Assembly (NCBI RefSeq): GCF_002117485.1
Contig: NZ_CP021030.1
Span: forward strand, 1,987,001 to 2,051,000
From: Rhizobium sp. NXC14
GTDB taxonomy: Bacteria > Pseudomonadota > Alphaproteobacteria > Rhizobiales > Rhizobiaceae
Length of the DNA: 64,000 nt
Direction: 5' to 3'
This document shows positions 1 to 64,000 of this stretch, one piece after another (position 1 is the stretch's first letter; each line of letters opens with the position of its first letter). The position numbers and the translations under genes are program-made. Below the pieces are notes generated by a model that worked only from the letters and a program-made list of their open reading frames with translations, made no database searches and was not told the DNA's origin.

Positions 1-361
1 GGTTGACACCACGGGAGCCGACGAGGGCGTCGATCTAGTCCAGCGAGGCAATCGCCTCTACGACCGCAAGAACCACACCTTCACGGTCGGCCGGACGGTC
101 TACGTCGAGATCGTCCTTTTCCTCCCATTTGACCAGCTCCCTGAGGCTGCCCGCTCCTATATCGTGATGCGCGCTGCTCGTCAGTTTCAGGAGCGCATGG
201 TCGGCTCGGAGACCATCTGGCAGTTCAACTCCAGGGACGAGCTGAAGTCGTGGTCGAACCTCCTGTCAGCCGAAGCTGAGACCCTCGATCTGAACGTGTT
301 CAGGGACAACCCGTCCGTACAGCGCGTGACCAATCGACTGCCCCCAGGAGACCTCGTCTAA
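1..361 (+). CDS. Tail tubular protein A (T7 gp11-like), C-terminal part
   Basis: The reading frame is open from the window edge (base 2) to TAA at 359-361 and gives 119 residues, roughly the C-terminal 60 percent of a T7 gp11-type protein (about 196 residues). The stretches RLYDRKNHTFT, EIVLFLPFDQLPEAAR and RAARQFQER are characteristic of gp11, which forms the adaptor ring between portal and nozzle of the short tail. The stop overlaps the next start in a TAATG, which suggests coupled translation with gp12. The start codon is outside the window. Confidence 0.93.
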   Translation, partial: VDTTGADEGVDLVQRGNRLYDRKNHTFTVGRTVYVEIVLFLPFDQLPEAARSYIVMRAARQFQERMVGSETIWQFNSRDELKSWSNLLSAEAETLDLNVFRDNPSVQRVTNRLPPGDLV

Positions 362-2742
362 TGGCTGGGGCGCTTATCTCAACAACCATCCCGAACCTGA
401 TCAACGGCGTCTCCCAGCAGCCCTATGCGCTCCGTCTGGCGAGTCAGTGCGAGTTGCAGGAGAATGCCCATAGCTCGGTCGTCGAGGGGCTGCGAAAGCG
501 CCCTGGCACCACGCATAAGGCCAAGATCACCAACGCTCCTGCAGGCGAGCTGTTCACGCACACCATCAACCGCGACCGAACGGAGCAGTATGAGGTGATC
601 GTCGGCAATCAGGCACTGAAGGTCTACGACCTGAAGACGGGCACGGAGAAGACCGTGGCCTTCCCCAACGGGACCGCGTATCTCACCGCGACTGACCCTC
701 GGTCTGCCTTCAAGGCGGTGACGATTGCTGACTACACGTTCCTCATCAACCGCACCATAACGGTCGAGCAGGACACCACGTTATCGACTTCTCGGCAGCC
801 TGAGGCAATCGTGTGGATCAAGCAGGGGTCCTATGGCACCCGATATGCGATCAACCTGAATGGCAACACGGCCGAGGTGAACACGCCTGACGGTTCGGTG
901 TCCTCGCACATCACCCAGGTCCAGACGGACACCATTGCCGCCAATCTGATCACGGCCATTAACTCCCAGGCCCCAGGCTTCACGTTCTCCCGTAATGGCT
1001 CCAGCATCTGGATCAGGAAGAACGACGGCGGGGACTTTACGATCAACGTCACGGACAGCCAGGGCGACCAAGCGACGAAGCTCGTCAAGCGCTCCGTCCA
1101 GCGTTTTTCCGATCTGCCGGCCAAGGGCTTCGACGGTTTCGGTGTCGAGATCGCGGGGGACCAGTCGTCCTCATTCGATAACTATTACGTCAAGTTCCAG
1201 ACCAGCAGCGGCACCGAGTCGGGCGTCTGGGTTGAGAGCGTGAAAGGCGGACAAGCGATCCGCCTGAAGGCTTCGACCATGGCCCATGCGCTGGTACGCG
1301 AGGCCAACGGAACGTTCACCTTCAAGCAGGTGACCTGGGAAGACCGGAAGGTCGGAGACCTTGAAAGCAGCCCAATGCCCTCCTTTGTGGGCAAGAAGCT
1401 GAACGACATCTTCTTCCACCGCAACCGTCTTGGCTTTGTCGCGGACGAGAATGTCTGCTTCTCGCGGGCCAGCGATTTCTTCAACTTCTTCCGCTCGTCG
1501 GCCACTCAGGTTCTCGACACCGACCCCATCGACGCTGCCGTGTCGCACATCAAGGTCTCCATCCTGCAGCATGCAATCCCGTTCAATGAAACGCTGCTGC
1601 TCTTCTCGGAGCAGACCCAGTTTCAGCTCGGTGCTGTCGATCTGCTCACACCTGAGACCATCACGATCAACCAGACGACCGAGTTCGAATGCTCCCTAAA
1701 GGCGCGGCCGGTCGGCTCGGGCCGGAACATCTACTTCACCTTCAACCGAGGGGAGTTCTCAGGACTTCGGGAGTATTACGTCGACGGCGATACCAAGACG
1801 AATGACGCGAACGATGTGACCTCGCACGTCCCGGCCTATGTGCCGAAGGACATTTCGAAGATGGCAGCGTCCTCCTCCGAGGACACCATCGCCATGCTGT
1901 CGGAGACTGAGCGCAATACGATCTACGTCTATAAATACTACTGGAACGATCAGGAGAAACTCCAGTCGGCGTGGTATAAGTGGACGTTCCCCGAGACCGA
2001 CACGATCCTCTCGGTCGAGTTCGTCGAGAGCAATCTCTACCTCGTCATCCGCCGAGCAGACGGCGTGTTCATCGAGAGTATGTCGGTAAATCCTGGGACC
2101 ACGGACACGGGCTTTGAGTTCGGCCTCCACCTCGACCGAAAGGTGACCGAGGCGAGTTGCACGGTCAGCTACAACGCGGCCACGAACAAGACCACGATCA
2201 CGCCACCGTATGCCTTGGAAGCTGCATTGCTGCCCGCAAATGGGCAGTACACGATCATCGCCCGTGACGGTGACCCGATCAAGAAGACAGGGCAGGTGAT
2301 CCCATACACCCTCAGCGGTAATGCGCTAGTGGTGGCAGGCCAGCTCACCAACTTCTTCGTGGGCCGGAACTACGTTATGCGCTATCGCTTCTCGACATTC
2401 GTCATCAAGGAGGAGGCGGTCGGCGGTGGCCAGATGACGGTAGGCGAGGGGCGTATCCAGCTCCGCAAGGCCAACCTGACCTATGACCTCAGTGGCTACT
2501 TCCGCGTCGAGGTGACGCCTCTCAGGAGGGACACCTACTCCTACATCTTCTCGGGCCGCGTTATCGGCTCGGCCAAGAATGTGGTGGGTGAGGTGGCGGT
2601 CGACAGGGGGCGCTTTGCGTTCCCGATCATGTCGAAGAATGACGCGGTCACAATCGACCTTATCAACGATACCTTCCTCCCATGCGCTTTCCTGAGCGCC
2701 GAGTGGGAGGCCCTTTATGTCATCCGTTCAAAGAGGCTGTGA
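361..2742 (+). CDS. Tail tubular protein B (T7 gp12-like nozzle protein)
   Basis: 793 residues against 794 for T7 gp12. The start MAGALISTTIPNLINGVSQQ is the usual opening of this family, followed by a long beta-rich body. The protein forms the hexameric nozzle below the gp11 ring and takes part in host receptor engagement and DNA passage. The start ATG overlaps the gp11 stop (TAATG) and the stop TGA overlaps the next ATG, so it is embedded in a continuous tail operon. An AGGAGA ribosome site lies about ten bases upstream inside gp11. No truncation is seen. Confidence 0.95.
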   Translation: MAGALISTTIPNLINGVSQQPYALRLASQCELQENAHSSVVEGLRKRPGTTHKAKITNAPAGELFTHTINRDRTEQYEVIVGNQALKVYDLKTGTEKTVAFPNGTAYLTATDPRSAFKAVTIADYTFLINRTITVEQDTTLSTSRQPEAIVWIKQGSYGTRYAINLNGNTAEVNTPDGSVSSHITQVQTDTIAANLITAINSQAPGFTFSRNGSSIWIRKNDGGDFTINVTDSQGDQATKLVKRSVQRFSDLPAKGFDGFGVEIAGDQSSSFDNYYVKFQTSSGTESGVWVESVKGGQAIRLKASTMAHALVREANGTFTFKQVTWEDRKVGDLESSPMPSFVGKKLNDIFFHRNRLGFVADENVCFSRASDFFNFFRSSATQVLDTDPIDAAVSHIKVSILQHAIPFNETLLLFSEQTQFQLGAVDLLTPETITINQTTEFECSLKARPVGSGRNIYFTFNRGEFSGLREYYVDGDTKTNDANDVTSHVPAYVPKDISKMAASSSEDTIAMLSETERNTIYVYKYYWNDQEKLQSAWYKWTFPETDTILSVEFVESNLYLVIRRADGVFIESMSVNPGTTDTGFEFGLHLDRKVTEASCTVSYNAATNKTTITPPYALEAALLPANGQYTIIARDGDPIKKTGQVIPYTLSGNALVVAGQLTNFFVGRNYVMRYRFSTFVIKEEAVGGGQMTVGEGRIQLRKANLTYDLSGYFRVEVTPLRRDTYSYIFSGRVIGSAKNVVGEVAVDRGRFAFPIMSKNDAVTIDLINDTFLPCAFLSAEWEALYVIRSKRL

Positions 2743-3206
2743 TGCTGGAAACACGTCGCTCGCTTCCTGAGGACGTGACCTATCTAGCCCCGAGACTTCG
2801 TGAAGCTGACCTGAGGGAACTGCAAGCTGCTGGCTCTGCTGGCGCTGAACAGTCCCTTCAGGACGGCCTCAGGCTCTCGAAGGACTGCATCACGATCATC
2901 AATGAGGACGACAAGCCGGTTGCCATGTTTGGCGTCTGCCCGTCCTCCGAGATCGATGTGGGATATGTCTGGCTCCTCGGTAGCGACGAGATCAAACAGA
3001 ACAAGACACGGTTTCTTCGCCACTCCAAGCGGTGGTTGGAGACCCTTCACCAAGATTTTCCGGTCCTCACCAACTTCGTCGATCAGCGCAATACGGTCCA
3101 CCTTCTGTGGCTCCGCTGGCTAGGCTTCAAGTTCCTGAGGACTGTCAACGCAATGGGGCCGGGAAACCTGCCCTTCTACGAATTTGTGAGGATAAGCAAT
3201 GTGTGA
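2742..3206 (+). CDS. Internal virion protein A-like (T7 gp13-like, GNAT-fold)
   Basis: 154 residues from the ATG at 2742, which overlaps the gp12 stop; an earlier in-frame ATG at 2682 lies inside gp12 and is less likely. The position between gp12 and gp14 and the WLRWLGFKFL segment near the C-terminus match the gp13 group of T7-like phages. That group looks like a degenerate N-acetyltransferase fold (the motif recalls a GNAT motif B). T7 gp13 is needed for proper assembly of the internal core and is shorter (138 residues). An acetyltransferase activity is not implied. The end overlaps the next gene by 8 bases. Confidence 0.8.
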   Translation: MLETRRSLPEDVTYLAPRLREADLRELQAAGSAGAEQSLQDGLRLSKDCITIINEDDKPVAMFGVCPSSEIDVGYVWLLGSDEIKQNKTRFLRHSKRWLETLHQDFPVLTNFVDQRNTVHLLWLRWLGFKFLRTVNAMGPGNLPFYEFVRISNV

Positions 3207-3738
3207 CCCCGTCTCGATGATCGGGTTAGCCATCGGCGCAGCTCAGCAAGTCGTCAGCTTTCAGGCGCAATCTCAGGCCGCGAACGAGCAGAACCGGCTC
3301 TATGCTGAGAACGCCAAGCGGGCCAATCAGACTGCCCGCGACCAGATGTTCCAGACCCAGCAGCGCATGCTGCAGGAGCAAGAGAAGGCCGGCGCTGAGA
3401 AGGCTGACAATCTCCGCGATGCACGTGAGGCTAAGGCAACCGCAACAGTGGCAGCCGGCGAGGGCGGTGTGGCAGGCCTCTCGGTCGATGCCCTGCTGGC
3501 CGAGTTTGATGGCCGCGCGGCGACCGCGAACGACCGCATCGACCAGAACACCGATTGGACCCTGGCCCAGCTCAACAATGAAATGAAGGGCATTCGCTCG
3601 AACGCCGAGGACCGCATCAACTCGGTCCAGCGAGCCGCCAAGCCGTCCTTCTTCGATGCTGGTCTCAGGATCGCAGGTGCCGGTCTCGATTCCTACAACG
3701 ACTATAAAGCCCGTCAGAGGACGGCAGGGAGAACCTAA
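3199..3738 (+). CDS. Internal virion protein B (T7 gp14-like)
   Basis: 179 residues. It opens with a short hydrophobic stretch (SMIGLAIGAAQQVVSF, residues 5-20) and continues as a Gln/Ala/Glu-rich, strongly helical and probably coiled-coil protein (residues 20-140), as in gp14. In T7, gp14 is ejected first and forms the outer-membrane part of the DNA translocation channel. The gene overlaps gp13-like by 8 bases, and its stop overlaps the next start in TAATG. T7 gp14 is 196 residues, so the size fits. Confidence 0.88.
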   Translation: MCDPVSMIGLAIGAAQQVVSFQAQSQAANEQNRLYAENAKRANQTARDQMFQTQQRMLQEQEKAGAEKADNLRDAREAKATATVAAGEGGVAGLSVDALLAEFDGRAATANDRIDQNTDWTLAQLNNEMKGIRSNAEDRINSVQRAAKPSFFDAGLRIAGAGLDSYNDYKARQRTAGRT

Positions 3739-5747
3739 TGGCACGTCTGCCGGGGCTGAGGCCCATCAACGAAGAGAGCCGCCGCTCCGGTGGTGGCCAG
3801 AACCGAGGTCGCGTCCATACCCCCTCTGCTGATAACATCAGGGTGCCGGGACTGTCCCCATCGGCTTCCCCAGTCGACACCTTCGCTCGTCCCGAGCAGG
3901 CACCGATCGGATCGAACGGCTGGGAGAGCTTGGCGAAGTCGCTTGCCTCCATCCAGCCGAGCATCAGCAACTTCCTGAACACCCAGGCCGCTGAGCGCCA
4001 AGACGATGATGTGACCGCAGTCCGCCAAGCGTTCCTGCAGAAGTCCCCCGAGGATGTCCGCAAGGCCATCAGAGAGGGCTCCGTTCCCGGCCTCACGAGC
4101 CTCGCCGGCAGGGAGCTGGCAGGGGAACGACTGGCCTATGACAGGTCGCTGCAGATCATGTCGGCCTACCAAACTGATTTCGACCGGGAGACCGGCGATA
4201 TTGACGGCTTCATCCGCGACCAGATCAAGGATGACTTGACAGAGTTCGGCGGGGACAAGGTCCTCATGAGCGCCTACACGAAGCAGATCGGGAACCTCAC
4301 CGAGAAGCTCCGAACCCAGTCGGTCGACGACCACTCTACCTTCGAGATGGAGCGTCGGCAGGGCGATCTGTTCGAGAAGTGGTCCTCCAAGTCCACCTTC
4401 AATCGCGCTGAGGGTATGGCTCCGGCTGAGGTTGCGGCCGGCATGTTCGGGGAGTTCACGAAGAACCAAGAACTGCTGCGCGTCCCGTTCCAGAAGCAGC
4501 AGGAGATGATGCTCCAGCTTGCCGATCAGGCAGCTACGCGGGGCGATTACGACCTTGCCAAGTCGATTCTTCAGCACGAGCGCACCGATGGTCCCTATAA
4601 GGGCAGTCTCATGACGGACGCCAAGGTGGGCGATACGGCCTCGAAGCTGTTCGCTCGCATTGACGCTGACCAGACGAAGGAGCGGATGGCGGCTGACGAG
4701 GAGAACCTTTATAGCCAGGGCGTGGCAGCCGCTGAGGCAGGCTCGATCCAGTCCATCGGTGATGCCCAGGTCCGCGATAAGAGCGGTGATCTGAAGACTA
4801 TCACGGCCGACTCCCAGAAGAAGGAGGTCGCCAATCGACTGATTACGAAGGCGGCTGAGGAGGCAGCTTACCGGGAGAAAGACCCCGAGAAGCGGCCGGC
4901 CCTCGCTCGTCGGCTGGAGAAGGAGAAGTTCGTCGGCTCCGGTCTGGAGCATCCAGTCTGGTTCAAAGCAATGAACGCTGCCCCCGGCCAGATCAACCTG
5001 AACGCGGCCACGGGTGAAATACCGCCGTCAGCAAAGGACGCCTTCGACACCTACCTCGATCTCTATAAGGACAGCCCTCAGTACCTCGCCAAGAACCTGA
5101 ATAAGGACGCCTTGGAGTTCTTCGAGGCTGCCCGCATAGCCGAGGAAGTTGGGAACGCAGGGACGCCCGATGGTGCCCTGAGGCTGGCCCACATGGTCAC
5201 GCAAGACCCGAACCAAATGGATGAAGCCCTGAAGCTGAAGTACGAGAGCATCGACAATGCGGTCAACTCCGCGGTGTCGAACTCGACTGGCTGGGTGGAC
5301 TGGGCGTTTGGTAAGCAGGCCGCTGGAAACCAGAACTTCGTCAGGACCGAGATCGTCCGCCTCGCGAAGCAGTACGCACTGCTCGGGAAGGACAACGACG
5401 AGGCCATCGAACAGGCCCGTCAGACCTTCGAGAAGAACCACATCAATGTGGCCGGCTCCTACATCAAGAACGATAAGCGCTTGCCCGCTGACTTCGAGCC
5501 ACTCGTCAACCAGTACCTCACCGAGTTCGTCGAGAAGCACAAAGAGCTGAACTACGACATCGACGATCTGACCATCTCCCAGGGCAACGGCACTGGCGCG
5601 TACTTCATCGTGCGCAAGTCCGACCGCATGCCGGCGTCCGTCGACGCGGACGATTGGAACTTCTCATTCAAGCAACTGGACGAACTGCGGAAGCGCAACC
5701 GCGATCAGAAGATCGACGAGGTGACGAAGAAGCAGAACGAACGCTAA
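3738..5747 (+). CDS. Internal virion protein C (T7 gp15-like)
   Basis: 669 residues (T7 gp15 has 747). A Pro/Gly/Arg-rich N-terminal 50 residues is followed by an almost wholly helical, charged protein, as in gp15, the middle component of the ejected internal core that crosses the periplasm with gp16. Identification rests on length, position between gp14 and gp16 and overall character; no catalytic motif is expected. The start ATG overlaps the stop of the gp14-like gene (TAATG). An untranslated gap of only 9 bases, carrying AAGGAACC, separates it from gp16. Confidence 0.88.
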   Translation: MARLPGLRPINEESRRSGGGQNRGRVHTPSADNIRVPGLSPSASPVDTFARPEQAPIGSNGWESLAKSLASIQPSISNFLNTQAAERQDDDVTAVRQAFLQKSPEDVRKAIREGSVPGLTSLAGRELAGERLAYDRSLQIMSAYQTDFDRETGDIDGFIRDQIKDDLTEFGGDKVLMSAYTKQIGNLTEKLRTQSVDDHSTFEMERRQGDLFEKWSSKSTFNRAEGMAPAEVAAGMFGEFTKNQELLRVPFQKQQEMMLQLADQAATRGDYDLAKSILQHERTDGPYKGSLMTDAKVGDTASKLFARIDADQTKERMAADEENLYSQGVAAAEAGSIQSIGDAQVRDKSGDLKTITADSQKKEVANRLITKAAEEAAYREKDPEKRPALARRLEKEKFVGSGLEHPVWFKAMNAAPGQINLNAATGEIPPSAKDAFDTYLDLYKDSPQYLAKNLNKDALEFFEAARIAEEVGNAGTPDGALRLAHMVTQDPNQMDEALKLKYESIDNAVNSAVSNSTGWVDWAFGKQAAGNQNFVRTEIVRLAKQYALLGKDNDEAIEQARQTFEKNHINVAGSYIKNDKRLPADFEPLVNQYLTEFVEKHKELNYDIDDLTISQGNGTGAYFIVRKSDRMPASVDADDWNFSFKQLDELRKRNRDQKIDEVTKKQNER

Positions 5748-5756
5748 GGAACCCTC

Positions 5757-8700
5757 ATGGCCGACATCAGGTCTATCATCACCGATGCTGCAGCCCGCTA
5801 TGGCGTCGACCCCGAATACGCCCTCAAGACGGCCCAGATCGAAAGCGGTCTCAACCCTCACGCTCAGAACAAAGGCTCCTCCGCAGGGGGCCTTTTTCAG
5901 TTCATCGACAGCACCTGGGGGAAGTACGGAAAGGGCGCGTCGAAGTACGATGCCTACGCCTCTGCAGACGCCTTCATGCGCTTCACGGTGGACAATCAGA
6001 ACTACCTCAAGAAGAAGCTCGGCCGTGACCTGTCGAACGGCGAACTTTACCTCGCTCATCAGCAGGGGGCGGGCGGTGCGTTGAACCTCCTGGCCAACCC
6101 GAACGCCATGGCAGTCGACCTTATCGGCCGTGCTGCAGTGATCGGGAACGCCGGCCAGACGGGTATGACAGCCTCTGAGTTCGCCAGCCTCTGGACCAAG
6201 AAGATGGACGGTACCACGGTCGGCAATGGCCCCTCAGGCATCGTTTTGCCGGGATCAATGGGAAACTCTCAGAACCCTGGTGACTACTCGGTCCACGATC
6301 AGGGCCGCATCAGCGCTTCCGATGTCGTGCCCACGATGAACCTGACGCGCGCCGAAGAGGTCCAGCAGGAGAAGGATCGCGTTGCTGCTCAGCCGTCCTA
6401 CGGCGAGGCAATCAAGACCGCTGTGAAGAACGAGTGGTCGGTACTGACACCCTTTCGCGCGCTGGGCCACTACGATCCTGAACCGGACTACAAGCTCACC
6501 AAGGAGAAACTCGAAGCCTTCGGCCGAAGCATTCCCGACGATTACCTCGACGAGTTCGAGGACGCGGTTTCTGATGAGCATGCTGAGGCCATCCGCAACA
6601 GGCTCCTGACGCAGCTCGAAGACAACCAGAAGATCGCCTCTCTGGGCACTGCCGGCACGATCATCTCCATGGGAGCTGCCTTGACTGACCCCGGCGCTAT
6701 CGCTGCAACGGCAGCTATCGGGGCGGTGACGGGCGGCTTCGGCGTACCGGCTGCGGTCGCTGCTCGCCTCGGCCGAGTTGGCTTGGTAGGGCTCGCTGCC
6801 GCTGAGGGCGTGGCCGGCAACCTCGCCACTGACATCCCCCTCGCGGCTGTCGACCCGACCCGTGATGTGTCCTTCGACGATCTCAAATATAGCATCGGTA
6901 CGGGCCTCGTGATGGGCGGTACGATGGGAGCCTTTCGTCGAAACCCGATGCTCAACGAGGAGGCCAAGCAGGTCGCCCGTATCGGGGAGCAGATGCGCAA
7001 CGATGCCCTGACCCCCGCCAATCCCGGTTCGGTCGGTGCTGCTGCAGCCATGGGTGACAACTTCACCCGCTCCGACACCAGCAACCTGATCGACGACTTC
7101 AAGCGCCTCGATCCCAAGGGCAAGTTCCTGAACTGGCGGGTCGACAGCGTGGGTCAGCTCATGGCCTCAAAGAACCCGATGGCCCAAGCCGTGGCTCGAT
7201 ACCTCGGTGAAGATGGCGTTAGGGCCGCAAAGGGAAGCGGAGTGGTGACCGAGATCGCCGCCACCGAGCGCATGCAGCGCCGGCTTCGAGTGGCCCAGAT
7301 CAACTGGTACCGGGGCTATGGCGATGCGTGGAAGAAGTTCCGCAAGGCCAATGGCATCAGTGCCTTCAACAGCAAGGATGCCGAGCTAAGGTTCAAGGAG
7401 CAGATCGCTGACTACATCCGCGAGGAGAGCCCCGCCGTGCGCGCTCAGTTCCCCGCTGAGGTGAAGCAGGCAGCGGGCGCATTCCAGTCGGAGATGAAGT
7501 CCTTCTGGCAGGAAGCTCAGAAGCTGGGCATCACGAGGTCGGAGCACGGGGTGGAGAACTACTTCCCCCGCTATGCGCACCTCGCCAAGGCCACCAAGCT
7601 GATCAAAGAGGTCGGCTACAGCATGGACCGCAAGGGTGGCCTCACGGACCTCTTCGCAGGGGCCATCCTGAAGAAGCAGCCGGGGCTGGAGCCGCAGATC
7701 GCCAAGCGCATGGGCTACGCCGTCCTCGACCGCTTCCAGAAGCTCAGCTCTGGGGAGGAGATGTTCGGTAGCGGCCACCTAGGCTTCGACCTCGACGACC
7801 TCGAAGTGGAGCTGAAGAACTACCTCTCGGACGATGAGATCGCCAACGTTAAGGCGTGGGCATCACGTAATGAGAAGAAGGCCGATGAGGCCTCTGGACC
7901 GGCCCGTATGAAGGCCCGCATCATGCTCGATGAGAACCATCTGGGCGAGGTCTGGGACAAGCACGGCGCTCGCCGGCAAGTCAGCATCTCTGACTTCTAC
8001 GTCAAGGACCCCCACACAGCCTTCCAGCTCTACGCTCGCAACATGAGCGGCCAGCTCGCTATGGCCCGCATGCAGGTGCGAGACCCTGAGACTGGCGCGC
8101 TGCTGATAGACGGGATCAAGAATGGGAATGACTGGACGAAGCTGAAGAACCAGATCAAGTCCGTGGGCGAGGCGACAGGCGCAGACAACAAGCTCGACGA
8201 GAAGAACCTCGACTTCCTCTACTCGGCCATCACCGGCACCCCGTTACAGGGGATCGACAGGGGCTCTGACGGGGCCACCTTCCTGCGCATGCTGAGGGAT
8301 TTCAACTTCCTCCGTCTCATGGGTCAGGTCGGCTTCTCGCAGGTTCCTGAGTTCGGTCGTGTGGTCGCCCAGGCGGGCATCAAGACCACGTTCCAGGCTG
8401 TCCCGTCATTCCGTCACCTTCTCGACATGGCTCGCTCGGGCAAGATGACTGACGAGGTGGCCGAAGAGCTGGACGCTCTGGGTGCCTTCGGCAGCGACTA
8501 CGAGCGTACCGCTCACTACCTCGATACCGATGAGCTGGGCGTTCCAGTGACCAGCGGGACAGACTCGGCGATGCAACGCGTGGCCGGCGCGGTGAACCCC
8601 AAGCTCCACGCCATGAACCGCTTCGTCTCGATGGGCTCTGGCATGGCCCCGATCAACCGCGTGTTCCAGAAGTGGTCGGCCCGTGCGGCTGCCGTCAAGT

Positions 8701-9530
8701 TCACCAAGATGGCGATGTTCGGGGACAAGATCGATGCCGAGCGTCTCCGCGCCCTCGGGCTGGATAAGGATGCTGCCGAGAAGATCTTCGAAGCGATCAG
8801 GACGAACGCCACCTTTAAGGGCGGTGTGAAGTCCCCCTCGAAGCTCCGCAGCCTGGGCATCAAGAACTGGGATGGCAACACGCTCGCGGCGTTCGAGGAT
8901 GCGATGTTTCGGCTGAACCGGACGATGATCCTTGAGAACGATCCCGGCCAGATGCACCGATGGATGGCTCACCCGATGGGCCAGATGATGATGCAGTTCC
9001 GCACATTTGCTATGGCTGCCCACACGAAGGCTCTCCTGCAGGGCCTGAACATGCGCGATATGCCGGCCATCAACGGCGCTTTGGCGTCCAGCTTCCTCGG
9101 CGCTGCAGTTTACGCAGGCCAAACGCACCTCAACCTGCTCGGCAGGCAGGACCGCGAGAAGCAACTGAAGGAGCGCCTCTCGTGGGATAAGCTTGGCCTT
9201 GCGGGGTTCGCTCGATCTTCCGAAAGCGCTCTGGTCCCGATGTTCGCTGATATCGGCTGGCAGTTCTTCGACGATGAGCCGATCTTCGACACCCGCTCGT
9301 CGGGCTTGAAGACGACCGTGCAGGGCGCTCTTGGTAACCCGACAGGCGACCTCGTCTCGACAGGCATTGCCGGCATTGCTGGGGTCACGTCGGCCCTGGC
9401 CGGCGACGACTACTCACAGACCGACTGGCAGAACCTGACCCGCGTCCTGCCGTTCTCCCGCATGATGGGCGCGATCCAGTTCCTCAACTGGGCCGGCTCT
9501 GGCTTGCCTCGACGCGAGCTTCGGGACTGA
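5757..9530 (+). CDS. Internal virion protein D with lytic transglycosylase domain (T7 gp16-like)
   Basis: 1257 residues (T7 gp16 has 1318). The N-terminal about 130 residues form a soluble-lytic-transglycosylase domain: the catalytic Glu is residue 29 in TAQIESGLNPHAQN, followed by SSAGGLFQFIDSTWGKYG. This domain cuts peptidoglycan locally during DNA ejection. A hydrophobic Gly/Ala-rich stretch at about residues 300-355 is a candidate membrane-interacting segment. The rest is long and helical, as in the gp16 part of the internal core that reaches the cytoplasmic membrane. The ribosome site AAGGA lies just before the ATG. The gene ends 13 bases before a factor-independent terminator, closing the first late transcription unit. 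Confidence 0.95.
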   Translation: MADIRSIITDAAARYGVDPEYALKTAQIESGLNPHAQNKGSSAGGLFQFIDSTWGKYGKGASKYDAYASADAFMRFTVDNQNYLKKKLGRDLSNGELYLAHQQGAGGALNLLANPNAMAVDLIGRAAVIGNAGQTGMTASEFASLWTKKMDGTTVGNGPSGIVLPGSMGNSQNPGDYSVHDQGRISASDVVPTMNLTRAEEVQQEKDRVAAQPSYGEAIKTAVKNEWSVLTPFRALGHYDPEPDYKLTKEKLEAFGRSIPDDYLDEFEDAVSDEHAEAIRNRLLTQLEDNQKIASLGTAGTIISMGAALTDPGAIAATAAIGAVTGGFGVPAAVAARLGRVGLVGLAAAEGVAGNLATDIPLAAVDPTRDVSFDDLKYSIGTGLVMGGTMGAFRRNPMLNEEAKQVARIGEQMRNDALTPANPGSVGAAAAMGDNFTRSDTSNLIDDFKRLDPKGKFLNWRVDSVGQLMASKNPMAQAVARYLGEDGVRAAKGSGVVTEIAATERMQRRLRVAQINWYRGYGDAWKKFRKANGISAFNSKDAELRFKEQIADYIREESPAVRAQFPAEVKQAAGAFQSEMKSFWQEAQKLGITRSEHGVENYFPRYAHLAKATKLIKEVGYSMDRKGGLTDLFAGAILKKQPGLEPQIAKRMGYAVLDRFQKLSSGEEMFGSGHLGFDLDDLEVELKNYLSDDEIANVKAWASRNEKKADEASGPARMKARIMLDENHLGEVWDKHGARRQVSISDFYVKDPHTAFQLYARNMSGQLAMARMQVRDPETGALLIDGIKNGNDWTKLKNQIKSVGEATGADNKLDEKNLDFLYSAITGTPLQGIDRGSDGATFLRMLRDFNFLRLMGQVGFSQVPEFGRVVAQAGIKTTFQAVPSFRHLLDMARSGKMTDEVAEELDALGAFGSDYERTAHYLDTDELGVPVTSGTDSAMQRVAGAVNPKLHAMNRFVSMGSGMAPINRVFQKWSARAAAVKFTKMAMFGDKIDAERLRALGLDKDAAEKIFEAIRTNATFKGGVKSPSKLRSLGIKNWDGNTLAAFEDAMFRLNRTMILENDPGQMHRWMAHPMGQMMMQFRTFAMAAHTKALLQGLNMRDMPAINGALASSFLGAAVYAGQTHLNLLGRQDREKQLKERLSWDKLGLAGFARSSESALVPMFADIGWQFFDDEPIFDTRSSGLKTTVQGALGNPTGDLVSTGIAGIAGVTSALAGDDYSQTDWQNLTRVLPFSRMMGAIQFLNWAGSGLPRRELRD

Positions 9531-9543
9531 ACCACCTCACAAC

Positions 9544-9571
9544 GGCCCTCGGGGAAACTCGGGGGCCTTTT
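9544..9571 (+). terminator. Intrinsic terminator after gp16-like gene
   Basis: An 8-base-pair stem (GGCCCTCG with CGGGGGCC, one T-G pair, loop of 8 bases) is followed by TTTT. It lies between the internal core genes and the tail fibre gene, at the place where late transcription could be attenuated. Confidence 0.8.
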
Positions 9572-9593
9572 CCATTTCAACAGTGAGACACTC

Positions 9594-10841
9594 ATGGCTC
9601 TTGCTTATGCTCAATCCCTCGGGGACGGGGTTACGACCATCTTCACGGTCCCCTTTCCCTACATCTCCAAGACCCACGTTCAGGTGAAGGTCGACGGGGT
9701 TGCGGTTGCCTACACCTGGCTGTCGCCTACCTCAGTCCAAATCACGCCGGCACCGGGCGTCGACAAGATCGTTGATCGCCGCCGTGTGACCCCTCGCGAC
9801 ACCCTTCTGGTGGACTTTGTCGACGGCTCCACTCTGGTCGAAAGCGACCTCGATCTGTCGGCGCTGCAGGTGTTCTACCTTGCGCAGGAATCCTTCGACC
9901 TGGGTGAGGCTTCCCTCGGCGTGACCGAAGATGGTTCCTTCTCGGCGCTCGGCCGGCGCATCTCGAATGTCCTAACGCCGACTCAGGCTAACGATGTCGC
10001 CACCAAGCAGTTCGTCGAAGACGGCGTGACCTCGGGCGTGAACATCGCCACCCAGAAGGCTGCTGAGGCATCGGCCTACGCCGTCGCTGCGGCTACCTCT
10101 GAGACAGACGCTGCGGCCTCTGCGTCCTCGGCCAGCGCGTCAAAGACGGTGGCCACGACTAAGGCCAGCGAAGCTGCCACCAGCGCCACCAATGCTGCAG
10201 GCTCTGCAACCACCGCTGCCACCAGGGCCACCGAGGCTGCTGCTAGCGCCGCAGAAGCTCTAGGTTACCGCAACACCGCTTCCACCAAGGCCGCTGAAGC
10301 TGCGGCTAGTGCGGCTGCCGCTGCCACCTTCGACCCGTCGACCTTCTACACCAAGACGGAGATCAATACCTCCCTCGCGGGGAAGTTTGACAAGGTCGGC
10401 GGTACGGCAACCGGCGACATCAACATCATGAAGAGTAGTCCGGTCCTTTCGCTTCAGAATACCGATGCTGGTGCCAACAAGTGGGCCGTCCTCAGCTATT
10501 CTGACGGCAAACTATATTTCCAGAAGCAGACCGGCACTATTGTCAACGCCCTGGTCGTAGGAGCTGACGGCTCGATCACGACTGGGCAATTCGGCGATCT
10601 CGATTCCCGGATTGAAGCCCGCGCGACCGCCTGGGCGAACGACCGCGTATCTAAGCTAGCGTTCCGTAAGGTCAGTTCCAGTTCCTTCACGATACCGGAC
10701 AACGGCCTGATGATGTGCCCAGCGGGTGCCGTGTTTACCGGGATGAACATGCAGGGCACTTCGAACAACCCCGCCATGCACTACCACTACCTGCAATCCT
10801 ATGACCCCGTCCGTGGCTGGGTCACGTTCAGCGGATCATAA
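9594..10841 (+). CDS. Tail fibre protein with T7 gp17-type N-terminal anchor
   Basis: 415 residues. Residues 1-150 match the phage T7 tail-fibre attachment domain (start ALAYAQSLGDGVTTIFTV, then FPYISKTHVQVKVDG and LDLSALQVFYLAQE). Residues 150-245 are an Ala/Ser/Thr-rich heptad-like stretch, typical of the trimeric shaft. A short C-terminal part (residues 250-415) is the receptor-binding end. At 415 residues it is shorter than T7 gp17 (553), and the distal domain shows no enzyme motif. An ATG at 9594 follows a weak site (CAGTGAGACACTC). Confidence 0.92.
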   Translation: MALAYAQSLGDGVTTIFTVPFPYISKTHVQVKVDGVAVAYTWLSPTSVQITPAPGVDKIVDRRRVTPRDTLLVDFVDGSTLVESDLDLSALQVFYLAQESFDLGEASLGVTEDGSFSALGRRISNVLTPTQANDVATKQFVEDGVTSGVNIATQKAAEASAYAVAAATSETDAAASASSASASKTVATTKASEAATSATNAAGSATTAATRATEAAASAAEALGYRNTASTKAAEAAASAAAAATFDPSTFYTKTEINTSLAGKFDKVGGTATGDINIMKSSPVLSLQNTDAGANKWAVLSYSDGKLYFQKQTGTIVNALVVGADGSITTGQFGDLDSRIEARATAWANDRVSKLAFRKVSSSSFTIPDNGLMMCPAGAVFTGMNMQGTSNNPAMHYHYLQSYDPVRGWVTFSGS

Positions 10842-10843
10842 TC

Positions 10844-11434
10844 ATGGAAATTGTAAACTTCGGCCTCTTCAAGCCCCTGAACGACACGGGCATCATCTTC
10901 TACCAGAACGAACATCAGCAGGACTGGTACGATCTCCGCAAGGGTCTCACGAACTGGAACGAGAAGGGCGACTTTGTCGACGCGGTCTATGGAGCCTGGG
11001 TTCTCGTCCAGCCCGAGGATGGAAGCTCGACTGACGGTGTCGTGACCAATGTGGAATACGATCCCTCGCGCTTGGTCCCCCACAACAAGATCGTAGTCGG
11101 CGTCGATGCTGCACCTTCTGAGATCGCTTCGGGGATGCTCTTCCAGGCCGGCGCTTTCCTCCCAGCCCCTCCGGTAATCGAGCCGATGCCGAACCTCTCG
11201 CCCCGTCAGCTTTGGCTGGCCGCGCTGGAGATCAACACGACCAAGGCCCAAGTCATGGCCCAGATCGGCACGATCACGGACGCCAAGCTCCGCGCCACGC
11301 TTGAGATCGAGCTGACCGAACCGCCCCTCCAGGGCTACGTCCGGAATAGCTTTGCGGTCGAGCGGCTGCGCGAGATGATGGGCATTCCGGTCGATCAGTT
11401 CGACGCCCTCTGGCTCTGGGCAGGAACCCTGTAA
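10844..11434 (+). CDS. Protein encoded after the tail fibre, possible fibre assembly or accessory tail protein
   Basis: 196 residues, starting 2 bases after the tail fibre stop and ending in a TAATG overlap with the next gene, so it is co-translated with fibre and holin genes. The N-terminal half is beta-rich (FGLFKPLNDTGIIFYQNE). The C-terminal half (from about residue 115, LSPRQLWLAALEINTTKAQV) resembles the short helical tails found on many proteobacterial phage tail-fibre assembly or hypothetical tail proteins. No enzyme motif is visible. The role is inferred from position only, and T7 has no direct counterpart here. Confidence 0.6.
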   Translation: MEIVNFGLFKPLNDTGIIFYQNEHQQDWYDLRKGLTNWNEKGDFVDAVYGAWVLVQPEDGSSTDGVVTNVEYDPSRLVPHNKIVVGVDAAPSEIASGMLFQAGAFLPAPPVIEPMPNLSPRQLWLAALEINTTKAQVMAQIGTITDAKLRATLEIELTEPPLQGYVRNSFAVERLREMMGIPVDQFDALWLWAGTL

Positions 11435-11682
11435 TGGAACACATGAACACCGAGGCCCTGCTGTTGATCGGCAGGGTCGAGGGCAAGGTGGACACGCTCA
11501 TCAGCCTGTCGTCGGCGCAGTCGCAGCGCATCGACCAGCTAGAGGGGCGGATGTCGGCGGGGGAGGTGGACATCGCCTCCCTCAAGGCCAAGGCATCTAC
11601 CAACCAGTCCTTCATCACCAACATCACTGCAATCCTCGCCCTGATCGTCGCCGCGATCTCGGCCTATCTGAGCTACAAGTAA
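11434..11682 (+). CDS. Holin-like small membrane protein (T7 gp17.5 position)
   Basis: 82 residues. A hydrophilic, coiled-coil-prone N-terminal part (IGRVEGKVDTLISLSSAQSQ, residues 12-31) leads to one C-terminal transmembrane helix (NITAILALIVAAISAYLSYK, residues 63-82). This layout resembles XhlA-like lysis helpers and the gene sits where T7 encodes its holin gp17.5. The holin role is inferred. The start overlaps the upstream stop and the stop TAATGG overlaps the small terminase start. Confidence 0.7.
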   Translation: MEHMNTEALLLIGRVEGKVDTLISLSSAQSQRIDQLEGRMSAGEVDIASLKAKASTNQSFITNITAILALIVAAISAYLSYK

Positions 11683-11903
11683 TGGACCTCAAGGAAATCC
11701 TTTCGCTGCTCCATGCGGAAATGGCCCAGAAGCTCCTCGACAAGGTCAGGAGCGGAGAGGTCACGGCAGCCGAGCTGAACGTGGCCCGCCAGTTCCTCAA
11801 GGACAACAACATCGACTCAGTGCCGAAGGAAGGCAGCCCGCTGAAGAACCTCGCGGATGATCTGCCCTTCACAGGCGACGACGACCGCCCCTCCTACAAT
11901 TAA
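11682..11903 (+). CDS. Terminase small subunit (T7 gp18-like)
   Basis: 73 residues (T7 gp18 has 89). The segment EILSLLHAEMAQKLLDKVRS and the acidic C-terminus recall gp18 (T7: LEMLDTAMAQRMLADL). The protein recognises concatemeric DNA and recruits the large subunit for packaging. The gene starts in a TAATG overlap with the holin-like gene. Unlike T7, no Rz or Rz1 genes separate it from the large terminase; the following 125 bases hold no open frame but contain a promoter-like GACTCA motif and a dyad. Confidence 0.82.
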   Translation: MDLKEILSLLHAEMAQKLLDKVRSGEVTAAELNVARQFLKDNNIDSVPKEGSPLKNLADDLPFTGDDDRPSYN

Positions 11904-11924
11904 ACCCTCACAGCCCCCTGCGGC

Positions 11925-11932
11925 TCGACTCA
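11925..11932 (+). promoter_or_regulatory. TCGACTCA motif, possible phage RNA polymerase promoter element
   Basis: One of four CGACTCA octamers confined to non-coding prophage sequence (others at 13915, 18199 and, on the - strand, 15728). It resembles the CGACTCA block of the T7 promoter, but too few bases match to call a promoter. It lies upstream of terL. Confidence 0.3.
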
Positions 11933-12012
11933 GGGCGCGCAACAGCGGCCTCTAGGCTACTACCCTAGCCGGGAGCGCTGGTGCGCGTCTGTGAGCTGCT
12001 GTGGTCTGTTTA

Positions 12013-12026
12013 ATCCACTGGTGGAT
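12013..12026. promoter_or_regulatory. 14-base dyad abutting the large terminase start
   Basis: ATCCAC-TG-GTGGAT is a perfect half-site inverted repeat with a 2-base spacer, ending 2 bases before the terL ATG. The GGTGG of its right half is the only ribosome-site-like sequence for terL. It is one member of a six-copy family (12013, 15851, 16006, 16346, 17146, 18243), so it is a candidate operator that could control both transcription and translation start. Confidence 0.6.
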
Positions 12027-12028
12027 AT

Positions 12029-13717
12029 ATGACAGCCAACGGCCTGAAGTCAGGCACCCATCTCAGCCCCGCCATCGACCCGCTGAAGAAGGACTTTCGA
12101 AACTTCCTCTTCGTGGTGTGGAAGCACCTTAACCTTCCGGTCCCGACCGCAGTTCAATACGACATCGCCGGCTACCTTCAGCACGGCCCCAAGCGTTGCG
12201 TGATCGAAGCCTTCCGAGGCGTGGGCAAGTCCTACGTCACCTCGGCCTTCGTGGTCTGGCTCCTGTACTGCAACCCCCAGCTCAACATCCTCGTGGTCTC
12301 AGCCTCGAAGGACCGCTCCGACCAATTCTCCAGCTTCACCAAGAGGCTGATAGCTGAGATGCCAATCTTGGCCCACCTCCGCGCCCAGGCAGGGCAGCGC
12401 GACTCGATGGTGGCCTTCGATGTCGGCCCAGCCCGCAACTCTCACTCCCCCTCCGTCAAGTCCGTTGGCATCACCGGCCAGCTCGCCGGCTCCCGTGCTG
12501 ACATCATCATCGCGGACGACGTTGAGGTTCCCAACAACTCCATGACTCAGCTCCAGCGCGACCAGCTCTCGGAGCGCGTGAAGGAGTTCGACGCTATTCT
12601 GAAACCCCTGCCGACCAGCCGCATCATTTACCTCGGCACCCCGCAGACGGAGATGAGTCTCTACAATCGGCTGCCCGAACGCGGCTACGAAATCCGCATC
12701 TGGCCGGCCCGCGTCCCGAATGATCCCGAGCGCTACCTCGGTCGCCTCTCGAAGTTCGTGATGGACATGATCGAGGCTGGCGCTCAGCCGCGTGAGCCAG
12801 TCGATCCCCAGCGCTTCCAAGAGCAGGACTTGATCGAGCGTGAGGCTTCCTACGCCCGCTCTGGCTTCGCCCTGCAGTTCATGCTCGACACCTCGCTCAG
12901 CGACCAAGACAAATACCCGCTGAAGCTCTCCGACTTGATCGTCTCCTCGCTCGATCCTCGCATGGCCCCCGCCAAGCTGGTCTGGTGCAACGACCCTGAC
13001 AAGGTGATCTCTGATCTCCCGGCAGTCGGCCTTCAGGGTGACCGTCTGCATCGCCCGATGTGGGTGGCCAATGAGATGGCTGAATACACAGGCTCTGTCA
13101 TGGCCATCGACCCCTCGGGCAACGGCGGCGACGAGACGGCCTATGCCATCGTGAAGATACTCCACGGCAACCTCTTCTTGGTGGCTTCAGGGGGCTTCAA
13201 GGAAGGCTATTCGGAGGCGACCCTCCAGGCGCTCGCCATGCTCGGCGCGACCCACAACGTCAACCGCGTGATCGTCGAAGGCAACTTCGGTGACGGCATG
13301 TTCACCCAGCTCCTCAAGCCGGTGTTCGCTCGCGTCCATCCAGTGACCATTGAGGAGGTGAAGCACTCGACACAGAAGGAGCGCCGCATTTGCGATGTTC
13401 TGGAACCCGTCATGAACCAGCACCGCCTTGTGGTGGATGCCCAGGTCATCAAGCGTGACCACGAGGCCGAGCCTCACAGGCAGCTCTTCTACCAGCTCAC
13501 CCGCATCACCCGCGACCGTGGCGCTCTCGTGAAAGACGACCGCCTCGATGCCCTGGCTATCGCCGTGGGCTACTGGGTCGAGCACATGTCCAGAGACACG
13601 AACAAGGCTGCCGACGAACACAAGACGGCGCTGCTCGAACAGGAGCTGAGGAGCTTCGCTGAGCACGTCTTCGGCATGCAGGGTGAAGACAGCCTTAGGT
13701 GGATCAGTATCGGTTGA
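12029..13717 (+). CDS. Terminase large subunit (T7 gp19-like packaging ATPase/nuclease)
   Basis: 562 residues (T7 gp19 has 586). The Walker A motif is RGVGKS (residues 63-68), Walker B is IIIADD (159-164), and the T7 signature SVKSVGITGQLAGSRAD (142-157) is present. The C-terminal RNase H-fold nuclease shows IDPSGNGGDETAYA (about residue 355) and DDRLDALA (about 510). The enzyme pumps DNA into the prohead and cuts the concatemer. The start ATG lies 2 bases after a perfect dyad and has no ordinary ribosome site. The next 245 bases have several hairpins and no gene. Confidence 0.96.
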   Translation: MTANGLKSGTHLSPAIDPLKKDFRNFLFVVWKHLNLPVPTAVQYDIAGYLQHGPKRCVIEAFRGVGKSYVTSAFVVWLLYCNPQLNILVVSASKDRSDQFSSFTKRLIAEMPILAHLRAQAGQRDSMVAFDVGPARNSHSPSVKSVGITGQLAGSRADIIIADDVEVPNNSMTQLQRDQLSERVKEFDAILKPLPTSRIIYLGTPQTEMSLYNRLPERGYEIRIWPARVPNDPERYLGRLSKFVMDMIEAGAQPREPVDPQRFQEQDLIEREASYARSGFALQFMLDTSLSDQDKYPLKLSDLIVSSLDPRMAPAKLVWCNDPDKVISDLPAVGLQGDRLHRPMWVANEMAEYTGSVMAIDPSGNGGDETAYAIVKILHGNLFLVASGGFKEGYSEATLQALAMLGATHNVNRVIVEGNFGDGMFTQLLKPVFARVHPVTIEEVKHSTQKERRICDVLEPVMNQHRLVVDAQVIKRDHEAEPHRQLFYQLTRITRDRGALVKDDRLDALAIAVGYWVEHMSRDTNKAADEHKTALLEQELRSFAEHVFGMQGEDSLRWISIG

Positions 13718-13784
13718 GAGACAACCCTTAATTACCACCCACTTAAGGAGAACCCCGAGAGGGGAAGACCGGAATAAAGGGTGA

Positions 13785-13818
13785 GGAGAGGGGACTGATG
13801 AAAAAGAGTCCTCTCTCC
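13785..13818 (+). other. Long hairpin downstream of terL
   Basis: A 12-base-pair stem (GGAGAGGGGACT with AGTCCTCTCTCC, one G-T pair) encloses a 10-base loop. Only a weak T-rich tail follows (GAATGATCTTTATG). It could be a processing site, an imperfect terminator or part of the packaging junction. Confidence 0.5.
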
Positions 13819-13914
13819 GAATGATCTTTATGATGGATGGAGGTGGAAGAACCCCCATCCACCAACTCCCTATCCCCAGAGGAAACCTTAAGGGGAACCT
13901 ATAAGGGATTGCCC

Positions 13915-13922
13915 GCGACTCA
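13915..13922 (+). promoter_or_regulatory. GCGACTCA motif upstream of lipoprotein gene
   Basis: Second of four CGACTCA-type octamers in non-coding prophage DNA. It lies 40 bases before the lipoprotein ATG and is a possible phage polymerase promoter element. Confidence 0.3.
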
Positions 13923-13961
13923 TCGGTTGTGTATCTCCGAGGTTCACTACTGGGGGACCAC

Positions 13962-14375
13962 ATGACGAGACTGCTCAAGACCATTGCCCTGATCTCACTC
14001 GGGGCTGTTTCCGGCTGCGTGACAATGGACAGCGCCAAGCCTGCTATGGAGGCCATGAAGGGGCAACCCATCAGCGCGGCTATCGCCAAGCTCGGCTACC
14101 CTGATAGCGAGATGAGCATCGCCGGCAAGAAGGTCTATACGTGGAATAACCACGACAGCGGCTCCTACACCGTGCCCACATACAATACCGCCACGACCTA
14201 TGTGAACGGCCAGCCGATCTACTCGAACATCCAAGGCTCGCGGACGACCAGCTACGACTACCAGTGCAAGCTGAAGGTCATAGCCAGCCAGACCGACGAG
14301 ATCGAAAACTTCGAATGGGATGGCGACATCGGCGGCTGCGAGGCATTCGCCATGCGGCTGCAGAAGAAGAGCTGA
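13962..14375 (+). CDS. Phage lipoprotein of unknown role
   Basis: 137 residues from the ATG at 13962 (site GGGGGACC); the upstream in-frame start at 13929 would spoil the signal sequence. The signal peptide MTRLLKTIALISLGAVSGC ends in a lipobox with Cys19, so a mature lipoprotein is expected. The mature part is polar with a repeated Tyr/Thr-rich section (SGSYTVPTYNTATTYVNG) and two later cysteines. Its place just after terL, where T7-like phages carry late accessory genes, fits a role in lysis (spanin outer subunit) or superinfection exclusion. It does not have the small proline-rich form of Rz1, so the function is open. Confidence 0.72.
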   Translation: MTRLLKTIALISLGAVSGCVTMDSAKPAMEAMKGQPISAAIAKLGYPDSEMSIAGKKVYTWNNHDSGSYTVPTYNTATTYVNGQPIYSNIQGSRTTSYDYQCKLKVIASQTDEIENFEWDGDIGGCEAFAMRLQKKS

Positions 14376-14376
14376 C

Positions 14377-14472
14377 ATGCTGGAGTGGTGGGGAAAGAGT
14401 GATCGCTGGATGATCGCCCTGGTGCTCGTCATCGGGGTGCTGTGTGCTGCTCTGAAGCTCGCCACGGGTTGA
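14377..14472 (+). CDS. 31-residue membrane peptide next to the lipoprotein
   Basis: A short frame begins one base after the lipoprotein stop and encodes MLEWWGKSDRWMIALVLVIG followed by VLCAALKLATG: a Trp-rich polar head and one transmembrane helix. The tight spacing suggests translational coupling with the lipoprotein gene, which makes a membrane pair (spanin-like or exclusion) possible. An inverted repeat CACCTGAT/ATCAGGTG follows at 14483-14518. It is too short for homology-based identification. Confidence 0.55.
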   Translation: MLEWWGKSDRWMIALVLVIGVLCAALKLATG

Positions 14473-14852
14473 CGCCGCGCGCCCACCTGATTCCCTCGCT
14501 ACCGCTCGGTCATCAGGTGTCAAGTCCTATGGGCTCACTGAGAGTTACCTTTAGGGGTACTCAAAATGTTTGCTGCAAAAATCTGAGAGGTCAAATCAGA
14601 TAAGAGGCTCGGGCAGTTCCCCCCGTGGCCCCTCGATCTGCGCCCTCATCGACCCTTCCGGCTGCCCTTCTGACACATCGTCATGACACATGCAGGTTAA
14701 ACCATTGAAATCATTGATGTGTAGAGCAGATGAACGATCTGCATTCCGTCACATGCCCAGCGCTTGCGATCCCTTGGACGGCTGATCGACGAATGTTCTC
14801 ACGTTCGTTTCTTCTGGGGTGATAATGTGTTTTCGGGGCATCGCGAATGATC
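14473..14852. other. Gene-free stretch, candidate virion end / concatemer junction region
   Basis: About 380 bases with no credible frame. It holds an inverted repeat (CACCTGAT at 14483, ATCAGGTG at 14511) and an ACCTTTAGGGG element (14547) akin to CTTAAGG-type repeats found after terL. It lies where the T7 map changes from late right-end to early left-end genes, so the terminal repeat or packaging site is expected here or in 13718-13961. No direct evidence for a terminal repeat can be seen within one prophage copy. Confidence 0.4.
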
Positions 14853-15707
14853 TCACGCGGGGTGCGCATCATTCCCCTTCAACAGGTATGTTACGAACGA
14901 AGCGCAGACGCCCAGCATGAATAGTGCATCCCGCTCGGTCACATTCGCATCGCCCTGATCAAACAGCGAGTGCCGCACGCCTTGCTCGTTACTAGTGTAG
15001 GCATAGAGCTTCTCAAGGGCTATTCGAAAAGCTTCATGCATAGGCTCGGCCTTATTGAGCGCCTTTAAAGCACCCGCAAAACTTCCTGTTTGACCGGTCT
15101 TCTTGAAAGCCACAGCTTCCACGGCATGAATACTTTCCCTGACTGAACCCGCGTAATCACCTGCCGTTAATGCCGTGGAAGCTTTAGATATATGCGAGCG
15201 TACGCCTTCCATGCCTGAGGAGTTTGCCAACTTCACCGCCCTAACTATCGCCTCGCCTTCTTCCGGGGAAGCAACAGGAACGATGTTCCAATCCTCTAGC
15301 CGATATGCAGCGCGCTCGGACTTCATTATATTGCCGATCCATTGAGCCACTTCGGGGTTTCTAAGCGCCCTTACGAACCACTCAACGAAGCCGAAAACAT
15401 CCGAGAAAGATGCCTCTGGCGCGAATTTCCTCTTCCACAGTTTGATGATTTTGTCCGTTTGGTTGTCCCATTCATCGATAAGGATATTTTCCCTTTCGAT
15501 CATGTACCGCTTAGCCACGCGGCGGATTGGATCATCAAGATAAGTACTGTTGCCGTACATCTTGCTTTTTTGGATTTGGGTGTGGATTAAATCCCATAGA
15601 CGGGCTTTGAGTACTGGGCTCACTTCATCCAATTTGAGTTGAGAAGGCAGAGGATCGATTCCCATTGCTTGCTCAAAGGTAATTGAACTTCGGTAGTTGT
15701 TGCTCAT
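14853..15707 (-). CDS. AbiJ-type abortive infection protein (NTD4 plus HEPN-like C-terminus)
   Basis: 284 residues from the ATG at 15707 (GGACCGGG just upstream); a longer start at 15752 is possible. The N-terminal part (ITFEQAMGIDPLPSQLKLDE, then LKARLWDLIH) fits the AbiJ NTD4 module. The C-terminal third (YAGSVRESIHAVEAVAFKK, FAGALKAL, YAYTSNEQGVRHSLFD, FMLGVCASFVTYLL) matches the conserved end of the same proteins, predicted HEPN RNase-like. AbiJ proteins abort phage infection. The gene stands alone, opposite to all other phage genes, with lower GC and its own promoter region, which is the pattern of a lysogenic-conversion gene that excludes other phages. Target and catalytic residues are not determined here. 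Confidence 0.8.
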   Translation of the reverse strand: MSNNYRSSITFEQAMGIDPLPSQLKLDEVSPVLKARLWDLIHTQIQKSKMYGNSTYLDDPIRRVAKRYMIERENILIDEWDNQTDKIIKLWKRKFAPEASFSDVFGFVEWFVRALRNPEVAQWIGNIMKSERAAYRLEDWNIVPVASPEEGEAIVRAVKLANSSGMEGVRSHISKASTALTAGDYAGSVRESIHAVEAVAFKKTGQTGSFAGALKALNKAEPMHEAFRIALEKLYAYTSNEQGVRHSLFDQGDANVTERDALFMLGVCASFVTYLLKGNDAHPA

Positions 15708-15720
15708 GTCCCGGTCCGAT

Positions 15721-15728
15721 TGAGTCGC
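15721..15728 (-). promoter_or_regulatory. GCGACTCA motif upstream of the AbiJ-type gene
   Basis: On the - strand this reads ATTGACGCGACTCAATCGG, 14 bases before the chosen ATG. It shares the octamer and part of the upstream ATTG with the copy at 13915. ATTGAC could also serve as a host -35-like element. Confidence 0.3.
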
Positions 15729-15850
15729 GTCAATTACATGAGCATGACACAACCAATGATCCTAGTGATCGGGCAAAAACAAACTCTGACTCAAAATCAA
15801 CAACTTAGCTGGGGTCGATGAGTTTTTCACAATCTGCCACTTTACAATCA

Positions 15851-15864
15851 ACTCACCAGTGAAT
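15851..15864. promoter_or_regulatory. Dyad copy (ACTCAC-CA-GTGAAT)
   Basis: Member of the six-copy dyad family. TCACCAGTGA is a symmetric core. It lies about 145 bases upstream of the AbiJ-type gene, between it and the first hammerhead. Confidence 0.5.
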
Positions 15865-15951
15865 ATATCTAGCTCACCAAATCGGGGCGGCACTGGTCGG
15901 CCTGAGGCGGAGGTGAGGGGCAGACAGGCCGCTCGGTTCTTTGACAATCGA

Positions 15952-16007
15952 ATAGGTACGGGGCTGATGCTGCCCTGCTGATGAGGCCAAGCCATGGCCG
16001 AAACCAT
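15952..16007 (+). ncRNA. Hammerhead ribozyme candidate 1 (type III topology)
   Basis: Order along the strand: stem III 5' arm AT(A)GGT (15952-15957), cleavage base A15958, stem I CGGGGC/GCCCTG (15959-15964 with 15972-15977, loop TGATGCT), core CTGATGA (15978-15984), stem II GGCCA/TGGCC (15985-15989 with 15995-15999), GAAA (16000-16003), stem III 3' arm ACCAT (16003-16007). Every core nucleotide of the hammerhead consensus is present and GUA is an allowed cleavage triplet. Stem III is short with one bulged A, so activity is less certain than for the copy at 17888. Predicted cut between 15958 and 15959, 416 bases before the GP88-like start. Confidence 0.75.
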
Positions 16008-16019
16008 CCACCAGTGAAT
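16006..16019. promoter_or_regulatory. Dyad copy overlapping the end of hammerhead 1
   Basis: ATCCAC-CA-GTGAAT. It shares bases 16006-16007 with stem III of the ribozyme, so protein binding to the DNA or RNA here could interact with ribozyme folding. Confidence 0.55.
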
Positions 16020-16179
16020 TGCTCAAGCTTATCATTGAGGGCAACGCCTAGCTGCCTTGAATGGTGCGCTTGCTGGCCATGATGAATGGCCCACGAAAGC
16101 CCGCACTCGGAAGCCGCGACGACACAGCGGCACCGCAGGGGGATTAGCCATGCTCACATGGTCAATCACTCTTCGTTGG

Positions 16180-16213
16180 AAAAAGAAAAAGACCACGGTC
16201 TGGATCACCGTGG
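16180..16213 (-). terminator. Intrinsic terminator reading leftward
   Basis: On the - strand the stem CCACGGT/ACCGTGG (16213-16207 with 16199-16193) with a 7-base loop is followed by TCTTTTTCTTTTT, a very good terminator. On the + strand the tail is only CCCTTTATC. No - strand gene lies upstream of it before the tRNA at 18943, so it may stop antisense transcription before it enters hammerhead 1 and the AbiJ-type gene. Confidence 0.65.
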
Positions 16214-16345
16214 CCCTTTATCTAACCCTCTAGCGAAGGGGCTCTATGGTCGAAAGGCCATAGGGCTCCTGCATCCTACTCAAACCCTCAAGCGACCGCA
16301 AGGCGGCTATACAGGGCACATCAAGGGCTTGGTGCGTCTCGATAT

Positions 16346-16359
16346 ATCCACCTGTGAAT
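16346..16359. promoter_or_regulatory. Dyad copy before the GP88-like gene
   Basis: ATCCAC-CT-GTGAAT, followed directly by the ribosome site TAAAGGAG and the ATG at 16375. The position is suited to an operator or a translational control site. Confidence 0.55.
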
Positions 16360-16374
16360 TAAAGGAGATGCGGC

Positions 16375-17142
16375 ATGTTCAAAGGAACACTAATTCGGTC
16401 TGGCAACAATGCGAAGACGGTCAAGGGAGATGGCGAATATGAAACCGCCATTATGTACCTTGCGCCCTTCACTCTGGCAGGCTCGAACGTCTGCCCGATG
16501 GCGGAACAAGCGGGCTGTGTCAAAGGCTGCTTGAACACGGCAGGTAGGGGCGCTTTCAACAACGTCCAGAAGGCGCGCATAGCGAAGACGAAGCGTTACC
16601 TCAGTGACCGCAAGGCTTTCATGGCCGAATTGGTCAACGATCTGCAGCGCTTCGTTGCCTACTGCGACCGCAAGGGCGTGAAGCCTGCAGTCCGCTTGAA
16701 CGGCACATCTGACATTCAATGGGAGGTGGCCCATCCTGCGCAGATCGTTGACTTCCGTGGTCGCGTTTATCGGTTCGGATCGATCTTTGAGGCTTTCCCA
16801 GAGATCAAATTTTACGACTACACGAAGGTTTACAAGCGGGCCTACCGCGATCTGCCGGTAAATTACACACTGGTCTTGAGCTACAGCGCTGCCAATGCGG
16901 CCTACGCTGAGGCTGTCACCAAGGCTGCCAGGGAAACCGGCGCGAACCTCGTTGTAGTCTATCGCAGCAAGGAAATCCGTGACGCTGTCGTTCAGTCAGG
17001 CCCCGATTACTACATCTCGTCTCGCCCGGTGATTGATGGTGACCAGACCGATCTCCGCTTCACAGACCCTAAAGGGGTGATTGTCGGGCTCTACGCTAAG
17101 GGGGCTGCCAAGGGCGACCGCTCGGGCTTCGTCGTCGGCTGA
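16375..17142 (+). CDS. GP88-like phage early protein
   Basis: 255 residues with a strong site (AAAGGAG, 7 bases to ATG). Four cysteines are clustered in VCPMAEQAGCVKGCLNTAGRG (residues 40-60), followed by AR-rich helices. This matches what I recall of the phage gene product 88 family, whose role is unknown; the cysteine pattern suggests a metal or cluster site. The end of the frame is compact and regular, with codon use like other phage genes. The gene lies between hammerheads 1 and 2, so its message would be released as a separate RNA of about 1236 bases. The family name is tentative. Confidence 0.7.
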   Translation: MFKGTLIRSGNNAKTVKGDGEYETAIMYLAPFTLAGSNVCPMAEQAGCVKGCLNTAGRGAFNNVQKARIAKTKRYLSDRKAFMAELVNDLQRFVAYCDRKGVKPAVRLNGTSDIQWEVAHPAQIVDFRGRVYRFGSIFEAFPEIKFYDYTKVYKRAYRDLPVNYTLVLSYSAANAAYAEAVTKAARETGANLVVVYRSKEIRDAVVQSGPDYYISSRPVIDGDQTDLRFTDPKGVIVGLYAKGAAKGDRSGFVVG

Positions 17143-17145
17143 ATA

Positions 17146-17159
17146 ATCCACCAGTGAAT
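17146..17159. promoter_or_regulatory. Dyad copy between the GP88-like gene and hammerhead 2
   Basis: ATCCAC-CA-GTGAAT, identical to the copy at 16006. It lies 3 bases after the GP88-like stop and 5 bases before hammerhead 2. Confidence 0.55.
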
Positions 17160-17164
17160 TAAAT

Positions 17165-17227
17165 GCCGAAACTGGCTGCCATGCGCGGCCGGTCGCGGGG
17201 CTTGGCATGCCCCCGCCTGACGATGGC
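17165..17227 (+). ncRNA. Hammerhead ribozyme candidate 2 (type II topology)
   Basis: Order: stem II 3' arm GCC (17165-17167), GAAA (17168-17171), stem III ACTGGCTGC/GCGGCCGGT (17171-17179 with 17185-17193; 9 pairs, loop CATGC), cleavage base C17194, stem I GCGGGG/CCCCGC (17195-17200 with 17211-17216), core CTGACGA (17217-17223), one extra T, stem II 5' arm GGC (17225-17227). Stems I and III abut the core exactly. Stem II has only 3 pairs and an extra base after A9; an extra base at this point is known from a viroid hammerhead. Predicted cut after 17194, in the leader of the gene at 17249, leaving its ribosome site intact. Confidence 0.72.
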
Positions 17228-17248
17228 TGCCGATTGAAGGGAATGCAG

Positions 17249-17467
17249 ATGGCCCGAAAGCCGAGGAAGTATTACACGCTTGTCGCCCTTGTGGATGGCC
17301 GCTGGGGCGTTCAGTTCGGAGCATATGAGCGCGGCGACGTGGTGGCAGAACGCGCTGCCTATATTGAGAATGGTGAAGCCAAGGCCAAAGAGCTGAAGAT
17401 CATCACCACGGGCGACAAGGTCGAAGAAATTAACGCGGCAGTCGCCAAGCTGAACGGGGAGGGCTGA
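17249..17467 (+). CDS. Small early phage protein, unknown
   Basis: 72 residues from the ATG at 17249, which has GAAGGGA 6 bases upstream. An in-frame ATG at 17207 lies within hammerhead 2 stem I and would be separated from any ribosome site after cleavage, so it is rejected. The protein is Lys/Arg-rich at the start (MARKPRKYYTLVALVDGRWG), with a beta-like first half and a helical acidic-basic second half. Its opening resembles that of the 54-residue protein at 17694 (both have a KGRW or DGRWG motif), so they may be related. No function can be assigned; early T7-type genes of this size often disarm host proteins. Confidence 0.65.
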   Translation: MARKPRKYYTLVALVDGRWGVQFGAYERGDVVAERAAYIENGEAKAKELKIITTGDKVEEINAAVAKLNGEG

Positions 17468-17469
17468 TC

Positions 17470-17694
17470 ATGGCCCGCTACCTGCCCACCATCGACATTT
17501 GGGAGGTCCCCGAGGATGGCCGCGCATCGCTCCAGATCGGGCAATGGGTGAAGGCCGGTCCTGATGGCCCGAAAGGGCGCTTCTACGGGCAAGGCGCATC
17601 CACCGTTGTTGCCTTCCTGCCGAACGCTCGCGGTCGCTATCGGTCCTACATGGCCACCATACGCGACTATGGGCGCACTGTGAGGGCGCGCTGA
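17470..17694 (+). CDS. Small early phage protein, unknown
   Basis: 74 residues, starting 2 bases after the preceding stop, with GGGGAGGG as ribosome site inside that gene's end. MARYLPTIDIWEVPEDGRAS opens a Gly/Arg-rich basic protein ending in VRAR. Its stop overlaps the next ATG (TGATG), so three genes are coupled. I do not recognise the family. Confidence 0.65.
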   Translation: MARYLPTIDIWEVPEDGRASLQIGQWVKAGPDGPKGRFYGQGASTVVAFLPNARGRYRSYMATIRDYGRTVRAR

Positions 17695-17858
17695 TGGCCG
17701 CTACCTACCACGTTCGCAAGGTTGCCAAGGGTCGCTGGGCGGTGACCTCAGTCATTCCTGGCTGGATCACACCAATCGGCACCTTCAGCAAGCGTTCGGC
17801 CGCAATCACCACAGCCCGTCTCCTGGCCGGCTGGCGGTCGGCTGTCGTCGTCCACTGA
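17694..17858 (+). CDS. 54-residue early phage protein, unknown
   Basis: The ATG overlaps the preceding stop. The product (MAATYHVRKVAKGRWAVTSV...) is basic with a KGRW motif like DGRWG in the gene at 17249, suggesting an internal duplication of a small-domain gene. It ends 29 bases before hammerhead 3, so it is the last gene of the ribozyme-bounded unit. The frame is short, and support comes from overlap and codon use. Confidence 0.6.
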   Translation: MAATYHVRKVAKGRWAVTSVIPGWITPIGTFSKRSAAITTARLLAGWRSAVVVH

Positions 17859-17887
17859 TGCGCAACTAGTTGTATTTCTCCCGCGCC

Positions 17888-17964
17888 GGTTTACCACCTG
17901 ATGAGGCCCTAAGGCCGAAACCTAGAGAACTGTCCAGTACGGTTCTCGACGGTCGTGGTTATCC
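17888..17964 (+). ncRNA. Hammerhead ribozyme 3 (type I topology)
   Basis: Order: stem I 5' arm GGTTTACCAC (17888-17897), core CTGATGA (17898-17904), stem II GGCC-CTAA-GGCC (17905-17916), GAAA (17917-17920), stem III arms ACC and GGT (17920-17922 with 17951-17953), an internal loop, then a 9-pair helix GAGAACTGT/ACGGTTCTC (17925-17933 with 17939-17947; loop CCAGT), cleavage base C17954, stem I 3' arm GTGGTTATCC (17955-17964, 5 continuous pairs then 3 more with two mismatches). All core positions fit the consensus. It lies 30 bases after the last small gene and would define the 3' end of that message. Confidence 0.9.
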
Positions 17965-17983
17965 ACAGCAATCCACCGCTTTT

Positions 17984-18005
17984 GAACCTAAGGCTCCTTA
18001 GGTTC
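17984..18005. other. Perfect 10-base inverted repeat after hammerhead 3
   Basis: GAACCTAAGG-CT-CCTTAGGTTC. There is no T-tract, so it is not a standard terminator. It could protect the 3' fragment or be a DNA binding site. Confidence 0.6.
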
Positions 18006-18198
18006 AACAAGGCGGACTGCTCTCCTGGTAAGTGCCTAATTTGACTTCGCTTTGGGCCATGAACGCCCGCGTATCATCACCATGTATCGGTGAAGCAGAG
18101 TTTTAGATTTTGCATGGCTGATATGCTCCTGATGCAGTGCTGGATAGGATATTTTTCCTATATCATTAACGAAAGTTAATGTGAAATCAGGCACATGC

Positions 18199-18206
18199 GC
18201 GACTCA
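18199..18206 (+). promoter_or_regulatory. GCGACTCA motif
   Basis: Fourth copy of the octamer, in the AT-rich leader ahead of the gene at 18351. Confidence 0.3.
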
Positions 18207-18242
18207 GGGGGTAGATGAAACGACAACTATCTGCCTGTACCT

Positions 18243-18254
18243 ATTCACCAGTGG
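18243..18254. promoter_or_regulatory. Dyad copy (ATTCAC-CA-GTGG)
   Basis: The rightmost and least regular member of the family. It lies about 100 bases before the GTG at 18351. Confidence 0.45.
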
Positions 18255-18350
18255 CATTTTTGCTGCTTGTGGTGCGTATCAGGGCAGAGGTATATCCGCT
18301 TCCGTCCTGAAACGAGAACAGGACGCGAACGGCAAGTGAGGGGTTAATTA

Positions 18351-18506
18351 GTGCGCCTATTCAAAAAAACTAAGCGATTTGAAGTGTATATCGAGATCGA
18401 ACGCTCTCGTATTCTGGATCGCTTTTTTAGCTACCGCTGCGACGACGGGAACCACGAGCTTTGGCTCGGTCGATGCTATATCACGCTGTTTATTGCACAA
18501 ACCTAA
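18351..18506 (+). CDS. 51-residue phage protein with GTG start, unknown
   Basis: The GTG at 18351 follows GAGGGG by 7 bases. The product begins VRLFKKTKRFEVYIEIERSR and is mixed charged with several aromatic residues; no motif is recognised. It sits ahead of the winged-helix regulator gene, from which it is separated by 62 bases. Confidence 0.5.
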   Translation: MRLFKKTKRFEVYIEIERSRILDRFFSYRCDDGNHELWLGRCYITLFIAQT

Positions 18507-18568
18507 CCACGGGTGTATGGGTTCCATCGTACCGCCCCGGGCTGGGGCCAATAAGAGGGACACTCCAC

Positions 18569-18955
18569 ATGCCCAAGGCACTGTTTTCGCGCATGAGCGC
18601 GGTCATGAATGAGGTGCGCCAGCTCCAAGACGAGAAGGCGCTCATGTCGGTGCAGACCTTCGAGGTTTTCCTCGTGATCGCATCGAAGGAGGGCATAGCG
18701 TCCTCCGAAATCAGAAAGATAACGGGCATCCCGCAGCCGTCTGTAAGCCGTGCTTTGGGTGATCTCGGAGAGAAGGCCGTCCGCCGCGATGCGGAGGGCC
18801 TCAAGCTGATCAAGACCGAGCGCGATCCCAGCGATCTGCGCAATGTAGTCTGCTTCCTGACCCCGAAAGGGAAACTATTGGCTGCCCGAATAGCGCAGCT
18901 AATGGGCATCGACGACACCAAGGTAGACGGGTCGTTTGTAAGTGGTGCCCAGTGA
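18569..18955 (+). CDS. Winged-helix (MarR-like) phage regulator
   Basis: 128 residues from the ATG at 18569 (site AGAGGGA); a longer frame from 18461 lacks support. Residues about 25-105 form a winged helix-turn-helix: SVQTFEVFLVIASKEGIASS, then SEIRKITGIPQPSVSRALGD as recognition helices and a beta wing (LKLIKTERD). Next to the integrase it is a candidate lysogeny repressor or excision control factor and could be the protein that binds the dyad family. Its last 13 bases overlap the CCA end of the tRNA-Leu on the other strand. Function is inferred from fold and position. Confidence 0.7.
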   Translation: MPKALFSRMSAVMNEVRQLQDEKALMSVQTFEVFLVIASKEGIASSEIRKITGIPQPSVSRALGDLGEKAVRRDAEGLKLIKTERDPSDLRNVVCFLTPKGKLLAARIAQLMGIDDTKVDGSFVSGAQ

Positions 18956-19027
18956 GGGACTCGAACCCCCACACCTCTCGGCGCTTGGACCTAAACCAAG
19001 TGCGTCTACCAATTCCGCCAACTGGGC
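18943..19027 (-). tRNA. Phage tRNA-Leu(TAG)
   Basis: 85 bases with encoded CCA (18943-18945). Acceptor arms GCCCAGT/ACTGGGC pair fully, the anticodon loop TTTAGGT (anticodon at 18993-18991) has stems CTTGG/CCAAG, and there is a class II variable arm. It has the same anticodon as the host gene broken by integration (20173-20230) but a clearly different sequence. It is divergent from the integrase gene, 18 bases away. Confidence 0.93.
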
Positions 19028-19045
19028 AACGAAAGGAGAATTGAA

Positions 19046-20062
19046 TTGCCAGTTAAACCACGCGGCACTTCATGGCAAGCCGCAGTTTCGCACAAAGGTG
19101 TGCGGTATCGCAAAGACTTTCCGACCAAGTTAGAGGCCGAAATCTGGGAAGCCCAGACGAAGGCCGATCTGCTGGCCGGGAAGAAGGTGGAAACAGCCCC
19201 CAAGGCTGAGCCCATCATGACCCTTCAAGACCTCTTCGATCTGGTCGCTGAGACCCGATGGAAGGGCACCAAGGGCGAGAAGACGGCGCTGATCAATGGT
19301 CAGCACGTGGTCAACATCCTCGGTCCTCAGAGGGACGTGAAAACCCTCTGCTACGAGGACGGACTGACCATCAAGCGGACGGTCGCCGGCTGGCATCGGT
19401 CAGACGCCACGATCAACCGCAAGCTGGCTGCCTTCTCCACCATGGCGAAGGAAGCGCACAAGCTGGGCAAGCTCGACAAGCTCTTCGAAATCTGCCTGAT
19501 CAAGGAACGCAAGACCCGCGTCAGGTGGTATGATGAGGACGAAATCGACGCCCAGTTGGCATGGTGCGAAGAGATGGCCGAGGATGAGCTGAGGGACTAC
19601 ATTGTCGTCTCTCTGGACACTGGCTTCCGGCAGGGTGAGGTATTGAAAATCACCAAGCGGGACGCCGAACTGGAAGACCTCTGGACCTACGATACGAAGG
19701 CCGGAACGAACCGGGATGTGCCGCTCACAGCCAGAGTGAAGGAAATCCTCCACCGCAGGGCCAAGCCACTCAACGACCCCGATGCGAAGCTCTTCAAGGA
19801 GAAACCGGCATGGTACCGGGATCGCTGGAAGAAGATGCAGTCTGACCTCGGGATGACTGACGACCACAACTACGTGCCGCACGTGCTGCGTCACACGTTC
19901 GCAACCAACCTGCTGCTGCACACGGACATCCGCACAGCACAGGAGCTGCTCGGTCACAAGCGCATCGAAACCACCCAGCGATATGCTCACACGTCAGCGG
20001 AGCGCAAGCGCCTTGCAATCCAGAAGCTGGCAGAGTATCAGGGGGCCGAAATCGGGGCGTGA
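19046..20062 (+). CDS. int: Phage integrase (tyrosine recombinase)
   Basis: 338 residues. It starts with TTG at 19046, 7 bases after GGAG. The catalytic set is complete: Arg195 (DTGFRQGEV), His279-x-x-Arg282 ([10 protein letters not shown]), His304 ([10 protein letters not shown]) and nucleophile Tyr313 (QRYAHTS). The N-terminal region (residues 1-50) resembles the short arm-binding domain of P4-type or Bacteroides-type integrases. It acts on an attP that recombined with the tRNA-Leu gene just downstream, which is the normal int-attP layout. A TTG start may keep the level low. Confidence 0.96.
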
Positions 20063-20172
20063 CACATGACACAATGTGCCATTTTCCCGTGACACAGCAG
20101 TAAGTAAAGGAAATGCACGTACTCTCAAGTCCCTGAAAAGCTTGAGCTTCCGGAGTAAGTAAAACGGGTGAA

Positions 20173-20230
20173 TCAGATTTAGGTTCTGGTGCCGCAAGGC
20201 GTGGGAGTTCAAGTCTCTCTACCCGCACCA
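20173..20230 (+). other. attR: 3' part of host tRNA-Leu(TAG)
   Basis: From the anticodon stem (TCAGA, loop TTTAGGT, TCTGG) through variable arm, T arm (TTCAAGT loop) and acceptor end with CCA (20228-20230) this is the 3' part of a class II tRNA-Leu with anticodon TAG. The 5' third is missing and replaced by phage sequence (GTAAGTAAAACGGGTGAA), so the attachment core lies at or near the anticodon arm. The full-length gene should be rebuilt at attL, outside the window. Confidence 0.9.
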
Positions 20231-20241
20231 GGCTGTTTGCA

Positions 20242-20266
20242 GGGGGAGACTAAGAATTTAGTCCCC
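20242..20266 (+). other. Hairpin after the host tRNA end
   Basis: GGGG and ACTAA pair with TTAGT and CCCC around a GAAT loop, with a two-base bulge. It follows the tRNA 3' end by 12 bases and may help end its transcript, though the T-tract is missing. Confidence 0.4.
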
Positions 20267-20410
20267 TGATACCCGGAAGCGAGTGCCGTTCCCCCTTGGG
20301 CGGAATGATGCAGGAATTGGGAAAAGCCACGCGCGGCACGCTGCCGGCGTCGTGCTCATAGAAACGAACGGCGTCTGGGCACGGCCGCCACGACATGAAG
20401 GTAGGAAGAC

Positions 20411-21895
20411 ATGCAGGTTATCGAAACGCTCGCTGAAGGGCTGAAGCGCGAAATCAAGGTCGTTATCCCGGCCAAGGACATGGAAGACAAGATGAATGAG
20501 CGTCTTGCCGATGTGAAGGACAAGGTCCGCATCAACGGCTTCCGTCCGGGCAAGGTCCCCGCTGCTCACCTGAAGAAGGTTTACGGCAAGTCGATCATGG
20601 CCGATCTCGTCAACGAGATCGTCCGCGAGCAGCCCGCCGCTATCCTGTCCAGCCGCGGCGAGAAGTCGGCCACGCAGCCGGAAATCGCCATGACTGAGGA
20701 CAAGGACGAGGCCGACAAGATCCTCACCGCCCAGCAGGATTTCGAATTCACGCTGTCCTACGAAGTGCTGCCGCCGATTGAGCTTAAGTCCGTCAAGGGC
20801 ATCAAGGTTACGCGCGAAGTCATCGATATCTCGGATGAGGAAGTCAACGAGCAGGTCCTGAAGGTCGCCGAAAGCGCCCGCTCCTACGAGAGCAAGACCG
20901 GCAAGGCCGCAAACGGCGACCGCGTCACCATGGATTATGTCGGCAAGGTCGACGGCGAAGCCTTCGAGGGCGGCACTGACCAGGGCGCCGAACTGGTGAT
21001 CGGCTCCGGCCGTTTCATTCCGGGCTTCGAAGACCAGCTCGTCGGCGTCAAGGCCGGTGAAGAAAAGACCATCACCGTCACCTTCCCGGCCGACTATCCG
21101 GCCAAGAACCTCGCCGGCAAGGAAGCGACCTTCGACATCACGGTCAAGGATGTCGCAGCTCCGGGCGCTGTCGAAATCAACGACGAGCTCGCCTCCAAGC
21201 TCGGCATCGAATCTGCCGATCGCCTGAAGGAGATCGTCCGTGGCCAGATCGAATCGCAGTACGGCTCGCTGACCCGCCAGAAGCTGAAGCGCCAGATCCT
21301 CGATCAGCTCGACGAGATGTACAAGTTCGAGACTCCGGCTTCGCTGGTCGATGCCGAGTACAACGGCATCTGGAGCCAGGTGAACAACGACCTTGCCCAG
21401 TCGGGCAAGACCTTCGAGGACGAAGACACGACCGAAGAGAAGGCGCGTGAGGAATACAAGACGCTTGCCGAGCGTCGCGTCCGCCTCGGCCTCGTTCTCT
21501 CCGAGATCGGCGAAAAGGCCGGCGTCGAAGTCACCGAAGACGAGATGCAGCGCGCGATCTACGATCAGCTGCGCCAATATCCCGGTCAGGAAAAGCAGAT
21601 CCTCGAATTCTTCCGCAGCCAGCCGGGCGCCGCCGCTTCGATCCGCGCCCCGATCTTCGAAGAGAAGGTCATCGATCACCTGCTGACCGAAATCGACGTC
21701 ACCGACAAGAAGGTGACGAAGGAAGAACTGCTCGCCGAGGAAGAAGGCGAGACGAAGGCCGACACCAAGAAGGCCGCGCCGAAGAAGAAGGCTGCCGCCA
21801 AGGCCGAAGCTGCCGACGCCGGTGAAGGCGAAGAAGCCGCGCCGAAGAAGAAGGCTGCACCGAAGAAGAAGGCGGCTGACGAAAGCGCCGAATAA
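20411..21895 (+). CDS. tig: Trigger factor (ribosome-associated chaperone and prolyl isomerase)
   Basis: 494 residues. The N-terminal ribosome-binding domain carries the signature loop region [14 protein letters not shown] (about residues 45-58), followed by an FKBP-type isomerase domain (about 160-245, [20 protein letters not shown]) and the helical C-terminal chaperone domain. A Lys/Ala-rich tail (from about residue 450, repeats of APKKKAA) is common in alphaproteobacterial homologues. The start ATG has AGGAAG upstream. In this lineage tig lies downstream of tRNA-Leu, so the prophage has been inserted just ahead of it and may separate it from upstream promoters. Confidence 0.97.
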
Positions 21896-21923
21896 TCGCT
21901 TTTCGGTTCTGAAACTTGGAAAG

Positions 21924-21954
21924 GCCCCGCCATCGTGCGGGGCTTTTTCTTTTC
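21924..21954 (+). terminator. Intrinsic terminator of tig
   Basis: Stem GCCCCGC/GCGGGGC with a 6-base loop, followed by TTTTTCTTTTC. Confidence 0.9.
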
Positions 21955-21994
21955 GGGTCATCCGGACGGGGTACTCGACGCCCTCTCCGGCATA

Positions 21995-22417
21995 ATGACC
22001 GCAAAGAATGACATGAAGACGCTGGTAGAGGAAATCTATTCTGTGCGTGGTCGTGGCGACATCGAGGGTACGCTTGCGCTGCTCGGCGAGGGTTGTACCT
22101 TTCGCATGGTCGGCAATGCACGGCTGGCGCCTTTGACGATCGAATCGAGCGGGCATGACTTTCGCCAAACGATAACGCAGCTTATCACGGCATGGGATCT
22201 ATCCAAGGTCAGGACGACCGGCATCTATGTGGATGAGGACGAGCAGATGGTCTTTGCCCATCGTGAAGGCGAGGTCAGACACATCCCGTCGGGCATAACC
22301 TTCTCTACGGAATTCGTCGACAATATCCATTTCCAGGATGGCAAACCGGTCAAGATCGTCGAATTCGTCGACACGCTACAAGTGGCCGAGACGAGCCGGA
22401 TGATCCAAATTGCATAG
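21995..22417 (+). CDS. SnoaL / NTF2-like family protein
   Basis: 140 residues from the ATG at 21995 (an upstream in-frame start lies within the tig terminator). The sequence YSVRGRGDIEGTLALLGEGC, then FVDNIHFQDGKPVKIVEFVD has the pattern of the nuclear-transport-factor-2 / SnoaL fold, used for small-molecule isomerases or binding proteins of no fixed substrate. No strong ribosome site is seen; ATG 22013 is an alternative. It stands alone between the tig terminator and a convergent radical SAM gene. Confidence 0.75.
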   Translation: MTAKNDMKTLVEEIYSVRGRGDIEGTLALLGEGCTFRMVGNARLAPLTIESSGHDFRQTITQLITAWDLSKVRTTGIYVDEDEQMVFAHREGEVRHIPSGITFSTEFVDNIHFQDGKPVKIVEFVDTLQVAETSRMIQIA

Positions 22418-22547
22418 AGCGTGGCGCGTCTCTGGGAGGTCGCGACGCGCTTTAGCCGAATCAAAGTCGGAGCCTCCAAGCTTCGCCTTGATGTCGCCTG
22501 TGATCTCCGGCCGGCGGGGAGTCGGCCGCTATTGCAAGAATTTCCGC

Positions 22548-24317
22548 TCAATGCCCCGTCAGTTGCGCGACTTTCCTGACATGGCTGACGGCTGCGGCGC
22601 CGCCTGATGTCTGGGTGAAGAGGTGGAGCGTTTCTTCTTCGTCATCGGCGACGGGCGTCAGAGCCCGATCCATATAGGTCTTCGACTTGGCATCCCGTGA
22701 AATCAGGAAGGCCGAAATCGTCAGTCCGATAATCGTGCCGGCGAGCGAGGCATGTTTGCGGAAGGTGTCCCAGGCAAAACGCGGCCAAAAGACGAGCGGA
22801 TGTTCGCGCGGGAGTTCCGGACGCCGCTCCGACGGCGTCTTCAGGCGCAAGAGGCCGCTCTGCAGCGGATGCACATTTTCCAGCGGCACCGTGGTTGCAA
22901 AGGAGACGAGAACCTTGACGAGCCTTGCGAGCGGCACACCGGTCGCCACGGCGCGGCGCAGCAGCGTCTTCATATGATGGGGCGAATAATAGAGCGACCA
23001 GGCCTCATGGTAGATGTCTTCCCATTCCTGCTTGCTCATCTTGGGATGGGAAGTGCAGACATGCTCGACATCGTAGATGTTGAGATCATCATTCATCTCG
23101 ACGCCCTTCTTCCACAGAACTTGATGGTCCTCGGAGCCGGGAAGCGGGGTCAGGATGAAGAACTCGATGACATCGAGCGGCAGCTCTTCCTGGATGATGG
23201 CGATGTCGCGGCGGATCGATTCCGGCGTGTCGGCGGGGAAGCCCAGGATATAGCCGGCGAGCGTCATGATGCCCTGCGCCTTCCAGGCGAGCAGCATCTT
23301 GCGATATTCGGTGATCTTGTTCTGGTTTTTCTTTGCGGCAGTCAGATTATCCGGATTGACGTTTTCGAGGCCGATGAAGACACGGGTGACGCCGGCGCGC
23401 TTGGATTTTTCAATGAAATTGGGGATCTTGTGGCAGAGCGTATCGACCTGGATCATCAGGCCGAGCGGAATGCCATCCCGCTCCTTGAGCTCGATCAGCC
23501 GGTCGAAGATCGCTTCCCAATCCTTGTTTCGGGCGAAATTATCGTCGGTGATGAAGAACTTGTGGATGCCCTGCGCCCAGTTCATCCGCACGAGCTTTTC
23601 GACGTCGTCGGCCGAGCGGAAACGCGATTTTCGGCCCTGCACGTTGATGATGGTGCAGAAGGAGCACTGGTAGGGACAGCCGCGTCCGGCATCGAAGCTG
23701 GTGCTGAGGCCGAGCGTGCGCTGGATATTGTCCTTCGGCAGGAAAGGAACCGGCGTGCCGCCGATGCCTGGAAGGTCGTTCATGAAATTATAGAGGGGCT
23801 TCAGCTCGCCGGCGGCGGCATCGCGCAGCACCATGTCGAGCCGCCCCTCGCCCTCGCCGGCGAACATCGAGATGCCCATATCGCGGCAGGCATCGAGCCC
23901 AACCGCTGTGCCGTCAAGCATCGACAGGCAGCCGGACACATGAAAGCCGCCCATTGAGACCGGCAGGCCGGCATTGCGGAAGGGCCGGGCAATGTCGAGG
24001 GCGCGCGGATATTGGTTGGACTGGACGCCGACCAGCGCGACCATGCCGAAATTGCCGTGGCGCTTGAACTGGGCGAGCAGCCCGGCAAAATCGATCCGTG
24101 TATTGGTTTCATCGATCACGGTAATGTCGATCGCGGTATCCGACCCGAGCACCTTGCGCTCGGCGCATTCGGCAGCGATGCCGTAGAGCGCCGCGAGCGA
24201 ATTGGAAGGGATCATCGCCCGCCACCAGCGGATGACGTAGCCGTCATCGTCATAATGCGACGGCTTGATCAAGATGAGCTGAAAACGTCTGCGCGCGGTT
24301 TCCGAAGCATGGGACAA
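22548..24317 (-). CDS. B12-binding-domain radical SAM protein
   Basis: 589 residues. An N-terminal cobalamin-binding-like Rossmann region (about 1-170, with VSMGGFHVSGC) is followed by a radical SAM core with the cluster motif CPYQCSFC (C-x3-C-x2-C) at about 215 and a TIM-barrel body with GFPADTPESIRRDI. The C-terminus has a hydrophobic segment (SLAGTIIGLTISAFLI) that may anchor it at the membrane. Such proteins do methylations or other radical chemistry on lipids or natural products. The substrate cannot be read from sequence. Confidence 0.88.
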   Translation of the reverse strand: MSHASETARRRFQLILIKPSHYDDDGYVIRWWRAMIPSNSLAALYGIAAECAERKVLGSDTAIDITVIDETNTRIDFAGLLAQFKRHGNFGMVALVGVQSNQYPRALDIARPFRNAGLPVSMGGFHVSGCLSMLDGTAVGLDACRDMGISMFAGEGEGRLDMVLRDAAAGELKPLYNFMNDLPGIGGTPVPFLPKDNIQRTLGLSTSFDAGRGCPYQCSFCTIINVQGRKSRFRSADDVEKLVRMNWAQGIHKFFITDDNFARNKDWEAIFDRLIELKERDGIPLGLMIQVDTLCHKIPNFIEKSKRAGVTRVFIGLENVNPDNLTAAKKNQNKITEYRKMLLAWKAQGIMTLAGYILGFPADTPESIRRDIAIIQEELPLDVIEFFILTPLPGSEDHQVLWKKGVEMNDDLNIYDVEHVCTSHPKMSKQEWEDIYHEAWSLYYSPHHMKTLLRRAVATGVPLARLVKVLVSFATTVPLENVHPLQSGLLRLKTPSERRPELPREHPLVFWPRFAWDTFRKHASLAGTIIGLTISAFLISRDAKSKTYMDRALTPVADDEEETLHLFTQTSGGAAAVSHVRKVAQLTGH

Positions 24318-24476
24318 GAGTATCTATCCTTCTCTAGAAACGTCTACCCGGAGGCAAAAGGGAGTTGAAGGCACAAATCAGGCACGGCGTGTCGATGTGA
24401 TTGATCAGGGTTCAAACTAGGGCGTAAAAACAGGAAACTGCGCGCAGAAGTTTCGCGCAGCGCATCTCTCAATATA

Positions 24477-25280
24477 CTACGCGATATCGAGCAGCAATGC
24501 GCGGTGGTCGGAGACCTCGGGTGCCTCGACCACCTCGAACCTGGCAACCTCCACGTCAGGCGTAACCAGCATGTAGTCCGCGAAGCGGCCCTGCTTCAGA
24601 TAGTAGGAGGTTCGCGTGTCGACAAGGCCGTTTCCGGTGACGAGATCGGAAAGGCCCGACCGGGCAAGGATGCGAAAGGTCGCGCTGTCGGGCAGCACAT
24701 TGAAGTCACCGCAGACCACGAGCCCTTCGTCGCCGGGCCAGATCCGCCCGATGAGGTCGGCCAATGCCAGCGCCTGCTGTTCGCGCTGCGCCGTATCGCC
24801 CTTGCCGGCGGGATCGCGCAGGCCATGCATATGGGCGATGGTCACCGCGCGGCCGTGCGCATGGCTGAAGAGGCGAATGCAATGGGCGTTGCGCGGTCTG
24901 GGATGTTCACCCCAGCCATCGGCGGAAAAACTGCCATGCACGAAGTCCTGCGACTGGGCGATGATGGAATGTGATTTGCGGACGAAGGTCGCCAACCCGA
25001 ATTCCGCGACAATGGCGGCGTCGCCATTGAAAAGCTCACCTCGCGATGTCGGGCAGAAGAAGGCGTCGTGGCCGGGCAGGGCGGCGCTGATTTCCTGAAA
25101 CAGATTGACACGTTGCGGCAGTTCCAGCCCCGCATCCCGGTATATCGACCATCCGCCATCCGCATTCGGCGCCCGCAGCACCTCCTGCAGGGACAGCACA
25201 TCAGGGTCAGCCTGCTTGACATAGGCGATCAGGGCCTCGTGCAGTCGGCCGCCCCATGCATTCAGCGAAATGATGCGCAA
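24477..25280 (-). CDS. Endonuclease/exonuclease/phosphatase family hydrolase
   Basis: 267 residues. Family motifs are in order: MRIISLNAWG (metal site Asn), LSLQEV (Glu), GDFNV near residue 190 and SDHRALLLDI at the end (catalytic His). This fold covers AP-endonuclease-like, sphingomyelinase-like and inositol phosphatase enzymes with Mg-dependent phosphoester cleavage. No signal peptide is visible, so it should be cytoplasmic. It lies 53 bases downstream of sthA on the same strand and may be read with it. Confidence 0.88.
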   Translation of the reverse strand: MRIISLNAWGGRLHEALIAYVKQADPDVLSLQEVLRAPNADGGWSIYRDAGLELPQRVNLFQEISAALPGHDAFFCPTSRGELFNGDAAIVAEFGLATFVRKSHSIIAQSQDFVHGSFSADGWGEHPRPRNAHCIRLFSHAHGRAVTIAHMHGLRDPAGKGDTAQREQQALALADLIGRIWPGDEGLVVCGDFNVLPDSATFRILARSGLSDLVTGNGLVDTRTSYYLKQGRFADYMLVTPDVEVARFEVVEAPEVSDHRALLLDIA

Positions 25281-25333
25281 GCTCTCGGCTCCATCTTAGC
25301 TGGCGGAATCAGATGGGCGCTGCCGTCGGGCCT

Positions 25334-26740
25334 TCAGAGTTCCGACTTGATGTCACCCATCCGGTTCCAGGCGTCGAGGCCGGCGATCTTGTAGGCTTCG
25401 GCGAGCGTCGGATAGTTGAAGGTGTTTTCGACGAAATATTCGACCGTGCCTTTCAGATTGAGCACCGCCTGACCGATGTGCACCAGCTCGGTGGCGCCCT
25501 CGCCGACGATATGCACGCCGAGCAGTCGGCGGGTCTTCAGCGAGAAGATCAGCTTCAGAAGCCCGGTATCGAGGCCCATGATATGGCCGCGCGAGGTTTC
25601 GCGGAAGCGGGCAATGCCGCATTCATAGGCGATGCCGCGCTCCTTCATTTCCTCTTCGGTCAAACCGCAGGTCGAGATCTCCGGCACCGCATAGATGCCG
25701 TATGGGAAATATTTCTGCGGCTCCTTGGCGACCGCGCCGATTGCCACACGCGCGGCGATGCGGCCTTGTTCCATCGAGGTCGAGGCAAGGCTCGGAAAGC
25801 CGACCACGTCGCCGGCGGCGTAGACGTTGGCAACCGATGTCTGGAAGGTCTCGGGATTGACCTTCAGGCGGCCACGGCTGTCAGCCTCCAGTCCGATGGC
25901 CGGAAGGTTCAGCGCGTCGGTCGCTCCCATGCGTCCGGCGGCAAAGAGCACCATGTCGGTCACAAGATGACGGCCGTTGTCGAGCATCAGCTGGACCTTG
26001 CCGCTATCCAGCCGTTCGACCTTCTCGGCCTTCGTGCCCAGCAGCAGCTTCATATTGCGGTCACGCAGCTGATAGGTGAAATCCTCGACGATTTCCTTGT
26101 CGATGAAGTCGAGCATTGTCGACTTCGGATCGATCACCGTCACGGCAGTATCAAGCGCCGAGAAGATCGTCGCATATTCGATGCCAATAACGCCGGCGCC
26201 GATGACGACCATGGTCCGCGGCAGCTCTTCGATATCAAGCAGTTCGTCGCTGTCGAGCACTGTCTTGCCATCGAATGGCATGTAGTCCGGGCGGAAAGGC
26301 TTCGTGCCAACGGCAAGCAGAATGCTGGCGCCGCTCACCGTCAGCGCTTCGCCGTCATCCTTGATGACCTGCAAGGTGGTGGAATCGATAAAACTTGCCT
26401 TGCCGCGCATATGGTGGACACGGTTGCGGGCGAACTGATGCTCGAGCACTTCCACTTCATGGTTGAGGGTAATCAGCAGGCGGCGACGCAGGTCTTCCGC
26501 ACTGATCTCCTGTTTGACGCGGTAGGATCGCCCATAGAAGCCGCGCTCGCGCCAGCCGGAGAGATTGAGCGCGGTCTCGCGCAGCGTCTTCGAAGGGATG
26601 GTGCCGGTATGGACGGACACGCCGCCGACGCGCTTGCCCTGTTCGATGACAAGCACTTTCTTGCCGAGTTTCGCAGCCTGGATCGCGCCGCGGCGCCCTG
26701 CGGGACCGCTACCCACCACAACGAGATCGTACTGAAACAT
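25334..26740 (-). CDS. sthA: Soluble pyridine nucleotide transhydrogenase (Si-specific)
   Basis: 468 residues, the usual length. The FAD-binding motif GSGPAGRRGA is at the N-terminus, then the SthA-type segment GTIPSKTLRE. The redox-active disulfide of related disulfide reductases is absent: the place of the first Cys is Ser in GGVSVHTGTIPSK. A central NAD-binding motif (VVIGAGVIGIEYA) and a C-terminal dimer domain follow. The enzyme equilibrates NADPH and NADH in the cytosol. A stop just downstream leaves 53 bases to the EEP hydrolase gene. Confidence 0.95.
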   Translation of the reverse strand: MFQYDLVVVGSGPAGRRGAIQAAKLGKKVLVIEQGKRVGGVSVHTGTIPSKTLRETALNLSGWRERGFYGRSYRVKQEISAEDLRRRLLITLNHEVEVLEHQFARNRVHHMRGKASFIDSTTLQVIKDDGEALTVSGASILLAVGTKPFRPDYMPFDGKTVLDSDELLDIEELPRTMVVIGAGVIGIEYATIFSALDTAVTVIDPKSTMLDFIDKEIVEDFTYQLRDRNMKLLLGTKAEKVERLDSGKVQLMLDNGRHLVTDMVLFAAGRMGATDALNLPAIGLEADSRGRLKVNPETFQTSVANVYAAGDVVGFPSLASTSMEQGRIAARVAIGAVAKEPQKYFPYGIYAVPEISTCGLTEEEMKERGIAYECGIARFRETSRGHIMGLDTGLLKLIFSLKTRRLLGVHIVGEGATELVHIGQAVLNLKGTVEYFVENTFNYPTLAEAYKIAGLDAWNRMGDIKSEL

Positions 26741-26857
26741 CCTCTAGCCTCGGATTGGAAATGGAATCATTTGCGACAAAAATGTCGCTCTTCTATCGGT
26801 AGCCGGTCAATGTTACAGATTGTTTTACGGCTGCCGTTTCAGGCGGACCTGTGCTTT

Positions 26858-26989
26858 TCAGATCAGCTTCAGCCCTTTCAAGCTCACATGGCCGTCCTTG
26901 CCGATGATGATGTGGTCGTGGACAGTGATATCAAGTGTCTTCGCCGCGTCGATGATCACCTTCGTCATATCGATGTCAGCGCGCGACGG
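26858..26989 (-). pseudogene. Remnant copy of the radC 3' end
   Basis: The - strand encodes [20 protein letters not shown] and continues to KGLKLI and a stop, a close but not identical copy of the last 42 residues of RadC at 29867. Most differences are synonymous or conservative, so this is a diverged copy rather than a recent duplication. It begins exactly where the stop codon of the FMN dehydrogenase gene is reached, marking one end of an inserted 2.9-kb block. Confidence 0.85.
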
Positions 26990-26993
26990 TTGT

Positions 26994-28181
26994 TCATACG
27001 CGAGTGATGTAGTCCGTGGAAATAGCGCTCACCCCGGTGACCCCGAGCAGCGCCATGTTGCTATGCAGTTCCGTCTTCAGGATATCCGCCGCCCTGAGCA
27101 CGCCCGGTAGCCCCGCGACGGCTGCAGCATAAAGGAACGGCCTGCCCACGAACACGAAACAGGCGCCAAGCGCGAGGGCCTTTATGATATCCGTTCCACG
27201 CCGGATGCCGCCGTCGATCATGACGGCAATGCTGTCTCCGACACGTGCAGCAACCTCCGGGAGGACCTGAAGGGGAGATGCGGTGCCGTCGAGCTGGCGG
27301 CCGCCGTGATTGGAGATGATCACGCCATCCGCTCCGGTATCTGCAGCCCGTGCCGCGTCTTCAGGATGCATGATCCCCTTGACCACGAGCTTGCCGGACC
27401 ACCGCTTGCGTATCCGCTCCAAGTGGCTCCAATTGAGATGGTCACGCTTGCCGAAATCGCGCGTGACGTTCGAGGAGATGATCGGCGCGCCTCTTGTGGC
27501 ATAGGAATTCTCAAAATGCGGAATGCCGTGCCGGACGATCGTGCGCAGGAATGTGCCGGTTGTCCAGCGGGGATGCGAGACGCCCTGCCATGCCAAGCGG
27601 AGCCCGGGACGCAAAGGTGTCGAAAAGCCCGCCCTTACATTATTTTCCCGATTGGGCAGCGTGGCGGTATCCACGGTCAGCAGAAGGGTGGTGAGGCCGG
27701 CCGCGGCGACCCGATCGATGAGAGCGTCGATGCGGTCGGGTTCGCCGGGGAGATAGGCCTGAAACCATGCTTGTGGCGAAACCGCCGCGATCTCTTCAAG
27801 GGGGATGAGTGACGAACCGCTTATAATCATCGGGATTCCCGATTGGTCCGCTCCTTGCGCGAGCACAATGTCCCCCCGGTAGGCCATCAGCGCGCTGATC
27901 CCCATCGGCGCAATGCCGAACGGTGCGGCATAGGTTTTGCCGAAGAGGCTCGTCTCAGTGCCGCGCCCCGAGACGTCCCGAAGTACACGAGGCCGAAAGG
28001 CATAGGCCTTGAAGGCCTCTGCGTTATGCCGCAGCGACGCATTGGTCTCGGTCGCGCCGGCGATATAACCGAACAGGGGCTTCGGCAGATGCCGCCGTGC
28101 CCTCATTTCAAAGTCATCGAGGCAGAGCGCATCGCGGCAGAGCCGGGTCGATCGATCAGTGTTACCGCTGGAGATCGTCAT
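26994..28181 (-). CDS. FMN-dependent alpha-hydroxy-acid (L-lactate-type) dehydrogenase
   Basis: 395 residues. Family features are in order: substrate/FMN contacts [50 protein letters not shown] and the catalytic His in [11 protein letters not shown], then FMN-phosphate-binding [11 protein letters not shown]. Members are LldD, mandelate dehydrogenase or glycolate oxidase; the precise substrate is not clear. The C-terminus ends right at the radC remnant. It lies within the block bounded by two radC 3' ends, so it may have been acquired. Confidence 0.9.
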
Positions 28182-28440
28182 GAAGCTTTATCATCTCGGC
28201 ATTTGCGGGCGGGTATTATTCAGAGTGGCGGCGCAGGATTGCATAGAATCCGCGCCGGCGACCGCTGTCAACTGAACCTTTCCGCAGTCTTCGCTTGCCT
28301 CAGATGCTTGCCTGCGACCTCCGCGTCGAACGGCAGATTGAGCGTCAGCAGCTGCCGCCGGGAAGAAGCAGCAGAGCGCCGCTGATCGGACCGCCGGTCC
28401 AGCGCGCGCTCGGCCGCGACCTTTCCGTGCAGGAATGTCG

Positions 28441-29802
28441 CTAATTATCCGTCAATAGAGTAAACCGACGTCTGTCGCTCCGCTCGCGCGCCAACTGCCC
28501 CGCCGCTGCGCAGAGATCGGGCGCATAGAGCTGGCAAGTTTTTCGCTTTTCGATTCCCCTATCAATCAGATCCAGAAGTCGTGCAGGTGCGATGTCGGGC
28601 GGCGCGGCAATGCGACCGGTGACGACGTGTTTTTCCATTTTCTCATGATCGGCGTGATCGATGTCGGGGTTGCGCCAGCAATTTGCGCACATGATCCTAA
28701 AGTTTTCGGTGTGTGAATAGATAATGGCGTCCTCGTCCAATTCCCCGCTTAGATCGATCAGTTGCCCTGCTGTCTCTTGCGTGCCCGCGAAAGCAAAAAA
28801 CTGGTAGTTCCGGCGCACAAGCGTTGCCAGATGCGGGAAGACCGGGACCTCTTGTTCACCGTAGGTATGATACGTAATCGGAGCGCCGTCCATGAGGACG
28901 ACATCGCCATAGTCGACGCCGAGACTGCCGAACAGTACGCTGCGAATAATGCCATGACATGGACTTAAACGCTCGATCCATACGGTCTCCTCCTCCCCTG
29001 GATCATCTGAGTCCGCCGTCCGCTCAGCAAGAGGCCGCTGGGCAAGTCTCACCTTGCAGGCCGCATACCCGCCTTCCGGTAACCCGAACCGCCCAAGCTC
29101 GATCTTCTGACCCATCCGCTTCCACACGTCCAAAGCGGTCTCGGCGTCCCCTGCGCCCGTGGCGCAGATTCCAAGGTTCCACTCGGTGCTGTCGATAACC
29201 TCCCGCTGCAAGCTTGCAGCAGCCAGGCCCGCCGCTACGCCTTCTGCGAATCTGCCCCGCGTCTTGTAGAAAAGGCCCAAATTGTATTGATGCGCGCTGT
29301 TCCGTGGATCGATTTCCGTCAGTTTCCGGAGACTGTTCTCGGCGATTGCATCCGTCTGGCGTGCCATCATTCGCGCCGACGTGGCGAGCCCGCGCAGTAT
29401 CTGCTCCTGTTCAGGCCGCCCGTCATGAAGCTTGGCTAAGCGGTCCAGCGTCGCGACCATCGACTTAAATATCGGGTGTTCCGGCGGTGGCGCGTTCAGA
29501 TCATCGATGTCGCGGACGGATTCCAGGCATAGTCCGATCGCCGAAAGGATATCGATATTGTCTTCATGGGCATCTGCGATCTCGGAAAGAACGTCTGTTG
29601 CGTCTTCTCTTGTGAGGCTTTGTTGGTCAACTATCCATAACAATGCCATCGCGGCCTCAGTCTGGTGACGCTGGGCTTTTCGAAATGGTTGGATCTTCTG
29701 CCATGCCGCCGACGTGCGGCCCGCCTGTCCTTCTGCAACGACGTCACGCGCTATCGCGTCGATCTCATCGGAAGTGAGAACCGCATTGGGACCATTCGAC
29801 AT
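28441..29802 (-). CDS. Tetratricopeptide-repeat protein, unknown role
   Basis: 453 residues from the ATG at 29802 (GGAGACGAC before it); an earlier ATG at 29856 is less well placed. Helical repeats (for example NSAHQYNLGLFYKTRGRFAE and TEWNLGICATGAGDAETALD) are TPR-like over residues about 130-250. The C-terminal part has a Cys/His-containing section (FRIMCANCWRNPDIDHADHE). The gene sits between the alpha-hydroxy-acid dehydrogenase and radC inside the duplicated-end block. I do not recognise a named family; a protein-protein scaffold is likely. Confidence 0.7.
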   Translation of the reverse strand: MSNGPNAVLTSDEIDAIARDVVAEGQAGRTSAAWQKIQPFRKAQRHQTEAAMALLWIVDQQSLTREDATDVLSEIADAHEDNIDILSAIGLCLESVRDIDDLNAPPPEHPIFKSMVATLDRLAKLHDGRPEQEQILRGLATSARMMARQTDAIAENSLRKLTEIDPRNSAHQYNLGLFYKTRGRFAEGVAAGLAAASLQREVIDSTEWNLGICATGAGDAETALDVWKRMGQKIELGRFGLPEGGYAACKVRLAQRPLAERTADSDDPGEEETVWIERLSPCHGIIRSVLFGSLGVDYGDVVLMDGAPITYHTYGEQEVPVFPHLATLVRRNYQFFAFAGTQETAGQLIDLSGELDEDAIIYSHTENFRIMCANCWRNPDIDHADHEKMEKHVVTGRIAAPPDIAPARLLDLIDRGIEKRKTCQLYAPDLCAAAGQLARERSDRRRFTLLTDN

Positions 29803-29866
29803 GTCGTCTCCGTGGAGGGCTTCGGGGTGGGCGATGGTTACGTGGTCACGTCTCAAGGCGGCGGGA

Positions 29867-30691
29867 TCACATCAACTTCAGCCCCTTCAGGCTGACATGG
29901 CCGTCCTTGCCGATGATGATGTGGTCGTGGACGGTGATGTCGAGCGCTTTGGCTGCCTCGACGATCACCTTCGTCATGTCGATATCGGCGCGCGAGGGCG
30001 TCGGATCGCCGGAGGGGTGGTTGTGCACGAGGATGATCGCCGTCGCCGAAAGCTCAAGCGCGCGTTTGACCACCTCGCGCGGATAGACCGGCGTATGGTC
30101 GACCGTACCGCGGCCCTGCACCTCATCAGCGATCAGCACGTTGCGCTTGTCGAGGAAGAGAATGCGGAATTGTTCTCGTGTTTCATGCGCCATGGCGGCA
30201 TGGCAGTACTGAATGACCGAGGACCAGGAGGAGAGAACCTGCTTGCTTCTGATCTCGCTCTTCAGGGTCCGGTGAGCGACGGTGGCGATCAGTTTCAGGT
30301 CGAGGGCGACATTCTCGCCGACGCCCTTCACCTCCGTCAGTAGCGCCGCCGGCGCGCCAAAGACGCCGGCGAGAGAGCCGAATCGTTCGATGAGCCCCTT
30401 GGCGATCGGCTTGGTGTCGCGTCGCGGGATCAGCCGGAAGAGCAAGAGTTCGAGAATCTCGTAATCGGCAAGCGCCGTATCGCCCAGCTCGCGGAAGCGG
30501 TCACGCAGCCGCTCGCGATGGCCGTGATAATGTTCCGGCCCGGAGAGCGAGGCGGGTAGGGCGGTCCGGGCGTTCGGCGCGGCTGGTTTTTGCGACCGGC
30601 CGCCGAAGAACGAGCGTTCGTCGGCAACAGGCTCTTCAGTCTCGAAAGGCAGCTTGTCGTCGGAAGATGTCGCAACAGGCCGCTTCGCCAT
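29867..30691 (-). CDS. radC: RadC family JAB/MPN-domain protein
   Basis: 274 residues from ATG 30691, 7 bases after the map stop. A helix-hairpin-helix region ([16 protein letters not shown]...[10 protein letters not shown]) is followed by the JAB1/MPN domain with the metal site [16 protein letters not shown] (His-x-His and Asp). The family was linked to DNA repair, but the biochemical role remains unclear. This is the intact copy whose 3' end is echoed at 26858-26989. Co-directional and nearly contiguous with map, so probably one operon. Confidence 0.93.
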
Positions 30692-30698
30692 CAGATCG

Positions 30699-31535
30699 TC
30701 ACCTGGCAAGCGGCGGCAGTCCGGGCCGGTCGAGGCCACCCGGTGACAGCGTGAAGATTTCGCAGCCCTCGGCGGTGACGCCGACCGTGTGTTCATACTG
30801 CGCCGAAAGCGAGCGGTCGCGGGTCACGGCCGTCCAGCCGTCGGCGAGCACCTTTACATGCGGCCGGCCGAGATTGATCATCGGCTCGATGGTGAAGATC
30901 ATGCCTTCGCGCAGCTCCGGCCCTTCATTGGCGCGGCCATAATGCAGGATGTTCGGCGAGTCATGGAACAGCCGGCCGACGCCGTGGCCGCAGAAGTCGC
31001 GCACCACCGAACAGCGCTCGGCTTCCGCATAGGTCTGGATCGCCTCGCCGATCGCGCCGGTGCGGGCGCCGGGCCTGACGGCCGATATGCCGCGCATCAG
31101 GGATTCATAGGTGACTTCAAGCAGCCGCTCGGCTGCCCGCTTGATCGTGCCGACCGGATACATGCGGCTCGAATCGCCATGCCAGCCGTCGAGCACGAAG
31201 GTAACGTCGATATTGACGATATCGCCTTCGCGCAGCGGCTTGTCGTTAGGAATGCCGTGGCAGACGACGTGGTTGATCGAGGTGCAGGTGGATTTGGTGT
31301 AGCCGCGATAATTCAGCGTCGCAGGAAAGGCGCCGTGATCCATGCCGAAATCGAATACAAATCGGTCGATCTCGTCGGTAAGCAGGCCGGGCCTGACGAT
31401 ATCGGCGAGTGCATCGAGGCAGCGCGCGGTCAGCTGGCACGCCCTGCGCATCCCTTCGAATGCCTGCGCATCGTAAAGCCGGATGGCGCCCGTATTCTTC
31501 GGTGGCGCGGAGGAGGCTTCGATATAATTCACCAT
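30699..31535 (-). CDS. map: Methionine aminopeptidase type I
   Basis: 278 residues. The metal ligands of the pita-bread fold are present: His in [10 protein letters not shown], Asp in [20 protein letters not shown], His in [15 protein letters not shown], Glu in [11 protein letters not shown] and the final Glu in QYEHTVGVT. It removes the initiator methionine from nascent proteins. It is divergent from the TetR-type gene, and radC follows after 7 bases. Confidence 0.97.
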
Positions 31536-31772
31536 TGCGGGGCCTTAGCGGAGATTGTTAGATTTGTTCATAATGCAGCTATGCCGGGTTCGTCCATCGC
31601 GATCAACCGTCGGGACGAGATTTCTGGAAGGTTTCGATCCGCCTTCAGCAGCCATTCGGCGCCGAATTCTGAGTGCCGCAGGAAATATCCACAATCTTCC
31701 CAAGGGGATAGGATTGATCGAATAGGGTCTCCCCGCTACTCACCGATTGGTGACAGTGGGGAAGGGTCGGTC

Positions 31773-32432
31773 GTGCTGAATGAAGCTGAAAATCTTGCTA
31801 ATTCGCCCGGGGTCCGCGCGGAGCCGGAACGGCGCGTGCGCGATCGCGGCGCCACCGAGCGCGCCATCCTTGCCGCCGCCAAGGGCCTGCTGGCGGAGGA
31901 GGGCTTCCAGAATTTCGGCATCAATGCGGTCGCCCGCCGCGCCGGCTGCGACAAGCAGCTGATCTACCGCTACTATGGCGGACTTGACGGTCTGGTCGAG
32001 GCGATCGGCGCGGATCTCGGCACGTGGGTGAGGGATCGCATTCCGGAAGATGCCGGCGGCATGTTCATGCTCACCTATGGCGATCTGATGGAGCGGCTGG
32101 CGCTTCTCCTGCTCGACGCCTTGAGAAATGATCCGCTAATGCGCCGCATCCTCGCCTGGGAAGTATCGGAAAATACCGAGCAGGTGAGGCGGCTGTCCGA
32201 GGCCCATTCGAAGGCTCTCGCCCTTTGGCTGGATCGCATGCGCGGTTCGCTGGCGCCGCCGAAGGGCGTGGATGCGGCAGCCGTCAATGCCGTCGTGATC
32301 GCGGCGATCCAGCACCTCGTGCTTTCCGGCGCAGCCGGCGGCCAGTGTGCAGGCCTGTCGCTGAAGACGTCGAAGGACTGGGAGAAGGCCGCGACGGCAT
32401 TGAAGCGTCTCGTGCGCGGCGTCTACGGTTGA
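31773..32432 (+). CDS. TetR family transcriptional regulator
   Basis: 219 residues from a GTG at 31773; the frame is open much further upstream but there overlaps map on the other strand. The N-terminal helix-turn-helix is clear: ATERAILAAAKGLLAEEGFQ then INAVARRAGCDKQLIYRYYG (about residues 28-70). The C-terminal ligand domain is helical. The target is unknown; the divergent map gene is separated by 237 bases that hold no other gene. Confidence 0.85.
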   Translation: MLNEAENLANSPGVRAEPERRVRDRGATERAILAAAKGLLAEEGFQNFGINAVARRAGCDKQLIYRYYGGLDGLVEAIGADLGTWVRDRIPEDAGGMFMLTYGDLMERLALLLLDALRNDPLMRRILAWEVSENTEQVRRLSEAHSKALALWLDRMRGSLAPPKGVDAAAVNAVVIAAIQHLVLSGAAGGQCAGLSLKTSKDWEKAATALKRLVRGVYG

Positions 32433-32530
32433 CACCCATTCATCCACAGGGAGGCGGCGCGGCGTTAACCTTAACGAATGGTTTACGTTGCGTGGGGCTA
32501 GTTAACCGGACAGTGTGGCGGGGAGCAGAG

Positions 32531-32737
32531 ATGATACGAGTGAGAACCTGCGAGTTGACGCCCATGGGAAGCAAGATCGCCAAAGCCGCAATTCTGGTGA
32601 CGGCAATGATGTTCTTCGCAATCCTGGCGCTCGATATCGCAATTCCCGCGCTGGTGCTTTGCATCATGGCGTTGTCGACGTGGTTGGTTTCCCTCGATCT
32701 GCCCATCGCCCGCAAGCAGGGAGGAGAAGCCGCATGA
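32531..32737 (+). CDS. Small membrane protein, conserved in rhizobia by appearance
   Basis: 68 residues from the ATG at 32531 (GGGAGCAGAG before it). Two closely spaced hydrophobic segments (AAILVTAMMFFAILALDIAI and PALVLCIMALSTWLVSL) make a helical hairpin in the membrane, with a short basic C-terminal tail. The stop overlaps the next ATG (ATGA), indicating coupling with the gene at 32734. Function unknown. Confidence 0.6.
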   Translation: MIRVRTCELTPMGSKIAKAAILVTAMMFFAILALDIAIPALVLCIMALSTWLVSLDLPIARKQGGEAA

Positions 32738-33066
32738 AGTGGTTTCTAGTCTTCTGGGCCGGTCCTATCGTCTTTCTGGGCGCATGGTACTGGCTCTCCT
32801 ATTACGACATGAATTTCGGCATCTTCATGCTGACACGGCAGGTCCATGACCTGACTTTCGCGATTTATGGCGAAGCCCTCGGCATTCCGCCGGAAACCAT
32901 TCCGCCGCTCGTTGCTCGCGCCATTGCGGTGGACAGTCTCATCGTCTTCGCCATCCTCGGCTTCAGAAAGCGGAAGTTGATCGCTGCCTGGTGGAAGGCG
33001 CGTCAGGCGCTGGATTCGTCTCCCGCAGACCTTGCGAGCGAGGACAGCCTGTCGAGGGCCCCCTGA
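32734..33066 (+). CDS. DUF6105-like membrane protein
   Basis: 110 residues from the ATG at 32734 (GGAGGAGAAGCC before it). The sequence [20 protein letters not shown] with [20 protein letters not shown] and a second membrane helix ([17 protein letters not shown]) resembles a small rhizobial membrane protein family that I recall as DUF6105. The 3' end overlaps ruvX on the other strand by 64 bases. Function unknown. Confidence 0.65.
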
Positions 33067-33497
33067 AGGATGAAGCTTGCCGCGGCCGAATCGATCCGTT
33101 CGGCCCGCTTGGCGCGTGAGACGTCCATTTCGATGAGCGTCCGTTCGGCCGCGACCGTCGAAAGCCGTTCGTCCCAATAGACGAAGGGCAGCACCGTTTT
33201 CTGCTCCATGTTGCGCACGAAGGCGCGCGTCGCCTGCACGCGCGGCCCCGCCGATCCGTCCATATTCATCGGCAGGCCGATGATAAAGCCGGCAACCTTT
33301 TCCGCCGCCGCGAAGTCCAGCAGCACCTGCGCATCGACCGTGAACTTGACGCGGCGGATCACCGGACGTGGCGTGGCGAAACGCCGGCCGAGATCGGACA
33401 TCGAAAGGCCGATCGTTTTGGTGCCGAGGTCGAGACCGGCGATCGCCTGCCCGGGAGCAAGGATTTCAGCCATTTCCTCGATCGTCAGCACCGTCAT
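33003..33497 (-). CDS. ruvX: Holliday junction resolvase-like protein RuvX (YqgF)
   Basis: 164 residues. The RNase H-like fold shows the first catalytic Asp in [11 protein letters not shown], the conserved VGLPMN-type motif ([15 protein letters not shown]), [14 protein letters not shown] and a final Asp in [12 protein letters not shown]. The family takes part in pre-16S rRNA 5' processing and possibly recombination. Its 3' end overlaps the convergent DUF6105-like gene by 64 bases. Confidence 0.92.
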
Positions 33498-33610
33498 TGC
33501 CGTTTCATCCCGTCAAGAGAAATTGAAGCCGCCGCCGCTTTCCTTTGCCGGGGCATGAGATATGTCCTTACCATCGAAATCAGATTTTGCATCACGTAAG
33601 GAGAGATTTC

Positions 33611-34315
33611 ATGAAGATCACCTGGCTTGGCCATTCCGCCTTCCGCATCGAGACATCAAAGGCGAAGATCCTGCTCGATCCCTTCCTCAGCCATAACGCC
33701 TCCTTTTCCGGCCAGGACATCAAGGATGTGTCTGCAGGCATCACCCATATCCTGCTGACCCATGGCCATGGCGACCATGTCGGCGACACCGTGGCGCTTG
33801 CCAAGGAAACGGGTGCGGTCGTGCTCGCCAATGCCGATCTTGCCGCCTGGCTGGGCTCCAAGGGCGTCGACAGGATCGAGCTGGGCAATACCGGCGGCAC
33901 GGTCACGTTCGGCGGCTTCTCCGCGACCTTCACCAATGCGCTGCATTCCTCGGCCCAGATCACCGAGGACGGCGTCTCGCATGCGCTCGGCAACGCCAAT
34001 GGTCTGATGCTGCACTTCGACGACGAAGCCTCGATCTTCGCCATGGGCGACACCGACATCTTCTCCGACATGGCGCTGATCAACGAGTTACACCAGCCCG
34101 ATATCGGCTTCGTGCCGATCGGCGACCGCTTCACCATGGGCGGCGCGGTGGCGGCACTCGCCTGCCAGCGCTATTTCAGCTTCAAGACCGCAATCCCCTG
34201 CCATTACGGTACATTCCCGATCATCGACCAGACGGCCGATAAATTCGTTGCCGGCATGGAGGGATCGAAGACTGAGGCGAGGGCGCTGAAGCCTGCCGAG
34301 AGCCTGTCGATCTGA
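33611..34315 (+). CDS. UPF0173 metal-dependent hydrolase
   Basis: 234 residues from the ATG at 33611 (GGAGAG, 7 bases before). Metallo-beta-lactamase fold: [10 protein letters not shown], the metal motif [10 protein letters not shown] (HxHxDH), [17 protein letters not shown] and [10 protein letters not shown] at the end. This matches the UPF0173 group of about 230 residues, whose substrate is unknown. It stands 69 bases before gatC and is read in the same direction. Confidence 0.92.
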
Positions 34316-34384
34316 CGAAACCCCGTTGCACCGGGCGGACATGGCCTTTATAGCGGGTGGGAAAAATCCCATCCGGAGAATGCC

Positions 34385-34672
34385 ATGTCCGTCGATCTTG
34401 CCACCGTGAAGCGCGTCGCCAAACTTGCCCGTATTGCCGTCTCCGAAGATGAGGCAAATCGCATGGTCGGCGAGTTGAACGGCATCCTCGGCTTCGTCGA
34501 GCAGCTCTCCGAAGTCAATGTCGATGGCGTCGAGGCGATGACGTCGGTGACGCCGATGGCGATGAAAAAGCGGGCCGACGAGGTGACCGACGGCAACAAG
34601 GCCTCCGATATCGTCGCCAATGCGCCGGTCACCGACCATAATTTTTTCCTGGTGCCGAAAGTCGTCGAATAA
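34385..34672 (+). CDS. gatC: Asp-tRNA(Asn)/Glu-tRNA(Gln) amidotransferase subunit C
   Basis: 95 residues, the usual length, with the family signature [18 protein letters not shown] at the N-terminus and [18 protein letters not shown] in the middle. GatC stabilises the GatA-GatB complex which converts misacylated Glu-tRNA(Gln) to Gln-tRNA(Gln). gatA follows after 59 bases; gatB is separated by 5.4 kb containing an accessory strip. Confidence 0.95.
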
Positions 34673-34731
34673 GGCGTCGAAAGCCTCTTTCCGACCCTGT
34701 TGCCATTTTCAAGACCTGAAGCGAAAACACG

Positions 34732-36213
34732 ATGAGCGAACTCACCAGCCTGACCATTGCCGAAGCCCGCGAGAAGCTGCGCGCCAAGGAAATCACCGCG
34801 CTCGAACTGACCGAAGCCTATATCGCGGCAATCGACGCGGCCAACGACCGGCTGAACGCCTATGTCAAGGTGACGCCGGATCTCGCCCGCCTCATGGCCA
34901 GGAAGTCCGACGAGCGGATTGCAGCCGGCACGGCGGGCGAGCTCGAAGGCATTCCGCTCGGCATCAAGGATCTGTTTGCAACCGTCGGCGTCCACACCCA
35001 GGCCTGTAGCCATATCCTTGATCGTTTCGAGCCGCGTTATGAATCGACCGTCACTCAGAACCTCTGGGACGATGGCGCCGTCATGCTCGGCAAGCTGAAC
35101 ATGGACGAGTTCGCCATGGGCTCGTCCAACGAGACGTCCTATTACGGTCCGGTGATCAATCCCTGGCGTGCGTCGGGCTCCAACCAGCAACTCGTTCCCG
35201 GCGGCTCCTCCGGCGGCTCGGCCGCTGCAGTTGCCGCCCATCTTTGCGCCGGCGCCACCGCGACCGATACCGGCGGCTCAATCCGCCAGCCGGCCGCCTT
35301 CACCGGCACCGTCGGCATCAAGCCGACCTATGGCCGCTGCTCGCGCTGGGGCACCGTCGCCTTTGCCTCCTCGCTCGACCAGGCAGGTCCGATCGCCCGT
35401 GATGTGCGCGATGCCGCTATCCTGCTGAAGTCGATGGCAAGCGTCGACGCCAAGGACACCACGTCTGTTGATCTGCCGGTGCCCGATTATGAGGCCGTCC
35501 TCGGCCAGTCGCTGAAGGGCATGAAGATCGGCATTCCGAATGAATACCGCGTCGACGGCATGCCTGAGGAGATTGAGACCCTCTGGCGCCAGGGCATTGC
35601 CTGGCTGAAAGATGCCGGCGCCGAAATCGTCGATATCTCCCTGCCGCACACCAAATACGCACTTCCGGCCTATTACATCGTCGCGCCTGCCGAGGCGTCC
35701 TCGAACCTCGCGCGATACGATGGCGTGCGCTACGGCCTGCGCGTCGACGGCAAGGATATTGTCGATATGTACGAGAAGACGCGCGCCGCCGGCTTCGGCC
35801 AGGAAGTCAAGCGCCGCATCATGATCGGCACCTACGTGCTGTCGGCCGGCTACTACGACGCCTATTACATCCGCGCCCAGAAGGTCCGCACGCTGATCAA
35901 GCGCGATTTCGAACTGGCGTTCGATGCCGGCGTCGACGCCATCCTCACCCCGGCAACGCCGTCCTCCGCCTTCGGCGTCGCCGACGAAAACCTCGCGGCC
36001 GATCCGGTGAAGATGTACCTGAACGACATCTTCACGGTGACGGTCAACATGGCGGGCCTGCCCGGCATTGCCGTGCCTGCCGGCCTCGACCATAAGGGCC
36101 TGCCGCTCGGCCTGCAGCTGATCGGCAAGGCCTTCGACGAGGAAACCCTTTTCAAGACCGCCTACGTCATCGAACAGGCCGCCGGTAAATTTACGCCGGC
36201 CAAGTGGTGGTAA
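34732..36213 (+). CDS. gatA: Asp-tRNA(Asn)/Glu-tRNA(Gln) amidotransferase subunit A
   Basis: 493 residues. Amidase-signature catalytic triad: Lys in [10 protein letters not shown] (about residue 82), Ser in [14 protein letters not shown] and the nucleophile Ser in [11 protein letters not shown]. This subunit releases ammonia from glutamine for tRNA amidation. The GNAT gene that follows starts within its last codons. Confidence 0.96.
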
Positions 36214-36698
36214 CGGGTCTCACGATCCGAAAGATGACGTCCGCCGACCGCGAAACGGTCGGCGCCGTCGGCTTCGCCGCATGGGCCGCAGCCGATGCCT
36301 TCGACGAGAGTTATCGCGACCCCGCTGTGATTGCTAAAATCAGGCAAGAGTTCACTGTTTTTCCGCGAGAGACAAAAGGTGAGATCTTCGTGGCCGCGCT
36401 CGACGCGGAGATCGTCGGCTGGGGCGCACGTGAAGGCGAGCCCAACTATGTGTCCGATCTCTGGGTGCATCCCGATCATCAGGGCAAGGGGTTGGGCGGG
36501 GCTCTGTTGTTGCATCTGTGCGAGCTGATGACGGCCGAAGGACTGACGACCGCCCGGATCGACACGCATGCCAGGAACATAGGCGCGATCCGGCTTTACA
36601 AACGCTGCGGTTTCACCATCATCTGGCACGGCATCGAATTCTCCAGGAGCATGGGCGTCCCGCTCGAAAAGGTGCACCTGGAGAAGCAGCTAGGCTGA
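36204..36698 (+). CDS. GNAT family N-acetyltransferase
   Basis: 164 residues. It begins with GTG at 36204 or 36207, overlapping the gatA stop, so coupled translation is likely. The acetyl-CoA motif is [20 protein letters not shown], with the terminal element [15 protein letters not shown]. Substrate unknown. It is one of four GNAT genes scattered around gatCA and gatB. Confidence 0.85.
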
Positions 36699-36724
36699 GC
36701 AATGACCGAAACTGAGAGGGCTTC

Positions 36725-37000
36725 ATGGCAGGCAATGATCTTATGCGCCTGATCGAGGCAATCGATCGCCTTGCCGCCGGCGGCTTCGCCATGGGCGCCG
36801 ATTGGCAGGCGGTTCACGATATCTGTCAGCGCCACGAAGGCGAACAGCCGTTCGACTGGGGCCACGCCCTCTGCCATCGCATCGAGGGCGACAACTGGAA
36901 TGCCGACTACTGGTATCGCCGCGCCGGCAAGATGCGCGGCTCGGGCGCACTGCCCGACGAATGGTCGGCGATGCGGGCGGAACTATCTGCAAAGGCTTGA
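36725..37000 (+). CDS. Conserved hypothetical protein rich in Trp and His
   Basis: 91 residues with ATG at 36725, 26 bases after the GNAT gene (GAGAGGG site). It contains MGADWQAVHDICQRHEGEQP and DWGHALCHRIEGDNWNADYW: many aromatic and histidine residues, one domain, no signal peptide. The pattern is familiar from small rhizobial proteins of unknown function. Confidence 0.65.
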   Translation: MAGNDLMRLIEAIDRLAAGGFAMGADWQAVHDICQRHEGEQPFDWGHALCHRIEGDNWNADYWYRRAGKMRGSGALPDEWSAMRAELSAKA

Positions 37001-37094
37001 GCTCTTACTCTGATGGCACCGGTTTAAGGCGCAACCAAGCCGCGGTAGGCTCTTGCGTCAAAGAATGCGCGGCAGGCGGCAGCCTTCAATCTGC

Positions 37095-38141
37095 TAGAGC
37101 ACGCTTCGATTTTTCAGAATCGCAGATTCGCAAATCAGCTGAAATATGATTCTCTGTCCTACCGGAAAAGGACGGCCTAAGGATGACGCACCCATATTCT
37201 GAGGATCTTCGCGAACGGGCGATGGCGCGCCTGAACACCGGAGAAACGATACGATCGATCGCAGCAGCACTTGCGATTGCTCCCTCCTGTGTTTCGAAGT
37301 GGAAGAAGCGCCTTGCGGAGACCGGCGCTCTGACGCCCGGCCGCGTCGGCGGTCGCAAGCAGCGGACTTTGTCCGGCGAACGGGCCGACTGGCTGCGCCA
37401 GCGCTGTCGATCCGGCCCGTTCACGACGCGAGGCCTTGTGGCGGAACTGGCCGAACGCGGTATCAAGACCGAGCGACGCGCCGTTTGGGTGTTCGTCCGG
37501 GCCGAGGGCCTGAGTTTCAAAAAAAACGGTTACTGCCGGCCGAGCAGACGCGGATGGATATCGCCAGGAAACGGTTGCGTTGGAAGACCCATCAACGGCG
37601 GATCGAAGCGCAGCGGCTGGTCTTTCTCGATGAGACCTGGATCAAGACCAACATGGCGCCCCTCAGGGGGTGGGCACCGCGTGGTCAACGCCTATGTGCC
37701 GCGGTTCCGCATGGGCACTGGAAAACCCTGACATTCATTGCCGCCTTGCGCTGCGACCGCATCGACGCCCCTTGGGTCATCGATGGGCCGATCAACGGCG
37801 AACTCTTTACCCTCTATATCCAGAGGATCCTCGTGCCCACGCTCGCCAAGGGCGACATCGTCATCCTCGACAATCTCGGCAGCCATAAGGGCCAAGCTGT
37901 CCGTCGTGCCATCCGGGCCGCAGGCGCGCACCTCTTCTTCCTGCCGCCTTACAGCCCGGACCTCAATCCCATCGAGCAAGTCTTTGCCAAGCTTAAGCAC
38001 CTAATTAGGAGAGAACAGCCTCGCACAGTCGAAGCGACATGGCGCAAGGCTGGTGAAATGCTCGACTGCTTCTCGCCAGCAGAATGCGCAAACTACCTCA
38101 CAAACTCAGGATATGCTTCCGTATGAAAGCAGCAGGCTCTA
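37095..38141 (+). mobile_element. IS630-family insertion sequence
   Basis: About 1047 bases with imperfect ends TAGAGCACGCTTCG (37095) and, inverted, TAGAGCCTGCTGC (38141), each beginning with the TA target dinucleotide typical of the family. It holds one transposase in two frames. It sits at the edge between the host gene at 36725 and the toxin/immunity strip. Confidence 0.82.
37183..38126 (+). CDS. IS630-family transposase, two frames joined by -1 frameshift
   Basis: The first frame (from ATG 37183) holds the helix-turn-helix (YSEDLRERAMARLNTGETIR, SIAAALAIAPSCVSKWKKR). At the run of eight A bases (37519-37526) a -1 shift leads into the second frame, which carries the DDE catalytic residues: Asp in VFLDETWIKTN, Asp in VILDNLGSHKG, Glu in PYSPDLNPIEQVFAKLKHL. 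Use of a poly-A slippery site is known in this family, so the element is probably active rather than broken. The combined product is about 314 residues. Confidence 0.88.
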
Positions 38142-38158
38142 AATATCGACTTTAAATT

Positions 38159-38482
38159 GTGGAAGCCTACGGTGTTTACAAAAGGCTGGATGCGAAGCGA
38201 CCAACGAGATCGTCCGGATTGATTGGGCGAGATGGTGAAGCCGCCGTCCGCGCTAAAGTTGACATTGGGTTGAAGGAGAAAATTACTGTAAATGGAAGGA
38301 TTCAATTTCCTGATGGGATCACGCGATCAACTCTGTCGGACGTGAAAAAAGTTGGAAAGCTGAGTCTCACCCAGCAGTTGAGAGATTACATCGACATATT
38401 TCGGGGTTTGCGCTTTGACCTATTCAACCGACCAGCGACACTGAGACCAGGCCTCTCCCAAAGGGAGTCTAGTAAGATTTAG
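38159..38482 (+). pseudogene. Orphan toxin tip, Tox-REase-7-like nuclease domain
   Basis: A frame of 107 residues without a convincing start. From residue about 20 it matches the restriction-endonuclease-fold toxin domain found at the C-termini of polymorphic toxins: GRDGEAAVRAKVDIGLKEK, VNGRIQFPDGITRSTLSDVK, KLSLTQQLRDYIDIF. The D...DxK core is present, with Asp in place of the usual Glu (SDVKK). The long N-terminal delivery part is missing and a stop lies 4 bases upstream, so it is a displaced toxin tip. A HEAT-like gene 9 bases downstream is the likely immunity gene. Confidence 0.7.
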
Positions 38483-38491
38483 GAGAATGAA

Positions 38492-39049
38492 ATGGGCGAT
38501 ATTTGGGCCATTCGCGACGCTCGCCGGCTTGAAGAGGAGCAAACTATTGTCAATGACCTGCGGGAGGCAGGCGCGAACGTCACGTCTGTTTGGGACCTAG
38601 TTAACAGCAGGAGTGGATATCCAACCCTGGTGCCGATCTTGATGAAGCATTTGCAATTGCCTTATTCCGATCGAACACGAAGTGGGATTGCCAGAGCTCT
38701 AGCGGTTCCCGCGGCCAGTGAATATTGGGATTTCCTTGTTCAGCAATACATCAACGCAAAAGAGGGCAAAGGCCCCGTTTTCCCCGGTGAGGAGACGGAA
38801 TTCGTGCTGGGTTTTAAGGAGGCCTTAGCTTGTGCGCTTTCCGGATCAGTAACGGAAGACACGCTCCCCCAGCTTATTGAACTGGCAAAAGATCCCGCCC
38901 ATGGAGAAAGCCGCCTCTTGCTGATCGGACCTTTAAGACGCTCGAAGGCTGCTATCAGCAAAGATGCGGTTGACGAGCTACGACATGACCCGCAACTCGC
39001 TAAGGAAATCAACTCCTGGCGTAGAAGTAATGACGGCGTCAGGTCCTGA
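38492..39049 (+). CDS. HEAT-repeat-like protein, probable immunity protein
   Basis: 185 residues with ATG at 38492 (TTAGGAG before it). Helical repeats are visible (GYPTLVPILMKHLQLPYSDR, IARALAVPAASEYWDFLV, SVTEDTLPQLIELAKDP). Such HEAT-like proteins commonly accompany nuclease toxin tips. The 9-base spacing after the toxin frame supports a toxin-immunity pair. The role is inferred. Confidence 0.68.
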   Translation: MGDIWAIRDARRLEEEQTIVNDLREAGANVTSVWDLVNSRSGYPTLVPILMKHLQLPYSDRTRSGIARALAVPAASEYWDFLVQQYINAKEGKGPVFPGEETEFVLGFKEALACALSGSVTEDTLPQLIELAKDPAHGESRLLLIGPLRRSKAAISKDAVDELRHDPQLAKEINSWRRSNDGVRS

Positions 39050-39051
39050 AC

Positions 39052-39275
39052 CACAGCCGTGACAAACTAGGCAGGAACAAGACCATCACCGGCCTGATAG
39101 AGGGCTTCGGCACGACGCTCTATCCCGACGCCAATGTCGAGGTCGACCGTTGACGCCGGGCAGAGTTGCTTACAAAACCATGTGTGATGGCTGTGCTCCA
39201 GTCGATGCGCGAAGCGCCGTTCTTCGTTCACTCTTATCTGAGAGCAAGATACCGTTCGACGAGATTGTGAAGTGA
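39052..39275 (+). pseudogene. Toxin-tip fragments (two frames)
   Basis: Frame one (39052-39153) ends in TITGLIEGFGTTLYPDANVE and a stop. A second frame, open through the end of the first, continues LTPGRVAYKTMCDGC...PFDEIVK and stops at 39273-39275. Together they look like a C-terminal toxin piece broken by a frameshift, directly ahead of the gene at 39292. I cannot name the toxin family. Confidence 0.5.
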
Positions 39276-39291
39276 TGGGAGCAGCGCCTGA

Positions 39292-39609
39292 ATGTTTCTA
39301 AAAGAAATCACATCTGCGCTAGACGAAAAAATGGCGCAGATAGGCTTCATCAAAGTATCAAAATTCTTGTATTGCCATAGCAATGATGGCGAGGAAGAGA
39401 GTTTTGTCGAGTGGAATTTATTTGGGAGAACCGTCAACAATTTCGCATGTGACTTTGGACTGCGGAACATTGCCGCGTTTAGTTTTGCAGAAAAGTGCTT
39501 GAAACTCTACGGCGGGAGAAACAGTCGGATGGAAGGCCGATTTAATGAGCGGTGCCAATTGGGGCAATACTACTCATGGGGGAGAACGGTCATCGCTGCG
39601 GTTGAGTGA
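39292..39609 (+). CDS. Putative immunity protein, unknown family
   Basis: 105 residues from ATG 39292 (GGGAGCAG, 8 bases before). The sequence is MFLKEITSALDEKMAQIGFI then a beta-rich part with conserved-looking aromatics. AT-rich codons differ from neighbouring host genes. It follows a toxin-like fragment by 16 bases, the typical tip-immunity order. Function is inferred from context only. Confidence 0.55.
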   Translation: MFLKEITSALDEKMAQIGFIKVSKFLYCHSNDGEEESFVEWNLFGRTVNNFACDFGLRNIAAFSFAEKCLKLYGGRNSRMEGRFNERCQLGQYYSWGRTVIAAVE

Positions 39610-39610
39610 C

Positions 39611-39691
39611 CATGGCGGGAATTTGAAGTTAGTGCTTGAGAAGGCTCAAGCCGACATTCACCGCTTGACCGAGAGCTGGGAGGGTTTTTGA
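39611..39691 (+). pseudogene. Toxin-tip C-terminal fragment
   Basis: A frame with no start encodes HGGNLKLVLEKAQADIHRLT then ESWEGF and a stop that overlaps the TTG start of the next gene. The stop-start overlap is typical of toxin-immunity pairs. Confidence 0.45.
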
Positions 39692-39966
39692 TCTCGAAGG
39701 ACAAGCTTTGCGATCTTCTGATAAGTGACTACAAATGGATGCCGTGGGACTGGTGTAATGGCGCGGCAAGGGCTGCGGAATATGCCTACCTCGCTTCAAG
39801 CATCGGCGGCACAAGCGCAGGCGTAATACGTGCTGCTCTTAGGCCGTACGAGAATGTAAACATAAGATCCGGCCTAGATCGCTCTGTTGAAGTTCGCGAG
39901 TATTTGGATAACGTATTCCGGGACTTGGCGCGATATCAACGTGATAAATGGTGTCGCGAAGTCTAG
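39688..39966 (+). CDS. Putative immunity protein, TTG start
   Basis: 92 residues with TTG at 39688 overlapping the preceding fragment's stop and GGGAGGG before it. MISKDKLCDLLISDYKWMPW opens a mostly helical, Trp/Tyr-rich protein. It is AT-richer than the flanking core genes. Family not recognised; the role is inferred from the repeated fragment-plus-small-gene layout. Confidence 0.5.
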   Translation: MISKDKLCDLLISDYKWMPWDWCNGAARAAEYAYLASSIGGTSAGVIRAALRPYENVNIRSGLDRSVEVREYLDNVFRDLARYQRDKWCREV

Positions 39967-40107
39967 TCTTGAATATACTGGCACCCCGCAAGCGGAGCTG
40001 ATGGAACAAGATAGATATTCGGGGTGACTTTGCCCCGTTCGAATTCCAATTCAAAGCTGAGCCCTGAGCGCCCCGGTTTGATGCGCGACCAGGGTTGGTT
40101 GCCCGAC

Positions 40108-40365
40108 CTATCTATTGTCCAGCTGCGACCTGACCAGTCTCAGCCCTCGCTCGGTAATCCGGTAAGGCTGCCCGCGTGAAGACTTGATCGCCTTCAGCCG
40201 CTTCAGCCTGCGGAAGAGACCGAGGTCGACGCCGGGATAGAGCCAGCCGTCGCGGGTGAAACAACTGACGTTTTCGATCTTTCTGTAGTCGTCGCGGGTA
40301 ATTTCGATGCGGCCGCCTTGGGCCATGAGATGCAGGATGCGCTGCTCCGTGCGGGAAATGTCCAT
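40108..40365 (-). CDS. yjhX: YjhX family protein (UPF0386, described as toxin)
   Basis: 85 residues, the same length as E. coli YjhX, with the shared frame MDISRTEQRILHLMAQGGRI and SSRGQPYRITERGL ending in RSQLDNR. The fold is winged-helix-like. E. coli YjhX was reported as a topoisomerase I-directed toxin with the antitoxin YjhQ, an acetyltransferase. Here a GNAT gene lies 292 bases away on the other strand; a functional pairing is speculative. Confidence 0.9.
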   Translation of the reverse strand: MDISRTEQRILHLMAQGGRIEITRDDYRKIENVSCFTRDGWLYPGVDLGLFRRLKRLKAIKSSRGQPYRITERGLRLVRSQLDNR

Positions 40366-40657
40366 GTTGTGAGATCCGGTATCGCGCCGTAGGGGCGCAC
40401 AAAAACGATCTGGCGCTCATTCGAACGTCAGGGCTTCGTTTTTTCGGGCCCATGCGCGCAAGAAAACTTGCGGGCAGGGCCTTTACCGGGTCTCAGACTG
40501 GCTCAACATAAAATATCTATTATTCAGCCCGGAAAAAGCGGTCAAGAGCATCTTGTCGGTGAAAACCGGTCGAAAACGCTGGTTTCGGTTGATCATCCCT
40601 TTGCAGCTACTGGTAAATTCCGCGACTCAGTGCTCTAGTTAGAGGGGTAACGCGGAG

Positions 40658-41173
40658 GTGTCGTTGATCCACATTCGCAATGCCCGCGACGGGGAAGCGG
40701 AGCTATTGAGCGAGATCGGGCTCAGGGCCTGGCAAAAGGCGATGGCGTCGATTGGCGAATCGGATGCGATGATCGACGCGGCGCGCAACGCCTTTCGCAA
40801 CTTCGTGGAGAACGACTGGCTGACAATCACCGTCATCGAGCAGAACGGCCAGGTCGCAGGCTGGGCTGCACGCGAGGGATTGGACGAAACCATCTCGGAT
40901 TTCTGGATCGATCCCGTCTTCACCCGGCAGGGACTCGGCTCAGCCCTTCTCGAACGCATCGAGAAGGATATCGCCGGCCGAGGCTTCGAGACGGCGGCGG
41001 TGCAGACCCATTCCAGCAATAGCGAGGCAATCGGCTTTTTTCGGAAGCACGGTTACGGTATCCACTGGCTGTCGGTCGCCTATAATCCGAAGCTTGACCG
41101 CGACTTGCCCTCTGTCGGGCTGACGAAGCCGCTGGTTTCGGAAAGCCAAGGCGGATATGGGCAGGAATTCTGA
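40658..41173 (+). CDS. GNAT family N-acetyltransferase
   Basis: 171 residues from GTG 40658; TTG 40664 is better spaced from GGAGG and may be the true start. Acetyl-CoA motif: FWIDPVFTRQGLGSALLERI; C-terminal HSSNSEAIGFFRKHGYG. Substrate unknown. Its nearness to yjhX recalls the E. coli YjhX-YjhQ pair, but there the genes are co-directional. Confidence 0.83.
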   Translation: MSLIHIRNARDGEAELLSEIGLRAWQKAMASIGESDAMIDAARNAFRNFVENDWLTITVIEQNGQVAGWAAREGLDETISDFWIDPVFTRQGLGSALLERIEKDIAGRGFETAAVQTHSSNSEAIGFFRKHGYGIHWLSVAYNPKLDRDLPSVGLTKPLVSESQGGYGQEF

Positions 41174-41176
41174 AGT

Positions 41177-41488
41177 TTAAAAATCCAGATGAAGGCGAGG
41201 GGCCCATAGCGGCGCGAAGGCCAGGATCATGGCCAAGGCGCCGTGGAGGATCAGGATCGCCGCCAGGATCGACCGGAACGGCTCCTTCCTCGTCTTGTGG
41301 CGCAGGATCTGCTGTGCCGCCACCGCGCCGAGGCTGCCGCCGATCAGCGCAAGAGTCAGAAGCGAGCGCTCGCTGATGCGCCACCCGCCATTGCGCGCCG
41401 GCTGCTTGTCGAGGAAATAGATCGAAAATGCGATGAGGTTCAGCGCCAGAAACAGTGCGGCCGTTTTGGTGATGTCGGTCATCGTCAT
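41177..41488 (-). CDS. DUF1294 membrane protein
   Basis: 103 residues from the ATG at 41488. Three hydrophobic helices surround the family pattern ([49 protein letters not shown]). DUF1294 proteins are small inner-membrane proteins of unknown function, sometimes fused to cold-shock domains. It is convergent with the GNAT gene (3-base gap). Confidence 0.85.
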
Positions 41489-41634
41489 GCGGCTACATTG
41501 CCATCCCTCGGTTAACCCGCGGCAAATGTCGCCGACCTCCGTCAAACCGCAGTGCGCGATGGGGAAAGCCTTGCACCGGAATGCCATTTCCTTTACCTCA
41601 CCAATGGAAAAGAACAGCCTGCAAAGAGCATCAG

Positions 41635-43137
41635 ATGACCCTTGTCGACGTCCGCACGCCCGATCCGAAACGTTTCATCCCCGGCGCCACCGGCGACTGG
41701 GAAGTCATCGTCGGCATGGAAGTCCATGCCCAGGTGCTGTCCAAATCGAAGCTCTTCTCCGGCGCCTCGACGGAATTCGGCAAGCCGCAGAATTCGAACG
41801 TATCGCTGGTCGATGCCGCCATGCCCGGCATGCTGCCCGTCATCAACGAGGAATGCGTCAAACAGGCGGTGCGCACCGGTCTCGGCCTCAAGGCTGAGAT
41901 CAACAAGCGTTCGCTCTTCGACCGCAAGAACTATTTCTATCCTGACCTGCCGCAGGGCTATCAGATATCGCAGTACAAGGATCCGATCGTCGGCGAGGGC
42001 AAGATCGTCATTTCGCTCGGGCCGGATCGCCAGGGCCAGTTCGAGGATATCGAGATCGGCATCGAACGCCTGCACCTGGAGCAGGATGCCGGCAAGTCGA
42101 TGCACGACCAGCACGCGACCATGTCCTATGTCGATCTGAACCGTTCCGGCGTGGCGCTGATGGAGATCGTCTCCAAGCCCGACATGCGCTCGTCCGACGA
42201 AGCCAAGGCCTATATGACCAAGTTGCGTTCGATCGTCCGTTATCTCGGCACTTGCGACGGCAACATGGACGAGGGCTCGATGCGCGCCGACGTCAACGTC
42301 TCCGTGCGCCGTCCGGGCGAGGCTTTCGGCACGCGCTGCGAAATCAAGAACGTCAATTCCATCCGTTTCATCGGCCAGGCCATCGAATATGAAGCGCGCC
42401 GCCAGATCGGTATTCTGGAAGACGGTGGCACAATCGATCAGGAGACGCGCCTCTTCGACCCGAACAAGGGCGAGACGCGCTCGATGCGCTCCAAGGAAGA
42501 CGCGCATGATTATCGCTACTTCCCCGATCCGGATCTGCTGCCGCTCGAATTCGACGATGCCTTCATCAAGGCGCTCGAAGCCGATCTGCCGGAGCTGCCC
42601 GACGACAAGAAGGAGCGCTTCGTGCGTGAACTCGGCCTGTCGGTCTACGACGCTTCGGTGCTGGTTTCCGAAAAGGCGATCGCCGATTATTTCGAGGCCG
42701 TGGCCGCCGGCCGCGACGGCAAGACGGCGGCAAACTGGGTGATCAACGACCTGCTTGGCGCGCTCAACCGTACCGGCAAGGACATCGAACAGACGCCGGT
42801 CTCGCCGGCCCAGCTCGGCGCCATCATCGACCTCATCAAATCAGGGACCATCTCGGGCAAGATCGCCAAGGACCTTTTCGAGATCGTGCTGACCGAAGGC
42901 GGCGATCCCGCCGAGATCGTTGAATCGCGCGGCATGAAGCAGGTGACGGATACCGGCGCCATCGAAAAGGCCGTGGACGAGATCATCGCCGCCAATCCCG
43001 AACAGGTCGAAAAGGTCAAGGCGAAGCCGACCATGGCGGCATGGTTCGTCGGCCAGGTGATGAAGGCGACCGGCGGCAAGGCCAATCCGCAGGCGGTCCA
43101 GGCGCTCGTCAAGGCGAAGCTCGGAATCGAGGAATAA
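41635..43137 (+). CDS. gatB: Asp-tRNA(Asn)/Glu-tRNA(Gln) amidotransferase subunit B
   Basis: 500 residues from ATG 41635. Signatures: [20 protein letters not shown], the GatB motif LDRKN-type [35 protein letters not shown] and the C-terminal YqeY-like tRNA-binding tail. It phosphorylates the misacylated aminoacyl group and passes it to the GatA ammonia. It is separated from gatCA by the IS, toxin and GNAT genes. GNAT genes follow directly. Confidence 0.96.
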
Positions 43138-43140
43138 GCG

Positions 43141-43644
43141 GTGTATTTCGTCCGCACCGCCGGCGAGCGCGACCTCGAGAAGGTGCGCGCTCTTCTGGTG
43201 GAGAGCTTTCACGCCACCTATGACGAGCTCCACGGCACAACAAAGGTGGACGATCTGATCGCCCATCTCTTTACGCCGGCAGCGCTCAAGGCGCGGCTGG
43301 TGCGCAGGGATGCCGAGTTCCTCGTCGCCGATAATGGCCGCAACATCGGCGGCGTGGGTTATGCAGCCATGTCGCAGGCGCTGACGAAGACGGTCATGCT
43401 GCATCTCCTCTACGTCAGCCCGTCGCTGAAGCGCCAGGGCATCGGCCGCGATATCTTCGCCGAGCTCGAATCCTGCTTTCCGGATGCCGAGATCATGCGT
43501 CTGGAAGTCGAGCCGCAGAATGCGGCGGCGATCGCCTTCTACCAGGCGCATGGTTTCACCGAAGCCGGCCGCAACGAGAACAGCGCGCCCGGACAATCCG
43601 GCATTCCCTCGCTGATTTTCGAAAAACCGCTCGAAGGGCATTGA
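43141..43644 (+). CDS. GNAT family N-acetyltransferase
   Basis: 167 residues, GTG at 43141, 3 bases after the gatB stop. Acetyl-CoA motif LLYVSPSLKRQGIGRDIFAE and PQNAAAIAFYQAHGFTEAGR. Part of the gatB transcription unit by spacing. Substrate unknown. Confidence 0.85.
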   Translation: MYFVRTAGERDLEKVRALLVESFHATYDELHGTTKVDDLIAHLFTPAALKARLVRRDAEFLVADNGRNIGGVGYAAMSQALTKTVMLHLLYVSPSLKRQGIGRDIFAELESCFPDAEIMRLEVEPQNAAAIAFYQAHGFTEAGRNENSAPGQSGIPSLIFEKPLEGH

Positions 43645-43648
43645 GACC

Positions 43649-44122
43649 GTGGCGGTCGAATTGTCCGATACTCTCATTCGCGAAGCGCGCAGGGACGATC
43701 TGTCGGCGCTTGTGGCGCTGTTTGCTGCCGATGCTCTCGGCGGTCACGGCGATACGACGGATGCCGAGGCTTTTGCTGATTATGCCAGGGCCTTCGCGGT
43801 CATCGACGCTTCGCCCGACCAGACGCTTTATGTCGCAGAGCGCGGCCGCGAAATCGTCGGTACGTTCCAGACGATGCTCACGACCTCGCTGACGGGCCGC
43901 GGTTCTTCGACGATGATCATCGAGGCGGTGCAGACGCGGGCTGACATGCGCGGGCAGGGCATCGGTGCCGGAATGATCGAATTCGCCGTTGCCGAGGCAA
44001 AAAGCCGCGGCGTGCGGCTGGTGCAGCTGACCTCGAACGCCATACGCAAGGATGCCCATCGTTTCTATGAAAGGCTTGGCTTCAAGCCACCGCATATCGG
44101 CTTCAAGATGGCCTTGAAATGA
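43649..44122 (+). CDS. GNAT family N-acetyltransferase
   Basis: 157 residues, GTG at 43649, 4 bases after the previous gene. Motif VQTRADMRGQGIGAGMIEFA, then RKDAHRFYERLGFKPPHIGF. It forms a tandem pair with the gene at 43141, but the sequences differ enough that this is not a recent duplication. Substrate unknown. Confidence 0.85.
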   Translation: MAVELSDTLIREARRDDLSALVALFAADALGGHGDTTDAEAFADYARAFAVIDASPDQTLYVAERGREIVGTFQTMLTTSLTGRGSSTMIIEAVQTRADMRGQGIGAGMIEFAVAEAKSRGVRLVQLTSNAIRKDAHRFYERLGFKPPHIGFKMALK

Positions 44123-44224
44123 CCCCTGCCTCTCGTGGAATCGCTGGACAATTCGGCTTGGCGACGGCATAAGCGGGGAGCTAAATTCTGGTTTGGCCCG
44201 CACTGGCGGGCACAAGGAAAAGAC

Positions 44225-44623
44225 ATGCGGAATCTTCTGGTTCAAATCTTCACCTGGTGGAACAGTCAGACGATAGGCACGCGTTTTGCGACGTGGCGTT
44301 TTGGCAAGCGCGTCGGCGAGGATGAATTCGGCAACGTCTATTATGAAGGCGGCATCTCTTCCTATGGCCTGCCGAAGCGCTGGGTGATCTACAAGGGTTA
44401 TGCCGAAGCCTCCGCCATTCCGCCGGGCTGGCATGGTTGGATGCATCATCGCACCGATGTTCCGCCGTCCAAGGAAAACTATGTCGCCAAGGAATGGCAG
44501 AAGGCGCATCGTCCGAACCTCACCGGTTCGCCGCAGGCTTACCGTCCGCCGGGCTCGCTCGCGGTTCCCGGCGAGCGGCCGCGCGTCACCGGCGATTACG
44601 ACGCCTGGACGCCCGGCAACTGA
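44225..44623 (+). CDS. Complex I accessory subunit NDUFA12-like
   Basis: 132 residues from the ATG at 44225 (CAAGGAAAAGAC before it). The family core is clear: WWNSQTIGTRFATWRFGKRV, GEDEFGNVYYEG, KRWVIYKGYAEASAIPPGWH and WMHHRTDVPPS. Alphaproteobacteria carry this mitochondrial-type accessory subunit of NADH:ubiquinone oxidoreductase. It is followed by a DUF2155 gene, as is common in rhizobia. Confidence 0.93.
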   Translation: MRNLLVQIFTWWNSQTIGTRFATWRFGKRVGEDEFGNVYYEGGISSYGLPKRWVIYKGYAEASAIPPGWHGWMHHRTDVPPSKENYVAKEWQKAHRPNLTGSPQAYRPPGSLAVPGERPRVTGDYDAWTPGN

Positions 44624-44737
44624 GACGGCTCGACCGGGCGATCGCAAGCCCGGCTTTTGGCCACAATTGACCTTTACCCGCAGGTTGGCCGCGCTGGATC
44701 GCGGCCGTGAACCGAAAATGTCTGGAGACGGGTGCAT

Positions 44738-45178
44738 ATGAAGCTCTTCACGCGGAACATGGTCCTGCGTGGCGCCGGATCGCTGCTGGCGCTCTCGGCT
44801 CTGCTTCCACCGAGTGCGGCACATGCCGCGCGCATCGACAATCCGGTTGCCGTGTTCTCCGGCCTCGACAAGATCACCGGCCGCATCACGACGTTCGATG
44901 TCTATGTCAATGAGACGGTACAGTTCGGCGCGCTACAGGTGACGCCGAAAGCCTGCTATTCGCGCGACCAGGCTGAAGCGCAGAAGATCGACGGTTTCGT
45001 CGAGGTCGACGAAATTACCCTTGACCGCAAGATTCGCCGCATCTTCACCGGCTGGATGTTCGCCGACAGTCCCGGCCTCAACGCCGTAGAGCACCCGATC
45101 TATGACGTCTGGCTGAAGGACTGCAAGACAAGCTCGGACGTTCCGGCTCCCGACAGCGCCAAGGCGCAGGCGCGCTAA
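44738..45178 (+). CDS. DUF2155 secreted protein
   Basis: 146 residues from ATG 44738; the GTG at 44732 has better spacing from GGAG and adds two residues. The signal peptide (LRGAGSLLALSALLPPSAAHA) ends near residue 31. The mature part has LDKITGRITTFDVYVNETVQ and FTGWMFADSPGLNAVEHPIY, the DUF2155 signature. Two cysteines may form a disulfide in the periplasm. Function unknown. Confidence 0.88.
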   Translation: MKLFTRNMVLRGAGSLLALSALLPPSAAHAARIDNPVAVFSGLDKITGRITTFDVYVNETVQFGALQVTPKACYSRDQAEAQKIDGFVEVDEITLDRKIRRIFTGWMFADSPGLNAVEHPIYDVWLKDCKTSSDVPAPDSAKAQAR

Positions 45179-45273
45179 TCGATGGTTAAATCCGAACGCT
45201 AGGGCCGAACGGCATGCGGTCGGATACGTGAAAACCGCCCGGATGGTCCTGAGCACGAGGACGTCGATCGACT

Positions 45274-45888
45274 TTAGAAACTAAGGTGTGGCGATTCCAT
45301 CGCTGCGGCGAGCAGCACGGCATACTCGGCCTTCGGCACGTCGATCGCTCCGAACGTTTTCAGATGTTCGGTGGTGAATTGCGTGTCGAGCAGCGTGAAA
45401 CCCTTTTCCCTCAGCCGGTCGACCAGGTGTACAAGGCAGATTTTCGAGGCGTCCGTCCGGCGTGAAAACATGCTTTCGCCGAAAAAGGCCGAACCCAACG
45501 AGACACCGTAGAGGCCGCCGACCAGTTGATCGCCTTCCCAGGCTTCAACCGTATGGGCATGACCAATTTCGAACAGCGTGGAATAAAGCGACCGGATCGT
45601 CTGGTTGATCCAGGTGCTCGGGCGCCCCGATGTTTCCTCCGCGCAAGCCGCGATCACCTGGTCGAAATCGTGATCGAAGCGGATTTCGAAGGGTTTCCTG
45701 CGCACACGTTTGGCGAGGCTTTTGGATATGTGGAAATCACCAAGCGGCAGAACGCCGCGCAATTCCGGTTCGACCCAGAAGATCTCCGGGTCGTCGGCAG
45801 ACTCGGCCATCGGAAAGAGGCCGATGGAATAGGCGCGCAGGAGGATGTCAGGGGTTATGCCTGGTGACTTCCTGCGCGATCCTGCCAT
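45274..45888 (-). CDS. aat: Leucyl/phenylalanyl-tRNA-protein transferase
   Basis: 204 residues. Family motifs: [11 protein letters not shown], the RGVLPL segment, [29 protein letters not shown] and [17 protein letters not shown]. It attaches Leu or Phe to N-terminal Arg/Lys of proteins for the N-end rule pathway via ClpS/ClpAP. It follows accC on the same strand after 7 bases. Confidence 0.95.
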
Positions 45889-45895
45889 TCCTGTC

Positions 45896-47245
45896 CTATG
45901 CCGCTGGCGTGTTGGCGAGGTAATGTTCCAGCCAGTGGATATCGTAGTCGCCGTTGGCGATATCCTGGTTGGAGACGAGATCCTGGAACAACGGCAGCGT
46001 CGTCTTGATGCCGTCGACGACGAATTCGTCGAGCGCGCGGCGCAGGCGCATCATGCATTCGACGCGCGTGCGGCCGTGCACGATCAGCTTGCCGATGAGG
46101 CTGTCGTAATAGGGCGGGATCTTGTAACCTTGGTAGGCGCCGGAGTCGATGCGCACGCCAAGGCCGCCCGGCGCATGGAAATGCGTGATCGTGCCAGGGG
46201 AGGGCACGAAGGTGCGCGCATCCTCGGCATTGATCCGGCATTCGATGGCATGGCCGGAGAAATGCACCTCGTCCTGCGTCACAGACAGGCCGCCGCCGGA
46301 GGCGACGCGGATCTGCTCATGCACCAGGTCGATGCCGGTGATCGCTTCCGTGATCGGATGCTCCACCTGCAAACGGGTATTCATTTCGATGAAATAGAAT
46401 TCGCCGTTCTCGTAGAGGAATTCGATCGTGCCGGCGCCGCGATATTTCAGCTTCTTCATGGCATCGGCGCAGATCTGGCCGATCTTCATGCGCTGCTCGA
46501 CATTGAGCGCAGGCGAATTCGCTTCTTCCCAGACCTTCTGGTGGCGGCGCTGCAGCGAGCAGTCGCGTTCGCCGAGATGAATGGCATTGCCTTCACCGTC
46601 ACCGAAGACCTGGATTTCGATGTGGCGTGGCTTGCCGAGGTATTTTTCCATGTAAACGGCATCGTTGCCGAAGGCCGCTGCCGCCTCCGTGCGCGCCGTC
46701 GACCAGGCCTCGATGAGATCGGCCTCGCTCTTGGCAACCTTCATGCCGCGCCCACCGCCGCCGGCCGTTGCCTTGATCAGCACGGGATAGCCGATTTCGG
46801 CGGCCGTCCGCAGCGCATCCTCTTCTGTCTTTACTTCGCCGTCCGAGCCGGGAACGACGGGAATGCCGAGTTCCAGCGCCGTCGTCTTGGCGGTGATCTT
46901 GTCGCCCATGATACGGATGTGATCCGCCGTCGGCCCGATGAAGGTGATGCCGTGCGCTTCCAGGATATCGGCAAACTTGGCGTTCTCCGACAGAAAGCCG
47001 TAACCCGGGTGCACGGCATCGGCGCCGGTGATCTCGCAGGCGGCGACAATCTGATGGATGTTGAGGTAGCTCTCGCGCGAGGAGGGCGGACCGATGCACA
47101 CGCTTTCGTCGGCAAGGCGCACGTGCATGGCATCGGCGTCGGCGGTAGAATGCACCACGACGCAGGCAATGCCGAGCTCCTTGCAGGCCCGAAGCACGCG
47201 AAGGGCGATTTCCCCGCGATTGGCGATGAGAATTTTCGAAATCAT
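45896..47245 (-). CDS. accC: Biotin carboxylase subunit of acetyl-CoA carboxylase
   Basis: 449 residues, standard length. ATP-grasp features: [20 protein letters not shown] at the start, [56 protein letters not shown] and the arginine-containing [15 protein letters not shown]. It carboxylates the biotin on AccB. accB lies 10 bases upstream on the same strand. Confidence 0.97.
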
Positions 47246-47255
47246 GGGCTTGGGC

Positions 47256-47735
47256 CTATTCGATGACGACGAGAGCTTGGCCGTATTCGACGGGATGTCC
47301 GTCGTCGACGAGGATCTCGGTCACCTTGCCCGACTTCGGCGAAGGAATCTGGTTCATCGTCTTCATCGCTTCGATGATGATGAGCGTCTGGCCTTCCTTG
47401 ACGGTGGCGCCGATTTCGATGAAGGGACGTGCGCCCGGAGCCGGCGCCATATAGACGGTGCCGACCATCGGCGCATTGACGACATTCGCCGGGTTGCGGC
47501 CGGGGGCTGCGGCAGGCGCGGCAGCGGCGGCTGCCGGAGCGGCGGCTGCTGCCGGAGCGGCGGCAAAGGCCGGTGCAGCGATCGGTGCCTGGACGTATTG
47601 CGGCGTGCCGCCGCGCGAAACGCGGATGCGCAAGTCGTCCTGCTCGACCTCGATCTCCGTCAGATCCGTCTCGTTGAGGATGTTGGCGAGATCGCGGATC
47701 AGTGCCTGATCGATACCCGATTTCTTTTCAGCCAT
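47256..47735 (-). CDS. accB: Biotin carboxyl carrier protein of acetyl-CoA carboxylase
   Basis: 159 residues. An N-terminal helical part is followed by an Ala/Pro-rich flexible linker (about residues 45-85) and the biotinyl domain with the biotin-accepting Lys in [10 protein letters not shown] and [19 protein letters not shown] at the end. It carries the carboxyl group between AccC and the transferase. aroQ lies upstream with 20 bases between, giving the order aroQ-accB-accC-aat. Confidence 0.96.
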
Positions 47736-47755
47736 GGTGTTGCCCTGTCTTCTTC

Positions 47756-48193
47756 TTATGCCGTGATGTTCTTCAGCGCTTGCAGCGCCAGGATGTAACT
47801 ATGAGGCCCGAAGCCGCAGATCACGCCCTTGCATGCCGGTGCGATCATCGACTCGCGGCGGAATTCTTCCCGCGTATGGACGTTGGATATGTGGAGCTCG
47901 ATGACGGGAATCGAAATAGCGCGGATCGCGTCGTGCAGCGCAACTGACGTATGCGTGTAGGCGCCTGCATTGATGGCGACGCCGGCGGCTTTTTCGTCGG
48001 CCTCGTGGATCCAGTCCACAAGCGTGCCTTCGTGGTTGCTCTGACGGAAATCGATATCAAAGCCGAGTTCGCGCCCGGCTGCCTTGCAGTCTGCCTCGAT
48101 GTCCTTGAGCGTCTTGCCGCCATAAATGCCGGGCTCTCGTTTGCCCAGCATGTTCAGGTTTGGGCCGTTCAGGACAAAAATCGTTTGCGTCAT
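47756..48193 (-). CDS. aroQ: 3-dehydroquinate dehydratase type II
   Basis: 145 residues from ATG 48193; the longer open frame upstream has no supporting features. Motifs: FVLNGPNLNMLGKREPGIYG with the catalytic Tyr, RQSNHEGTLVDWIHEA, NAGAYTHTSVALHDAI and ELHISNVHTREEFRRES. It forms 3-dehydroshikimate in the shikimate pathway. Linkage to accBC is usual in alphaproteobacteria. Confidence 0.97.
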   Translation of the reverse strand: MTQTIFVLNGPNLNMLGKREPGIYGGKTLKDIEADCKAAGRELGFDIDFRQSNHEGTLVDWIHEADEKAAGVAINAGAYTHTSVALHDAIRAISIPVIELHISNVHTREEFRRESMIAPACKGVICGFGPHSYILALQALKNITA

Positions 48194-48353
48194 CGAATGT
48201 TCCGTAAATGCACGACGGCAACCTATAGACTCCGCGAGGGCTGAATGAAAGCCCTTACGGGTTGGCCGGCAGGAATCGCGCCACATTTGTCCACATGGCT
48301 GAAACGCTTCGATTTTGGCGATTTGATGAGCGGCCGGTCGGCTGTCCGCTTCC

Positions 48354-49112
48354 TCAGCAGGCGGTCTTGCCGCAGCTGCGCATGTTCTTGACCTTGGCTT
48401 CGAGATCGTCAAGCCCGACTGCGCCCGGGACCAGCTCGTTGCCGATTACGTAAGAGGGCGTGCCGCTGATGCCGAGGCTGGAGGCAAGCTGATAGGTCGC
48501 CTGAACGATCCCGTCATTCGGGCTCTTAGCCATCTCGGCGCGAATCTTGTCCTCGCTGACGCCGAGAGAGCCTGCGACGGCAATCGCACTGTCTTCCGAG
48601 GCGCGGCCTTCGCTGCTGAGAAGGGCGACATGAAAGTCGCCATATTTCGCAGGCGCCAGCCTGCGGAAGGCGTCGGCCACTTTGTGGGCGGCAACCGAAT
48701 CCGGCCCGAGGATCGGGAATTCCTTGAGCACGAAGCGAACGTTCGCGTCCTTCTTCAACATCGCCTGCATGTCGGGAAGCGCGTGACGGCAGTAGGTGCA
48801 ATTATAATCGAAGAATTCGACGACCGTCACATCGCCCTTGGGATTGCCGAGCGCGACGTCATCCTTCGAATTGAAGATATTCGCGGTGTTCTCCTCAATC
48901 GCCATATTGGCTTTCACCAGCCGCGCGGCTTCCTGCTTCTTCTGCAGCGCCTCCTGGACATCAAGCATGATCTCCGGGTTCTCGATCAGATATTGCTTGA
49001 TGAATTCGCCGAACTCCTTCTTCTGCTGATCGTCGAGCGCTGCCGCCGGAAAGGGAAGAGCGATCGATGCGGCAAGCGCCAGTGCGGTGAAGCTTTTCGG
49101 GAAGAAGGCCAT
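48354..49112 (-). CDS. DsbA-family periplasmic thiol oxidoreductase
   Basis: 252 residues. The signal peptide (FTALALAASIALPFPAAA) ends near residue 26. A helical N-terminal extension (QKKEFGEFIKQYLIENPEIM) precedes the thioredoxin fold with the active site CTYC in FFDYNCTYCRHALPDM and the cis-Pro region GISGTPSYVIGN. This arrangement is that of the Com1/BdbD-like DsbA group with an N-terminal oligomerisation segment. The substrate is unknown. Confidence 0.9.
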   Translation of the reverse strand: MAFFPKSFTALALAASIALPFPAAALDDQQKKEFGEFIKQYLIENPEIMLDVQEALQKKQEAARLVKANMAIEENTANIFNSKDDVALGNPKGDVTVVEFFDYNCTYCRHALPDMQAMLKKDANVRFVLKEFPILGPDSVAAHKVADAFRRLAPAKYGDFHVALLSSEGRASEDSAIAVAGSLGVSEDKIRAEMAKSPNDGIVQATYQLASSLGISGTPSYVIGNELVPGAVGLDDLEAKVKNMRSCGKTAC

Positions 49113-49315
49113 GATATCCTCGTCATCGGCGATGTGGTCTTGGTCGAGAAACCGTCGCCGGGTTATGGACTTGAACGCGTCGCGTCAAGTTACGGTCCGT
49201 CGAGTTCTGCTCAAACAGGAATTTTCATCCCTGCGCTGCCCTCGCGGGATTGTGATGAGCCGATTAATGCGGCAATTGTCAGGCCAACAGCCAAGAAGCC
49301 GAGCGAGAAGCGATC

Positions 49316-50473
49316 TTGTTTAACATATCGAAACGCAGCGAAGTCGAGCCTTTTCATGCCATGGACGTGTTGGCGGAGGCGACGAAGCGGCGGGCAGCCG
49401 GCCATCCCGTTATCTCGATGGCGGTCGGCCAACCTTCGCATCCCGCGCCTCGAGCTGCCCTCGAAGCGGCAAGCGCCGCTCTCGTCGAAGGCCGGATCGG
49501 TTATACGGATGCGCTGGGGACGGCGCGGCTGAAATCCGCACTTGCTTGGCACTACAGGGACCGTCACGGCCTGCAGATCGATCCCAAGCGCATCGCCATA
49601 ACCACAGGCTCCTCGGCAGGGTTCAATCTCGCCTTTCTGTCGCTTTTCGATGCCGGCGATGCCGTGGCGATCGCGAGACCGGGTTATCCCGCTTATCGCA
49701 ACATTCTCGGCGCGCTGGGGCTGAAGGTTCTCGAAGTGCCGGTGACGGCCGAGACCCACTTTACCCTGACACCCGAGAGCCTCGAGGCGGCACAGCAGCA
49801 AAGCGGCGTCAGGCTCAAAGGCGTACTGCTTGCAAGCCCCGCAAATCCGACCGGCACCGTGACCGGCCGTGACGGGTTGAAGGCGCTTGCGGACTACTGC
49901 GCGGCCCAATCCATCGCCTTCATCTCCGATGAGATCTATCATGGGCTGATTTTCGCCGGCGAGGAGGCGAGCGCGCTCGAGCTGACCGACGAGGCGATCG
50001 TCATCAACTCCTTCTCCAAATATTACTGCATGACCGGCTGGCGAATCGGTTGGATGGTGCTGCCGGAGCGCCTGGTGCGGCCGATCGAGCGCGTGGCGCA
50101 GAGCCTCTATATCTCGCCGCCCGAGCTCTCCCAGATCGCAGCGGTGGCCGCACTTGGCGCAAGCGAAGAGCTTGATCATGTCAAGGCGAGCTATGCCGCA
50201 AACCGAGCGCTGCTGCTCGACCGCCTGCCCAGGATCGGCCTTGCGCCCGCTTCGCCGATGGACGGTGCCTTCTACGCCTATATCGATGTCTCGCGCTTCA
50301 CCAATGACAGCATGGGTTTTGCCAAACGCATGCTTGCAGAAATCAACGTCGCGGGGACGCCGGGGCTGGATTTCGATCCGCTGGAGGGACATCGAACCTT
50401 GCGTCTCTCCTATGCGGGTTCGCAAGGAGAGATCGCTCAGGCGGTGGAGCGGATAGCAGTCTGGCTGAAGTAG
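49316..50473 (+). CDS. PLP-dependent class I/II aminotransferase
   Basis: 385 residues with TTG start at 49316 (GAGAAG before it). Fold type I landmarks: SMAVGQPSHPAPRAALEAAS, TGSSAGFNLAFLSLFD, ASPANPTGTV, ISDEIYHGLIF, the PLP-Lys in NSFSKYYCMTGWRIGW and the Arg in LRLSYAG. The substrate is not evident; aspartate or aromatic aminotransferases share these motifs. It stands between divergent and convergent genes, so probably alone. Confidence 0.9.
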   Translation: MFNISKRSEVEPFHAMDVLAEATKRRAAGHPVISMAVGQPSHPAPRAALEAASAALVEGRIGYTDALGTARLKSALAWHYRDRHGLQIDPKRIAITTGSSAGFNLAFLSLFDAGDAVAIARPGYPAYRNILGALGLKVLEVPVTAETHFTLTPESLEAAQQQSGVRLKGVLLASPANPTGTVTGRDGLKALADYCAAQSIAFISDEIYHGLIFAGEEASALELTDEAIVINSFSKYYCMTGWRIGWMVLPERLVRPIERVAQSLYISPPELSQIAAVAALGASEELDHVKASYAANRALLLDRLPRIGLAPASPMDGAFYAYIDVSRFTNDSMGFAKRMLAEINVAGTPGLDFDPLEGHRTLRLSYAGSQGEIAQAVERIAVWLK

Positions 50474-50515
50474 GGCTGCGGGGGGGCAAGCGGCTGCTTG
50501 CCCACGTGCTCTAAA

Positions 50516-51853
50516 TCAGCTGCGCGACGAAAACAGCGAAGCGAGCGTCGAAGCCGGCTTGTTGTTCAGCCGCGGAACCACCACGAGCTGCTTGATCTCG
50601 CCCCGTTTGTAGGCGGCCAGGAAGCGCTTGTAGTCCTTGAAGGAAACGCAGCCATTGGAATCGCCGTTCTTGCCGAGCATATAGGTGTGGGCAAGCAGGC
50701 CGACGCGGTCATAGATGGCATCCGAGCCTTCCACCGGTGTCAAGCGCAGCGCTTCGACTCCGTGAAACAGAGCCTCGCGCATCGTGAGGACATAGGTATG
50801 CGGCGGCGTCGGTCCGCGCATCTTCTTGTCGACGTAGCGCGGGTTGTCGCGCATCTTGCCGAGACCTGAATGAGCCTCCAGCCGTTCGCCATTCGGCAAG
50901 TAGACGGTGCTGTTTTCGATATCATAGATCGCGACACCTGCCCGCAGTTTCGGTGAAAAGACCGGCTTGTCGTAGCGCGGCACGGCATCGTCCTCATCGT
51001 CCTCTATCGGCGAGTTTGGCTGGGCATAGGCAAGGGCAGGCCCGGCAGAACGCTGCGCACCCTTGGCCGTCGGTGCCGGTTTGCCGATGAGTCCGTCCGG
51101 ACGCGCCATCGGTAACGGCACGGAACCTGTATCGGGTGACAGGACGAGATCGAAGGGTTGATCCTCTGCCGCTGCGACCTGCACCGGAGCGGAATCTGTT
51201 GCAGGAACCGAGGCGGTCCTGACGGGAGAGGCGACTGGCTCGATCGGGGCGGGTGCGATCTGCCGGGGGTCAGCATCGGCAAGCGCGAGCATCGCCTGGA
51301 GTTGGGCCGCTGCGACGGCCTCCTTCGACGGAACGATGATGCGGTTGCCGTCGTCTTCTTCAATCTCTGCCGAGGCGAGTTCGACCGGCGGCGGCGCGAT
51401 CGCATCATCCTTGCGGAACTTGGCGCTGTCGGAAATCGCGGCGACGACCGGTTGCTCGGCAGTCACGGTCAGCGGATTGTTCTTCGCCAGAGCCGCCAAT
51501 GCCGTTGCGGCGGCGGCGGTCTTTTCGGCGTGAGACTGGATGAGGCTTGCCGTCAGCGGCATCTTCGGCTTCGCGTTGAAGGCAGTCAGCCGGTCACCCT
51601 TGCCGACATGGATCAACCTTTCAAGGCGAGTTGACGATGCCACCTTCGGGGTGGCGCCGATCTGTGCCAGGCTACCTGCTGGAGAGAAGGGCGCGGCGAC
51701 CGAATGCATCGTTGCCAAGGTCGCGATCAGCCATGTTGAGGTTAAAAGCCCGGCGCCGACGACACCGTAAAGAAAACCGCGAGATCTGTGCGAACGCAAA
51801 GCAGATCCGCCAAGAGGGGCGACGTTATCCAACGTCCCTACCGCAAACGCCAT
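50516..51853 (-). CDS. Tlde1-domain (DUF2778) membrane-anchored protein
   Basis: 445 residues from ATG 51853. One N-terminal membrane helix (FLYGVVGAGLLTSTWLIATL) is followed by a long Pro/Ala-rich low-complexity region (about 60-300) and a C-terminal Tlde1/DUF2778 domain. Its catalytic signature is HTYMLGKNGDSNGCVSFKD (His and Cys), as in L,D-transpeptidase-like enzymes. Tlde1 is known as a type VI effector, but chromosomal rhizobial members without a T6SS neighbour may act on the cell's own peptidoglycan. No immunity gene is visible nearby. Confidence 0.85.
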   Translation of the reverse strand: MAFAVGTLDNVAPLGGSALRSHRSRGFLYGVVGAGLLTSTWLIATLATMHSVAAPFSPAGSLAQIGATPKVASSTRLERLIHVGKGDRLTAFNAKPKMPLTASLIQSHAEKTAAAATALAALAKNNPLTVTAEQPVVAAISDSAKFRKDDAIAPPPVELASAEIEEDDGNRIIVPSKEAVAAAQLQAMLALADADPRQIAPAPIEPVASPVRTASVPATDSAPVQVAAAEDQPFDLVLSPDTGSVPLPMARPDGLIGKPAPTAKGAQRSAGPALAYAQPNSPIEDDEDDAVPRYDKPVFSPKLRAGVAIYDIENSTVYLPNGERLEAHSGLGKMRDNPRYVDKKMRGPTPPHTYVLTMREALFHGVEALRLTPVEGSDAIYDRVGLLAHTYMLGKNGDSNGCVSFKDYKRFLAAYKRGEIKQLVVVPRLNNKPASTLASLFSSRS

Positions 51854-52061
51854 ACTACACTCGTCTTTCAAACTCGCTACGCAGGCCGGCGGCACTGACT
51901 GACTAAAACTTCGCCGGGGCCGGTAAGGGTGCAAAGGGGCCGAATTTAGGCCGCTTGCGACTTCCGACTGTTTTGAGAGGATGACGAATTATGGTTTCTA
52001 ATTTGTTTACGCGATATCGCTGTTTCTTGGGATGTCTCAAAAAGAGATGCCTGCGGCCGTC

Positions 52062-53972
52062 TCAGGTGCGTTCCATCACGTAACTTCCCGGTGCTTCTTC
52101 GATCGCGTTCAGCGCATCGCCGCCGGGTTTGCGCGCCGCAACGCGTCTGCCGTCCTGCGACTCGATCCAGGCCTGCCAATGCGGCCACCACGACCCCGGC
52201 GTCTCGGTGGCCCGCTCGAGCCAGGTCTCATACTCGCCCTTGGCCGGGCCGCCCGTCCAGAACTGGTATTTCTTCTTGTCGGGCGGGTTGACGACGCCGG
52301 CGATATGTCCCGAGCCGGTGACGACGAATTCCACCTTGCCGCCGAAGAACTGGCTGCCGAGGAAGACCGATTTTGCAGGCGCGATGTGGTCCTCGCGCGT
52401 GGCGAGATTATAGATCGGGATCTTCACATCTTTCAGCGATACGCGCTTGCCGTCGAGGATCATCTCGTTCTGCGTCAACGCATTGCGGAGATAGCAGTTT
52501 CGCAGGTAGAAAGCGTGGTTTGCCGCCGCCATGCGCGTCGAATCGGCGTTCCAGAACAAGAGATCGAAGGGCAGGGGCTCCTGACCCTTGAGATAGCTGT
52601 TGACGAAATAAGGCCAGATCAGCTCGGAGGCGCGCAGCATGTTGAAGGCCATCGACATCTTCGTGCCGTCGAGATAGCCGGCCGCCTTCATATGCTCTTC
52701 GAGCGCGGCAAGCTGCTCCTCGTCGACGAAGACTTTGAGGTCGCCGGCATGGGTGAAGTCGACCTGAGTGGTGAAGAGAGTCGCGGTCTTTATGCGCCGG
52801 TTCTTCTCCTTAGCGTGCAGCGCCAGTGTCGCGGCCAGCAGCGTGCCGCCGACGCAGTAGCCGACGGCATTGACGTCCTTCTCGCCGGTCGCCTTCTCGA
52901 TCGTCTCGAGCGCGAAATCGATGCCTTCCCGGGCATAGGCGCCCCAGTCCTTCTCGGCGTGACGCGCATCCGGGTTGACCCAGGATATGACGAAGACGGT
53001 CTGGCCCTGGTCTACGCACCATTTGATGAAGGATTTCTGAGGGTTGAGGTCGAGAATATAGAACTTGTTGATCCAGGGCGGGCAGATCAGCAGTGGCCGC
53101 TTCAGCACGGTTTCGGTCGAGGCTTCGTACTGGATGATCTGGCAGATATCGTTCTGGGCGATGACTTTGCCCGGTGTCAGCGCCATGTCACGGCCGACAG
53201 CGAATTTCGTCATGTCGGTCTGTCGAAGGCGAAGCTCGCCATTTCCGGCAGCGATGTCCTCGGCGAGCATCTTCATGCCGCGCACCAGGTTTTCGCCGTT
53301 GGTTGCGATGGTCTCGCGGTAAAGCTGCGGGTTGGTAGCGATGAAGTTGCTCGGCGAAAGTGCCGCCGTGATCTGCTTCACGTAAAATTCGGCCTTGTGC
53401 TTGGTGTGTTCGTCGAGGCCGTCGGTCTCCGACACCAGCTTGTCCACCCAATCGCTCGTGACGAGATAGACCTGGCGGAGGAAATCGAAGAACGGATTTT
53501 TCTGCCAATCCTCGTCGGAAAAGCGCTTGTCCTTGCGGGTGTCGGGCTCGGGCGGCAGGGGCTCGCCCTGCATCCCACGCGTGCCCTGCAAGCGCTGCAT
53601 CGAGCGCATCCAGATGCCGAAGAACGAGGACATCAGCTGGGTCTGCGCCTCGAAGGTGCGGCGGGGATCGGAAATCCAATATTCGCTGACCTTCGAAAGC
53701 GTCTTGACCATGTCGGTTATCGGATCGATGGAGCTTTCGGTGATCTCGCCGCGTTCGCGCGGCGCAAGCCAAGCCGAGGCGGCCTGGCCGAGATTTTCGA
53801 GCGCCCGGGCGAAATTCATCGCCATGGTCTCGGGATCCTTCAGCAGATAGGGTTCGAGATCGGTTGCGTCGAAACCGGTCTTGTCGCCATTCTTCTGGCC
53901 GCCACTCTCCTGCTTGCTGTCGGTCACCATTTCCTCCGGCGGCAGCACTCTTTTTATCCGTTTGTTGTACAT
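52062..53972 (-). CDS. phaC: Class I poly(3-hydroxyalkanoate) synthase
   Basis: 636 residues from ATG 53972 (MYNKRIKRVLPPEEMV), the length known for rhizobial PhaC; an upstream in-frame ATG (54056) is less likely. The lipase-like box GYCVGG carries the nucleophilic Cys; the catalytic Asp and His are in TREDHIAPAKS and GSGHIAGVVNPP. The N-terminal domain of about 200 residues is typical of class I. It makes PHB granules as carbon store. It is divergent from the small lipoprotein gene at 54077. Confidence 0.97.
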   Translation of the reverse strand: MYNKRIKRVLPPEEMVTDSKQESGGQKNGDKTGFDATDLEPYLLKDPETMAMNFARALENLGQAASAWLAPRERGEITESSIDPITDMVKTLSKVSEYWISDPRRTFEAQTQLMSSFFGIWMRSMQRLQGTRGMQGEPLPPEPDTRKDKRFSDEDWQKNPFFDFLRQVYLVTSDWVDKLVSETDGLDEHTKHKAEFYVKQITAALSPSNFIATNPQLYRETIATNGENLVRGMKMLAEDIAAGNGELRLRQTDMTKFAVGRDMALTPGKVIAQNDICQIIQYEASTETVLKRPLLICPPWINKFYILDLNPQKSFIKWCVDQGQTVFVISWVNPDARHAEKDWGAYAREGIDFALETIEKATGEKDVNAVGYCVGGTLLAATLALHAKEKNRRIKTATLFTTQVDFTHAGDLKVFVDEEQLAALEEHMKAAGYLDGTKMSMAFNMLRASELIWPYFVNSYLKGQEPLPFDLLFWNADSTRMAAANHAFYLRNCYLRNALTQNEMILDGKRVSLKDVKIPIYNLATREDHIAPAKSVFLGSQFFGGKVEFVVTGSGHIAGVVNPPDKKKYQFWTGGPAKGEYETWLERATETPGSWWPHWQAWIESQDGRRVAARKPGGDALNAIEEAPGSYVMERT

Positions 53973-54076
53973 CGTGACCGAACGAGAAAACAAGTTCCAC
54001 CCGCATCGGCTCGTGCTATTGCTTTGTGGCTGCGACAAATTTAACAGTCGAGGCAATCAGAACTGGATTTTGAGGC

Positions 54077-54490
54077 ATGATCGAGAACCGCATCCGGCGC
54101 ATCGCAACCTTCAACCGCACCGCATTGATCTGCGCCGCGGCGGCGATGACCCTTGCCGGATGCAATCTGACGGCGGAGGAAAAAGCCGCAGCTGCCGCCA
54201 AGCGAGCGGCGCCGACCGCCGTCGTCATGCCGGCAACCAAGGGCGAGGCTGTCGAAGGCGGTCTGACAAAATCACCGGACGGCTATCCGAATTTCGGTGC
54301 GCCGCTAACGGCGGCCAACGTCCAGATGAGCGATGAGCAGGCGGCCGAACTGCAGCATCAGTTGACCGCGCTTGCCGGCCGGCGCAAGGCCGGCACGATC
54401 TCGGAAGCCGAATATCAGGCCAAGGTCGCCGAAATGCGCCGCCTCGCCGCCGAGCATGGTCCGCAGACGCTCTCCGAAATATCCAAATAA
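54077..54490 (+). CDS. Small lipoprotein with SHOCT-like C-terminus
   Basis: 137 residues. The signal sequence ends in a lipobox (AAAMTLAGC, Cys28), then an Ala-rich segment. The C-terminal QHQLTALAGRRKAGTISEAE YQAKV stretch resembles the short SHOCT motif often found at protein ends. It is divergent from phaC. Function unknown. Confidence 0.75.
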   Translation: MIENRIRRIATFNRTALICAAAAMTLAGCNLTAEEKAAAAAKRAAPTAVVMPATKGEAVEGGLTKSPDGYPNFGAPLTAANVQMSDEQAAELQHQLTALAGRRKAGTISEAEYQAKVAEMRRLAAEHGPQTLSEISK

Positions 54491-54712
54491 GCCTTGCCTT
54501 TCAGGCAATTTGGACGCAAAGCCTTCCGGATGGATCGGAAGATGCGATTTTCCCGATAATGCGTGGTTGTGCGGCCTTTCCGTCAAAGATTTGCCGCTTG
54601 GCTTGGGTCTGATGAATACGGCGCTGCGATTGTGAAGTTCGTGTCGCAGCCGCCGGGAGACGGAACGAACTTCGACCGCGGCCCGAAATGCCGCCTTTCC
54701 ACGGGGAATGAA

Positions 54713-55930
54713 ATGGAAGAGTTTCACAAAGTCCGGCGTTTGCCGCCTTATGTTTTCGAACAGGTCAACCGTTTGAAAGCAAGCGCGCGAGCGGGCGGCG
54801 CCGATATCATCGATCTCGGCATGGGAAACCCTGACCTTCCCACTCCCCAGGCGATCGTCGACAAGCTCTGCGAGGTCGTGCAGGATCCGCGCACCCACCG
54901 TTATTCCTCCTCCAAGGGCATACCGGGCCTGCGCCGCGCCCAGGCCGCCTATTATGCCCGCCGTTTCGGCGTCAAGCTCAACCCGGATACGCAGGTGGTC
55001 GCCACCCTCGGCTCCAAGGAAGGCTTCGCCAATATGGCGCAGGCGATCACCGCGCCCGGCGACGTGATCCTCTGCCCGAATCCAACCTATCCGATTCACG
55101 CCTTCGGCTTCCTGATGGCCGGCGGCGTGATCCGCTCGATGTCGGTGGAGCCGGACGAGACCTTCTTCCCGCCGCTTGAGCGCGCGCTTCGGCACTCAAT
55201 CCCGAAGCCGCTGGCGCTGATCCTCAACTATCCCTCGAACCCGACGGCGTTCGTCGCGACGCTCGATTTCTACAAGGACGTCGTAGCCTTCGCCAAGAAG
55301 CATGACATCATCGTGCTCTCCGACCTTGCCTATTCGGAGATCTATTTCGACGGCGCTCCGCCGCCTTCGGTCCTCGAAGTGCCGGGCGCAATGGATGTGA
55401 CGGTCGAGTTCACCTCGATGTCGAAGACCTTCTCCATGCCCGGCTGGCGCATGGGCTTTGCCGTCGGCAATGAGCGGCTGATCGCTGCGCTCACCCGCGT
55501 CAAGTCCTACCTCGACTACGGCGCCTTCACGCCGATCCAGGTGGCGGCGACGCATGCGCTGAATGGCGACGGCTCCGATATTGCCGAAGTGCGCAATGTC
55601 TACAAACGCCGCCGCGACGTCATGGTCGAAAGCTTCGGCAAGGCGGGCTTTGAAGTGCCGCCGCCGGCAGCCACCATGTTCGCCTGGGCGAAAATTCCGG
55701 AAAAGTTCCGTCATCTCGGTTCGCTGGAGTTTTCCAAGCTGCTGGTCGAGAAGGCCGACGTCGCCGTTGCTCCCGGCATCGGATTCGGCGAGATGGGCGA
55801 CGACTATGTCCGTCTGGCGCTTGTCGAGAATGAACACCGCATCCGTCAGGCTGCGCGCAATATCAAAAAGTTCATGTCGACGGCAGACGAGACGATGCAT
55901 AACGTCATCTCGCTGAACGCCCACCGTTAA
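54713..55930 (+). CDS. PLP-dependent aminotransferase, LL-diaminopimelate/alanine type
   Basis: 405 residues from ATG 54713 (GGGGAATGAA before it). Landmarks: IDLGMGNPDLPTPQAIVDKL, YSSSKGIPGLRRAQAAYYAR, LNYPSNPTAFVA, LSDLAYSEIYFDG, PLP-Lys in EFTSMSKTFSMPGWRMGFAV. This is the AlaC/DapL-like group, and the gene often precedes homoserine dehydrogenase in alphaproteobacteria. Together with hom 62 bases downstream it suggests an aspartate-family or alanine amino acid unit. Confidence 0.92.
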   Translation: MEEFHKVRRLPPYVFEQVNRLKASARAGGADIIDLGMGNPDLPTPQAIVDKLCEVVQDPRTHRYSSSKGIPGLRRAQAAYYARRFGVKLNPDTQVVATLGSKEGFANMAQAITAPGDVILCPNPTYPIHAFGFLMAGGVIRSMSVEPDETFFPPLERALRHSIPKPLALILNYPSNPTAFVATLDFYKDVVAFAKKHDIIVLSDLAYSEIYFDGAPPPSVLEVPGAMDVTVEFTSMSKTFSMPGWRMGFAVGNERLIAALTRVKSYLDYGAFTPIQVAATHALNGDGSDIAEVRNVYKRRRDVMVESFGKAGFEVPPPAATMFAWAKIPEKFRHLGSLEFSKLLVEKADVAVAPGIGFGEMGDDYVRLALVENEHRIRQAARNIKKFMSTADETMHNVISLNAHR

Positions 55931-55992
55931 TTCCAACTCTTGGGCAGCCGCATTCGGCGGCTGCCGCCACACAGACATTTCGGGATCGATCC

Positions 55993-57318
<1,326 letters not shown>

Positions 57319-57401
57319 CGCGTCGGCCCGAAAATCGGATTCGATTTTCGGAATGCACGATGCGCAGCTTCAGAGTTTTAAAGCGTTTTCCGAAGTATGA
57401 G

Positions 57402-57431
57402 CCGCCCTGTCTCTGGCAGGGCGGATTTTTT
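57402..57431 (+). terminator. Intrinsic terminator after hom
   Basis: Stem CCGCCCTG/CAGGGCGG with a 7-base loop, followed by ATTTTTTG. Confidence 0.88.
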
Positions 57432-57532
57432 GTTAATCCTTCAGTCTCCCTTGCCGAAGTCTATATTACCAAATGCCGAAATACTGATATAAATAAAACC
57501 ACAGATGGTGAGTCGTCGGCGTGGAGCATTTC

Positions 57533-57778
57533 ATGAGCAAGGACAGCCACGCCGGAAAAGAGCATGGCAGTCCGAGCAAGGTGTCGCCAGCCCGCCCTGC
57601 GATGTTTGCGGACATCCTCAAGCCGCTGCACAGTGACATTCGTGAAGTGAGCCATGACGAGGCTTTTGACGACGAACATACGGAAGGCCGCAACTGGGCC
57701 ATTCTGCTGACGCTGTTTTCGGTCTTGTTGGTGCAGATCGGCGGCATCGCCGTGATCGTCTGGCTGATCTTCTGGTAA
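57533..57778 (+). CDS. Small single-span membrane protein
   Basis: 81 residues from ATG 57533 (GGAG, 7 bases before); a GTG at 57521 is an alternative. The hydrophilic first 55 residues (SKDSHAGKEHGSPSKVSPAR) end in one transmembrane helix (NWAILLTLFSVLLVQIGGIA). Family not recognised. It lies between hom and recJ. Confidence 0.6.
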   Translation: MSKDSHAGKEHGSPSKVSPARPAMFADILKPLHSDIREVSHDEAFDDEHTEGRNWAILLTLFSVLLVQIGGIAVIVWLIFW

Positions 57779-57858
57779 AAATCCGTGTCTGGAAATCCGT
57801 CACTATGTTATCTCCGCTGCTCCTGTAGAAAGAACAGATGAAGTCAGCGGAGTTTGGC

Positions 57859-59661
57859 ATGGCAGATCTCGTCGATCCGGTACAGCGCGCGTTTCTCGGC
57901 GTGGAGAAATCCGCACTCGACAATCGCTGGGTTGCAAGACTCGACCAGGCCGGCCAGAACCGGGCGCTCGCCATGGCGCAGGTTCACGGGCTGCCGGATC
58001 TGATCGCCCGCGTTCTCGCAGGACGCGGCGTCCCCGTTGACGAAGCGGTCGAATTCCTCGACCCGACGATCCGCAGCCTGATGCCCGATCCCCACACGCT
58101 GACCGATTGCGAGAAGGCGGCAACCCGTCTCTTGCTTGCAATCGAGCGCGGCGAGAGCGTGGCGATTTTCGGCGACTACGACGTCGATGGCGCGGCTTCC
58201 TCGGCGCTGATGTTCCGCTTTCTAAGCCATTTCGGCGTCAAGGCGAACATCTACATTCCCGACCGCATCTTTGAAGGTTATGGCCCCAATCCGGCGGCGA
58301 TCAACCAGCTGATCGACAATGGCGCCAGGCTGGTCGTCACCGTCGATTGCGGCTCCACCAGTCACGACGCGCTTGCGGCCGCTGCCGCGCGCAACATCGA
58401 TGTCGTCGTCATCGATCACCACCAAGTGACACATGAGCTGCCGCCCTGCCATGCGCTCGTCAATCCGAACCGTGAAGACGATCTGTCGGGGCAGGGGCAT
58501 CTTTGCGCAGCCGGCGTCGTCTTCATGGTGCTGGTCGCGACATTGCGGCTGTTGCGCGCGGCCGGCAACAAACGCATCCTGGCGCTCGACCTGCTGCAAT
58601 GGCTTGACATCGTGGCGCTTGCGACGGTCTGCGATGTCGTGCCGCTGAAGGGGCTCAACCGCGCCTATGTAGTGAAGGGGCTGGTTGCTGCCCGGCACCA
58701 GAGCAATGCCGGGCTTGCCGCGCTCTTCCGCAAGGCGGGGCTCGCGGGCCCCGTGACCCCCTATCATTTCGGCTTTCTGATCGGCCCGCGCATCAATGCC
58801 GGTGGACGGATCGGCGATGCCGCGCTCGGAAGCCGCCTGCTGACGCTCGATGATGCCGGTGAGGCGGAAATGATCGCACAGCGCCTCGACGAGCTCAACC
58901 GTGAACGTCAGGCGATGGAGGCGATGATGCTGCAGGAGGCGGAAGCCGAGGCGCTGGCCGAATATGGCGACGGCGAGGGCGCCTCCGTCATCGTCACCGC
59001 CCATGAGAAGTGGCATCCGGGCATTGTTGGGTTGATCGCCGCGCGGCTGAAGGAGAAATTCAAGCGGCCCGCCTTCGCGATCGCTTTCGATCCCTCCGGC
59101 CGCGGCACCGGCTCAGGCCGCTCCATCAATGGTTTCGACATGGGCAGGATGGTGCGGGCTGCGGTCGAGGAGGGCATCCTCATCAAGGGTGGCGGCCATG
59201 CCATGGCGGCGGGGCTGACGGTCGAGCGCGCCGATCTCGGCAGGTTGAGGACCTTCTTTACTGAGAAGGCCGCAAGGACGGTGGCGAGCCTCGTCGCCAA
59301 CGAGACATTGAAGATCGATGGCGCAATCGGCGCAAGCGGCGCCACGCTTGAACTCATTGACCGCCTGGAAGCCGCCGGTCCCTATGGCTCCGGCCACGCT
59401 CAGCCGCTCTTTGCCGTACCGGCGCATCGGGTGCGAGACGCGCGCCTCGTCGGCGAGAAACATGTGAAGGTGACGCTGGAGGCGATGGACGGGTCGCGAC
59501 TCGATGGAATCGCCTTTCGCGCCGCCGATACCGGCCTCGGCAATCTTCTCATCAATTCACGCGGCGCGAGCCTCCATGTCGCAGGCTCGCTCGGCGCCGA
59601 ACATTATCAAGGCGCACGCCGCGTCCAACTGCGCGTCTGCGACGCAGCGCCAGCGAAATAG
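57859..59661 (+). CDS. recJ: Single-stranded-DNA-specific exonuclease RecJ
   Basis: 600 residues from ATG 57859 (GCGGAG, 6 bases before); ATG 57838 is an alternative. DHH phosphoesterase motifs: FGDYDVDGAASSALM, VTVDCGS, VIDHHQVTHELPP, NPNRED, then DHHA1 with GRSINGFDMG and KGGGHAMAAGLTVE. It degrades single-stranded DNA 5' to 3' in recombination and mismatch repair. It is followed by the tRNA-Glu array. Confidence 0.96.
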   Translation: MADLVDPVQRAFLGVEKSALDNRWVARLDQAGQNRALAMAQVHGLPDLIARVLAGRGVPVDEAVEFLDPTIRSLMPDPHTLTDCEKAATRLLLAIERGESVAIFGDYDVDGAASSALMFRFLSHFGVKANIYIPDRIFEGYGPNPAAINQLIDNGARLVVTVDCGSTSHDALAAAAARNIDVVVIDHHQVTHELPPCHALVNPNREDDLSGQGHLCAAGVVFMVLVATLRLLRAAGNKRILALDLLQWLDIVALATVCDVVPLKGLNRAYVVKGLVAARHQSNAGLAALFRKAGLAGPVTPYHFGFLIGPRINAGGRIGDAALGSRLLTLDDAGEAEMIAQRLDELNRERQAMEAMMLQEAEAEALAEYGDGEGASVIVTAHEKWHPGIVGLIAARLKEKFKRPAFAIAFDPSGRGTGSGRSINGFDMGRMVRAAVEEGILIKGGGHAMAAGLTVERADLGRLRTFFTEKAARTVASLVANETLKIDGAIGASGATLELIDRLEAAGPYGSGHAQPLFAVPAHRVRDARLVGEKHVKVTLEAMDGSRLDGIAFRAADTGLGNLLINSRGASLHVAGSLGAEHYQGARRVQLRVCDAAPAK

Positions 59662-59708
59662 AACGGTCACGAAAAAGAGTCTCGGATGAGAAAATTAAAG
59701 GAAGAAAG

Positions 59709-59783
59709 TGGCACGCCCTAGGGGAGTCGAACCCCTCTTCCCAGAATGAAAATCTGGTGTCCTAACCGATAGACGAAGGGCGC
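59709..59783 (-). tRNA. tRNA-Glu(TTC)
   Basis: 75 bases with encoded CCA. Acceptor arms GCGCCCT/AGGGCGT pair (terminal G-T), the anticodon is TTC and the T loop is TTCGACT. The tRNA gene sequence is identical to the copy at 60107. Confidence 0.95.
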
Positions 59784-59956
59784 TTCCTTCGTGGTGGCGC
59801 CCTTATAGTCAGCACCTTTGAAAGCCGCAAGCGCCAAGGCGCGAAAAAATCACAGTTTTCGCCGATTTTTTTGAGCTGTGGAAAACCACGGCGCTACGGG
59901 CGGTGGATGGCTGGAATATCAAACCGATCGGTGGTTGGCGGCAATCATAATTTCGA

Positions 59957-60031
59957 TGGTACGCCCTAGGGGAGTCGAACCCCTCTTTACAGAATGAGAA
60001 TCTGTCGTCCTAACCGATAGACGAAGGGCGC
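59957..60031 (-). tRNA. tRNA-Glu(CTC)
   Basis: 75 bases with encoded CCA. Same acceptor, D and T arms as its neighbours, but anticodon CTC and a different anticodon stem (CAGA/TCTG). It lies between two TTC copies. Confidence 0.95.
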
Positions 60032-60106
60032 AGGCCAGCCTCGATAAAATAGGCGTGCGCGCGAGCTTCTGCAAGCGGATGTGATGGCTTCTGTATGGAG
60101 AGAAAG

Positions 60107-60181
60107 TGGCACGCCCTAGGGGAGTCGAACCCCTCTTCCCAGAATGAAAATCTGGTGTCCTAACCGATAGACGAAGGGCGC
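60107..60181 (-). tRNA. tRNA-Glu(TTC), second copy
   Basis: Identical to the gene at 59709, with duplicated flanking sequence on both sides. Confidence 0.95.
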
Positions 60182-60379
60182 TTCCTTCGTGGTGGCGCCC
60201 TTATAGTCAGCACCTTCGAAAGCCGCAAGCGGCAAATTCGATTTTTTTCAAAAAAATGACAGATATTCCAGTGGCAGTACTATTTAAAATTACCGCTGGC
60301 GAATCAAAGGCTTGTACAGCCTTCCAGAAGCAGGTGAAATTCAGCTGACGTGGGGTGAGGGAACTTCGCGTCGACGATG

Positions 60380-61432
60380 TCAGATCGCTCTTGCGGTGGT
60401 AAAGGGCGCCCGTTTGCCGCTGCAGCCCCAGTTCCAGTCCCGGGTCTTGCCGGTGTCGAGGTGGACCGAGTCGGTGTGGCAATAGGTGCCGACCCCGCCG
60501 CGATCCGGCAAGGATCTTATATACGCGGCGATATCCCACTTGGAGACGCCGTCGATCTGAATGTCCGCGGCCTCACAGCTCTTGTGCATCGATTCGTCAG
60601 CCCCACCGACCAGGCGGTTATGTTCTTCGTCGCGATAGCCTGACGTGATGATGACAGGCCGGCCGAAATGGTTTTCGACCGTCTTGATCACTTTCAGCAG
60701 GTCCGGTTTGAAGCAGCCGACCTCGACATTGTCGTTCTGGACGTGCAGCCCGTTCGGCGCAACACGCGTCATGCCGGGCAGGGCGGCTTTGTGCAGAAGG
60801 CCGGAAAGACTGCCGAGCAGGTTCTGCTTCGGTGCGCTGTAAAGCGCGTTTGTCGTCGAGGCGGGCATACCGCCCATCGCCAGCGAGGCTGTTTGTACCG
60901 GCGCAGGCTGCGTGCCGGAATTTTCGGACGATTGCTGCGGCAGCACCGGGGCGGCCGGTTGTGAGGGCATGATCGGCTGGCTGTAGACGCTGCTTTTTGT
61001 AGGGGCCACTCCTTCCGTGGGCGCATAGGCCTGCGGCTGAATGACGGTGGACGTGCTGTTGTTCTGTGGCGGCGGCTGGTGATCCGAAAAGATGCTCATC
61101 GCCTGCGCATTGATCCGTGTCGACTGCATGACGAGCCCGCCTATATTGGCAGGCGCCACCATTGCCGGATCGGCCGGCGGGACGGCGGCATTCGCATCGC
61201 CTGCCACGACCTGTGGCGCGGCCTCGACGCCGGAGACATTGACGAGGCGGGGGTCGGTATAGACTGAGCGCGGGGCAGATTTCACGGGCGCCGTTGCGCC
61301 AAGCTGTGGCGCTGCGGCCGCCGTCGCCGGAACAGCTGCGGCCGAATCGAGCGTCTTCTTGTTCGATACGCAGCCGGAAAGCGCCAGCATCGAGGTGGCG
61401 ATCAGCAATGCGCCCGTAATGGGCATCCGCAT
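60380..61432 (-). CDS. Lipoprotein with M15-type peptidase (YcbK-like) domain
   Basis: 350 residues from ATG 61432. The signal peptide ends in the lipobox LALSGC. A long Pro/Ala/Gln-rich region (about 25-230) precedes a peptidase M15A-like domain: SGYRDEEHNRLVGGADESMH, SCEAADIQIDGVSKWDIA and TYCHTDSVHLDTGKTRDWNW, with the His, Asp and His zinc ligands. A role in trimming or binding cell-wall peptide cross-links is likely. Confidence 0.88.
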   Translation of the reverse strand: MRMPITGALLIATSMLALSGCVSNKKTLDSAAAVPATAAAAPQLGATAPVKSAPRSVYTDPRLVNVSGVEAAPQVVAGDANAAVPPADPAMVAPANIGGLVMQSTRINAQAMSIFSDHQPPPQNNSTSTVIQPQAYAPTEGVAPTKSSVYSQPIMPSQPAAPVLPQQSSENSGTQPAPVQTASLAMGGMPASTTNALYSAPKQNLLGSLSGLLHKAALPGMTRVAPNGLHVQNDNVEVGCFKPDLLKVIKTVENHFGRPVIITSGYRDEEHNRLVGGADESMHKSCEAADIQIDGVSKWDIAAYIRSLPDRGGVGTYCHTDSVHLDTGKTRDWNWGCSGKRAPFTTARAI

Positions 61433-61612
61433 CTCAAGGTCACGCAAGCAATCGGTCTCCGGTTGATGCGAAAACGGCGAGATATCGCCATCTTCCGCTT
61501 CGAGTCACCGGGAGATTGCCTGCGGGGCCGGATCGCGGCAAGCGTCAAGGCGCCGGCCGGACCCGAAATCGCAAAAGCCGCAAGCTTCGCAAAAGCCTTG
61601 CGGCCAAAACCA

Positions 61613-62053
61613 TTACCAGGCGCCGGTATTGCCCATGGAAGCCCAGGGTTCGGCGGCCGGAAGCGGGCTTCCCTTCTGCAGGATTTCTATCGAAATGCCG
61701 TCGGGCGAGCGCACGAAGGCCATGTTGCCGTCGCGCGGCGGCCGGTTGATGGTAATCCCGTTATCCATCAGCTTTTGGCAGATCGCGTAAATATCATCCA
61801 CCTCATAGGCGAGGTGGCCGAAATTGCGTCCTCCGCTATAATCCTCCGTATCCCAGTTGTAAGTGAGCTCGAGGCAGGGGGCCTTTTCGCTGCGCGCACG
61901 GTCGAGATCGTCGCGAGCGGCCAGGAAAACCAGGGTAAAGCGGCCCTTCTCGTTTTCGTGGCGGCGAATCTCCTCCAGTCCGAACAGCGTGGTATAGAAG
62001 GCAAGCGAAGCGTCCAGATCTTTGACGCGAACCATCGTATGAAGATAACGCAT
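61613..62053 (-). CDS. gloA: Lactoylglutathione lyase (glyoxalase I)
   Basis: 146 residues. Metal ligands and signatures are in order: HTMVRVKDLDASLAFYTTLF (His), LELTYNWDTEDY (Glu), FGHLAYEVDDIYAIC (His) and FVRSPDGISIEILQKG (Glu). It turns the methylglyoxal-glutathione hemithioacetal into lactoylglutathione. Confidence 0.95.
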   Translation of the reverse strand: MRYLHTMVRVKDLDASLAFYTTLFGLEEIRRHENEKGRFTLVFLAARDDLDRARSEKAPCLELTYNWDTEDYSGGRNFGHLAYEVDDIYAICQKLMDNGITINRPPRDGNMAFVRSPDGISIEILQKGSPLPAAEPWASMGNTGAW

Positions 62054-62247
62054 TCTATCTACTCCTTTATAGGGGCTGGCCTTTTTGGCGAGCCGAGGTC
62101 AGCTTCGGGCAAGTCATCTTTATAAAATGTGCAGCTGGGAATAACCGAAAACTAGGACTTGCGCTTATCCGTTACCAAGATGTTAATCTTGATTTCAAGA
62201 ATCAGTTAACCGTAACAGTGTGACGCGTATTCGAGGGGCTGGCGATA

Positions 62248-62826
62248 ATGGCTGATAGGATTTCATCGAACGCATACACCGATGTCGACGAGCTGTCGTC
62301 GGAAGCGGTCGATCTTGTTGAAATCACCGGTGTCGTCAAGTGGTTCGACGTCGCCAAGGGCTTCGGCTTCATCGTGCCTGATAACGGCATGCAGGATGTT
62401 CTCCTGCACGTGACTTGCCTGCGTCGCGACGGCTACCAGACGATCCTCGAGGGGACGCGCATCGTCGCTCTCGTCCAGCGCCGCGAGCGCGGCTACCAGG
62501 CTTTCAAGATCCTCTCGATGGATCAGTCGACCGCCATTCATCCTTCGCAGCTGCCGCCGGTGCGCACCCACGTGCAGGTTACCGCCACGAGCGGGCTCGA
62601 GCGGGCGCTTGTCAAGTGGTTCAACCGTACCAAGGGCTTCGGCTTCCTGACGCGCGGTGAGGGCACCGAAGACATTTTTGTGCACATGGAGACGCTGCGC
62701 CGCTTCGGGCTGACGGAGCTGCGCCCCGGCCAGGTGGTCCTCGTCCGCTTCGGCGATGGCGAAAAGGGCCTGATGGCCGCAGAGATCCATCCCGACGTTC
62801 CGAGCCCGGCAAGCCGGTCGCACTGA
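62248..62826 (+). CDS. Cold-shock protein with two CSD domains
   Basis: 192 residues, starting with ATG at 62248 (GGGGCTGGCGATA before it). Two cold-shock domains: [20 protein letters not shown] at about 30 and [20 protein letters not shown] at about 122, each with RNP1/RNP2 aromatic motifs; the first RNP2 is altered (VLLHVTCL rather than VFVH). Double CSD proteins of this length are typical of rhizobia and bind single-stranded RNA or DNA. The DUF192 gene starts 1 base after its stop. Confidence 0.92.
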
Positions 62827-62827
62827 C

Positions 62828-63313
62828 ATGCGCGGCATCGTCCTGTTTCATGCGATCAGAAGCGCCGTCATGGCGCTTTTTTTCTTGGTCGCCCTGCCGG
62901 CTTTGGCTGAGGAGGAGATGCGGTTCGAAAGGGAGCCGCTGCTCATCCAGACAGCCGCCGGCAAGATGCTGCATTTTACCGTCGAGGTCGCCGCCACCGG
63001 TGATCAGCGCGCCCGCGGCCTGATGTTTCGCAAGTCGATGGCTGATGACGCCGGCATGATTTTCGATTTCGGGCAAACACGGCGCGTTGCCATGTGGATG
63101 GAGAACACCATCCTGCCGCTCGACATGCTCTTTGCCGACGACACCGGCACGATCCGCCACATCAAGGAAAACGCAAAACCCTATTCACGCGAGATCATCG
63201 ATTCGATGAGCCCGGTGAAATACGTCGTCGAACTCAATGCCGGCATCGTCGGCAAATTCGGAATCAAGCCGGGCGACAGAATCGTGAGCGCCACGACGAC
63301 GAAGGCGAAGTGA
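62828..63313 (+). CDS. DUF192 secreted protein
   Basis: 161 residues. The signal peptide MRGIVLFHAIRSAVMALFFL continues to ALPALA, with cleavage near residue 27. The DUF192 core: ARGLMFRKSMADDAGMIFDF, MWMENTILPLDMLF and VVELNAGIVGKFGIKPGDRI. Function unknown; coupled by spacing to the cold-shock gene. Confidence 0.9.
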   Translation: MRGIVLFHAIRSAVMALFFLVALPALAEEEMRFEREPLLIQTAAGKMLHFTVEVAATGDQRARGLMFRKSMADDAGMIFDFGQTRRVAMWMENTILPLDMLFADDTGTIRHIKENAKPYSREIIDSMSPVKYVVELNAGIVGKFGIKPGDRIVSATTTKAK

Positions 63314-63376
63314 CGGCGCACCAGCTCGCGAGGTGCGATGTGGCCGACAAGAAATCCAAGAAATCAGAATATTGAA

Positions 63377-63453
<77 letters not shown>

Positions 63454-63608
63454 TGCCGTGATTGGCAGCGGGAATACACGGTTCACTTCGTCGTCGCAAC
63501 CCATAAATCCAGCTGTGGCCGGAGATTTCTCACCAGGCCTGTGGACGCAAGAGGAAAATCCCGGTCGGCCTTCCTGTGAGGCGCAATTGGGCGTCAGGGC
63601 GATCAGCC

Positions 63609-63722
63609 TTAGCCGCGGGCGATCAGGCCGATATATTGGGCATAGCTGATAGCGACATAGAAGAAAGCGGTGATGCCAGCTCCTATCATAATGGCATTGA
63701 ACTCTGTCGAACGTCTCATCAT
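63609..63722 (-). CDS. 37-residue membrane peptide
   Basis: The - strand frame [20 protein letters not shown] continues [17 protein letters not shown] and a stop. It is one hydrophobic helix after a short basic head, a usual small-protein layout. No clear ribosome site is seen (a GGAT some way upstream). Short, so uncertain. Confidence 0.4.
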
Positions 63723-64000
63723 GCGTGCATCCACTGAAGCCGATTGAGCCGCAAACTAGTGCCCGCGGTCGGCTGCGGCAATCACCTTGTGATCACAACA
63801 TGAGACAATTGGTAATATTGCGCAATCGCTTGGAATTCCTGCGGATTTAGGTGGAATGGCAGCGACATGAGGGATGAATGTGCTGAGGCGCCCGAGTTAA
63901 CGATAAGCCTTGCTTCCCAACACATTGGCGCATAGTCGGGGTGGCTGTGGCAGCGGCGTCGCGATCCGCTTTTTTCTTGAAAAAACGGGGATTCGCGGAT

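Follow-up and report, generated by a model that had tools for sequence, protein, structure and literature searches.

Three hammerhead ribozymes between early prophage genes

Early genes of a T7-like prophage in the window (the whole 64-kb stretch of DNA that was analysed) are interspersed on the + strand with three hammerhead ribozymes, in the order type III, type II, type I, which would likely segment the early transcript into hairpin-ended, independent cassette mRNAs. The motifs are conserved and covary in related phages, in whose early regions they flank differing genes. A sequence-only reading of the window had proposed the three ribozymes, their permutations and their strand, and direct reading of the sequence, a permissive Rfam search and a hammerhead descriptor bear these out.

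HHR-III (15952..16007, + strand, predicted cut after 15958) has the core GUA/C (the slash marks the cut), CUGAUGA, a 5-bp stem II and GAAA, with a stem III of only 3 bp. HHR-II (17165..17227, + strand, with a 3' tail to 17233; predicted cut after 17194) has GUC/G, CUGACGA and GAAA, with one surplus U between CUGACGA and stem II, and its 3' tail pairs with loop I as a pseudoknot of GGCA with UGCC. HHR-I (17893..17959, + strand, predicted cut after 17954) has CUGAUGA, GAAA and GUC/G. CUGANGA, GAAA and an NUH cut triplet are common to the three, and each would be predicted to cut. The sequence confirms the cut positions predicted earlier and the cut-to-cut distances of 1236 and 760 bases. The proposal that the cuts would fall only in non-coding sequence holds with respect to the likely + strand genes, but a minus-strand ORF (15762-16007) overlaps HHR-III; in RHEph01 its counterpart (469-714, minus strand) carries a hypothetical-gene annotation.

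None of the three is detected at Rfam gathering thresholds, their scores of 26.9 bits (RF02276, E 0.019), 26.2 bits (RF00008, E 0.018) and 19.4 bits (RF02275, E 0.28) comparing with cut-offs of 37, 48.5 and 52. In permissive mode (positions 15000-19000, E<=10) the three hammerheads (E 0.018 to 0.28) are among six matches listed, all of clan CL00010. A gathering cut-off is a curation rule and represents no biochemical feature. Searched against all 6.69 Mb of the genome, RF00008 matches only the HHR-III and HHR-I sites (E<=10); our type II model R1 (E<=0.01) and type I model R2 (E<=1) match this locus alone. The hammerhead descriptor, applied to both strands of the window, returned the three hammerheads and one further match at 62878-62935, and gave zero matches in 1.92 Mb of Markov-random sequence; the further match is type III-like, and RF00008 at E<=10 does not find it.

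In folding, the ends of the predicted cleavage products form terminal hairpins. The strand that the type I cut would release begins with GUGGUUAUCCAC (17955..17966, + strand), which can refold to a 5' hairpin, and the pattern GUGG(N4-6)CCAC after the type I cut is kept in 9/9 loci compared. The minimum-energy fold of HHR-II (75 nt) differs from the hammerhead.

Prophage setting

The host region is a dormant temperate T7-like prophage in a probably rhizobial genome, kin to RHEph01 and vB_RleA_TRX32-1, and it belongs to the Autographiviridae by the presence of both a single-subunit phage RNA polymerase gene (PF00940, E 4.0e-106, C1:1964008-1965201) and a T7 terminase RNase H domain (E 8.6e-42). 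The early-region placement made in the sequence-only reading is upheld by the gene order of RHEph01, in which counterparts of these genes precede a transcriptional regulator, an integrase and, after these, the gene for the phage RNA polymerase. A class I (early) description in the available text of PMC8631192 likewise upholds it. Downstream of the hammerheads lie a MarR-like regulator (18569..18955, + strand, ORF listed from 18461; PF12802, E 5.3e-06, at 26.9 bits slightly under the cut-off of 27), whose RHEph01 counterpart is annotated as a transcriptional regulator, and a phage integrase (19046..20062, + strand; PF00589, E 8.8e-21). The prophage sequence also contains CAGATTTAGGTT (20174-20185), which PMC8631192 gives as this phage family's att repeat. 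The vTRX32-1 family of temperate Rhizobium Autographiviridae described there shares with the window this att motif, a tRNA-Leu, the integrase and a hypervariable early region; the main text of that paper has 0 mentions each of ribozyme and hammerhead. vB_RleA_TRX32-1 itself, recorded as induced from a lysogen, has type II and type I ribozymes. A scan of 15600-18300 for sigma-70-like promoters found none.

Homologues and covariation among related phages

Core and pairing are conserved across divergent relatives, and each of the three hammerhead positions has its own homologues in them, which supports the earlier argument against simple duplication. Type II homologues in early regions of relatives exceed the Rfam cut-off of 37 bits (44.9 and 38.2 in L061, 38.2 in L022, 38.0 in L012), and their sites at the exact HHR-II position score 28.4 to 35.6. 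HHR-III has homologues in RHEph01 (L059), RHEph21 (L060) and L100, the last of which also carries the extra U of HHR-II.

Covariation supports the three-helix fold, strongly for type II, partially for type I and from few sequences for type III. For type II, 96.2% of alignment cells are paired and 11/19 pairs have changed on both sides, a result equalled by 0/500 shuffles; within the loop I/tail pseudoknot, 3/4 pairs have changed on both sides. Alignment A1 included L043, a canonical type II without the extra nucleotide, and A3 omitted it; the near-duplicates L011 and L013 were left out of the alignment. Type I covariation is modest and confined to stem III, and its counts do not rise above shuffles (changed pairs 184/500, pair types 500/500). 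For type III, a comparison of L009 with L060 shows pairs 1 and 2 of stem I changed on both sides.

Hammerheads occur in a minority of the 60 relative loci (11/58, a count that takes in repeats and pieces of the window's own prophage, plus L059, L060, L061 and L100), and they are therefore not essential to this type of phage. Across 385 genomes of the class, RF02276 matched 3 at E<=0.001; R1 matched 18 of 297 family genomes at E<=0.01, exceeding 30 bits only in the own genome and G212, and 4 of 148 genomes of the genus at E<=1e-4.

One ribozyme set around differing genes

Between HHR-III and HHR-II lies a GP88-family gene (16375..17142, + strand; PF17338, E 3.9e-46), a family matched in 239 phage records. 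Between HHR-II and HHR-I are three small + strand genes without a Pfam match: 17243..17467 (74 aa, start taken from the RHEph01 counterpart), 17470..17694 (74 aa) and 17694..17858 (54 aa). In RHEph01 the same III-II-I set surrounds a 321-aa protein without a Pfam family, and in L100, laid out as III-ardA-II-gene-I-marR, it surrounds ArdA (PF07275, E 6.8e-38). What is new here is that one ribozyme set brackets differing genes in different phages.

A near-palindrome, ATCCACCAGTGAAT (16006..16019, + strand, with more copies at 15851-15864, 16346-16359 and 17146-17159), is likely a protein-binding site. With <=2 mismatches, ATTCACNNGTGAAT has 6 sites in the 64 kb where 1.8 are expected; a group of four, each with 1 mismatch, lies within 1.3 kb. 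A looser 14-mer repeat scan (<=3 mismatches) did not exceed chance, with 5 found and 3.3 expected; the palindrome form is more informative than the 14-mer repeat form. This near-palindrome, the cassette swapping, the loop I/tail pseudoknot, the extra core U and the boxA-like motif described below lie outside what the sequence-only reading had covered.

A boxA-like motif before the first ribozyme

The motif GTTCTTTGACA (15936..15946, + strand), present as a single copy in the window, ends 12 nt upstream of the HHR-III cut. Among the 60 relative loci, GTTCTTTGA[CA]A occurs once and forward in 34 (30 distinct contexts), and in reverse in 0. A 16S search of the own genome found no rRNA, and the comparison was therefore made with rrn leaders on rhizobial plasmids: in 2/3 Rhizobium leaders examined, GGTTCTTTGAAAGAGA stands roughly 150 nt upstream of the 16S 5' primer site, the match being GGTTCTTTGACA against GGTTCTTTGAAA. 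The leader of the early transcript contains a putative rrn-type boxA sequence, which may function in antitermination. Its place directly 5' of the first ribozyme, newly described here for this lineage, is found in 5/5 of the lineage's type III loci, and before 0/400 type II and 0/382 type I hammerheads among the matches listed. A general association of boxA with type III hammerheads was considered and rejected, with the motif before 0/121 distinct type III hammerheads outside the lineage among the matches listed.

Proposed segmentation of the early transcript

A transcript made by the host polymerase and bearing the boxA-like antitermination signal would traverse the region; HHR-III would cut directly after boxA and free a leader, HHR-II would cut between the cassettes and HHR-I after them. 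Cuts after 15958, 17194 and 17954 would yield a 1,236-base GP88 mRNA and a 760-base mRNA with the three small genes. Each released mRNA would begin with a closed stem I hairpin bearing a 5'-OH and end with a closed stem III hairpin bearing a 2',3'-cyclic phosphate, the order III-II-I placing hairpins at both ends. Such terminal hairpins should slow decay and make expression of a cassette independent of its neighbours, whichever gene is swapped in. Only as a speculation, which in its full extent we think rather improbable, would we extend this to an early operon that is a boxA-antiterminated, ribozyme-punctuated array of cassettes, in which place sets the permutation (III first, II between, I last), both mRNA ends are capped and any inserted gene becomes a self-contained, stabilised mRNA.

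In T7, early mRNA is cut between genes by host RNase III. The window resembles T7 in its host-transcribed early region, intergenic cuts and terminal-hairpin products (the cuts and products being predicted for the window), and differs in its ends: RNase III leaves a 5'-phosphate and a 3'-OH, whereas the hammerheads are predicted to leave a 5'-OH and a cyclic phosphate and to need no host enzyme. The earlier proposal that ribozymes would stand in for RNase III is a sound inference.

The segmentation idea is not new, because Perreault et al. 2011 (PMC3088659, in the portions available) described clusters of hammerheads flanking prophage genes and proposed that they process long phage RNAs into operon- or gene-length mRNAs. 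For their Agrobacterium tumefaciens triple, which surrounds ardA in a context with marR and integrase, they report in vitro products of the expected sizes and cleavage in E. coli; neither spliced nor circular products were detectable in their study. For the window, the RtcB-made circular or ligated RNAs that the sequence-only reading thought conceivable would be a speculation. The triple and the window share three hammerheads flanking early phage genes in a marR and integrase context, whereas in the window the place of ardA is taken by GP88 and other small genes. L100, homologous to the window, fits the description of the triple. The available text of PMC3088659 does not mention boxA, palindromes or type order. 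The present locus ties phage hammerheads to a host-transcribed early region, named T7-like temperate isolates, a boxA-like motif and swappable cargo including the antirestriction gene ardA, which opens mRNA segmentation to a direct test, and it gives a simple account of why three permutations would coexist in a single transcript.

Alternative explanations

Cutting might instead be a by-product, with the hammerhead DNA selected, together with the flanking palindromes, as conserved recombination borders for the exchange of early-gene cassettes. Stretches in which the window and its relatives are similar do start or stop at element edges (15954 and 16345 in L003; 16019, 17165 and 17893 in L100; 17139 in L059; 16006 in L060), and differing genes lie between the same ribozymes. 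However, such edges coincide with conserved elements partly by construction, others fall away from the elements (16304, 17464, 17476, 17682 and 16580), and the covariation preserves RNA helices despite sequence change, which a DNA border would not need; we consider this account unlikely. Somewhat less probable still is that HHR-III would serve mainly antitermination, parting a boxA-bound leader from the mRNA, with the other hammerheads secondary. In phage lambda, RNase III cuts between nutL and N, and the placement of the boxA-like motif before HHR-III throughout this lineage, and before none of the listed type II or type I hammerheads, fits such an arrangement; against it, type III hammerheads elsewhere lack the motif among the matches listed, 29/34 loci with the motif lie outside the five type III loci, and boxA function is itself deduced from sequence.

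That the hammerheads are inactive relics or condition-dependent switches, leaving the transcript unsegmented, would agree with the sub-threshold Rfam scores and with the extra core nucleotide and competing fold of HHR-II. We find this very improbable given the conservation of core and pairing over divergent relatives, and given that a triple of the same layout was reported active in 2011 (PMC3088659, available portions) and that L100, which fits its description, shares the extra U.

Hammerhead arrays on other phage contigs

Rows of up to 11 hammerheads in succession occur on phage contigs among the matches listed, which is also new here. The idea that type III precedes II and II precedes I was formed after the first arrays had been seen, and the arrays used for it, being those among the matches listed, are not a random sample. 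In the first set, 15 of 61 lineages listed were mixed, 13 forward and 2 reverse (permutation p 0.0023; p 0.0019 to 0.022 over seven threshold settings, among the matches listed). An earlier lineage grouping gave 14/17 forward (p 0.0066), and leaving out the window's lineage gave 17 forward and 4 reverse pairs in 14 lineages (p 0.0092), both among the matches listed. The planned replication, small and confined to lineages exclusive to two new scans, had 6 mixed of 28 lineages listed, of which 3 ran forward, 2 ran in reverse and 1 was tied (p 0.57). Pooled, 22 of 86 lineages listed were mixed, with 16 running forward, 4 in reverse and 2 tied (p 0.035), and with p 0.044 and 0.061 at stricter settings among the matches listed. 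The III-II-I order was thus not replicated, and we retain it as a hypothesis. All-type-I arrays also exist (L073, L349 and others) and would cap one mRNA end only.

Among the matches listed, midpoints of array hammerheads fall inside ORFs of >=100 aa on either strand in 248/395 distinct cases, compared with 6135/7900 random points, a weak test of intergenic position because GC-rich DNA abounds in open frames. Hammerheads of these other arrays lie on the coding strand: in the gaps, the longest ORF is on the hammerhead strand in 195/257 and on the opposite strand in 61, among the matches listed.

Three hammerheads in the window

The hammerhead trio of this prophage is real, and its kind has been known since 2011. 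Direct reading of the sequence confirms the three + strand hammerheads of different circular permutation claimed by the sequence-only reading, and places type III (HHR-III) at 15952-16007, type II (HHR-II) at 17165-17227, and type I (HHR-I) at 17893-17959, with predicted cuts after 15958, 17194, and 17954 that lie 1236 nt and then 760 nt apart. At the Rfam curated cut-offs no hammerhead is found, but in permissive mode each of the three has a match to a hammerhead family (26.9, 26.2, and 19.4 bits). Genome-wide, the Rfam hammerhead family RF00008 at E≤10 matches only at the HHR-III and HHR-I sites, and our type II and type I models built from relatives (R1 and R2, respectively) match this locus alone. 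A hammerhead descriptor gave no match in 1.92 Mb of random sequence. Its fourth match in the window, a type III-like element with a CUGAGGA core at 62878-62935, has no RF00008 match at E≤10 in the genome search and is likely due to chance.

Perreault et al. (2011) described prophage genes flanked by multiple hammerheads, proposed that mRNAs the length of a gene or an operon are produced by this processing, and reported cutting for a triple that surrounds ardA in A. tumefaciens and has marR and an integrase in its context (PMC3088659). Our relative L100, arranged III-ardA-II-gene-I-marR, fits the description of that triple, and we infer that it is the same prophage. Among the papers listed by searches on hammerheads in phages and prophages or in mRNA processing, on phage boxA, and on these phages, none describes a boxA link or an order of types in its title or abstract, and the setting of the trio is to that extent unreported.

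Gene slots and predicted hairpin-ended mRNAs

The window, the related phage RHEph01, and L100 share a common order: boxA-like motif, HHR-III, cargo, HHR-II, cargo, HHR-I, regulator. The first slot holds different cargo in each, namely GP88 (PF17338) in the window, a 321-aa protein with no Pfam match in RHEph01, and ArdA (PF07275, E 6.8e-38) in L100. Other relatives carry the sets II-I, II-II-I, II-II-II, III only, or III-II-II. In phage vB_RleA_TRX32-1, which lacks HHR-III, similarity to the window ends at 15954, just before the ribozyme, and restarts at 16345, at a palindrome. Near-palindromes ATYCACNNGTGAAT flank the cargo gene, ahead of it and directly after it; these are putative protein-binding sites, perhaps bound by the phage's own regulator. 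A perfect inverted repeat, GAACCTAAGG/CCTTAGGTTC, lies directly 3′ of HHR-I at 17983-18008, and has no T-run.

Cutting at the type III element would give the downstream RNA stem I as a 5′-terminal hairpin. Cutting at type II would give the upstream RNA a 3′-terminal stem III and the downstream RNA a 5′-terminal stem I, and cutting at type I would give the upstream RNA a 3′-terminal stem III. Because of these stems, the order III, II, I would release two mRNAs that are each hairpin-ended at 5′ and 3′, unlike the discarded leader. Folding of the predicted product ends agrees with terminal hairpins. The strand freed by the type I cut may refold as GUGG-loop-CCAC, which is kept in 9/9 loci. Given how mRNA decay generally proceeds, such hairpin ends would be expected to stabilize the released mRNAs.

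Conservation and covariation

We collected 60 loci of this phage type or its kin, repeats included, from GP88 searches and phage records. Helices covary in related phages, strongly for type II: in our alignment A3 of 16 distinct elements, pairing is kept in 96.2% of cells, both sides are changed in 11/19 pairs (0/500 shuffles being as good), and the pseudoknot that joins loop I to the 3′ tail has both sides changed in 3/4 pairs. The Rfam cut-off is exceeded by four type II homologues from relatives. For type I (8 sequences), both sides are changed in 3/18 pairs, all in outer stem III, and 2/5 covariation measures are no better than shuffles. Compared with the window, the type III of phage RHEph21 is altered on both sides of stem I pairs 1 and 2, and in phage RHph_I20 the same place is taken by a type III whose sequence is quite different. 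In 16/16 A3 elements, one extra nucleotide separates CUGANGA from stem II (U in 15/16). Such a nucleotide also occurs outside type II, since three consecutive type I hammerheads (L073:205-3663) each have one after CUGANGA.

A boxA-like motif before the type III hammerhead

The pattern GTTCTTTGA[CA]A occurs as a single forward copy in 34 of the 60 relative loci (30 distinct contexts) and never on their reverse strand. It resembles GGTTCTTTGAAA of two rhizobial rrn leaders; a Sinorhizobium rrn leader does not match the pattern. The motif stands directly upstream of HHR-III in all five distinct loci of this lineage that have a type III, whereas it precedes none of the other hammerheads (0/121 type III, 0/400 type II, and 0/382 type I); the pairing of motif and type III, as judged from these sequences, is therefore special to the lineage. 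It is general knowledge that boxA recruits antitermination factors (PMC10250234), and the motif would presumably act as a boxA at this locus.

Relatives lacking HHR-III have another conserved, strongly folding RNA right after the motif (L012:5895-5985; also L005, L010, L006, and partly L003 and L022). Its fold strength is z -5.2 in L012 and z -3.0 in L006, but z -0.9 in L003; a comparison of L006 with L022 shows covariation in its inner hairpin, and no Rfam match was found at E≤1 (L003, L010, L012, and L022).

Arrays and the order of types

Five viral-contig pattern scans, together with the earlier loci, gave at least 560 loci. Counting any run of at least two hammerheads as an array, they contain at least 144 arrays, a sample that is no census because many loci were chosen by a hammerhead-like pattern match; 4 Mb of random sequence gave no arrays. 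The longest array listed has 11 hammerheads in a row (L218). Among the matches listed, III precedes II precedes I in 13/15 lineages of the first set of mixed arrays (p 0.0023), whereas of the 6 lineages in a planned replication 3 followed this order, 2 had it reversed, and 1 was tied (p 0.57), and both sets pooled give p 0.035. We hypothesize that the III-II-I order is a general rule. Five phage contigs (L218, L518, L544, L262, and L554) carry 8 to 11 consecutive type II hammerheads on one strand, with gene-sized gaps.

Prophage setting

The prophage encodes a T7-type terminase and an integrase, and its phage RNA polymerase gene lies ∼38.9 kb upstream of HHR-III. On the right prophage side is the att motif CAGATTTAGGTT (20174-20185), the repeat given for the vTRX32-1 family (PMC8631192). 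A 15-bp match to this site occurs at C1:1962387 on the genome's own contig, which puts the likely length of the prophage near 44.8 kb. In the account of this phage family, the stretch that carries the trio is the early (class I) region, which is described as hypervariable and as having bacterial-type promoters (PMC8631192); in RHEph01 the corresponding region is followed by a transcriptional regulator, integrase, and RNA polymerase. A remnant of the host tRNA-Leu 3′ end lies at the right border (20174-20228), and the prophage has its own tRNA-Leu at 18943-19027. Between the terminase and the early region, a gene on the - strand (14853-15752) matches PF18863, the N-terminal domain of AbiJ, at E 5.6e-10 and is likely anti-phage cargo of the prophage.
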